Shown: piece by piece, positions 1-35,611 of the stretch
How the letters are laid out: the number at the start of each line of letters is the position of its first letter
How positions within the stretch are numbered: the first letter of the stretch is position 1
Assembly: GCA_945874125.1 (NCBI GenBank)
Contig: CAMCFB010000010.1
Location: 1 to 35,611 of the forward strand
Direction of reading: 5' to 3'
DNA length: 35,611 nucleotides
Origin: Verrucomicrobia subdivision 6 bacterium
GTDB taxonomy: Bacteria > Verrucomicrobiota > Verrucomicrobiia > Methylacidiphilales > Verrucolacustridaceae
The notes under the pieces: model-generated
Databases searched by the model: none
Seen by the model: the letters and a program-made list of their open reading frames with translations, nothing else
What the model was told of the DNA's origin: nothing
Position numbers and translations under genes: made by a program

Positions 1-506
1 AACTCCTGCGCCGACTTGGCAAAGCCATCCACCCGCCGCGCGGCCGACCGAATCTCATCCAACGCCGGCCCCGCCGAAGCCAGCATCGCATTCAAGCCCG
101 CCTCCTGCTCCCCCTTCACTCTCTCCCCCGCCTGAATAAAAGTTCCATCCAACGTTTCGGGTGGCACCACCCGCACAAACCGATCCCCCAACATGCCATA
201 CTGATCAATCCGAAATTTCGAGTGGGTCGGTAACTGGGTCCCGTCATCAATCCGCAAGGTCAACTCCACGTAATTTTGCCCAACCCGGTAGATGGGAGTA
301 TCCGCCACAATCCCAATTTGGGCCCCCCGTAAGAGCACTTTCGAATTCTTTAGGATATCGCGCGCGTCCTCAAACTCCACCACCACCGGGTAGGTTTTGC
401 GGAAATAGTTTCCTAGCTTTCCAAAAGCCACAATTAATCCCGCCATCGCCAGCAAGCCGGCGAGCACGAAAAAACCCACTTTGGTCTCCATCTTGCTCTC
501 TTTCAT
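1..506 (-). CDS. mlaD: MCE/MlaD family lipid-transport substrate-binding protein, C-terminus beyond the left edge (partial)
   Basis: Minus-strand reading from ATG at 506: MKESKMETKVGFFVLAGLLAMAGLIVAFGKLGNYFRKTYPVVVEFEDARDILKNSKVLLRGAQIGIV..., the typical MCE N-terminal TM plus MlaD domain; immediately downstream of mlaF/mlaE. Confidence 0.9.
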   Translation of the reverse strand, partial: MKESKMETKVGFFVLAGLLAMAGLIVAFGKLGNYFRKTYPVVVEFEDARDILKNSKVLLRGAQIGIVADTPIYRVGQNYVELTLRIDDGTQLPTHSKFRIDQYGMLGDRFVRVVPPETLDGTFIQAGERVKGEQEAGLNAMLASAGPALDEIRSAARRVDGFAKSAQE

Positions 507-519
507 GAAGCTCCTTTCG

Positions 520-1266
520 TTATCCCGTGATTCCGATTCCTTCAGCATGCCCCCGAACAAAGTCGCGCACCAGCGGATCCTGACACCGATCCACCTGATC
601 GGGAGTCCCTTCAAAGTAAATCTTCCCCTCATGTAAATAGGAAATTCGATCCCCCACCATCCGGGCACTCACCATATCGTGCGTCACCACAATCGAAGCC
701 ATGCCAAACATCTTCCCCAAATGCAAAATCAAACGATTGATGCTGTCCGCCACAATCGGATCCAGCCCCGTCGTCGGCTCGTCATACAACATAATGTCCG
801 GCCGCGAAATGATCGCTCGGGCCAACGCCGCCCTTTTCTTCATCCCGCCACTCAGCTCCGCCGGCATCTTCTCTTCCGTGCCACTTAAAGAAACGATGCG
901 CAGCGCCTCCGCCACTTTTTGCCGTAATACCTCCTCGCTTTTCTCTCCCTGCTCCCGCAACGGAAAAGCCAAGTTGGCAAAGACCGACAAGGAATCAAAC
1001 AGCGCCGCCCCCTGAAAAAGCATCCCAATTTTTCGCCGATACGGATTCCACTCCTCCTCACTTAAACCCGTCAGCTTCTTGCCCTCAAAAACCACACTCC
1101 CCGCCTCCGGCTGCAACAATCCCATGATCACCCGCAACATCACACTCTTGCCACAGCCACTCCTCCCAATCACCACCACCCGCTCCGCCGGCCCCACCCG
1201 CAAATTGACCCCCCGCAACACCTCCTGCCCCCCCATGCTTTTTCGAATTCCGTGTAGTTCAAGCAT
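520..1266 (-). CDS. mlaF: ABC transporter ATP-binding protein, Mla-type
   Basis: Walker A GRSGCGKS, signature LSGGMKKRAALARAI, Walker B IMLYDEPTTGLDP; operonic with MlaE and MlaD. Confidence 0.93.
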   Translation of the reverse strand: MLELHGIRKSMGGQEVLRGVNLRVGPAERVVVIGRSGCGKSVMLRVIMGLLQPEAGSVVFEGKKLTGLSEEEWNPYRRKIGMLFQGAALFDSLSVFANLAFPLREQGEKSEEVLRQKVAEALRIVSLSGTEEKMPAELSGGMKKRAALARAIISRPDIMLYDEPTTGLDPIVADSINRLILHLGKMFGMASIVVTHDMVSARMVGDRISYLHEGKIYFEGTPDQVDRCQDPLVRDFVRGHAEGIGITG

Positions 1267-1275
1267 GGCTGGGTC

Positions 1276-2073
1276 CTAGTTGGAGTAGAGCAACGCGTTG
1301 AGCAGCACCGTCAGGAAAAAGTTTACGATCAGCAGGGTGAGGGAGGCATTCACCACCGCCTCCGTCGTCGTCTTTCCCACCCCCGCCGTCCCCGGAGGAC
1401 AGTTCATTCCCTTATGGCAGGCAATCGCCGAAATAATGATCGCGAAAATAAACGACTTAATCAGGGCAATCACCACATCCTTGCTGTCGGTAAACTTAAT
1501 CGTGTTGTCCCAATAATAAGCCCCGTCCACCCCAAAGATTTTCACCGCCACAAAGTATCCACACCCGATTCCCGTGACCAACGCCAATCCGGTCAATATC
1601 GGTGCCGATATCACCAAGGCCAAAAACCTCGGCACAATCAGGTACTCGGTCGGATACACCCCCAACGCCCGCAAGGCATCCACCTGCTCCGTGATTTTCA
1701 TCGAGCTTAACTCCGCCGCCATCGCCGCTCCCACCCTCCCCGCCAAAAGCAAACAACACAACACCGGGCCCAACTCCCGACACATCGCGATCGAAACGGT
1801 CGGCCCGATCGCCGACTCCATCCCAAACCGTTTAAACTGAAACCAAACCTGCGCCGCGAACACCGCACCCGTAAAAGCCCCCGTCGTCAAAACAACCACT
1901 TGCGAACGAATCCCAATAAAATACATCTGCTCGAAAATCTGATCCCACCGCAGCCGATACTGCACCATGCTGCGCAACGTATCCCCCAAAAGAAGAAAGA
2001 CCTCCCCCGCCGTCCGACAGGAGTCCGTAAAAACGGTTCCCACTTTCCCAACCAGATGCAAAACCCTCCCCAT
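1276..2073 (-). CDS. mlaE: MlaE family ABC transporter permease
   Basis: Sequence VVVLTTGAFTGAVFAAQ...GRVGAAMAAELSSMKITEQVDALRALGVYPTEYLIVPR is characteristic of MlaE/YrbE. Confidence 0.93.
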   Translation of the reverse strand: MGRVLHLVGKVGTVFTDSCRTAGEVFLLLGDTLRSMVQYRLRWDQIFEQMYFIGIRSQVVVLTTGAFTGAVFAAQVWFQFKRFGMESAIGPTVSIAMCRELGPVLCCLLLAGRVGAAMAAELSSMKITEQVDALRALGVYPTEYLIVPRFLALVISAPILTGLALVTGIGCGYFVAVKIFGVDGAYYWDNTIKFTDSKDVVIALIKSFIFAIIISAIACHKGMNCPPGTAGVGKTTTEAVVNASLTLLIVNFFLTVLLNALLYSN

Positions 2074-2104
2074 CCCTATGTTCTAGGCAACGCCCCTGCC
2101 CGCA

Positions 2105-2779
2105 TCAAGCCGACCGCCCAAACCACTCCGATAACTCGCTCACCTGTAACTCATCCAACCGCTCCACCTCCCGATCTACCCCCTCCAAATGCCCCCCCGG
2201 ATGTGTCGTGGTCACACCGACGACTCTCATCCCCGCCGCCCGCCCCGCCTCCACCCCCGCCGGAGCATCCTCGAAAACCACACACCGCTCCGGACTTGCC
2301 TCCAATCTTCTGGCCACTTCTAAAAATACATCCGGCGCCGGCTTCCCCCGCTGCACATCCCCCGCCGTCACCGCCGTCCGAAAAAACCGCTCCAATCCCA
2401 GCAGCCCCAATCCCAACTTCACATTCTTATCCTCCGTGGAAGAACCGATCCCACACCGAATCCCCTCCCGCTCCAACCGCTCCAGCCAACACTTCACTCC
2501 AGGCAATGGTTCGATCCCCCGCTCCTGCACCACCTCACGATACAACTCCTCCTTGCGCCGGCTCAAAGTATCAATCTCTTCCACACTCTCCGACCACTTC
2601 AGCATATCCCTCATAATTTCAATATTCCTTCGCCCAAACCCCTTCAAGAAATGTCCCTGCGGCAACACCCGCCCCACCTCCTTCGCCAATCGCTCCCAAC
2701 TCTCCTCATGATGCCGCGAACTATCCAAAATCACCCCGTCCCAATCAAAAACCGCTGCCCATCCTTGTTTCATCCTCAC
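2105..2779 (-). CDS. HAD-superfamily hydrolase, beta-phosphoglucomutase-like
   Basis: [13 protein letters not shown] (HAD motif I), [43 protein letters not shown]. Confidence 0.88.
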
Positions 2780-2838
2780 TGGACATAGCGGGTCACCTTC
2801 CCACTTTCAAACTTTCCTCCTTTCGCCATCCTCTTCCC

Positions 2839-3855
2839 ATGTCCGCCAAGTCCCTCGAAAAGCTGAACGCCCAACCCAGCGACGCCGTCGATCTTTCCCT
2901 TCGCCCCTCCCGACTGGCCGACTTCACCGGCCAACCCAAACTCAAGGACCGACTCGGCATCCTCCTCGATTCCGCTCGCGCCCGCTCGCAACCCCTCGAT
3001 CACCTCCTCCTCAGCGGCCCCCCTGGCCTCGGCAAAACCACGCTCGCTCACATTCTTGGAGCCGAAATGAACGCCACCGTCCGCACCACCTCCGGTCCCG
3101 CCATCGAAAAAGCAGGTGACCTCGCCGGTCTCCTCACCGGACTGCAAGAGGGCGACATTCTCTTCATCGACGAAATCCACCGCCTCTCCAAAGTGATCGA
3201 AGAGTACCTCTATCCCGCCGTCGAAGATTTTCGGATCGATATCGTCATCGATCAAGGCCCCGCCGCCCGCTCCGTCCGCCTCAACCTTCCCCGCTTTACG
3301 CTGATCGGTGCCACCACCCGCGCGGGCCTTCTCAGCGCCCCTCTCCGCTCCCGCTTCGGCGTCGCCCACCGCCTCGACTACTACTCCGTCGAGGATCTGA
3401 CCTCCATCGTCCGCCGCTCCGCCTCCCTCCTCGGCGTCCAACTGGAAAATGCCGCCGCCCCCGAAATCGCCCGCCGTTGCCGAGGCACCCCTCGGATCGC
3501 CAACAATCTTCTGCGCTGGGTCCGTGACTATGCTCTCGCTCGAACCCAAGGTATCGCCTCCGCCCCCACCGCCATTGCCGCCCTCGAAATGCTCGAAATC
3601 GACCAGCACGGCTTGGATGAAATGGATAAACGCCTTCTCCAAGCCCTCACCGGAAAACTAAAAGGCGGCCCCGCCGGCCTCCACTCCCTCGCCGCCTCCG
3701 TCGGAGAGGAGCCAGGCACTCTGGAGGAAGTCCACGAACCTTACCTCATCCTCGAGGGCTACCTTCAACGCACGCAGCAAGGCCGCGTCGCCCTGCCCCG
3801 CGCCTACGAAGTTCTCGGCCTCAAGCCACCCGCCTCCCAAGCCACTCTCCTTTAA
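2839..3855 (+). CDS. ruvB: Holliday junction branch migration DNA helicase RuvB
   Basis: [63 protein letters not shown], winged-helix C-terminus. Confidence 0.96.
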
Positions 3856-3878
3856 AATCAACGCCGATTCGATACGGC

Positions 3879-5702
3879 ATGAAATTCTCGCTTTTTCTCT
3901 TTGCCACTCTTTTCCCTTTCCTCACTTTTGCGGAGGAAGAAAAACTTTGGCCGCCCCGCGGCAACAACCGCCCCCTCATCGCCGCTTCCCAAGCCCTCTG
4001 GTGGAATAAAGACGACCCCGAAGCCCGGAAACTGAAAGCTCGCGCCCTCGACTTCGCCGGACGCTACGCCGAAGCGGAAAAAGCCGCCCGTTTCGCTCTC
4101 CTCGTCGCCCCGCAGGACCCAGAGGTTCAACGCATCCTCGGACGTAGCCTTCTTCACCAAGGAAAACTCGCCCAAGCCAAAAGCGCACTCGAACGCGCCG
4201 GTCAACTGGGTGACACCCTCTCCCGCTCCCTCGCCAGCCTGCTTCGCCCCGATCGCATGAGCCTTGGAAACCTCGACCCGAAAATCTCCCGCTGCCTTGT
4301 CCAAATCCAAGATGACCAAGGACGCGGCATCGGCTCCGGCTCTTTTGTCTCCTCCAATGGAATCGTCCTCACCGCCGCTCACGTGGTCGCAGGTCGAAAA
4401 CGAGTTCTCATCCGAAACGCGGATGGCGAAATCTTTCCCGCCAAGTCGATCTGCCCGGGGGATTTCTCCGCCGATGCGGTTTTGCTGCAGACCTCAGCTC
4501 AGTCGAAAGATTTCCTTGTCCTCGCCGAGACCGATCCCGCCCCCCACGAATCCCTCACCGTTTCCGGCTTCCCCCTCTCGATCGATCTTCCGCTGACCTC
4601 GCGTGGCCAAACTCGCTCCAAAGCCAAAGACCGCACTCTCTCCACCACCATCCCCCTCATGCCCGGACAATCAGGTTCCCCTGTTCTCAATGCCCAAAAC
4701 CAAATTGTGGGCTTGGCCTCCCGCGGATCTCTCCCCCTCCTCACCCGCTCCGCCCCCGCCCGCTCGGAAGCAGTCGCCAACTCCGCCCTCACCACCCTGT
4801 GGGATTCCACCCGTCAAAAAGGCAGCTTTTTCGATATTCGCCAGCTACCCCAATGGACCGACAAAAATACCTTTTTCGACCCGGCCGTCTCCTCCGCCGA
4901 GCAGACCGTTCTCGACCAAAACTTTGCCCAATCGGAGAAAGCCATCACCCAAGTCATCGAAAAACATCCCCGCGATGCCGGCCTCCTCCTTCGTCGCGCT
5001 CTGACCCGCGTCGCCCTGAATCACATTTCTGAAGCCGAGGCCGACATACGCCTCGCCGCCCTCCTCGATCCAAAAAATCCCGAACCCCATAGGCTCCTCA
5101 CCGGCCTATTCCTACAAACAGGGCGTGCCGCCGCCGCCACCCAAGAAATGGAAATCGCTCGGCAACTCGACCCGGACGATGCCGATACGGCGGAGGAACT
5201 TGCCGAGATTTACCTTTCCCAAGGCTTGTTTGCCAAAGCTCTCTCGCCCGCCGAAGAAACCACCCGACTCAATCCAGAATCGTGCCGCGCTTGGTCGATC
5301 CTCTCCGCCGCTCAACTCGCCACCGGTCACTTGGCCGATGCCCGGCAGGCAGCCGAGACCGCGACCCAACGTGGCCCCGAGGATCCGCGTGCTTGGGTTC
5401 AACTGGCCGCCAGTCTCAATGCCGCCCACGACTTCTCCACCGCCAAGACTGCCGCGGAACAGGCCACCCAACTCGCCCCAGGCGAAGCCCGCGCCTGGCT
5501 CAATCTGGCCACCGCCTACGCCGGCCTCGACCAATACAACGATGCCATCCCCCACGCGGAACAAGCCACTCAACTCGAACCCAAAAATCGGGCAGGGTGG
5601 AATCTCCTCGCCGCCCTCTATCGGGAGCTCAACCAGACGGAGGAAGCAAATGCCGCCTTCGCTCGCGCCCGTGCCCTTGATCTTCCCCCAACCGATCGTT
5701 GA
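3879..5702 (+). CDS. Secreted TPR protein with embedded trypsin-like serine protease domain
   Basis: Signal peptide MKFSLFLFATLFPFLTFAEE; N-terminal TPR-like helices; protease motifs LTAAHVV and PGQSGSPVLN; long C-terminal TPR array. Confidence 0.85.
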   Translation: MKFSLFLFATLFPFLTFAEEEKLWPPRGNNRPLIAASQALWWNKDDPEARKLKARALDFAGRYAEAEKAARFALLVAPQDPEVQRILGRSLLHQGKLAQAKSALERAGQLGDTLSRSLASLLRPDRMSLGNLDPKISRCLVQIQDDQGRGIGSGSFVSSNGIVLTAAHVVAGRKRVLIRNADGEIFPAKSICPGDFSADAVLLQTSAQSKDFLVLAETDPAPHESLTVSGFPLSIDLPLTSRGQTRSKAKDRTLSTTIPLMPGQSGSPVLNAQNQIVGLASRGSLPLLTRSAPARSEAVANSALTTLWDSTRQKGSFFDIRQLPQWTDKNTFFDPAVSSAEQTVLDQNFAQSEKAITQVIEKHPRDAGLLLRRALTRVALNHISEAEADIRLAALLDPKNPEPHRLLTGLFLQTGRAAAATQEMEIARQLDPDDADTAEELAEIYLSQGLFAKALSPAEETTRLNPESCRAWSILSAAQLATGHLADARQAAETATQRGPEDPRAWVQLAASLNAAHDFSTAKTAAEQATQLAPGEARAWLNLATAYAGLDQYNDAIPHAEQATQLEPKNRAGWNLLAALYRELNQTEEANAAFARARALDLPPTDR

Positions 5703-5732
5703 CCTCACCCTAGGTACGTTTACCCTCAAGCC

Positions 5733-6023
5733 ATGAAATTAACTCATCCACTCGCACTTCTCCCCACTCTGCTCCTTTCTTTCCTCTCCTTAGCGTCCGC
5801 AGAGACGTGCAAAAAACGCTGCAACGAATGTTGCCCGGCAAGTGCCCCCTGCTGCCCTACGCCCAACTGCACCAAGGTGTGCAACGAGTGCTGCAAATCA
5901 GAAGATTCCTGCTGCTCGGGCAAGAAATCGAAATGCTCCTCCACTTCATCCTCTGTTCCCTTGGAGCGGGGTGGCAAAAAAATGTCCCCCTACGCTGACA
6001 AAGGCACCAACCGCCGCTACTAA
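5733..6023 (+). CDS. Small secreted Cys-rich protein with two 20-aa CxxxCNECCxxxxxCC repeats
   Basis: Signal peptide MKLTHPLALLPTLLLSFLSLASA, then CKKRCNECCPASAPCCPTPN / CTKVCNECCKSEDSCCSGKK. Confidence 0.75.
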   Translation: MKLTHPLALLPTLLLSFLSLASAETCKKRCNECCPASAPCCPTPNCTKVCNECCKSEDSCCSGKKSKCSSTSSSVPLERGGKKMSPYADKGTNRRY

Positions 6024-6033
6024 CCCTGCCCAC

Positions 6034-6071
6034 AAAAAAAAGGGGCGTGCACCCCGAGGGATACACGCCCC
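6034..6071 (-). terminator. Intrinsic terminator for the minus-strand 42-aa ORF, also lying downstream of the plus-strand 5733 gene
   Basis: GGGGCGTG (6042-6049) / CACGCCCC (6064-6071) perfect stem; minus strand reads ...CACGCCCC(stem)TTTTTTTT. Confidence 0.85.
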
Positions 6072-6089
6072 AGATCGGCTAACTCAGGC

Positions 6090-6218
6090 TCAGCACCCGC
6101 AATTGCAGGACTGACAATCGCCCGGCTGGCACTTAACGCATTTGCACCCACAGCAGTCGGCCGCGAAGGCCAATCCTGCGGTGAAGAGCACCGCCACAGC
6201 CAAGAGAACATATTTCAT
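6090..6218 (-). CDS. 42-aa secreted metallothionein-like Cys-rich peptide (not in the supplied ORF track)
   Basis: Minus translation MKYVLLAVAVLFTAGLAFAADCCGCKCVKCQPGDCQSCNCGC*; SD AGGAG upstream (...TCAGGAGATAAAAATATG); clear signal peptide; followed by a strong intrinsic terminator. Confidence 0.8.
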   Translation of the reverse strand: MKYVLLAVAVLFTAGLAFAADCCGCKCVKCQPGDCQSCNCGC

Positions 6219-6249
6219 ATTTTTATCTCCTGATTGAGTTTCAAAGAAC

Positions 6250-6286
6250 CGACGTGAAAGACCCGGAATCGTTGCCGGGCACGTCG
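6250..6286. repeat. Inverted repeat/hairpin between the 6291 minus ORF and the 42-aa peptide ORF
   Basis: CGACGTG (6250-6256) / CACGTCG (6280-6286), with inner CCCGG (6262-6266) / CCGGG (6275-6279). Confidence 0.55.
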
Positions 6287-6290
6287 CGAA

Positions 6291-6602
6291 TCAGGAGAGA
6301 ATTCGGGGAGGAGTCAGAAGCGGTCGCTCCGTTCGGACTGAAGCAGAAAGGGCTTTCTGCTCGGAGCTTATCGGAGAAGAGGTGGGCAACGACAACTCTA
6401 CCCGTGCAGAGGGAAGTGCCATCACCGAAGCCGAAGGAGTAGGACAAGCAGAACAAGGGGCAGGTATAGCTGGGGAGTGACAAGGTCGATCCGTTTCTCC
6501 GCAGCAACACGATTTCACCGGGCCCGCCTGAATCGGAACGGGAAGGGTTGAGAAGATGAACCCGACAAGAGCCAACGCTGCTGTAGCAACACTCACAGTC
6601 AT
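6291..6602 (-). CDS. Small putative secreted protein with a Cys-rich segment
   Basis: MTVSVATAALALVGFIFSTLPVPIQAGPVKSCCCGETDRPCHSPAIPAPCSACPTPS...; hydrophobic N-terminus followed by a Cys cluster; divergent from the YHS-like gene. Confidence 0.55.
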   Translation of the reverse strand: MTVSVATAALALVGFIFSTLPVPIQAGPVKSCCCGETDRPCHSPAIPAPCSACPTPSASVMALPSARVELSLPTSSPISSEQKALSASVRTERPLLTPPRILS

Positions 6603-6674
6603 ACCTTAATGTTGCCCGGACAAATAAGCAAATGAGCCACTTGCTACATAAGAAATTTCGCCCAAGATTACACA

Positions 6675-7007
6675 ATGTATATCCAAACCACCTCCATGCT
6701 GGCTGCCCTGATGGTAACTTTTAGTTCATTCGCTTGGGCCGAGGAGACTCCTCCAACAGCCCCAAAAAAAGCCGAAATTGTCACCACGGCCGAACAAAAA
6801 GCCAAAGCCGCCGAGCTGGCTAAGTCTTACCCCCTGACCACCTGCGTTGTTTCTCACGATGAAGTGGGTGGAACAAGCGATACGGTGGACGCCCTCTACG
6901 ATGGCCGGCTGATCCGGTTTTGCTGCAAAGGTTGCGTCAAATCCTTCAACAAGAATCCCAACAAATATCTCAAAGAGCTCGATACCGCAAAAAAGCCGGC
7001 TGCATAA
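6675..7007 (+). CDS. Secreted YHS/TRASH-like putative metal-binding protein
   Basis: Signal peptide MYIQTTSMLAALMVTFSSFAWAEE; ...YPLTTCVVSHDEVGG...LYDGRLIRFCCKGCVKSFNKNPNKYLKELD is YHS-like. Confidence 0.75.
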   Translation: MYIQTTSMLAALMVTFSSFAWAEETPPTAPKKAEIVTTAEQKAKAAELAKSYPLTTCVVSHDEVGGTSDTVDALYDGRLIRFCCKGCVKSFNKNPNKYLKELDTAKKPAA

Positions 7008-7043
7008 CCCCTTCACCCTGTGTGTCATAAAATCTCCAAGGGC

Positions 7044-7071
7044 TTGACCTGCCCTGCGGATTGATTAATTT
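7044..7071 (+). promoter_or_regulatory. Putative sigma70-type promoter for the structured leader RNA
   Basis: TTGACC (7044-7049), 16-bp spacer, TAATTT (7066-7071). Confidence 0.45.
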
Positions 7072-7077
7072 ACACCC

Positions 7078-7253
7078 AGCATTCCGAGTACTTCCGTCGC
7101 AAGATGGAAGTCCGCCAACCGGGGCTGGAGAAACCCACGGTGGCTGGAAAAAGACCCAAGGTCTTTTTCCGATGTGCGAGACAGGAGGGTCCTGACTCGA
7201 ACAAAGTTCTCCGCAGGCCAACCGCCCGCACAGGAATGTGTCGGCGGTTTTTT
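7078..7253 (+). ncRNA. Candidate structured RNA/leader of unknown class (four stacked hairpins plus intrinsic terminator)
   Basis: Perfect or near-perfect stems: 7090-7098/7103-7111 (9 bp, GCAA loop); 7114-7124/7134-7144 (GCCA-a-CCGGGG...CCC-a-CGGTGGC); 7146-7156/7160-7170 (11 bp); 7177-7186/7190-7199 (9 bp with A.A mismatch); terminator 7220-7253. Confidence 0.7.
7220..7253 (+). terminator. Intrinsic terminator at the end of the structured RNA, upstream of the 7296 ORF
   Basis: AACCGCC-cg-CACA-ggaa-TGTG-tc-GGCGGTT followed by a T run (7248-7253). Confidence 0.8.
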
Positions 7254-7266
7254 GTGCCCGCATCGG

Positions 7267-7292
7267 GATGCGTCAACCAAAGGAGACGCATC
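7267..7292 (+). promoter_or_regulatory. Hairpin presenting or sequestering the SD of the 7296 ORF
   Basis: GATGCGT (7267-7273) pairs with ACGCATC (7286-7292); loop contains AGGAG (7281-7285), 10 nt before the ATG. An overlapping alternative stem is GCAT-cggg-ATGC. Confidence 0.5.
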
Positions 7293-7295
7293 AAC

Positions 7296-7538
7296 ATGAG
7301 CACCGCAACCCTCGCGGCCCCCTGGGCCTCACTCAGCATCAAAATCGATTCGGAGAATCCGGATCATCACCTCTGGAACAATCACGGCACCTGGTGGATC
7401 CACTACACCGTCCACCAGCGCGACTACACCAAACGTCGGGTCCGAGTTTCACTCGAAACCCGAAACCTGCGCGAAGCGCGACAAAGACGAAATACCCTCT
7501 TCGCTCATCTAAAGGCGGAGGGGGTCGAAACTACCTAG
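7296..7538 (+). CDS. Small (80 aa) integrase-arm/AP2-like DNA-binding protein
   Basis: Start ATG 7296 with SD AGGAG; NHGTWWIHYTVHQRDYTKRRVRVSLETRNLREARQRRNTLFAHL resembles the arm-type N-terminal domain of tyrosine recombinases, but no catalytic domain follows. Confidence 0.65.
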   Translation: MSTATLAAPWASLSIKIDSENPDHHLWNNHGTWWIHYTVHQRDYTKRRVRVSLETRNLREARQRRNTLFAHLKAEGVETT

Positions 7539-7549
7539 TCCCACTGGAA

Positions 7550-7588
7550 AGGGGGCGCAGCTCTGAACAGGAGTTGCGCCCCTCTTTT
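7550..7588 (+). terminator. Intrinsic terminator after the 7296 ORF
   Basis: AGGGGGCGCA...TGCGCCCCT then CTTTT. Confidence 0.8.
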
Positions 7589-7590
7589 GA

Positions 7591-8712
7591 TTAGCTCTGC
7601 TGAAAGTTCGCCCGCCAAAGCAGAAAAAAGCCGTAGGCCTGGAGCACAAGATTAGGCAACCAGACGATCAACTCCGGATAAGCCCCGCCACGATTCTTCA
7701 GCCCTTCGGCCAAGAGAATCAACGCGTAATAAGCCATCACTAGAAAGAAGCTGATCACCACGCCAACCGAGGTCTCTTTTCGTTGCACCCGTATTCCCAG
7801 CGGAATTCCCACCAGCAAAAGGGTGAAGGGCGCCAAAGCAAAGCTGATCCTTTTTTGCATTTCTGTCAGCATCGGATAAATCTGCTTGGGATCCACATAT
7901 CCCTCGACCGGACTCAGAATCCGATTCGTCAGATCTCCCAAGCCCGCGATTCGAATATCTTTCATGTCGTCGGGATTCAAAAAACTTCTCAGAGAGATCT
8001 TCAGGGGCAACTGATCCGCACTCAGCCCCGCTCGTATTCCATTTAAATCCGCCGCGTTTTCACCGCGCTCTTCCTGCCTAGCCTTTTGCAAGGTGATCGT
8101 CAGGCTTAGATCATCTAAGTCGGCCGAGAGCGAGCCCTTCTCCGCCCGAATGTTTCTTCGCGGAACTCCGTTCGGATCCAGTTCCCAGATGTTAATGTCG
8201 GTCAGGTCCGTCCCGTTCTTCTTTCCAATATAGATCCGATATCCAGGAAATCGGTCCATCGCCTCCCCCGCCCGAATCAGAAAGGCAGGATTATCTCGTC
8301 CAATATCCAGCAGGACCGACTTAAATTTCTGCAGGGTCAGTGGCACGACCACCGCGTTGTTGTAAAAGCAGATGCCCGATAGAAACAGGCCGAACAAAAT
8401 CACGGGGGCGACCAAGGGAATTAACCCAATCCCCGCCGCTCGGATGGCCTGCAACTCCAAATCCTGCGACATCCTGCCAAAGACAATCAGCGCTGCCACC
8501 AGAATCCCCCACGGCATGGTAAAGGTCAGCGCCTGGGGGATCAAAAGCCCAACCATTTTGAAGATGAGCGCAATCGGCAGCTCATCATTCACCAGGAGCT
8601 CAAAAATTTGTTTAAAAGCGTTTCCCAAAACAATAATTAGGGAGAGCACCGCCACCGCCCCAAAGGTAGCCGCCATCATTTGGCCGGTTAAATATCGGTA
8701 CAGAATTGTCAT
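7591..8712 (-). CDS. LptF/LptG family LPS export permease (YjgP/YjgQ)
   Basis: Start MTILYRYLTGQMMAATF at 8712 (overlaps the upstream stop); ...GRMSQDLELQAIRAAGIG..., ...RISFALAPFTLLLVGIPLGIRVQRKETSVGVV...; multiple TM segments. Confidence 0.88.
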   Translation of the reverse strand: MTILYRYLTGQMMAATFGAVAVLSLIIVLGNAFKQIFELLVNDELPIALIFKMVGLLIPQALTFTMPWGILVAALIVFGRMSQDLELQAIRAAGIGLIPLVAPVILFGLFLSGICFYNNAVVVPLTLQKFKSVLLDIGRDNPAFLIRAGEAMDRFPGYRIYIGKKNGTDLTDINIWELDPNGVPRRNIRAEKGSLSADLDDLSLTITLQKARQEERGENAADLNGIRAGLSADQLPLKISLRSFLNPDDMKDIRIAGLGDLTNRILSPVEGYVDPKQIYPMLTEMQKRISFALAPFTLLLVGIPLGIRVQRKETSVGVVISFFLVMAYYALILLAEGLKNRGGAYPELIVWLPNLVLQAYGFFLLWRANFQQS

Positions 8713-10220
8713 GGGCTCTGGCGGGTGTACTCCAGCCTGTCCTGCCAAGTGGTCGGTTGTCCACTCTTCAACCCCTTGCACTCATAAAAGTGAAAGGTCG
8801 GACCCGTGGGTTTACCCCAAGTGGACCGACGATAAGTGCCGACCACCCGAACCGTCTCAAAATCTCGCGCGATCGGCGGCAACGGATTCGGCTGCTCGGC
8901 CACATACAACCCCGTGCTTCCGCTGGGAAACTTCTCTCGGTAGCTCGGCCAGATCGAATATTGGGTCATGATCTGCGGCCAATCGGGCGTGAACGCCCGC
9001 GGGCGATCCGGAAGATAAAAAGAGAGCAAACTGGCCGTCTGATACTCGTCGGCGATGACAAAGTCTGCCCCCATCTCCTGCCGGACTTTCTGCGCCTCCC
9101 CGGCCAGATCTCCCCAACCCTTGGCTCGGTCGAGCGGATTATTTTTAAAGTGGATCGGCAAAAAATCGTGCAGCAGCGCCGTTTCCCCTAGGCCGATCAG
9201 AAGCCCCGCCAGCAAGACGCCACGCCACACCTTTCCTCCCTCACTCCACTTCGGCACCGCCCAACCCGCCCCCAGAATTAAACCCGCGACCAGGGCAGGA
9301 GCCGTCCAATTTCCGTTCGCCGTTTTATTGAGACTAATCCATGCGTAGACAAGAAAGAGCGGCCAAAACAGAGTGAGCAGATACTTTTTACCCTCATGGG
9401 CTGTCTTCGTCTCGGCCGGGCGCAATGCCCCAGTCAGCATGATGAGAAAGAGAACGGGAGATACTACGATCGCCTGCAAGAGCCAAAAGCCAGCAAACTT
9501 ACCCCAATTCACCTTGAATCCCCGGTCCAGATCCCCTCCCTCAAAAAGGTGCATCGCTGTAATCCATCCGTAAAAGGCATTCCAGAAAACGATCGGCAGA
9601 GCCAAAATGGCAAACGTTCCCAGAAGCAGAAACATTTTCCCGGAAAGTAGGAGTCGTCGTTTTTCTGGGACAAGCAACAGAAATAGGGCGAAAGAGATCA
9701 GCTCGGCCGCATTGGTGTACTTGGCTTGAAATCCCAGCCCAATCCACAAGCCGGTCAACGCCCACCACCTCTTTTGGTCGGTCTGTACCCCCGACCAGAA
9801 CGACAGCGCCGCCGCCACCCAGAAAAAAACACTCAGCGGATCAATCGTCATCAAAATACTGCCGATGGCAAAAAGAGGCATGACCGAGGCCGCCACCACC
9901 GCGACCAACCCCACTCGCTCGCTGTACATCTTTTGCCCCAAAACAAAAATCATCCACCCCGTCCCCGCCGACAGTAAAACCGCTGGCAGCCTCAACGCCC
10001 AAACATGATCTCCCAGAAGGAGAGTGAAGACTCGAATAACAAACGCCGCCCCCGGTCCTTTCCCATAGTGATTCCAATCCAGTTCACGGCCGCACTCCCA
10101 GTAGTGCGCCTCATCCCCGACCAAATCCAGATGGGGGGCAAACCAGAGCCGAAATAACGTGATCACCCCAATCCAGGACAAAGCCATTCGGGCATCTCGA
10201 CTTTTCGGCCAGAAACTCAT
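8709..10220 (-). CDS. ArnT-like/GT39 family glycosyltransferase (dolichyl-phosphate-mannose mannosyltransferase-like)
   Basis: N-terminal FAPHLDLVGDEAHYWECGRELDWNHYGKGPGAAFVIRVF motif; multi-TM; 4-nt overlap with the lptF/G-like gene. Confidence 0.85.
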   Translation of the reverse strand: MSFWPKSRDARMALSWIGVITLFRLWFAPHLDLVGDEAHYWECGRELDWNHYGKGPGAAFVIRVFTLLLGDHVWALRLPAVLLSAGTGWMIFVLGQKMYSERVGLVAVVAASVMPLFAIGSILMTIDPLSVFFWVAAALSFWSGVQTDQKRWWALTGLWIGLGFQAKYTNAAELISFALFLLLVPEKRRLLLSGKMFLLLGTFAILALPIVFWNAFYGWITAMHLFEGGDLDRGFKVNWGKFAGFWLLQAIVVSPVLFLIMLTGALRPAETKTAHEGKKYLLTLFWPLFLVYAWISLNKTANGNWTAPALVAGLILGAGWAVPKWSEGGKVWRGVLLAGLLIGLGETALLHDFLPIHFKNNPLDRAKGWGDLAGEAQKVRQEMGADFVIADEYQTASLLSFYLPDRPRAFTPDWPQIMTQYSIWPSYREKFPSGSTGLYVAEQPNPLPPIARDFETVRVVGTYRRSTWGKPTGPTFHFYECKGLKSGQPTTWQDRLEYTRQSP

Positions 10221-10306
10221 TCCCTACTCTATCCACGCACATCCGCTATCGCAAAGATTGTGTGCTTACCATTTGACCCCCGCCCTTTCGCTGGTTGAGT
10301 AAGGAT

Positions 10307-10759
10307 ATGACCCTAGCCCTCAAAATCGACGAACAGATCAAAGAAGCCATGAAAGCCAAGGAGGCCGACCGCCTGGGCGTTCTCCGTATGCTGAAGTCAG
10401 CCATCAAATACGCCGTCATTGAAAAGTATGGGGCGGAAGGGGAGGCCAAGGATGAGGATGTTTTGGCGGCTGTTCGTAAAGAGATCAAGAAACGGCAGGA
10501 CTCGATTGAAGCTTTTGAAAAAGGTGGCCGGCCCGAACAAGCCACCCAAGAAAAAGCCGAGATGAAGATCCTCGAGGCCTATCTTCCGGCCGCCATGTCC
10601 GATTCCGATCTCGAGGCCCTGGTTAAATCGGTCATCGCGGAGCTGGGTGCCACCGACAAAAAAGCCATGGGCGCCGTCATGAAAGCCTGCCAAGCCAAAG
10701 CCGCTGGCCGAGCCGACAACCGAGCGCTCAGTGCCCTCGTCGGCAAACTCTTGCCTTAA
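10307..10759 (+). CDS. yqeY: GatB/YqeY domain protein
   Basis: MTLALKIDEQIKEAMKAKEADRLGVLRMLKSAIKYA...DEDVLAAVRKEIKKRQDSIEAFEKGGRPE...; ORF track alternative start is TTG 10295. Confidence 0.9.
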   Translation: MTLALKIDEQIKEAMKAKEADRLGVLRMLKSAIKYAVIEKYGAEGEAKDEDVLAAVRKEIKKRQDSIEAFEKGGRPEQATQEKAEMKILEAYLPAAMSDSDLEALVKSVIAELGATDKKAMGAVMKACQAKAAGRADNRALSALVGKLLP

Positions 10760-10798
10760 CTCGACCCCCTAGCGATAGCCAATTTTAGCCCAGAAATC

Positions 10799-10832
10799 TT
10801 GACATATTTGCATACATATATATGTTTACCAA
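10799..10832 (+). promoter_or_regulatory. vapB1 promoter with palindromic CATATATATG; apparently leaderless
   Basis: TTGACA (10799-10804), 16-bp spacer, TATGTT (10821-10826), TACCAA, ATG 10833; palindrome CATATATATG 10815-10824 overlaps the -10. Confidence 0.6.
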
Positions 10833-11066
10833 ATGAGAACGACCCTCATTTTAGACGATGATGTTTTTGCCAAAGCCAAAAAATCCGCCCAGGAATCGGG
10901 CACATCACTCAGTCACTTCATCTCCGCCACTCTACGTGGCCATCTGCTCTCCAAAAAAAGCCTTCCCGCACTATCTCGTGTTCGAGTTCCCACTTTTCGC
11001 GGTTCCACACTTTCCCATCCGCACCCGTTAGCCGAAATTTCCGAGCTGCGAGACGAAGGTCGCTGA
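10833..11066 (+). CDS. VapB/RHH-like antitoxin
   Basis: MRTTLILDDDVFAKAKKSAQESGTSLSHFISATLRGHL; immediately upstream of a PIN toxin gene. Confidence 0.8.
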   Translation: MRTTLILDDDVFAKAKKSAQESGTSLSHFISATLRGHLLSKKSLPALSRVRVPTFRGSTLSHPHPLAEISELRDEGR

Positions 11067-11069
11067 ATT

Positions 11070-11510
11070 ATGCGCATGCCGGACGTCAACGTCCTGGTCT
11101 ACGCCCATCGCGAGGAAGACCCCGACCACCTCTTCTATCGTCAATGGATGGAGAACCTAATCAACGGCCCTGAACCTTTTGCCCTGTCCCCCCTCGTCGC
11201 GACCGCTTTTGTTCGCATCGTCACTCATCCATCCTTTTCACCTCTACCCACCCCACTCCCTCAAGCCATCAGTGTGATCGACTCGATTCGTTCCTCGCCT
11301 TATCACCGCTCGCCCGGAATGGGTCCTCAACATTGGGCCCTGACCAAACTCCTCTGTGAAAAAACTTCCGCCACCGGAAAACACGTCGCCGATGCCCAGC
11401 ACGCTGCCCTCGCCATCGAAAACGGCTGCACCTGGGTCACCCGAGATCCCGATTTTCAAGAGTTCACGGTCTGGGGGCTCCGTCTCGAAATTCTTGAGCC
11501 CCACCCATAG
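11070..11510 (+). CDS. VapC-like PIN-domain toxin
   Basis: MPDVNVLVYAHREEDPDH...FVRIVTHPSF...HVADAQHAALAIENGCTWVTRDPDF: PIN acidic residues in DVN..., ...VADAQ..., ...TRDPDF. Confidence 0.88.
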   Translation: MRMPDVNVLVYAHREEDPDHLFYRQWMENLINGPEPFALSPLVATAFVRIVTHPSFSPLPTPLPQAISVIDSIRSSPYHRSPGMGPQHWALTKLLCEKTSATGKHVADAQHAALAIENGCTWVTRDPDFQEFTVWGLRLEILEPHP

Positions 11511-11521
11511 TCACCTCATTT

Positions 11522-11547
11522 TGTTTCAGATTTTCTAGTCTGAAACA
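11522..11547. terminator. Hairpin between convergent vapC1 and the YHYH gene (terminator-like)
   Basis: TGTTTCAGA (11522-11530) / TCTGAAACA (11539-11547), perfect 9-bp stem. Confidence 0.6.
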
Positions 11548-11572
11548 GAACTTTTCCGCTTTTTTAATTTCC

Positions 11573-12664
11573 TCACTGCCCTCGAGGAGTTGGCAAAGAC
11601 TTCGCCTCTTCCACATCGATCCATCCATCCCCATTTGTGTCATGCTTCGCAAAGTTGGTTTTCATCGGCGGAGGTGCCTCCTCCATCGAAATCTTTCCAT
11701 CTCCATTTTTATCAAATCTCTGGATCGGCCCTCCTCGGCTCGACTGGCCCATGCCTCCAGATTTCGCTCCCTGCTTTCCCCCCGCTCCACCCGGCCCTCC
11801 CCCCGGCGGCCCCCGTCGGAAACTCGCATCCGGAGTCCCTTTCAACATCCGCGGATAAAAGGGAAACTCCGCCGTCGCCACATAGTAGTACGTCCCTTCT
11901 GGATATTCGGCGGTCACCCCCGTTTTTCCATTCGCCTCGTCCAGATCCCCTGAACCATGAACGAATTCCTAATCTGCCTCATACGTTCCGTCATAGGTCC
12001 CACCCGGTCCGGCCGAACCAGAAGGTCGCGATCCTTTTTTGAATTGGTAGCTCGATCGATTTTCAGAGGTCTGGGCATAAATCGGAAATCCATCCGCCGC
12101 ATACCCGATCAGCTTCGGATCCCCTTTTCCGCTCAACTCGGAAAGGAGGCCCGTGGGAATTCCGTGGTAGTGATAAGCCCCGTTCGGCTGCACGTGCGCA
12201 AGATTTTGATCTAACCCCAAATTTTTCCCACCTCCAATCGCTTCGATGTGCCATCCCGAATTGCGATCATTCTTCCAATACTCCGCCGTTCCCGGATCGA
12301 TCGGCACACCGTTCACCGCCACTCCAATTGGCTGCTGCTTAACCGGAGTCATCGTGCCGCTGGTTTTCGGCTGAAGGGGCATGCGGAAAGTGTAGCTCTG
12401 GGCTGAAACTGCGTTCGGACACCCCGGACCGGGAAATTGACCCATCTCATGGTTCGGCACCCCGTTGGCCTTGATCACCCGATATCCACCCTCCTCCGTT
12501 ATGCTCACTTGCGGGGCAGGTAAAGAGGATGCTCCCCCCGCTGCCGTCCCAATCTCCTCCACGTGGCCAGGGTGAGCCAGAAGACTTCCCACCAGTGGCC
12601 AGAACAGCCCGACTTGGACTAACCGCAACAGCATGAACTTCATCCTATAGTTGAAATTACGCAA
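11573..12664 (-). pseudogene. YHYH-domain secreted protein with C-terminal EF-hands, interrupted by an in-frame TAG at 11969-11971
   Basis: Upstream part ...YHYHGIPTGLL...GYAADGFPIYA...GGTYDGTYEAD, then TAG, then in the same frame EFVHGSGDLDEANGKTGVTAEYPEGTYYYVATAEFPFYPRMLKGTPD... and EF-hands DKNGDGKISMEE / DTNGDGWIDVEE. Confidence 0.8.
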
Positions 12665-12746
12665 AACCCAAAAGGGTTCGCTCTTTTTTTAAACAATTTT
12701 CACGCCCGCACGGAAAGGCTACTCGGCCAGGCTTGGGGATGCCAAA

Positions 12747-13310
12747 TTACCTCTTTTGGGCAGAATCTGGCCCCACCTTCTCCACCGGGAGGTGCACCTC
12801 CGACCTTTTTAGAAACCAGATGACAAAGGGACTATTCCAATACACGGCGTAAGGTTCCCCCACCCGCTTCCACCCCGCTTGCGCCTTCAGCCACTTTTCG
12901 ATTTTTTCCGAATTCTTCGCAAAACTCTCCTTCGAATATCCTCCCCGAATTCCGATCGAAGCCACCACTCTCTCCCTCCTCTCCAACCTTTCCACCCCAC
13001 CCCCCAAACGTAAATCCGACCTCTCGGCTGACTTCGGATCGAGATAAAACACCATCGTCCCTGGCCGGATCCCCGCCTCCACCGGAGTCGTCATCGGCAC
13101 CTGATTTTGCTGAATCGCTTCGAAGAGTTTGCGAAAGAGGCCGTTATTCTCCCGAAAATACTCCCTCTCCGACCTCGCCCGCAACACCACCCCCGCCGGC
13201 AACGTCTTGATCTCACACACTCCCACCTCCGTCATCGGATAGGCCGACTCATACGCTCTCACCGTCTGCGCCACCACCAGAAACCCCCAAGTAATCAATG
13301 CGATTCTCAT
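12747..13310 (-). CDS. SOUL family heme-binding-like protein
   Basis: YESAYPMTEVGVCEIKTLPAGVVLRAR...GLFRKLFEAIQQNQVPMTTPVEAGI...GVERLERRERVVASIGIRGGYSKESF: SOUL family motifs. Confidence 0.85.
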   Translation of the reverse strand: MRIALITWGFLVVAQTVRAYESAYPMTEVGVCEIKTLPAGVVLRARSEREYFRENNGLFRKLFEAIQQNQVPMTTPVEAGIRPGTMVFYLDPKSAERSDLRLGGGVERLERRERVVASIGIRGGYSKESFAKNSEKIEKWLKAQAGWKRVGEPYAVYWNSPFVIWFLKRSEVHLPVEKVGPDSAQKR

Positions 13311-13744
13311 GATTCCAGCGGATTGATCACCTCCAAAAACGAATACTTCCGAAAATCGGTGTCCACACTATAAATTCGATTCACCCCGTGCTGCCGCAAA
13401 ATCGTGGCCAGATGCGCATCCGAAACCCCATTCCCTCGCAAAGCCATCTTTTCCGTCATTCGCGCGAAATCCTCCGCAAAACTCTCCTCCTCCCCAATCA
13501 CCCGCACCCGAGGCCAGGCCAGAAGGTCCCTCACATTAGCCCATGCTTTTCTCGGATCGAGGGGATGACGAAAAATGGAGGGATGCGTCACGATCCTCTG
13601 GTACCCACAGAGCACCAACCAAGTCAGGCAAAAGAGATCCGGATCCTCCTCTCGCTCCCCTAAAAATTTTTTTGCTGCCTTCTGCTCCGGAGAACCTTCA
13701 TTGGAGGCAAAGACCAGAAGATTCACGTCCACCGAGTAGCTCAT
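13307..13744 (-). CDS. VapC-like PIN-domain toxin
   Basis: MSYSVDVNLLVFASNEGSPEQKAAKKFL...RIVTHPSIFRHPLDPRKAW...GNGVSDAHLATILRQHGVNRIYSVDTDF. Confidence 0.88.
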   Translation of the reverse strand: MSYSVDVNLLVFASNEGSPEQKAAKKFLGEREEDPDLFCLTWLVLCGYQRIVTHPSIFRHPLDPRKAWANVRDLLAWPRVRVIGEEESFAEDFARMTEKMALRGNGVSDAHLATILRQHGVNRIYSVDTDFRKYSFLEVINPLES

Positions 13745-13980
13745 CCCTCCCCCATCGCCCGATAAACCGCATCCTTGTCGTGCAGATTAATTTTCGCCCC
13801 CATCGGCTGACTCCGCCACTGCAGCCGCGGCCCGCCCTCCCGCACCCCACTCTTTTTTTTCTCCCTCAACCCCTCCGCCAGAAGCTGCGACGCCAACTCT
13901 CCCAAAGTTCTTCCCTCCCTCTTCTGCCATGCCTTCAACTCCTCCAAAACCGGCTTCGCCAAATCTAAGGTTGTCCTCAT
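13741..13980 (-). CDS. VapB-like antitoxin
   Basis: MRTTLDLAKPVLEELKAWQKREGRTLGELASQLLAEGL...; overlaps the vapC2 start by 4 nt; alternative in-frame ATG at 14004. Confidence 0.82.
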   Translation of the reverse strand: MRTTLDLAKPVLEELKAWQKREGRTLGELASQLLAEGLREKKKSGVREGGPRLQWRSQPMGAKINLHDKDAVYRAMGEG

Positions 13981-14014
13981 CCCTACAGGGTACTTTTTTA
14001 GCATCAGATGTCAA
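13981..14014 (-). promoter_or_regulatory. vapB2 promoter with near-palindrome CCCTgtAGGG; apparently leaderless
   Basis: Minus strand: TTGACA-tctgatgctaaaaaag(16)-TACCCT-GTAGGG-ATG(13980). Confidence 0.55.
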
Positions 14015-14031
14015 ATTGCAATCATCAAACA

Positions 14032-15051
14032 TCAATTTCCCGGGCGTACCAATCTCCCACTGATCGGCCAGGGCAACGGACCCTCCAACGGTCGGTGCGC
14101 CTCCAATAACCCCGTCCCCTCCTCCTTCCCCCGCGCGTAGCTCAACCGCAACATCTCCATCTTCGCGTCGATGTTGTCGATGTGGTGCAACAGAAATGCC
14201 TCGGGCGTTTTCGGGGCGACGGGAGAGCCAAACTCTTTCGTCCCATGGTGAGACGCAATCAGATGCAAGAGATGATCCCGTAGCTCCTCCGACGCTGGCT
14301 TCAACTCCGCCCACGCTTTCCCCTCGGCCAGCTCCCCCTCCCGCCACAACGCATTGGCCACCTCCACCCCCAGCGAAATATGCCCAATCATCTCCCCTCT
14401 CCGACTCGGCACCGAACCAAACCCTCTCTCCCCCGTGTCATTCTCCCAAAGTTTTCCGATGTCGTGAAACAGCACCCCCGCACACAAAAGATCGCCATCC
14501 ACCTCCGGATACAGTGGCGCCAACGCCCGCGCCACCCGCCACATCTGCGTGGTGTGATCCATCAATCCACCTCGTCTGGCGTGATGATTTTTTCTGGCCG
14601 CGGCCGCCCGCCTCCACTTCTCCGCATACTTTTGCAAGGCCCGCTGACAGACCCACCGTAGCCGCGGGTCGTGCATCTCCCCCGCCCACTGCAGACAGCC
14701 GTCCCATGCTTTCTGAATTTGCACTTTCCTCTCCTCCCCCCCGTCAAAAAAAGCCTCCACCTCGTTCGGCTTCAATCCCCGCGCCGACGGACTCTCCACG
14801 TTCGGACCGTAATCACTCGGCCCAAAGACACCCGTCAGCTCCAAGCACTCCCCCACTTCGGCCGATTGAAAGTATTCGTAGGCGCTGGAGCCGGAAAACA
14901 TGTTCAGCCCCAGCCGCTCCGTCTCATCCGCTAACTCCACCCGCAGGAAAGGTTTTCCATTTCGGGCCGTTTGCTCCTTCCGTGCGATCAGCTGGGCCCG
15001 CACCGCCCCTTTGGCCGGGCCGGTTAATTTCGAAAACTCTCGCAGGGTCAT
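14032..15051 (-). CDS. YhaM-like HD-domain 3'-5' exoribonuclease/phosphohydrolase
   Basis: MTLREFSKLTGPAKGAVRAQLIARKEQTARNGKPFLRVELADETE (OB-fold-like) then NHHARRGGLMDHTTQMWRVA...GVLFHDIGKLWEN...LIASHHGTKEFGSPVAPKTPEAFLLHHIDNIDAKMEM. Confidence 0.87.
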   Translation of the reverse strand: MTLREFSKLTGPAKGAVRAQLIARKEQTARNGKPFLRVELADETERLGLNMFSGSSAYEYFQSAEVGECLELTGVFGPSDYGPNVESPSARGLKPNEVEAFFDGGEERKVQIQKAWDGCLQWAGEMHDPRLRWVCQRALQKYAEKWRRAAAARKNHHARRGGLMDHTTQMWRVARALAPLYPEVDGDLLCAGVLFHDIGKLWENDTGERGFGSVPSRRGEMIGHISLGVEVANALWREGELAEGKAWAELKPASEELRDHLLHLIASHHGTKEFGSPVAPKTPEAFLLHHIDNIDAKMEMLRLSYARGKEEGTGLLEAHRPLEGPLPWPISGRLVRPGN

Positions 15052-15073
15052 AGGCTGGCCCCGAAGCGATGGA

Positions 15074-15346
15074 TTACACCGACCCGCTGCCTGAGCCGTT
15101 GCGACCGTTCGATACCACCAGCCAAACCAATCCACCCGCCACCGAGGCCGGCGCGGCCAACATGAACAGCACGCTCCACCCAAAACCCAGCCCGACCGAA
15201 TTTAAATCCTTCGAAACGATTTTCGTCCCCACCGCACCGTCCTCTTGCGAAAAACTAAATTTACAGTTCGGACAGGCCACCACCGAAGCCAAGCTGAACA
15301 CCCCCAATAGCAGGGCCCCCACCAGGTAGGCTCGAGTTGCTTTCAT
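15074..15346 (-). CDS. Small secreted/membrane protein with N-terminal CxxC
   Basis: MKATRAYLVGALLLGVFSLASVVACPNCKFSFSQEDGAVG... then a second TM; lies 22 nt upstream of the YhaM-like gene. Confidence 0.6.
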   Translation of the reverse strand: MKATRAYLVGALLLGVFSLASVVACPNCKFSFSQEDGAVGTKIVSKDLNSVGLGFGWSVLFMLAAPASVAGGLVWLVVSNGRNGSGSGSV

Positions 15347-15429
15347 AGTTCAATTTTACTCTCGCGATCAACTTCCCGCAAGTAGGCCGTGCCATGCTCG
15401 ACTTCCCCTCTCCCATTTTCTAAATTCAA

Positions 15430-16407
15430 ATGGTGGACAAGGCACTTACCCAAAAGATCATCGATCGCCTAGCTGCCTCGAAAAGCCCCGCCCTCCTCGC
15501 CCATATTCGCCCCGACGGGGACGCCTTTGGCAGTCTACTCGCCCTCGGCCACGCTCTGCGGGACCGAGGCCAACGCCCCTCCCTTTTCGTGGAGGGGGGA
15601 ATGATCCCCATGTACCAATTTCTCCCCGGATCGGAGCTAGTTCTCGATCTCCCTGCGCAACTCCCTCCCGAAACCGACTGCCTAGTTGCCCTCGATACCT
15701 CCACCCGCGATCGCCTCGGGCAGAACACACACTCGTGGCCACAGCCAATCGACATCGTCATCGATCACCACATCAGCAACCCCGCCTACGGAAAATTAAA
15801 TCTCATCGTTTCCGAAATCCCCTCCACCACCGGCGTCCTCTTCGAGCTTTTTCAGCAAGCCTCTTGGAAAGTTTCTGCCGCCAACGCCACCTGCCTCTAC
15901 ACCGGTCTCACCACCGATACCGGCTCCTTCCGCTACCGTGGCACCAACGCCCACACCCTCCACGCCGCCGCCCAACTCGTTGAGCTGGGGGCCGACCCCG
16001 CCGAAATCGCCAAGCAGTGTTACCTCTCCATCACCCACGAACGCTTTGCTCTTCGTAAGATGGTATCAAATACTATATCGATAAAGGATAATAAAAAGTC
16101 TGCCTTTTTGACTATTTTGCCTGACTTTTATGCTAAAACTGGTGCTAAAAGTGAGGATACCGAGGGAATCATCGAGGAGGTCGCATCCATTCAAGGGGTT
16201 GAGGTAGGTTCTCTCTTCGAATTCATGCCAGACGGCGGGCTCCGTGTCAGTCTTCGCAGCAAAGGAAAAGTGGACGTCAACTCCATCGCCTCCTCCTTCG
16301 GCGGCGGCGGGCACAAAGCCGCCGCTGGGATTCGCTTTGCCAAAGATGCTGAAAAGAATCGCGACCTCGTTCTCGCCGCCATCTCCCAATCGGTTGTCGC
16401 CCTCTAA
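15430..16407 (+). CDS. nrnA: DHH-family bifunctional oligoribonuclease/PAP phosphatase NrnA
   Basis: LLAHIRPDGDAFGSLLALGHAL, VALDTSTRDRLG, IDHHISNPAYG, ...RVSLRSKGKVDVNSIASSFGGGGHKAAAG. Confidence 0.92.
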   Translation: MVDKALTQKIIDRLAASKSPALLAHIRPDGDAFGSLLALGHALRDRGQRPSLFVEGGMIPMYQFLPGSELVLDLPAQLPPETDCLVALDTSTRDRLGQNTHSWPQPIDIVIDHHISNPAYGKLNLIVSEIPSTTGVLFELFQQASWKVSAANATCLYTGLTTDTGSFRYRGTNAHTLHAAAQLVELGADPAEIAKQCYLSITHERFALRKMVSNTISIKDNKKSAFLTILPDFYAKTGAKSEDTEGIIEEVASIQGVEVGSLFEFMPDGGLRVSLRSKGKVDVNSIASSFGGGGHKAAAGIRFAKDAEKNRDLVLAAISQSVVAL

Positions 16408-16487
16408 GATCAGCCTCCCCCCAGCCTTGCTATTCCTGCCCATTCTTACCATTCTTTCCCCCTAACCTTTGGTTCCAACCCAAACCT

Positions 16488-17207
16488 ATGATTCCTCAAC
16501 TCGACGGCCTGCTCTTGGTCGATAAACCTCCCGGACGTACCTCCCACGATATTGTCGACTTCGTCCGCCGCCGCTTCCATCAACGAAAAGTCGGCCACTG
16601 TGGCACTCTCGACCCCATCGCCACCGGCCTCCTCATGCTCGTCGTCGGACGAGCCACCCGTGTCCAAGACCTGCTCATGGCCGAAGACAAGGAGTACGAG
16701 GGAACCCTCAAACTCGGCGAAACCACCGATACCCAAGACGCCGCTGGCAAAGTGCTTGAGTCCCGCCCCGTCCCCCCGTTCGACCCCCCCGCCATTCAGG
16801 CCGCTTTCGAAAAGTTTGCCGGCGAGTTCGATCAAATCCCTCCCATGGTCTCCGCCATCAAAAAAGATGGCGTCCCCCTCTACAAATTAGCCCGCGAGGG
16901 CAAGACGATCGATCGCCCTCCCCGCCGCGTTCGCATCGACAAATATGAGATCCTCGAGATCGCTCTGCCTACCGTCCGATTCAAAATTCACTGCACCAAA
17001 GGTTTCTACGTCCGCACTTACTGCCACGATCTCGGTGCTCTTCTCGGGGCAGGCGGCCATATGTCCGCCCTCACTCGCACCCGCTCGGGAAATTTCGAGC
17101 TCAGCAAAGCCGTCCGCTGGCCCGATCTCGAAGCCGCCGAGGGGGTCGACTACCTCGCCCGCCACCTCATCTCCTTGCCCGAGATCTCTCGCATCCGTCG
17201 CACGTGA
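16488..17207 (+). CDS. truB: tRNA pseudouridine55 synthase TruB
   Basis: DGLLLVDKPPGRTSHDIVDFVRR...KVGHCGTLDPIATGLLMLVVGRATRVQDLLMAEDKEYEGTLKLG. Confidence 0.96.
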   Translation: MIPQLDGLLLVDKPPGRTSHDIVDFVRRRFHQRKVGHCGTLDPIATGLLMLVVGRATRVQDLLMAEDKEYEGTLKLGETTDTQDAAGKVLESRPVPPFDPPAIQAAFEKFAGEFDQIPPMVSAIKKDGVPLYKLAREGKTIDRPPRRVRIDKYEILEIALPTVRFKIHCTKGFYVRTYCHDLGALLGAGGHMSALTRTRSGNFELSKAVRWPDLEAAEGVDYLARHLISLPEISRIRRT

Positions 17208-18121
17208 ATCAAGCCGACTCTCTTACCCCATCCCCCTTGGGGAACTCCATCCGACACCTTGCCCTTGGCTTTTTCGACGGCCTCCACCTCGGCCATCAAC
17301 GGGTCATTTTCGGAGGAAGCATCCCCCACCTCCCCACCGCCACCGCCGTTCTCACCTTCCGGGATCATCCTCTCTCCATTTTGCATCCGGAAAAACATCC
17401 CGCCCTCATCACCGGCCTTCCCCATAAACTCCGCCTCCTCTATCGCTGGCAAATCGGTCTGACCATTGCCCTCCCTTTCGACTCCGCGCGATCGCAACAA
17501 TCACCCGCCGCTTTTCTCGAGGAACTCACCCTCGCTTTCCCCGCCCTGCAAACCGTCTCGGTCGGCCCCAACTGGCGCTTCGGAAACAAGCGTTCGGGCG
17601 ATGTCCCGCTGCTTTCCACTTGGTGCGATCAATCCTCCATCACCCTCGATAACCCCGCCCCCGTCCTCTACCAAGGGGAACGAATCAGCAGCAGCCGCAT
17701 CCGCACCGCCATTCAAGCCGGCCAACTATCCAATGCCTCCGCCATGTTAGGCCGCCCTTTCACCATATTGGGCCGCGTGGGCCAAGGCGCTGGTCGAGGC
17801 CATAGCTTGGGCTTTCCCACCGCCAATCTCGTCACCGAAGACGAATGTCTGCCCCCCAACGGTGTTTACGCCGGTCGGGCTTGTCTGGCCGACGGCTCAT
17901 TTCACCTTGCCGCTATTAATCTGGGCACCTGCCCCACATTCGGAGGTAAAAACCGCAATATCGAAGCCCACCTGCCCAAGTTTTCCGGCCAACTCGTAGG
18001 CCAGGAGTTAGACCTAGAATTTCATCGTTACCTTCGTCCCGAAAAGAAGTTTCCCGATGCCCGCGCCCTCACCCAACAGATTGAACAGGACGTCGCCGCG
18101 GTTCTCGAATCCCGTCCCTAG
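17204..18121 (+). CDS. ribF: Bifunctional riboflavin kinase/FAD synthetase RibF
   Basis: LALGFFDGLHLGHQRVI...FGNKRSGDVPLL...ISSSRIRTAIQAGQLSNASAMLGRPFTILGRVGQGAGRGHSLGFPTANL...PPNGVYAG; GTG start overlapping truB. Confidence 0.94.
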   Translation: MNQADSLTPSPLGNSIRHLALGFFDGLHLGHQRVIFGGSIPHLPTATAVLTFRDHPLSILHPEKHPALITGLPHKLRLLYRWQIGLTIALPFDSARSQQSPAAFLEELTLAFPALQTVSVGPNWRFGNKRSGDVPLLSTWCDQSSITLDNPAPVLYQGERISSSRIRTAIQAGQLSNASAMLGRPFTILGRVGQGAGRGHSLGFPTANLVTEDECLPPNGVYAGRACLADGSFHLAAINLGTCPTFGGKNRNIEAHLPKFSGQLVGQELDLEFHRYLRPEKKFPDARALTQQIEQDVAAVLESRP

Positions 18122-18831
18122 TTTTTCGAAAACTCCAATTCGTGGCGGATATCCTCCCCCGTGTACAAGTAGTAAACCTGTTCGGCGATGTTCTTGGCGT
18201 GATCCGCCGCCCGCTCAAAAAAGCGGGCCACCAGCATCAAATTGAGCGCCCGCGTAATCGTTTTGGGACTCTCCACCATAAAACAGGTCAACTCCCTCTC
18301 CAATTGCCGATTAATGTCATCCACCCTCACATCCATCTTAATAATCTCGGCACACTTCTCTGGCGTAATTTCCACGAAAGCATCCGTCGCCCCGCGGATC
18401 ATCGCGAGCACGTCCCCCCCCATGCGGGGAATGTCCAAGAGTGGTTTCAAAGGCGGTTCATCCATCAGGATTAAACTTCTCCGTGCGATCGAAACCGCCT
18501 GATCTCCAATCCGCTCTAAATCGCTCGAGAGTTTGGAGGCCGCCAACATCAACCGACAAGCCAAGGCCACCGGAGCTTGGGTGGCCATAAAACCCGCCAC
18601 CAACTCATCCACCTCCACCTCCAATCGATCAATCTCTTTATCATCCTGAATCGCTTTGTTGGCTTTCTCCGCACTGCGCTCCACCAGGGACTCTAAGGCC
18701 AACTGCAAATTGTTGTGCGCAATACTCGCCATCCGGAGCAGGGTTTCCCGAAGAATGAGGAGATCACCCCGAAAATAGCTTCGCACCCGCTCCAGCTTTT
18801 CCTCAGTCGCCTCCAAGGTCGGCGTGTTCAT
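18118..18831 (-). CDS. phoU: Phosphate signalling regulator PhoU
   Basis: LLILRETLLRMASIAHNNLQLALESLVERSAEKANKAIQDDKEIDRLEVEVDELV...FFERAADHAKNIAEQVYYLYTGEDIRH; follows pstB. Confidence 0.95.
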   Translation of the reverse strand: MNTPTLEATEEKLERVRSYFRGDLLILRETLLRMASIAHNNLQLALESLVERSAEKANKAIQDDKEIDRLEVEVDELVAGFMATQAPVALACRLMLAASKLSSDLERIGDQAVSIARRSLILMDEPPLKPLLDIPRMGGDVLAMIRGATDAFVEITPEKCAEIIKMDVRVDDINRQLERELTCFMVESPKTITRALNLMLVARFFERAADHAKNIAEQVYYLYTGEDIRHELEFSKN

Positions 18832-18881
18832 TACTTATGGGTTACGCCTCGGGGCGGCAATGTCAACCGGTCATCCCTGCC

Positions 18882-19703
18882 TTATCCAAATCGGCCCGAG
18901 ATGTAATCCTCCGTCTGCGGCTTGGCCGGATTGGTAAACATCCGGTTCGTTTCCCCAAACTCGATCAACTCCCCCAAATACATAAACGCCGTCATATCCG
19001 AGATCCGACCCGCTTGCTGTAGGTTGTGCGTTACGATCATCACCGTGACCCGTTTTTTTAGCTCCACAATCAGCTCCTCGATTTTGGATGTGGCAATCGG
19101 ATCCAACGCGCTGGTCGGTTCATCGAACAGCACCACGTCCGGATCGGTCGCAATCGCCCGGGCAATACACAGTCGCTGCTGTTGCCCTCCCGAAAGATTG
19201 TGCGCCATCTGGTGCAATCGACTCTTGGCCTCATCCCAAAGAGCCGCCTCCCGCAGCGCCTTCTCCACTTTTTCATCCAGCTCCTTCCGCTGATTCACCC
19301 CCTGCAGCCGTAATCCATAGGCCACGTTCTCATAGATACTTTTGGGAAAGGGATTGGGTTTCTGAAAGACCATGCCAAATCTCATGCGAACCTGAATCGG
19401 ATCTACTTCGGGGGCGATGATATCGGTCCCATCCGGCTGGACGACAATTCGCCCGACATAGCGGTTGCCGGGGTAAAGATCGTGCATGCGATTCATGCAC
19501 CGTAACAAAGTGGTCTTCCCACACCCCGACGGGCCGATCAAAGCCGTGACCTTGAGCGCCGGCACATCCATCGAAACACTGCGCAAAACCTGATGATTGC
19601 CGTAAAAGAAACTCAAACCCTGAATCTGAACTTTGATCGCCTCGGAGGAACCCGCCGTGGGGGGTTCCGTTCCGGCGCGGGGATTGGGCGAGGAGGAGTT
19701 CAC
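18882..19703 (-). CDS. pstB: Phosphate ABC transporter ATPase PstB
   Basis: [47 protein letters not shown]...[44 protein letters not shown]. Confidence 0.97.
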
Positions 19704-20650
19704 CAGGTGATATTCCTCTGGGCACGCTTCCGTAGCAAGATCGCGGCGGCATTCATACTCAGGGTGATCACCATCAGGATGAGGCCCGCCGCCGCCGCGT
19801 TGGACTGAAACTCCTCCCCCGGTCGCGACACCCAGTTAAACATCTGGATCGGCAACGCCGTGAACGGGGAAAAAAGCCATTCGCCTGAAACAAAAGGGGC
19901 GTGCGCTATCAGGGGAGCCGGGGGCAGAAAAGCAATGAAGGTCAACGCCCCAATCGTAATCAGGGGCGCACTCTCCCCGATCGCCCGCGACATCGCCAAG
20001 ATGACTCCCGTGGAAATTCCCCCCGTCGAATAGGGCAAAAGATGGTGCCAGACCGCTTGCCACCGCGTGGCCCCCAAAGCAAAGGCCGCCTCCCGAATGC
20101 TCGAAGGAATGGTTCGCAACGATTCCCGCGTGGCCACAATGACGATCGGCAGAACCAAACAGGCCAGCGCCAGCCCACCCGCCAAAAGACTTTGCCCAAA
20201 GCGAAACTGGTAAACAAAAAGCCCCAAGGCCATCAACCCATAGAGAATCGAGGGCACCCCCGCCAGATTCGAAATATTAATTTCCACGAAGTCGGTCATC
20301 CGATTTTTCGGAGCGTACTCCTCCAAATATATCCCGGCCGCCACCCCAAACGGAATCGCCGCCGAGGCCGTCACCACCATCAGCAGCAGAGTGCCCACCC
20401 AAGCAGACAAAATCCCCGCCTCCCCCGCCCGTCGGGAGGGAAAAGAGGTCAAAAAGTTCCAATCGATTCTGCCCAACCCATTCATCGCCAAATTGAGCAG
20501 AAGCACCCCCAAAACTCCCAAAGTCGTCACCGTCAAAATCATGCCCAACCATCGAAACGCGCGATCGATCAACCTCCGATGACGAGCCCGCTTCTCCTGC
20601 GCGTGGTAGAAAGATTTAGGTCGCACGATGGAACCTCCGTCGCAGGGCAT
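19700..20650 (-). CDS. pstA: Phosphate ABC transporter permease PstA
   Basis: [42 protein letters not shown]...[45 protein letters not shown]. Confidence 0.95.
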
Positions 20651-21524
20651 GACCCGCCAGATTGAATCCCAACGTCATCAGAAAAAGCACCGCGCCCGCG
20701 GCAAAGATCGACTGATAGCCAATACTCCCATGGGGCAGATCCCCTAAACTCACCTGCACAATAAAAGCGGTCACGGTGGCAGCCGATTCGAGGGGATTGA
20801 TCGTCATCCTCGGCTGTAGCCCCGCCGCAATCGCCACAATCATCGTCTCCCCCACTGCCCGAGAAATCGCGAGCACGTACGCTGCGGCCAACCCAGAAAA
20901 GGCGCCCGGAAAAACCACCCTCACCGCCACCCCCAATTTTCCGTCCCCTAAGGCATAAGCGCCCTCCCGCAGAAGCATCGGAACACTCCGCATCGAATCC
21001 TCTCCCAACGAGGTGACATACGGTACAATCATAATCCCCATGATCATGCCTGCACTCAACATCGAGAATTGGGAGAGATCAGGATATATTTTTTGCAGCA
21101 GCGGCGTCAGGGTCAAAAGGGCAAAATACCCGTAAACCACCGTCGGCACGGCACTGAGCAACTCCAACATCGGCTTGACCCAATCCCGAAATTTGGCGTC
21201 AGCAAACTCACTCAGATAAATGGCCAGGATCGTGCCCAGCGGGATCGCCACCAACAGGGCGACGATCGTGGTCACCAAGGTGCCCGCGAGAAGTGCTCCG
21301 ATCCCGTACTGGGGCTCGGAAAAGAGGGGCGTCCACATCGTATCCGTCAACAGCCGGCCGAAAGGTACCGCCTCGAAAAAAGGCCAGGACTCTTTCACCA
21401 AGGTGACGACGATTCCAAAAGTGACCAAGACGGAAGCCCACCCCCCTGCCCGCAGCACCCACACCATCAACTCCTCGACCATCTTGTCGACGCGGCGGGA
21501 AGGACTGGGAGGAAAGGAGGCCAT
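20616..21524 (-). CDS. pstC: Phosphate ABC transporter permease PstC
   Basis: Start MASFPPSPSRRVDKMVEEL at 21524; ...AIYLSEFADAKFRDWVKPMLELLSAVPTVVYGYFALLTLTPLL...SRAVGETMIVAIAAG. Confidence 0.93.
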   Translation of the reverse strand: MASFPPSPSRRVDKMVEELMVWVLRAGGWASVLVTFGIVVTLVKESWPFFEAVPFGRLLTDTMWTPLFSEPQYGIGALLAGTLVTTIVALLVAIPLGTILAIYLSEFADAKFRDWVKPMLELLSAVPTVVYGYFALLTLTPLLQKIYPDLSQFSMLSAGMIMGIMIVPYVTSLGEDSMRSVPMLLREGAYALGDGKLGVAVRVVFPGAFSGLAAAYVLAISRAVGETMIVAIAAGLQPRMTINPLESAATVTAFIVQVSLGDLPHGSIGYQSIFAAGAVLFLMTLGFNLAGHALRRRFHRAT

Positions 21525-21528
21525 TCGC

Positions 21529-22527
21529 CTACGGAACCAGCGGCCGATCCAAAATCTGATCCATCGGCACGGCCATATCTCCGTGGCCATGGAAGGCCGT
21601 GCCTTTTTTCTTTTGCTCCAGCCGTGTGCGAACCTTGCCATAGGCGGACGCAGGCAGCGGAATGTACTTTACCTCTTGGGCCAAGGTTTCGACATGATCC
21701 AGATAAAATTCGACAAACTTTTTCACCTCGGGCTTTTCGAGCGACTTCACATTCACGTAGAGAAAGAGGGGCCGAGATAAGGGGTTATAGGTTCCACCCA
21801 AAACAGCCGCTTCGGTCGGTCGGCAAGGCGCCATTTTTTTCTCATCCCACTCCACCGCTAAAGCCTTGAGCCGCTTCTGGTGCGCCACAAAATACGCGTA
21901 CCCCATATAACCCAGCGCATGTTTGTCCCCCTCCACCCCCTGTACGAGAACGTTGTCATCCTCGCTCGCCGTATAATCCCCTCGACTCGCTTTGCTCTTT
22001 TCGTTGATCGCCTCCGTAAAGTAGTCAAAGGTCCCCGAATCCGACCCCGCTCCGTATAGCTTGATCTCTTTGTCCGGCCACTCCGGCCGAATCTGATTCC
22101 ACTTTTTAATTTTTCCCTGGGCCGCTGGCTCCCAGATTTTTTTTAGCTCCGATACCTTAATGGAATCGACCCAATCATTTTTTGCGTTTACCACCACCGT
22201 CAATGCATCAAAAGCAATCGGCAGCTCGAGGTATTCAATTCCACCCTGTTTGGCCGCGTCCATTTCCGACTGCAAAATCGGGCGACTCGCGTTCTGCACA
22301 TCCGTCTCCCCACGCGTGAATTTCTTGAAGCCCCCGCCCGTACCAGAAATCCCCACCGTGACCTTCGTGCCTGTCTCTTTTTGAAAATCCTCCGCCGCCC
22401 CCTCCGTGATCGGATACACCGTGCTCGAACCATCAATCTTCACCACCCCCCCTGCCCAAGCCACCTTTGTCAGCAGCCCACCACAGAGCATCAGAGCCCA
22501 AAAGGGCTTGCCGAATTTAAAAATCAT
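21529..22527 (-). CDS. pstS: Phosphate ABC transporter substrate-binding protein PstS
   Basis: KIDGSSTVYPITEGAAEDFQKETGTKVTVGISGTGGGFKKFTRGETDVQNASRPI...YGAGSDSGTFDYFTEAI...ALGYMGYAYF. Confidence 0.96.
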   Translation of the reverse strand: MIFKFGKPFWALMLCGGLLTKVAWAGGVVKIDGSSTVYPITEGAAEDFQKETGTKVTVGISGTGGGFKKFTRGETDVQNASRPILQSEMDAAKQGGIEYLELPIAFDALTVVVNAKNDWVDSIKVSELKKIWEPAAQGKIKKWNQIRPEWPDKEIKLYGAGSDSGTFDYFTEAINEKSKASRGDYTASEDDNVLVQGVEGDKHALGYMGYAYFVAHQKRLKALAVEWDEKKMAPCRPTEAAVLGGTYNPLSRPLFLYVNVKSLEKPEVKKFVEFYLDHVETLAQEVKYIPLPASAYGKVRTRLEQKKKGTAFHGHGDMAVPMDQILDRPLVP

Positions 22528-22572
22528 CCTATGTGCCTATGGCGTGGGCCTAGTGAAGCCAAGCGATGCTTT

Positions 22573-22590
22573 GTGACAATATGATGTCAT
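22573..22590 (-). promoter_or_regulatory. Pho box upstream of pstS
   Basis: Plus-strand GTGACAATATGATGTCAT (minus ATGACATCATATTGTCAC), about 46 nt upstream of the pstS start; nearly identical to the phoB-upstream site. Confidence 0.7.
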
Positions 22591-22624
22591 TTTTTCTATT
22601 TTGAAAAGCTTGTTGGACAATTGT

Positions 22625-23905
22625 TTATCCGCCACGGCACGGCAGGGTTAGCGTAATTTGCGTGCCCTGCTCCAGCCCGCTTTTTGCCCAAACCTTGCCC
22701 CCGTGAATTTGCACGAGATGCTTCACGATCGATAACCCCAGACCCGTTCCCCCCTTCTCCCTCACTCTTCCCCCATCCACCCGAAAGAAACGCTCGAAAA
22801 TCCGGTCCGTTTTGTCGGCCGGGATTCCCTCCCCCTCATCCCGCACCCCAAACTCCACCTCTCGACCCGACTCCCCTTGGCGCGCGGATAAGGTGACCTG
22901 GCTTCCCGCCGGCGCAAACCGTAAAGCATTTTCCATCAGGTTCGAAAAGATTTGGCCCACCCGCAAAATATCCGTCTGCACGGCGGGCAGACCCCCCGCA
23001 CAATCCAACTTCAACTTCACCCTCTTGGCCGTAAAGGCCCGCTGCCAATCCTCCTGCACCTCTTCCAAAATCTCCCGGGGCGGTCGGGCGACCAAATTCA
23101 GCTCCATCTGACCCGACTCAATCCTGGATAATTCCAGCAGATCCCCCACCAGCAGGGTCAAACGCTCACAGTTCCGCTGCAAAACCGACCAAATCTTTTT
23201 TCCCTCCCCTCCCTTCAGGACCGCCGGATCCTGTAACGTCTCCAAATATCCCGCCACGATCGAAAGCGGCGTGCGCAACTCATGGGAAAGGTTCGTGACA
23301 AACTCCTGCCGCACCATCTCCAACCTTCGCATTTTCGACAGATCGTGAAAAACCACCACCACACCCGATCGCTGCCGATCTCCCTCCACAATCGGAGCCA
23401 AATTCACCGCCAAGGTTTGCCCTTGCCCCCCATCAATCCCCGCCACCTGCACCTCCAAATTTTGCGTCGTTCCCCCCTGGTTAATCTCCTCCACCGCACG
23501 ATCCACCTCAACTAATCGCGTCGCCTCCATCACCGTTCGCCCCTCCGGAGCCTCCACGAAAGCGAACATCCGCAAAAACTCCTCGTTCGCTAAAACAATC
23601 CGACCCTCCGCATTGATGACCAAAACCCCCTCCGTCAAACTCGCTAAGATCGCTTGCAAATTCACCCTTTCAATCTCCTCCCGCGAACTGATCCCCTCCA
23701 ACTTCGCCGCCACGCGCTCCAACTGGCCAATCGTCTCCTGCAATCCCCACGCGCCCCGGCCCACAAACCCCGAGGGCTTTCGTCCCTCCGCCAAATCCAC
23801 GATCAATCGCTGCAACTGCCGCCAAGGCCGAACCACCTCTCCCCAAAACCAAAGAGCCACCACCACCACCGTGATCCCCCCCGCAAATAGTAGAATCCCT
23901 TCCAT
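22625..23905 (-). CDS. phoR: PhoR-type sensor histidine kinase (PAS plus HisKA plus HATPase)
   Basis: FVTNLSHELRTPLSIVAGYLETL, GQIFSNLMENALRFAP, VRDEGEGIPADKTDRIFERFFRVDGGRVREKGGTGLGLSIVKHLVQIHGG; adjacent to phoB. Confidence 0.92.
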   Translation of the reverse strand: MEGILLFAGGITVVVVALWFWGEVVRPWRQLQRLIVDLAEGRKPSGFVGRGAWGLQETIGQLERVAAKLEGISSREEIERVNLQAILASLTEGVLVINAEGRIVLANEEFLRMFAFVEAPEGRTVMEATRLVEVDRAVEEINQGGTTQNLEVQVAGIDGGQGQTLAVNLAPIVEGDRQRSGVVVVFHDLSKMRRLEMVRQEFVTNLSHELRTPLSIVAGYLETLQDPAVLKGGEGKKIWSVLQRNCERLTLLVGDLLELSRIESGQMELNLVARPPREILEEVQEDWQRAFTAKRVKLKLDCAGGLPAVQTDILRVGQIFSNLMENALRFAPAGSQVTLSARQGESGREVEFGVRDEGEGIPADKTDRIFERFFRVDGGRVREKGGTGLGLSIVKHLVQIHGGKVWAKSGLEQGTQITLTLPCRGG

Positions 23906-23976
23906 CCCTCTACCCTGCCCTCACCCCGCCCCACGGGCAAAACTGTTTCCGTGCTGAAAGATCCAGCCGATATCCC

Positions 23977-24669
23977 CTAAGAGCCTAGCCGATACCCGCT
24001 CCCCCTCACCGTCTGAATCACCGCCCCCGCTTTGCCTAACTTATCGCGCAACCGCCGCACATGCGTATCCACCGTCCGCGTATCCAAATTCGCTTGGTAG
24101 CCCCACACCTCACTCAAAAGCACTTCTCGCGATAAAATAGTCCCTGCCCTCCTCGCCAGCAGATCCAGCAAACGATACTCGGTCGACGTCAAGACCAGCT
24201 TCTTACTTCCAATCGTCGCCGTCATACTGCTCCGATCCAGTTCAATACCCCCCGCCTTCACCGGGGCAGGCTTCGATACCCCTTGATCCGGTTGACGTCG
24301 CGCCACCGCCCGCACCCGCAAAAGCAGCTCCCGCGGACTGAACGGCTTCGTCACATAATCATCCGCCCCCACCTCCAAACCCGCCACCTTATCCCCCTCG
24401 GTCGACTTGGCCGTCAGCATCAAGATGGGAATACGTGAGGTGGCCGGATTCCTGCGCAAGGCCCGACACACCTCCATCCCACTCATCTCGGGCATCATCA
24501 GATCCAAAATGACCACCGAGGGGAGTTCCGCCTTGGCGATCGCCAACCCCTCCGCCCCGTTGTGCGCCTCCAAGACATCGAAACCGCCCGTCTTCAAATT
24601 GAGCCGCAACATGTCCCTCACATCTTTTTCATCCTCAATTATTAAAACCCGATCTCGCATCGCTTCCAT
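23977..24669 (-). CDS. phoB: PhoB-type OmpR-family response regulator
   Basis: RVLIIEDEKDVRDMLRLNLK...VVILDLMMPEMSGMEVCRALR...ADDYVTKPFSPRELLLRVRA...TRTVDTHVRRLRDKLGKAG..IQTVRGSGYRL. Confidence 0.94.
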   Translation of the reverse strand: MEAMRDRVLIIEDEKDVRDMLRLNLKTGGFDVLEAHNGAEGLAIAKAELPSVVILDLMMPEMSGMEVCRALRRNPATSRIPILMLTAKSTEGDKVAGLEVGADDYVTKPFSPRELLLRVRAVARRQPDQGVSKPAPVKAGGIELDRSSMTATIGSKKLVLTSTEYRLLDLLARRAGTILSREVLLSEVWGYQANLDTRTVDTHVRRLRDKLGKAGAVIQTVRGSGYRLGS

Positions 24670-24707
24670 TTATCTGCCCCCCATCCCAGTAAAACAAGAA
24701 CCCCAAA

Positions 24708-24725
24708 GTGACAATATCATGACAA
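24708..24725 (-). promoter_or_regulatory. Pho box upstream of phoB (likely autoregulation)
   Basis: Plus GTGACAATATCATGACAA; minus TTGTCATGATATTGTCAC, a good match to the CTGTCAT-N4-CTGTCA Pho box layout, about 39 nt upstream of the phoB start. Confidence 0.75.
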
Positions 24726-24727
24726 AA

Positions 24728-25231
24728 TTATGCTCCCCAAGTCGCCGCCAACGCCTCCACTTCCGACCTCAATCGATCCACCTCGCTCAACTTCACCTCT
24801 GGCTCCGGCACCAAAATCACCTCCCCCGTCACCTTATGCTCATACACCGTCACCCGCCCCTCCGGTCCCGTCGTCCGCTCCCGCACCAGCAAAATCTTTC
24901 TTCTCTCCAGCAAAAGCGCAAAAAGGAAAATCACCCGCGCCTCGGGACTCTCCGTCTGAACGGGTTGACCCAACCGCCGTCGCAGCTCCGCCTCCGCCCG
25001 CGCCGCCGGGGGCTCTTTCTCTACTTCGGGTGGTCGCGCTCGAAATTTTCCCTTCCAAAAACAGAAGTATGTCGGCCGACTCTCCTCCCGACTCCACACC
25101 TCCTCCGCGTAGTCCCTTCTCTCCATCCCACCCTCACCCGCGACCAGCACGGTGTACACCACCTGCCCGTCGGAAAAATCCTTTCCCGTCCCCGCACAAA
25201 GATGCGCCCGTGGGCGAATACTCCAATCCAT
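24728..25231 (-). CDS. Conserved hypothetical protein
   Basis: 167-aa ORF with coherent composition (RPTYFCFWKGKFRARPPEVEKEPPAARAEAELRRRLGQPVQTESPEARVIFLFALLLERRKILLV...); no family recognised. Confidence 0.6.
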   Translation of the reverse strand: MDWSIRPRAHLCAGTGKDFSDGQVVYTVLVAGEGGMERRDYAEEVWSREESRPTYFCFWKGKFRARPPEVEKEPPAARAEAELRRRLGQPVQTESPEARVIFLFALLLERRKILLVRERTTGPEGRVTVYEHKVTGEVILVPEPEVKLSEVDRLRSEVEALAATWGA

Positions 25232-25292
25232 CCACCTTTTCTAGCCAGCCAGATTCAGTTGAAAAGAACCCCCTTCCAGCCAATCTCTCTTC

Positions 25293-25784
25293 ATGGATCC
25301 CCATTTTCTTCAACCCGAACACCTCCACGTCATGCTGAATCACTTTCCGATTATTCTGACCCTTCTCGTCCCCCCCATCCTACTGGCCGGGCTGTTCTTT
25401 CAGCAAAAGCCGATCCTTGCCGTCGGCTTCTCCCTTGCTCTTCTGGGCGCTCTCACGACCCCCGTGGTCATGCAAACCGGACACTCCGCTCACACTCGGT
25501 TTGAGATGGGTCAGATCCAGCCCCCGCTGGACGAAGACGGGGACATTGCTTCGGAAATGCACGAAGATATGGCCGAAAAGGCCGCCCCCATTCTATACCT
25601 CGTCGGTTTTGGAGGCATCGCTGGACTTCTGACTCTCCGTTTTCGCCCCGCCTGGGCAAAAGGTGCCGCCCTCGCCGTCACTCTGGCGGCAGGCGTCGCC
25701 TCCATTTTCACCCTGCAATCCGCCCAACTGGGCGGCCGCATCCGCCACCCCGAATTTCGCATCCAAAGGAAAGCCCGCCCATAA
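25293..25784 (+). CDS. DUF2231-like multi-TM membrane protein
   Basis: HLHVMLNHFPIILTLLVPPILLAGLFFQQKPILAVGFSLALLGALTTPVVMQTG...EKAAPILYLVGFGGIAGLLTL: four TM segments. Confidence 0.75.
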   Translation: MDPHFLQPEHLHVMLNHFPIILTLLVPPILLAGLFFQQKPILAVGFSLALLGALTTPVVMQTGHSAHTRFEMGQIQPPLDEDGDIASEMHEDMAEKAAPILYLVGFGGIAGLLTLRFRPAWAKGAALAVTLAAGVASIFTLQSAQLGGRIRHPEFRIQRKARP

Positions 25785-25785
25785 T

Positions 25786-25889
25786 CCACAAAAAATCGGC
25801 TTGTAACCCCCTGTCCTGCAACGACATGCTTGGGGTCGTAGGTCGAATAAGTAATTGTTGGTCAAGGGTTTACAAGTCGATTTTTTGAT
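25786..25889. repeat. Long imperfect palindrome enclosing the first GGGGTCGTAGGTC
   Basis: Left arm AAAAAATCGGCTTGTAACCCCCTGTCCTGCAAC matches the reverse complement of the right arm GTTGGTCAAGGGTTTACAAGTCGATTTTTT (AAAAAATCGACTTGTAAACCCTTGACCAAC). Confidence 0.8.
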
Positions 25890-25905
25890 TTTGGGGTCGT
25901 AGGTC
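25832..25905. repeat. Left part of the 61-bp-periodic array: two GGGGTCGTAGGTC copies (25832-25844, 25893-25905)
   Basis: Exact 13-bp repeats spaced 61 bp; intervening 48 bp is closely similar to the 48-bp spacer at 26631-26678 on the other side of the RAYT. Confidence 0.9.
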
Positions 25906-25913
25906 GATTTTTA

Positions 25914-26489
25914 CTAAGATAAAGCCCGACCGGTTAGAAGCGCGGATCGTATTTTGAACTCTTCCGCCGCATTCCCTCCACTATCTAAGAATACGCGCCA
26001 GTTTTCTGGTTTGGGGGTGGGCCAGGTGGCCAATCGAATCCCCAAGTCGGGTTGACCACAACTTGACCAGGTCCAGTTCATCGGATTTTCACATAGCCCC
26101 GCACGAACTGGATTTCTTTCAATATACCGAGCAACCAGCAAAAAGATCTGATTCCCTCTGACCAAATGGCAGCGGTATCGGCTCTGATAAACTGCCCCTC
26201 GACCGGTGGACTCAGACATCTTCCTCCAACGAATCGCATGAGTTGCCCCGAGCCATTTCAAAGCGCGACTGATCAATTTACCATCCCGACAGCTCGCCAA
26301 TAAATGCCAATGATTGGGCATGACGCAGTAGGCATAAACATCAAGTGGATAGCGCTGCATCGCCTCTCGGAACGTTTTCATCCAAACCCGATACTCCCCT
26401 TCGTTCGAAAAAAGCTTCACTTTTTCGGTTGCCCGGTTGCACAGGTGATAAACCTGCCCTGGAATTAAAAATCTTTTCGGCCGTGCCAT
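25914..26489 (-). mobile_element. REP-associated tyrosine transposase (RAYT; Y1/HUH family TnpA-REP)
   Basis: MARPKRFLIPGQVYHLCNRATEKVKLF...YAYCVMPNHWHLLASC (HUH motif HWH)...LVARYIERNPVRAGLC (catalytic Tyr region). Confidence 0.93.
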
Positions 26490-26556
26490 ATAAGATTAAA
26501 CCGCCGAAATGGAAAAAGGGTTCGGCGATATTTTGCATAATTTTCAGCCTTAATAT

Positions 26557-26813
26557 GGGGTCGTAGGTCACTTGGCAAAAACTGGCTTGCAAAGTGTTGT
26601 GCCACAATGACTTATTGGGGGTCGTAGGTCGAATAAGTGGTTGTGGGACAGGGGTTTACAAGCCGAATTTTTGATTTTGGGGTCGTAGGTCTATGTCAAA
26701 AACCAAGCATGTAAGGACATGACTTACAAGGGTTTATATGGGGTCTGAGGTCGTGTAATTCGTTGAAAGCCAGCTGCTTGGAAGGGAGTTTTTTGAATTA
26801 GGGGTCAGAGGTC
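26557..26813. repeat. Right part of the 61-bp-periodic array: five GGGGTCnnAGGTC-type copies
   Basis: Copies at 26557, 26618, 26679 (GGGGTCGTAGGTC), 26740 (GGGGTCTGAGGTC) and 26801 (GGGGTCAGAGGTC), each exactly 61 bp apart. Confidence 0.92.
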
Positions 26814-26867
26814 ATAGTTATTAAGCTATGAAGGGATTTGCCTTGAGATAAGTATAGCCAACTTTAC

Positions 26868-28163
26868 CTACGATTTTTTTTTCGATTTTAGTGTGCCTCC
26901 AGAAGGCGCGTTTGATTTTTTCGTACCCTCTGCTTTGGTAGGTTTTTTCTTGGCTTTTCCTTCTTGGTCGGAAACGGCCACCCCTGCCTCCTGCAAGTAA
27001 TCTTCGAGCTGGTTAGTCGCGAGTGGGGGTGGCTGAACCTCCTCCTGAACAACAGATTGAACCATCGCCTCCTGTTCAGGCGTGAGCATTACTTTGCTCT
27101 CCCATAGGCTTGCCACAACCGCCATCGATCCTAAACGACGCGCCCGTGGGTGGAGATGGGTCCTTGCCCTTTGCAGACCTTCGGTCCAGAGCAACTCCGC
27201 CTCGGCTTGATTCCCCATGCGCCAAAGTAATTCGGCGATTTCAGCATAGCACTTCGGCTGAGCCATATAAGGATTCTCAGGAATGGTTTCTTTCGCCTGG
27301 AGAATCCATTCCGATGCCTCTGGGGTTTTGTCGGATTCCATCAAGGCCCTGGCGACAAGAACCCTCCCCAAGGTGCCAGACTCAATTCGAGGACTAATTT
27401 GCAGACTGGTTTTTTGCGCCTTATCCAAGAGACGCGCCGAATCAACTTTAAGACCGAGCCTGTCCGCGGCTTTGGCCAGGGAAATATATGCTTGGACGCG
27501 GTCGACAACATACATCAAATCGGCCCGCTCCTCCGCTTTGTTTAACCATTTGGCCAACTTTTCGGAAGACCCCGCCTCGGGACGAATGCTCAATGCGATC
27601 ACCTCGAGAAGCTCAGGTTCCGTTCGCACACCCACCTCGTCCAGGGAAAGTTTGCCCCTACGAATTTGCTCAGCTTCGATCAACGACTGAGCCACGGCCA
27701 CATCGGCCGGATCAAAGAGCTTCTCTTTCCACTTCTTCGCCATGGCCAATTGATCCGTCGCCGCGTAGGCGTGCGCCATTTCAATGGCTAACTCTCTCGG
27801 CATGGTAAGAAAAAAACGGGCAGATTCCTGCTCCGCTTTCTGCAGATAGATCCGCGCGACTGACAGGTCCCCTTTTTGGGCAAAAAAGCATGCCAGCTTG
27901 GCCATTCCCACCAGGCCATGGTGAGTGTCCATCGCTTCTAATATTCCCATGGCTTGAACTGGGTAACCCGCTTGGGCCATTTGGACCGCCAACCCTTGAC
28001 CAGCTAAATCCTTGGCGTCTTGATCCCCACGAATCCCAGACCAAAGCTCTTTCATCAAAAGCAGCTGTGGTGGCAAAGGCTCCTGCTTATCTTTCAAAGA
28101 CTTGGAACCACACCCGACCAAAAAGCCGGCTAGCAATATCGTCATGACATAAAAAAATTTCAT
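26868..28163 (-). CDS. Putative lipoprotein with TPR-like helical repeats and Lys-rich C-terminus
   Basis: Start MKFFYVMTILLAGFLVGCGSKS (lipobox LVGC) at 28163, SD GGAGGA 28176-28171; repetitive helical region; C-terminus KKKPTKAEGTKKSNAPSGGTLKSKKKS. Confidence 0.75.
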   Translation of the reverse strand: MKFFYVMTILLAGFLVGCGSKSLKDKQEPLPPQLLLMKELWSGIRGDQDAKDLAGQGLAVQMAQAGYPVQAMGILEAMDTHHGLVGMAKLACFFAQKGDLSVARIYLQKAEQESARFFLTMPRELAIEMAHAYAATDQLAMAKKWKEKLFDPADVAVAQSLIEAEQIRRGKLSLDEVGVRTEPELLEVIALSIRPEAGSSEKLAKWLNKAEERADLMYVVDRVQAYISLAKAADRLGLKVDSARLLDKAQKTSLQISPRIESGTLGRVLVARALMESDKTPEASEWILQAKETIPENPYMAQPKCYAEIAELLWRMGNQAEAELLWTEGLQRARTHLHPRARRLGSMAVVASLWESKVMLTPEQEAMVQSVVQEEVQPPPLATNQLEDYLQEAGVAVSDQEGKAKKKPTKAEGTKKSNAPSGGTLKSKKKS

Positions 28164-28176
28164 ATATCGATCCTCC

Positions 28177-28212
28177 AAAAAAAGAGCGGGGGGAGCCAAG
28201 CTCCCCCCGCTC
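28177..28212 (-). terminator. Intrinsic terminator inside the operon, directly upstream of the lipoprotein SD
   Basis: GAGCGGGGGGAGC / GCTCCCCCCGCTC stem (28184-28212) followed on the minus strand by TTTTTTT (28183-28177). Confidence 0.9.
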
Positions 28213-28235
28213 AGGACAACTCAGTAGGCTAACTT

Positions 28236-30329
28236 TTACAGTGCCATCACGCGGACAAAGATCTGGGTGCTACCTTTGCCAGCAAGATCAACCGTGGCAG
28301 AATTACCGTTACCAACCACAACTCCATCCGTCAAACCAGTGGCGGAGTTCACCGGAAGATAAGTTTTTCCACCATCCTCCGACGCTTGGACAGAGTACTT
28401 GACCCCATTGGCTGTCGGGAATGTGACCCTAGCAATGTTACCCGTGACTACACGAGAAACGGTAGGCACAGGGAACGCCGCGGTGGCAAAACCACCTTGC
28501 GGGGCGACACCTACATCCTCAAGAACTGACCAACCACTGAGCCAGTTACCATCTTTGAAGGCGCCACGGAAGTCGGTTTCGACAAACCAACCGGACTTAC
28601 GGGCGTAGCCATCCCCACCAGCGGTTTGGCTGGGACGGACACCAGCATCCACCAAGGCACCGGTGCGAGGATCCAAACTACCATAGTAACTAGCAATGGA
28701 GGCAGGGGTAATCACGGGCGAACCTGCGCTGTTTGTTTTGCCACCATTTAGGAGGGTGCTCACCGTGGTAACCGGGAGCGAACGAACTGCGTTGGTCAAA
28801 CCAACCACAAGCTGATACCCGGTATTGTTGGTCAACTTATTTACCACAGTAGCGTTATTTGTCTCACTGCCGGAAATAACCTTTAGCGAGCTACGAACCG
28901 CAAAGGTCGTGCTGCGAAAGAGCAAATCCTCCTCAGTGGGTGTGGTAGAGTCACCGACATTGTTGAACTCACCGCCGGTGGCACGCATGTTTAAGAAACG
29001 GTGGATAGCACCCGTGCCGTCTGTGCCAGCAACTGCCGTCGCCAAGGTTCCGTCCACAAGGGTCAAATCACTGGGATTTACGTAGACGCTATTAAATACC
29101 TTGCCGCCAACGTTGTCCTTTCGGTCGATACCATCGAAACCGCCACCGATACCGGTATAATTAAAGACGGTTGGTACAGAGTAAGGCTTACCGTTTTTCA
29201 CACTCTCAGGCCCGTCCCACTCGCCGAGGATATCACCTTCGTTGCCAACGGCACGACCCGTGGTCGTACCATCCTGGAAGTAGACATTGCCTTGCAGCTG
29301 AAGCATGAACTGAACATTACCATTATAACCCTGGTCAATATCGAAGCCATCGTCACCACCGGCTGTGCCCACGATGTAGCGGAAGTGATTCCTACCGCCG
29401 AAGGGCTCAAAATCGTCGTCCGCATTGTTATAGATTTCAACAAACTCGATGGAGGTGTTCCGGCCGAGAGCTCCCGAGGTCAAGCCATTGAGCTCGTTAT
29501 CAGGCGCAAAGAGAAAGCCACCGAAGCGAAGGCTAACGAAGCGGAGGGAGCCGCTGTTGTCGTTATCATCCGCGCCACCATAAAGTCCTCCGGAGAATGT
29601 GTACCCCGCGCGCGGAGAGATTCCGTAGATAGAGCTGTCGATCGCAGCCGTGCCTTCAATAAAGTTGGCACCAACACCTTTGGTTGAGGTCGCGATAACA
29701 GGTGCACTGATGTTGCTCCCGTCGTCCAGTGTACCGGTCGTGTTAAAGGCGAGTTTAGCCTTGCCGAGCATGACCAAGCCACCCCACTCCTGGTCAACTT
29801 GAAAGCGAGGCGTTGAAGCGGAGGCGCTCGAGGTGTAATCCCGAGGAGTAAAGTCCTGGTAGACGCCAGCTACTTCCTTTCCTTTGCCGCCATTGGCAAT
29901 CGTAGGGATCGTGGTCGCACCACCGGCAACAAACGGGTCGTCCAGATTGGTCATGACGATTGGAGCGTCCGCCGTGCCTTGGGCGACGATCTTTGCCCCA
30001 CGGCAAATAAAGAGTGCGCCGGGGTCATTTGGGTTGGTGGAAGTTCCCCCAGTAACCGTGTTAGCTTCAAAACGCACGATGGTTCCGGGCTCAATCGTTA
30101 AGACCGCTGGCTCCTCAACGAACACCATTTTGTCGACCACGTAGACCTTATCCGCAGTCCAACGCTGATCTTGGTTGATCAAGCAGATTTTGCCGGCCAA
30201 AACAGAAGAGCTATTGTTGACGATATTGCCCGGAATTTCCGAGACGTACACGAATTTTCCGGCTTGGGCAGTGTGACCCAATCCAGCTAGCGCGAGCGCT
30301 AGGGAGACGATTTTGAATGTTTTATTCAT
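28236..30329 (-). CDS. Large secreted beta-rich surface protein of unknown function
   Basis: Signal peptide MNKTFKIVSLALALAGLGHTAQA; VFVEEPAVLTIEPGTIVRFEANT...GALFICRGAKIVAQGTADAPIVMTN resembles parallel-beta-helix cell-surface proteins. Confidence 0.75.
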   Translation of the reverse strand: MNKTFKIVSLALALAGLGHTAQAGKFVYVSEIPGNIVNNSSSVLAGKICLINQDQRWTADKVYVVDKMVFVEEPAVLTIEPGTIVRFEANTVTGGTSTNPNDPGALFICRGAKIVAQGTADAPIVMTNLDDPFVAGGATTIPTIANGGKGKEVAGVYQDFTPRDYTSSASASTPRFQVDQEWGGLVMLGKAKLAFNTTGTLDDGSNISAPVIATSTKGVGANFIEGTAAIDSSIYGISPRAGYTFSGGLYGGADDNDNSGSLRFVSLRFGGFLFAPDNELNGLTSGALGRNTSIEFVEIYNNADDDFEPFGGRNHFRYIVGTAGGDDGFDIDQGYNGNVQFMLQLQGNVYFQDGTTTGRAVGNEGDILGEWDGPESVKNGKPYSVPTVFNYTGIGGGFDGIDRKDNVGGKVFNSVYVNPSDLTLVDGTLATAVAGTDGTGAIHRFLNMRATGGEFNNVGDSTTPTEEDLLFRSTTFAVRSSLKVISGSETNNATVVNKLTNNTGYQLVVGLTNAVRSLPVTTVSTLLNGGKTNSAGSPVITPASIASYYGSLDPRTGALVDAGVRPSQTAGGDGYARKSGWFVETDFRGAFKDGNWLSGWSVLEDVGVAPQGGFATAAFPVPTVSRVVTGNIARVTFPTANGVKYSVQASEDGGKTYLPVNSATGLTDGVVVGNGNSATVDLAGKGSTQIFVRVMAL

Positions 30330-30362
30330 TTGTGATATTTCCTTTTTGTTTTGTGTGATTGT

Positions 30363-31055
30363 TTAGGCCCGACGACGACGGAGTGCCACAAGTGCGGCAA
30401 CACCAGCAACAAGCAGAGAAAGACTGGAAGGCTCCGGCACAGAAGCAGAGGCCAGCGTGGTACCGCCCTCCGACCCGCTTATCCCGCCTACGAGGGCGGT
30501 GAAAAACTCGGGATCATTAATAAGTCCAAGATAGTTTTCAGTCGCAATAGCCTCAGGATCATATCCCAATAAGGCGGCATTAAACTGGCCAACGAAAACC
30601 TCACGGGTATCCACCGACGGGTTAAATGAGGCGCTGCCAGAAGTTAACACCAAGTAGGCAAGTGATGGATTGCCAATAGTCGGCACTCCATTGCCATCAA
30701 TGGAACTGGACGTATAAAGCTGCCCGCCAGGACCAGCAGTGTAGTTGAAGTCAAATACATTGCCGTCACCATTGAGTGTAAGCAAACCGCCAGTCAGTGT
30801 CCCAGAAGCCAACTGGGTGAAACCATAGTTAGAACCACTGGTGCTCCAGCTCAACCACTCGGTCCCGCTCCCTACGTTGCCGTAGCTAAAGGTTCCGATT
30901 TGGTAAGTGTAACTGGATGAGTTTCCCGAGGAGTTGAGCAATGTGGTGCCATCATATGCACCAACATAGCCGGTATAGTTTCGTTGGGCTTGAGCCGTTG
31001 TTGCCGTTAGGGCAATCAGGCCGGCGACCACCATCGATTGGATTGTTTGTTTCAT
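30363..31055 (-). CDS. PEP-CTERM sorting domain protein
   Basis: Signal peptide; C-terminus ASVPEPSSLSLLVAGVAALVALRRRRA. Confidence 0.9.
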   Translation of the reverse strand: MKQTIQSMVVAGLIALTATTAQAQRNYTGYVGAYDGTTLLNSSGNSSSYTYQIGTFSYGNVGSGTEWLSWSTSGSNYGFTQLASGTLTGGLLTLNGDGNVFDFNYTAGPGGQLYTSSSIDGNGVPTIGNPSLAYLVLTSGSASFNPSVDTREVFVGQFNAALLGYDPEAIATENYLGLINDPEFFTALVGGISGSEGGTTLASASVPEPSSLSLLVAGVAALVALRRRRA

Positions 31056-31080
31056 GTTTTTTCTAATCTCCTTATTTTGT

Positions 31081-31758
31081 TTATGATTTACGTTGAAAAC
31101 TACGCGCTAGGCAGAAGAGGAAGCCTGCCCCCGCCACTAGGATCCCAGAGGTTGGCTCCGGAACAGTTTGAACAGTTTGGAATCGACCTGCACCTTCCCC
31201 ATTGTCGAAAAGTGTACCGACGAGGATAGATGGCGCTGCATCGGCGTCTACAGAGGGCACGACCAGAGCGATGTCGATTGCACGAGCCAGATCGTCTGTT
31301 CCGGGATAGGCAGAATTCCATCGGATAGAACCGAACTCAGTTGCGCCCGCGGTAAAAAATACCGCGTCGATAAAGCGGGCAGCTAGGCCCGTGTCATCAC
31401 TTATGGTGCGCAGATAGAGCTCATCCGATCCATTGAACGTCATGCCGCTCCAAGAGTCAGATGCGCCAATGGTGAAGTAGGTCGACAGAGCGCCGCCCAG
31501 AGCTGCCGTGGGATCAGGCATGGCGGCTGCAGAAGCCACTGCCGATGCCAAGGCCGCGGAGTAGTCCGAGACACTGTCCTTCCAACTGCCGATGAAAACC
31601 GCCCCCGAACCTAGGTCAACCCCTGAACTGTTCGTCAGAACGTTGTCGCTGACAAGTTGCAGCCCTAGGTCAATCGTGGCAGCCCTCAGAGGACTTGCTC
31701 CTCCAAAGGCAACCGCAGCCATGATTGCGGTTACTTTGATTAAGCTTTGAACTTTCAT
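31081..31758 (-). CDS. PEP-CTERM sorting domain protein
   Basis: Signal peptide; C-terminus QTVPEPTSGILVAGAGFLFCLARSFQRKS. Confidence 0.88.
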   Translation of the reverse strand: MKVQSLIKVTAIMAAVAFGGASPLRAATIDLGLQLVSDNVLTNSSGVDLGSGAVFIGSWKDSVSDYSAALASAVASAAAMPDPTAALGGALSTYFTIGASDSWSGMTFNGSDELYLRTISDDTGLAARFIDAVFFTAGATEFGSIRWNSAYPGTDDLARAIDIALVVPSVDADAAPSILVGTLFDNGEGAGRFQTVQTVPEPTSGILVAGAGFLFCLARSFQRKS

Positions 31759-31786
31759 GTTGTTTGCCTGGGTAAGGAATTACAGG

Positions 31787-32923
31787 TTACTGGGTGTAAG
31801 CCGGGTCGATGCCGAGCTGGCGGGCACCCGCGCCCTCTTTTTTGATGAGCACGGCAGATCCTGCGGGTATGACGAGGTTGTTGGCGGAACCAGCGGCACC
31901 ACTGCGGGTGGATTTCCAGGAGGGAGCGTTCGTGGTCGACCCGTTCCAGAATCCTCCGGTGTACCCGTTGGCAGACGGCGATGCGGAATTCACATAGCTT
32001 TGTACCGTACCTGCCGATGTCAGAACACGAACCTCATCGCAAGCTGAAATTAAGGTGCTGGTTTTCACATAGCGGTGAAGCCCAGTTTCAGCAAGGGTTG
32101 TGTCCTTGAAATTTGGGGTAGAAACGGCAAAGACCGCGTTGTCAGCACCTTCCAAAAGGGCTTGCAGGCGGGTCGGACGGTAAATCCCCGTCAAGTACAG
32201 GGTGGCATCCGTAGTTTTATTCCGTTTTACATAAATTCCACCCGACAGAGGGACACGGACCTGCGAGTAATCGATGCCAGTCACCACGTTCCGGGTGGGC
32301 TTCCAAGCTGAACCCGTCCAGTAGTAGAGCTCGAGCACACCACTGCGCACCAAGCCAATGTTGTCCGCGCTGGAGGCCAACCCACCTGATAAGCCCGAGG
32401 CGGCGATCGCGGCGGCATTGTTGCCAAAGAGGGTCCCAAGAGTCCAATCCTTGCGGATGACGTACTTAGTTCCAAGCTCAACCGGGAGAGCAAATCCGCC
32501 CACGACGGTTACGCCGCCAGTGGAAAAGGACGAGATGATCTTGGTCAGCCCAATGTTTGCCCCCGAGGTGATCTCGAGGACGTACTGATTATCTTCCGTC
32601 GCGAAATTGTTGTCAGTCACGCGAGCGGTGCTGGCCACGGGATTGCCAAGGGCAGCTAGGGCAGAGGCATCGAACCCGGAATCCGAGAAAACGGTCGAGC
32701 TGTTGCTGTTGGCCGGCACCGTGGTTGTTACCAAACCCTCATAAATGGAGGGCCGTGCCACGGGAATACCGACAAACTTTACGCCAGCCACGCCACTAGT
32801 CTTAGCGGGAATGGTGACAGGAAACAGGGCGCTAGCCTCGCCGACACCGGCGCGACTGGCTGAGGGTCCCGCGAGAATGGCAGCGGCCACCATCGCGAAA
32901 ACGAACGAAGCTTGATTTTTCAT
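31787..32923 (-). CDS. TIGR02597-like secreted protein
   Basis: Start MKNQASFVFAMVAAAILAGPSASRA at 32923; ...FVGIPVARPSIYEGLV...YVLEITSGANIGLTKIISSF...YVIRKDWTLGTLFG... pattern of the Verrucomicrobia/Planctomycete TIGR02597 family (recalled, not searched). Confidence 0.7.
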   Translation of the reverse strand: MKNQASFVFAMVAAAILAGPSASRAGVGEASALFPVTIPAKTSGVAGVKFVGIPVARPSIYEGLVTTTVPANSNSSTVFSDSGFDASALAALGNPVASTARVTDNNFATEDNQYVLEITSGANIGLTKIISSFSTGGVTVVGGFALPVELGTKYVIRKDWTLGTLFGNNAAAIAASGLSGGLASSADNIGLVRSGVLELYYWTGSAWKPTRNVVTGIDYSQVRVPLSGGIYVKRNKTTDATLYLTGIYRPTRLQALLEGADNAVFAVSTPNFKDTTLAETGLHRYVKTSTLISACDEVRVLTSAGTVQSYVNSASPSANGYTGGFWNGSTTNAPSWKSTRSGAAGSANNLVIPAGSAVLIKKEGAGARQLGIDPAYTQ

Positions 32924-33153
32924 ATTTGTATTTTCTCCTTTGATAATTGGTTTTGGTTTGCTCAAACTCCCCAAAACGTACTCAGCGATCGCTTTTTTGC
33001 AACGGGTTTATTGTTACAATTTCAAGACAGTTTTCTTACCACCCCCGCAACCCTGTCTGAGGAATCGATTCGGGCGGAGGCAGACCTGCCTAGACTCCCC
33101 CTCTTAATCAAATTGCCTCTTCTCTTAATTTAAAACGCTGACTCTGGCAGGCA

Positions 33154-33171
33154 AAGGAGGGAGCCCTCCTT
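33154..33171. repeat. Short perfect hairpin in the divergent intergenic region
   Basis: AAGGAGGG (33154-33161) ag CCCTCCTT (33164-33171). Confidence 0.5.
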
Positions 33172-33412
33172 AAAGAATCATCCCGAACTATCAGCCACTA
33201 TAATTTTCTAGATGTTGTGTTGAAATGGTTTTCACCTCAAAGCCGAAAAAAAATAACGCTATATGTAGTTATTCTCAATTGTGACAATTTGGTGGCAGTC
33301 GGCCCAGGCTCTTGATTTTTTGGCCCACGAGAACTTAGTTGATCTGAGTAGGGTCGCCCCACTGGTTCTCTAAATCTAGGACTAGCGCCGCCCTTTACTG
33401 AACTTTCATAAT

Positions 33413-35611
33413 ATGGAAACCGAATATTATAACAGAAGAAGGGGGAGGAAGCTAGACTCAGCTTTAGCTGAACGCATCTGGCCAAAGGGCATCAGGCACC
33501 TATTGGCACTTTTCGCTACCTCGTCCTTTATACTCCTCGCTTCTGTCGCCCGCTCGGAAAACCTATTTGTCAGCCTCCCCTTCGCCGGCGGCTATACGCA
33601 GGCCGATGGCTCGGCCATTGAGGACAGTTATACCTTCCGTCTGGGTTCCTTCACCCTGGATCCAGACACTGACGCGGCCGGCATCGCTACCCTGTTGACC
33701 GGCAACAACGCGGTGGCCAACCTAACCAACGGGGCGAACTTTCAGGAATTCGGAACCTTAGCCTGGGGGAATCGAGATGGAGGCGACAATCTGGGATTTG
33801 AGTTTGATGCTGCTGCTCTCATTAATCGGGATATATTCCTTCTGATTTTTGATTCGGCGGCCAATAATCTAGGTGGGGCTAGCCAAATTGGCGTTTTCCG
33901 ATTTTACAACGACCCAAGATCACCCGCTGTCTTTGAGGACCGCACCTCCTCGTTGGACAAAGAGCTTTTTCTTATCCCTCTGATGGAATCCGACCCGGAT
34001 AATGATGCTTTTTTTACCCCGTTTTTCGGCAATCTGCGGTTTAATGATTCCAGCAACACCACCACCATCCTGGCCGAGGCCGCGGGCGGCCTAGCCATCA
34101 CCAGCGGCAATCCGCCCAACGGCGTGGAGGACGACCCCTTTGCCGGGTACACGATCACCGCCAACAATGGGGCCACGCTATTTTCCGCCACGGGCCTACC
34201 GGACGGCCTGTCCGTTAATGCCGCCACTGGGGAGATTTCAGGTACGCCGACCGAATCGGGAACGTTTAACGTGACCTTGAAGGCCAACAACCCTTTTTTC
34301 GTTGAACTCTCCAAATCTGTCACCCTGACCGTGGCAGCAGCGGTGGGAAATCCCCCGGTGATCACCCCGCCGACAAACCAGACCCTCGTCCGTACCGCCA
34401 GCTTCTCCTTGGACATCTCCGCCACGGAAAATCCGACCAGTTACACCCTGCAGGGGGCACCGGCCGGATTGTCCATCAACGCCCAAGGCCAGATTCGGGG
34501 GAGCACCACGGTTGCTGCTGGTGATTACGTGCTCACTGTCACTGCCGCCAACCCGGGAGGGAGCAGCCAAGAGACCTTCACCTTGACCGTCTCCAACCCC
34601 ACGGTGACCCCATCCTCGGCGGTCGTGAACGGGGCGCTCGGCGCGGCCATTACGCCCGTCACCATGATAATTTCTGCAGGAACTACCGCCACTTTCAGCG
34701 CCAGCCTACCCGCTGGCTTGTCGATTGACGCTGCCACTGGGACTGTTAGTGGAACGCCCTCTTCCGTGGTCGCGACCACCTTGAGCACGATTACGGCAAA
34801 TTTCGGATCGGGCGTCTCCGCCACCACCGATCTGGAATTTACGGTTGTCAGCGCTGCGCCCTCTCTGCTTCCGCTCGCCGCCGGAGAAAGTGAGCTGACC
34901 CGGAATTCTTCCGTCAATTTCGCCCTCGAAATTGATCAAAGCGTTGGGTCAGTCGGGCCATATATTTACTCGGTTGTGGGAAGCCTCCCGCCCGGAATTG
35001 AACTCGACGGCACGCGGGGCACGCTTTCAGGAAGCCCCAAGACTTTGGGAGAGTTCCCGGTGGTTTTCCGAGTCCGATCCTTGAACTCTGTCGGAACCAG
35101 TGCAGATCTACCGGTGACTTTTACGGTGGAGGCCCCCACCCCGCAGATCACCGGTCGCCTTTTCGTCGGTGGCGGCGTGAACAAACCTTTTATCTATAAC
35201 GCCCGCAGTAACGATACCCATACTTGGCAGCTCATTGGGGCCCCTAGCTGGCTGAGCCTCTCCGGAAACGTGCTTTCGGGGGTTCCTTCCGCTGGAGGAA
35301 CTTACCGCGTCACTTTGGTAGCCTCCACCACGGGTCGCCTGGGAAATGCGATTGAGGATCGAGAGACACTCACCATTACGGTGACGGCGGGACGGCCGGA
35401 TCCCTCTGCTTTTTCTTTTGCATCTGGAATTATGCGCGTCGGCGTGCCCGTCTGGCACAGCAATGGGGCGGAAGGGGTGTTTTTGTTGGGTCAGGATCAA
35501 GGGGATAACTCATCTATGTATTTCAACGCCTCTGGACTCCCGGTAGGGCTGAACTTCGGAAGAAAATGGGTGGACGATTCCGCCAGTGCGGATCCCCTTG
35601 TCGGAAGCTGG
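33413..35611 (+). CDS. Putative-Ig (He_PIG-like) repeat surface protein, 3' end beyond the window (partial; absent from the ORF track)
   Basis: Uninterrupted 733-codon frame from ATG 33413 to the window end: METEYYNRRRGRKLDSALAERIWPKGIRHLLALFATSSFILLASVARSENLFVSLPFAGGYTQ...; repeats such as LPDGLSVNAATGEISGTPTESG, APAGLSINAQGQIRGS, LPAGLSIDAATGTVSGTPSS, LPPGIELDGTRGTLSGSPKTLG. Confidence 0.9.
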   Translation, partial: METEYYNRRRGRKLDSALAERIWPKGIRHLLALFATSSFILLASVARSENLFVSLPFAGGYTQADGSAIEDSYTFRLGSFTLDPDTDAAGIATLLTGNNAVANLTNGANFQEFGTLAWGNRDGGDNLGFEFDAAALINRDIFLLIFDSAANNLGGASQIGVFRFYNDPRSPAVFEDRTSSLDKELFLIPLMESDPDNDAFFTPFFGNLRFNDSSNTTTILAEAAGGLAITSGNPPNGVEDDPFAGYTITANNGATLFSATGLPDGLSVNAATGEISGTPTESGTFNVTLKANNPFFVELSKSVTLTVAAAVGNPPVITPPTNQTLVRTASFSLDISATENPTSYTLQGAPAGLSINAQGQIRGSTTVAAGDYVLTVTAANPGGSSQETFTLTVSNPTVTPSSAVVNGALGAAITPVTMIISAGTTATFSASLPAGLSIDAATGTVSGTPSSVVATTLSTITANFGSGVSATTDLEFTVVSAAPSLLPLAAGESELTRNSSVNFALEIDQSVGSVGPYIYSVVGSLPPGIELDGTRGTLSGSPKTLGEFPVVFRVRSLNSVGTSADLPVTFTVEAPTPQITGRLFVGGGVNKPFIYNARSNDTHTWQLIGAPSWLSLSGNVLSGVPSAGGTYRVTLVASTTGRLGNAIEDRETLTITVTAGRPDPSAFSFASGIMRVGVPVWHSNGAEGVFLLGQDQGDNSSMYFNASGLPVGLNFGRKWVDDSASADPLVGSW

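Follow-up and report, generated by a model that had tools for sequence, protein, structure and literature searches.

In this work, a divergent riboswitch aptamer of the SAM clan (SAM-I/IV type) is predicted at positions 7075-7215 of a DNA window from a Verrucomicrobia subdivision 6 bacterium, upstream of an 80-aa open reading frame (ORF). The window is the whole stretch that was analysed (35,611 nucleotides of contig CAMCFB010000010.1), and all its features lie on the forward (+) strand unless stated otherwise. We put the probability at about 0.82 that the leader acts as a SAM-I/IV-type riboswitch with a tandem expression platform, for which S-adenosylmethionine (SAM) is the most likely ligand and OFF the direction of control. 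The RF01725 match, the conservation of the pocket, the covariation of a pseudoknot, the switch complementarity and the conserved link between leader and ORF were counted for this reading. Counted against it were the score of the window, 9 bits under the RF01725 cut-off, a changed pocket edge in its genus, two kinds of leaders without switch complementarity (class B leaders of the same genus and leaders with AAG in J1/2), and targets that are not methionine or SAM genes.

The folding energy of the leader (7074-7256) is -80.7 kcal/mol versus -59.5 ± 4.6 kcal/mol in dinucleotide shuffles (z -4.66), and none of 200 shuffles was equally stable. Its structure goes far beyond chance because compensatory changes are found across relatives. 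The four strong hairpins that a preliminary description had placed at about 7090-7199 were recovered there in the sequence and in the minimum free energy structure (7090-7098/7103-7111, with a GCAA loop; 7114-7124/7134-7144; 7146-7156/7160-7170; 7177-7186/7190-7199). The intrinsic terminator proposed at 7220-7253 is likewise present (AACCGCC 7220-7226/GGCGGTT 7243-7249, T-run 7248-7253, -18.4 kcal/mol). The TTGACC-N16-TAATTT promoter candidate occupies 7044-7071 (-35 at 7044-7049, 16-nt spacer, -10 at 7066-7071) and is backed by a box that relatives conserve at constant spacing. A consensus promoter/terminator scanner run on the window called neither element at its thresholds. Closure of the whole structure by CCTGCGG (7053-7059) and CCGCAGG (7211-7217), suggested in the same description, was ruled out: the first copy is promoter spacer between the -35 and -10 hexamers, is therefore not transcribed from the 7044-7071 promoter, and is not conserved in relatives. 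That description did not contain P1, the pseudoknot 7127-7132/7207-7212, the hairpin over the ribosome-binding site (RBS), the two switch helices or the upstream box.

The leader had been left in an unassigned class, as either a standalone small RNA or a terminating riboswitch-type leader; the second reading was correct, and the class is the SAM clan, SAM-I/IV type. SAM-I/IV riboswitches are already known (Weinberg 2010, PMC2864571), and PMC6890682 cites structures of them. An Rfam scan of the window at curated cut-offs returned no match, and at permissive thresholds RF01725 (SAM-I/IV) matched over its whole model with 31.8 bits (E=0.004). The Rfam check thus gave a divided answer, the E-value speaking for the family and the score lying under the gathering cut-off of 41.1 bits, which some relatives exceed. 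An RF01725-type match was found in 15 of the 21 genomes of the window's own genus, where one homologue passes the cut-off (42.7 bits, G008); among 20 distant leaders, 3 pass it as well (41.3-47.5 bits). Covariation among homologous upstream regions, the other check that had been proposed, was clearly found. An alignment of 32 leaders, the window included, gave a consensus of P1, P2, P3 and P5, the helices for which covariation was tested and found as in SAM-I/IV. Of its 26 pairs, 16 show double compensatory changes, and P1 hardly varies. The covariance model built from this alignment (R1) defines the aptamer span and scores the window, one of its 32 training sequences, at 82.8 bits (E=1e-15).

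The predicted architecture of the aptamer follows from this fold and its covariation. The P1 3' strand is GATGT (7171-7175), and the P1 pairs are kept in nearly all of the 32 aligned leaders. P2 (7090-7111) is a hairpin of 9 bp with a GCAA loop in the window, supported by compensatory changes; it has no kink-turn or internal loop and is short and uninterrupted throughout the alignment. P3 (7114-7144) carries the pocket nucleotides C7116, A7117, A7118 and C7119 together with T7141 and G7142, and its loop GGAGAA (7127-7132) forms the 5' strand of a pseudoknot with TTCTCC in the 3' tail (7207-7212). P4 (7146-7170), seen in the fold of the window as a hairpin of 11 bp, also occurs in relatives, and P5 (7177-7199) is supported by fold and covariation. 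The pseudoknot has at least 4 Watson-Crick pairs in 58 of 61 distinct leaders, compared with 23.9 when loops were shuffled. Altered P3 loops are matched by altered 3' tails lineage by lineage, as in the compensated variants GTGAGA/TCTCAC, CGAAGA/TCTTCG, CGGGAT/ATCCCG and TGAAG/CTTCA. The leader was assigned the SAM-I/IV layout because it combines a single P2 without PK-1 with P4 and the P3 loop-tail pseudoknot PK-2, in line with a published comparison (PMC6890682).

The SAM-I positions within 5 Å of SAM are 6-8, 11-12, 44-47, 57-59 and 87 (PMC6890682, Methods). Among 80 leaders these nucleotides are conserved as A6 (80), U7 (79), C8 (65), G11 (79), A12 (80), C44 (80), A45 (76), A46 (78), C47 (80), U57 (79), G58 (80) and A87 (80). 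The exception is position 8, which is U in 15 leaders, the window among them; position 59 is C or G within a covarying P3 pair. The equivalents in the window are A7081, T7082, T7083, G7086, A7087, C7116, A7117, A7118, C7119, T7141, G7142 and A7172. The main departure concerns positions 9-10, which are AG in most leaders, CC in the window's genus and AA in 6. Because U at position 8 stands beside CC at 9-10, the pocket edge is changed in this genus. In one further aptamer (L015, 1502-1642, genome G014), GCAG replaces GCAT at the P1/pocket position U7 and the switch pairing is broken too, so that this is either a decaying copy or an assembly error.

These departures raise the question of the ligand. 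A SAM-clan fold could have changed its ligand, for example to S-adenosylhomocysteine or another adenosyl- or methionine-type metabolite, and could act on the ORF by the same strand exchange. J1/2 has moved off the canonical CAAGAG, with positions 8-10 being U-C-C in the genus and C-A-G in most other leaders, and the target has no relation to methionine synthesis. However, nearly all nucleotides within 5 Å of SAM in SAM-I (PMC6890682) are conserved here, and position 10 is outside the contact list, its change being explained by the switch target that co-varies with it. We therefore regard a changed ligand as unlikely and SAM as the probable ligand of the riboswitch.

The strand that would operate the switch is GCATTCCGA (7079-7087), which is made up of the P1 5' strand and J1/2 and has three alternative partners, 7171-7175 within the aptamer, 7233-7239 or 7263-7271. 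In the window RNA, GCAUUCC (7079-7085) is complementary to GGAAUGU in the apical stem-loop of the terminator (switch target 1, GGAATGT, 7233-7239; duplex -9.6 kcal/mol). The full strand, GCAUUCCGA (7079-7087), is complementary to UCGGGAUGC in the 5' arm of the RBS hairpin (switch target 2, TCGGGATGC, 7263-7271; duplex -15.1 kcal/mol). This predicted RBS-sequestering hairpin, GATGCGTC/GACGCATC, spans 7267-7292 (stem 7267-7274/7285-7292, -13.1 kcal/mol) and holds the Shine-Dalgarno sequence AAAGGAG (7279-7285) in its loop. Equivalent RBS hairpins with compensated stems occur in relatives (TGATGCGGT/ACTGCATCA, TGATGCGTAA/TTACGCATCA and GTGTGATT/AATCACAT). Hairpins on the RBS side score at least 7 in 51 of 66 leaders versus 14 expected. 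For this count the top-scoring hairpin close to the start was taken, and in some leaders, the window being one, that is not the RBS hairpin but the terminator or a different one. Terminator-like hairpins were present in 35 of 66 homologous leaders.

In most leaders the corresponding strand GCAUCAGGA has its complement, UCCUGAUGC, in the terminator, within the 5' arm of a start-codon hairpin, or in both. A switch complement score of at least 7 was reached in 62 of 80 leaders, versus 5.4 expected from dinucleotide shuffles, and two such sites were present in 36 of the 80. The mean pairing of a leader with its own strand is 8.7 for the window type and 8.2 for the CAGGA type, compared with 4.9-5.1 when strands and leaders were swapped between the types. 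The complementarity is seen for J1/2 of both AGG and CCG; it was absent in all 6 leaders with the canonical AAG, and none was found in the class B leaders of the window's genus. Further compensated changes are found in two other leaders (GCAUCCGGAAC/GUUCUGGGUGC in L039 and CAUCGGGA/UCCCGAUG in L077). Loci located through the RNA, as described below, also have the switch, usually twice. The switch counts come from related sequences and are not independent events; on a cautious reading they represent three lineages with separate compensated changes. Another candidate antiterminator, in which GGCCAACCG of the terminator mimics the P3 5' strand, was seen in the window's genus and set aside, the P1/J1/2 switch being better supported across the phylum.

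The aptamer lies wholly upstream of the terminator and can coexist with it, whereas neither the terminator nor the RBS hairpin can form alongside the switch helices. For this reason we infer that the ligand turns the gene off. Transcription would start near 7078, at the 5' edge of the aptamer. If no ligand is bound, GCAUUCCGA would leave P1 and pair first with GGAAUGU of the terminator, then with UCGGGAUGC of the RBS hairpin's 5' arm. This would disrupt both hairpins and allow the 80-aa protein to be made (ON). Once the ligand (probably SAM) is bound, P1, J1/2, P3 and the pseudoknot would lock 7079-7087 within the aptamer. The terminator and the RBS hairpin would then be unopposed, and expression would be OFF at the levels of both transcription and translation.

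The small-protein family behind the leader occurs in assemblies of Verrucomicrobiota, Planctomycetota and Lentisphaerae. An R1 match precedes 61 of the 63 ORF homologues with enough upstream sequence (L033-L098); 29 of these loci contributed to R1, and 32 of the 34 outside its training also match. R1 was also searched alone, with the protein ignored, against 289 genomes of the phylum and gave matches in 35. This RNA-first search yielded 29 loci besides the window, and 21 of them have the same small protein within 500 nt. In five others (L122-L126), the leader stands before an unrelated protein of about 150 aa with the motif PNVPxxVRNWA, one example of which had no Pfam match. Several of these five have a switch complement, CTCTTGGTGC or CTCTTGATGC, downstream of the aptamer. 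A weak SAM-clan match with canonical AAGAG in J1/2 was observed at about 1500-1616 (reverse strand) of L128, before a metY-like gene for a PLP enzyme of Cys/Met metabolism. Since the loci found through the RNA mostly lead to the same ORF and in a few cases to others, including the metY-like gene, the RNA fold belongs to the SAM clan and the present subclass is mostly tied to one protein.

Several observations accompany this distribution. Class B aptamers (GCATCACGAG type) were found in four genomes of the same genus (L001, L002, L003 and L004, in G008, G015, G002 and G011), with the upstream box in direct orientation in 3 of the 4 and no terminator seen. They precede unrelated ORFs (MSNKNKST... 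and MSEK...), two of which had no Pfam matches when tested, and in L001 a perfect hairpin, CTCATGGT/ACCATGAG, lies over the start codon. Two aptamers 450 nt apart (1188-1323 and 1768-1901) occur in L080, the second preceding the small ORF, and some assemblies hold two copies of leader and small protein on different contigs (L043/L044; L054/L061). At L121 the leader is intact and the small-protein gene is diverged or frameshifted after DHQLW. The records of L020, L021, L048, L072 and L078 are titled Akkermansia muciniphila, Klebsiella pneumoniae or Candidatus Paceibacterota; they carry the Verrucomicrobia-type leader and gene and are probably mislabelled assemblies. Several records of the window's genus are labelled as freshwater-type 'Verrucomicrobia subdivision 6', the habitat being taken from isolate names.

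The ORF at 7296-7538 encodes a DUF6538-like protein with a predicted beta-beta-beta-alpha fold, as indicated by Pfam and AlphaFold2. Its match to DUF6538 (PF20172) scores 19.7 bits, under the cut-off of 27 bits. Among 43 family members, 29 match DUF6538 at E<=0.01 and 6 match Arm-DNA-bind_3. In the AlphaFold2 model (mean pLDDT 79.5, pTM 0.62), three strands are followed by a C-terminal helix, an arrangement that we take to be the layout of integrase arm-binding domains. A Foldseek search of the model against the PDB returned nothing below E=0.4 and so no confident match, and the protein sequence had no match in the PDB or in NCBIfam. Family members are standalone proteins, mostly of 67-128 aa, that share the motif NPDHHLWNN.GTWW.H.T.H and have a C-terminal helix of basic character. 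The small protein is apparently DNA-binding, a role that we infer from the weak Pfam matches and the predicted layout, the PDB offering no confident match. Only one locus was found on viral contigs; this is therefore not a phage gene family.

A conserved box, TTATGACAC (7022-7030, reverse strand), lies just upstream of the -35 hexamer and is inverted in the window's genus relative to most relatives. Of 73 leaders, 64 have TATGACA/TGTCATA upstream of the aptamer, versus 0.9 expected by shuffling; the box almost always starts 47-53 nt from the aptamer start, and the spacing of the promoter to both box and aptamer is fixed in relatives. The TTATGACAC 9-mer has only two sites in its whole genome, the second inside a pckG-like ORF. 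The TATGACAC box was also considered as the mark of a regulon in the window's genome and eight others (searched in the latter as the box plus TTG, with leader sites set aside), and this was rejected: the other sites lie mostly within ORFs and are only modestly above control. The box looks private to the leader promoter, and autoregulation by the small protein through it is possible. The upstream neighbour on the same strand (6675-7007), which ends before the box and promoter, encodes a protein that looks secreted and weakly matches YHS/TRASH (metal-binding; CCKGC).

The apparently nucleic-acid-binding nature of the target and the essentially private TATGACAC box, which fits autoregulation at the DNA level, would also suit a leader whose fold is a protein site, the small protein binding its own leader or box and repressing itself. 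However, the nucleotides of the SAM pocket are conserved in detail and the same fold precedes unrelated genes (the metY-like gene of L128 and the 150-aa protein of L122-L126), so we consider a protein-responsive leader very improbable. Least probable of all is the standalone small RNA of the preliminary description, an RNA of about 175 nt that the promoter, dense structure and terminator would give, but which does not agree with the tight conservation of the leader with its downstream ORF in three phyla, the complementarity that reaches past the terminator to the RBS hairpin, and the leaders without any terminator.

The textbook role of SAM riboswitches is the control of sulfur and methionine genes. 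The divergent subclass described here is tied, in three phyla, to one small protein that resembles an integrase arm-binding domain. For this uncharacterised protein family, a response to SAM is a functional lead. The leaders are also a clear example from nature of co-evolution between an aptamer core and its expression platform, because changes in J1/2 are accompanied by changes in the terminator loop and the RBS hairpin. We hypothesize, tentatively and at somewhat less than even odds, an as yet undescribed PVC-wide circuit in which this variant SAM-clan riboswitch adjusts the level of a tiny, dedicated DNA-binding regulator to cellular SAM. One aptamer strand would command the tandem platforms (terminator and RBS hairpin), J1/2, which is AAG elsewhere, would be free to co-evolve, and the regulator would relay the SAM signal to other genes.

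Compared with known systems, the target shares weak profile matches and the predicted beta-beta-beta-alpha fold with DUF6538 and Arm-DNA-bind_3, the N-terminal arm-binding domains of tyrosine recombinases. It differs from them in being standalone without a recombinase domain, in its own motif and in scoring under the Pfam cut-off. A literature search returned no paper naming DUF6538 and, with Weinberg 2010 covered by its main article, none on the small protein or its association with the leader; the name SAM-I-IV-variant appeared only in Weinberg 2010 and one review. With SAM-I (RF00162) the present leader shares the ligand-binding core nucleotides and the P4 hairpin. SAM-I has a P2 kink-turn and a P2-loop pseudoknot and no PK-2, whereas P2 of the present leader is a simple tetraloop hairpin with neither element. 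An RF00162 search gave no match in the window's genome but found canonical SAM-I riboswitches in 27 of 40 genomes of the genus and order. The four SAM-I loci that were read (L131-L134) precede a threonine-synthase-like gene, identified by inspection, and not a methionine gene. With SAM-IV (RF00634) the leader has in common the P5 hairpin and PK-2 from P3 loop to 3' tail. SAM-IV has P2a/P2b with PK-1 and no P4 (PMC6890682), whereas here P2 is a single hairpin, PK-1 is lacking and P4 is present. The closest likeness is to SAM-I/IV (RF01725), whose published layout (PMC6890682) has P4 and PK-2 but only one P2 and no PK-1. Shared with it are the short P1, the simple P2 without internal loop or PK-1, P3, P4 and P5, the pseudoknot from P3 loop to 3' tail and the SAM-contact nucleotides. 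On the other hand, the present leaders mostly score under the curated value (31.8 versus 41.1 bits for the window). Their J1/2 is UCCGAG in the window or CAGGAR in the phylum, versus cAAGAG in the Rfam consensus, and they carry GGAG in the P3 loop and CUCC in the tail, whereas the consensus has aGGAG in the tail. Moreover, their expression platform would exchange the P1/J1/2 strand, and their target gene is unusual. What we rate as new is a variation on this known class: a divergent SAM-I/IV subclass whose predicted tandem platform works by strand exchange and co-varies with J1/2, and whose conserved target is non-metabolic.
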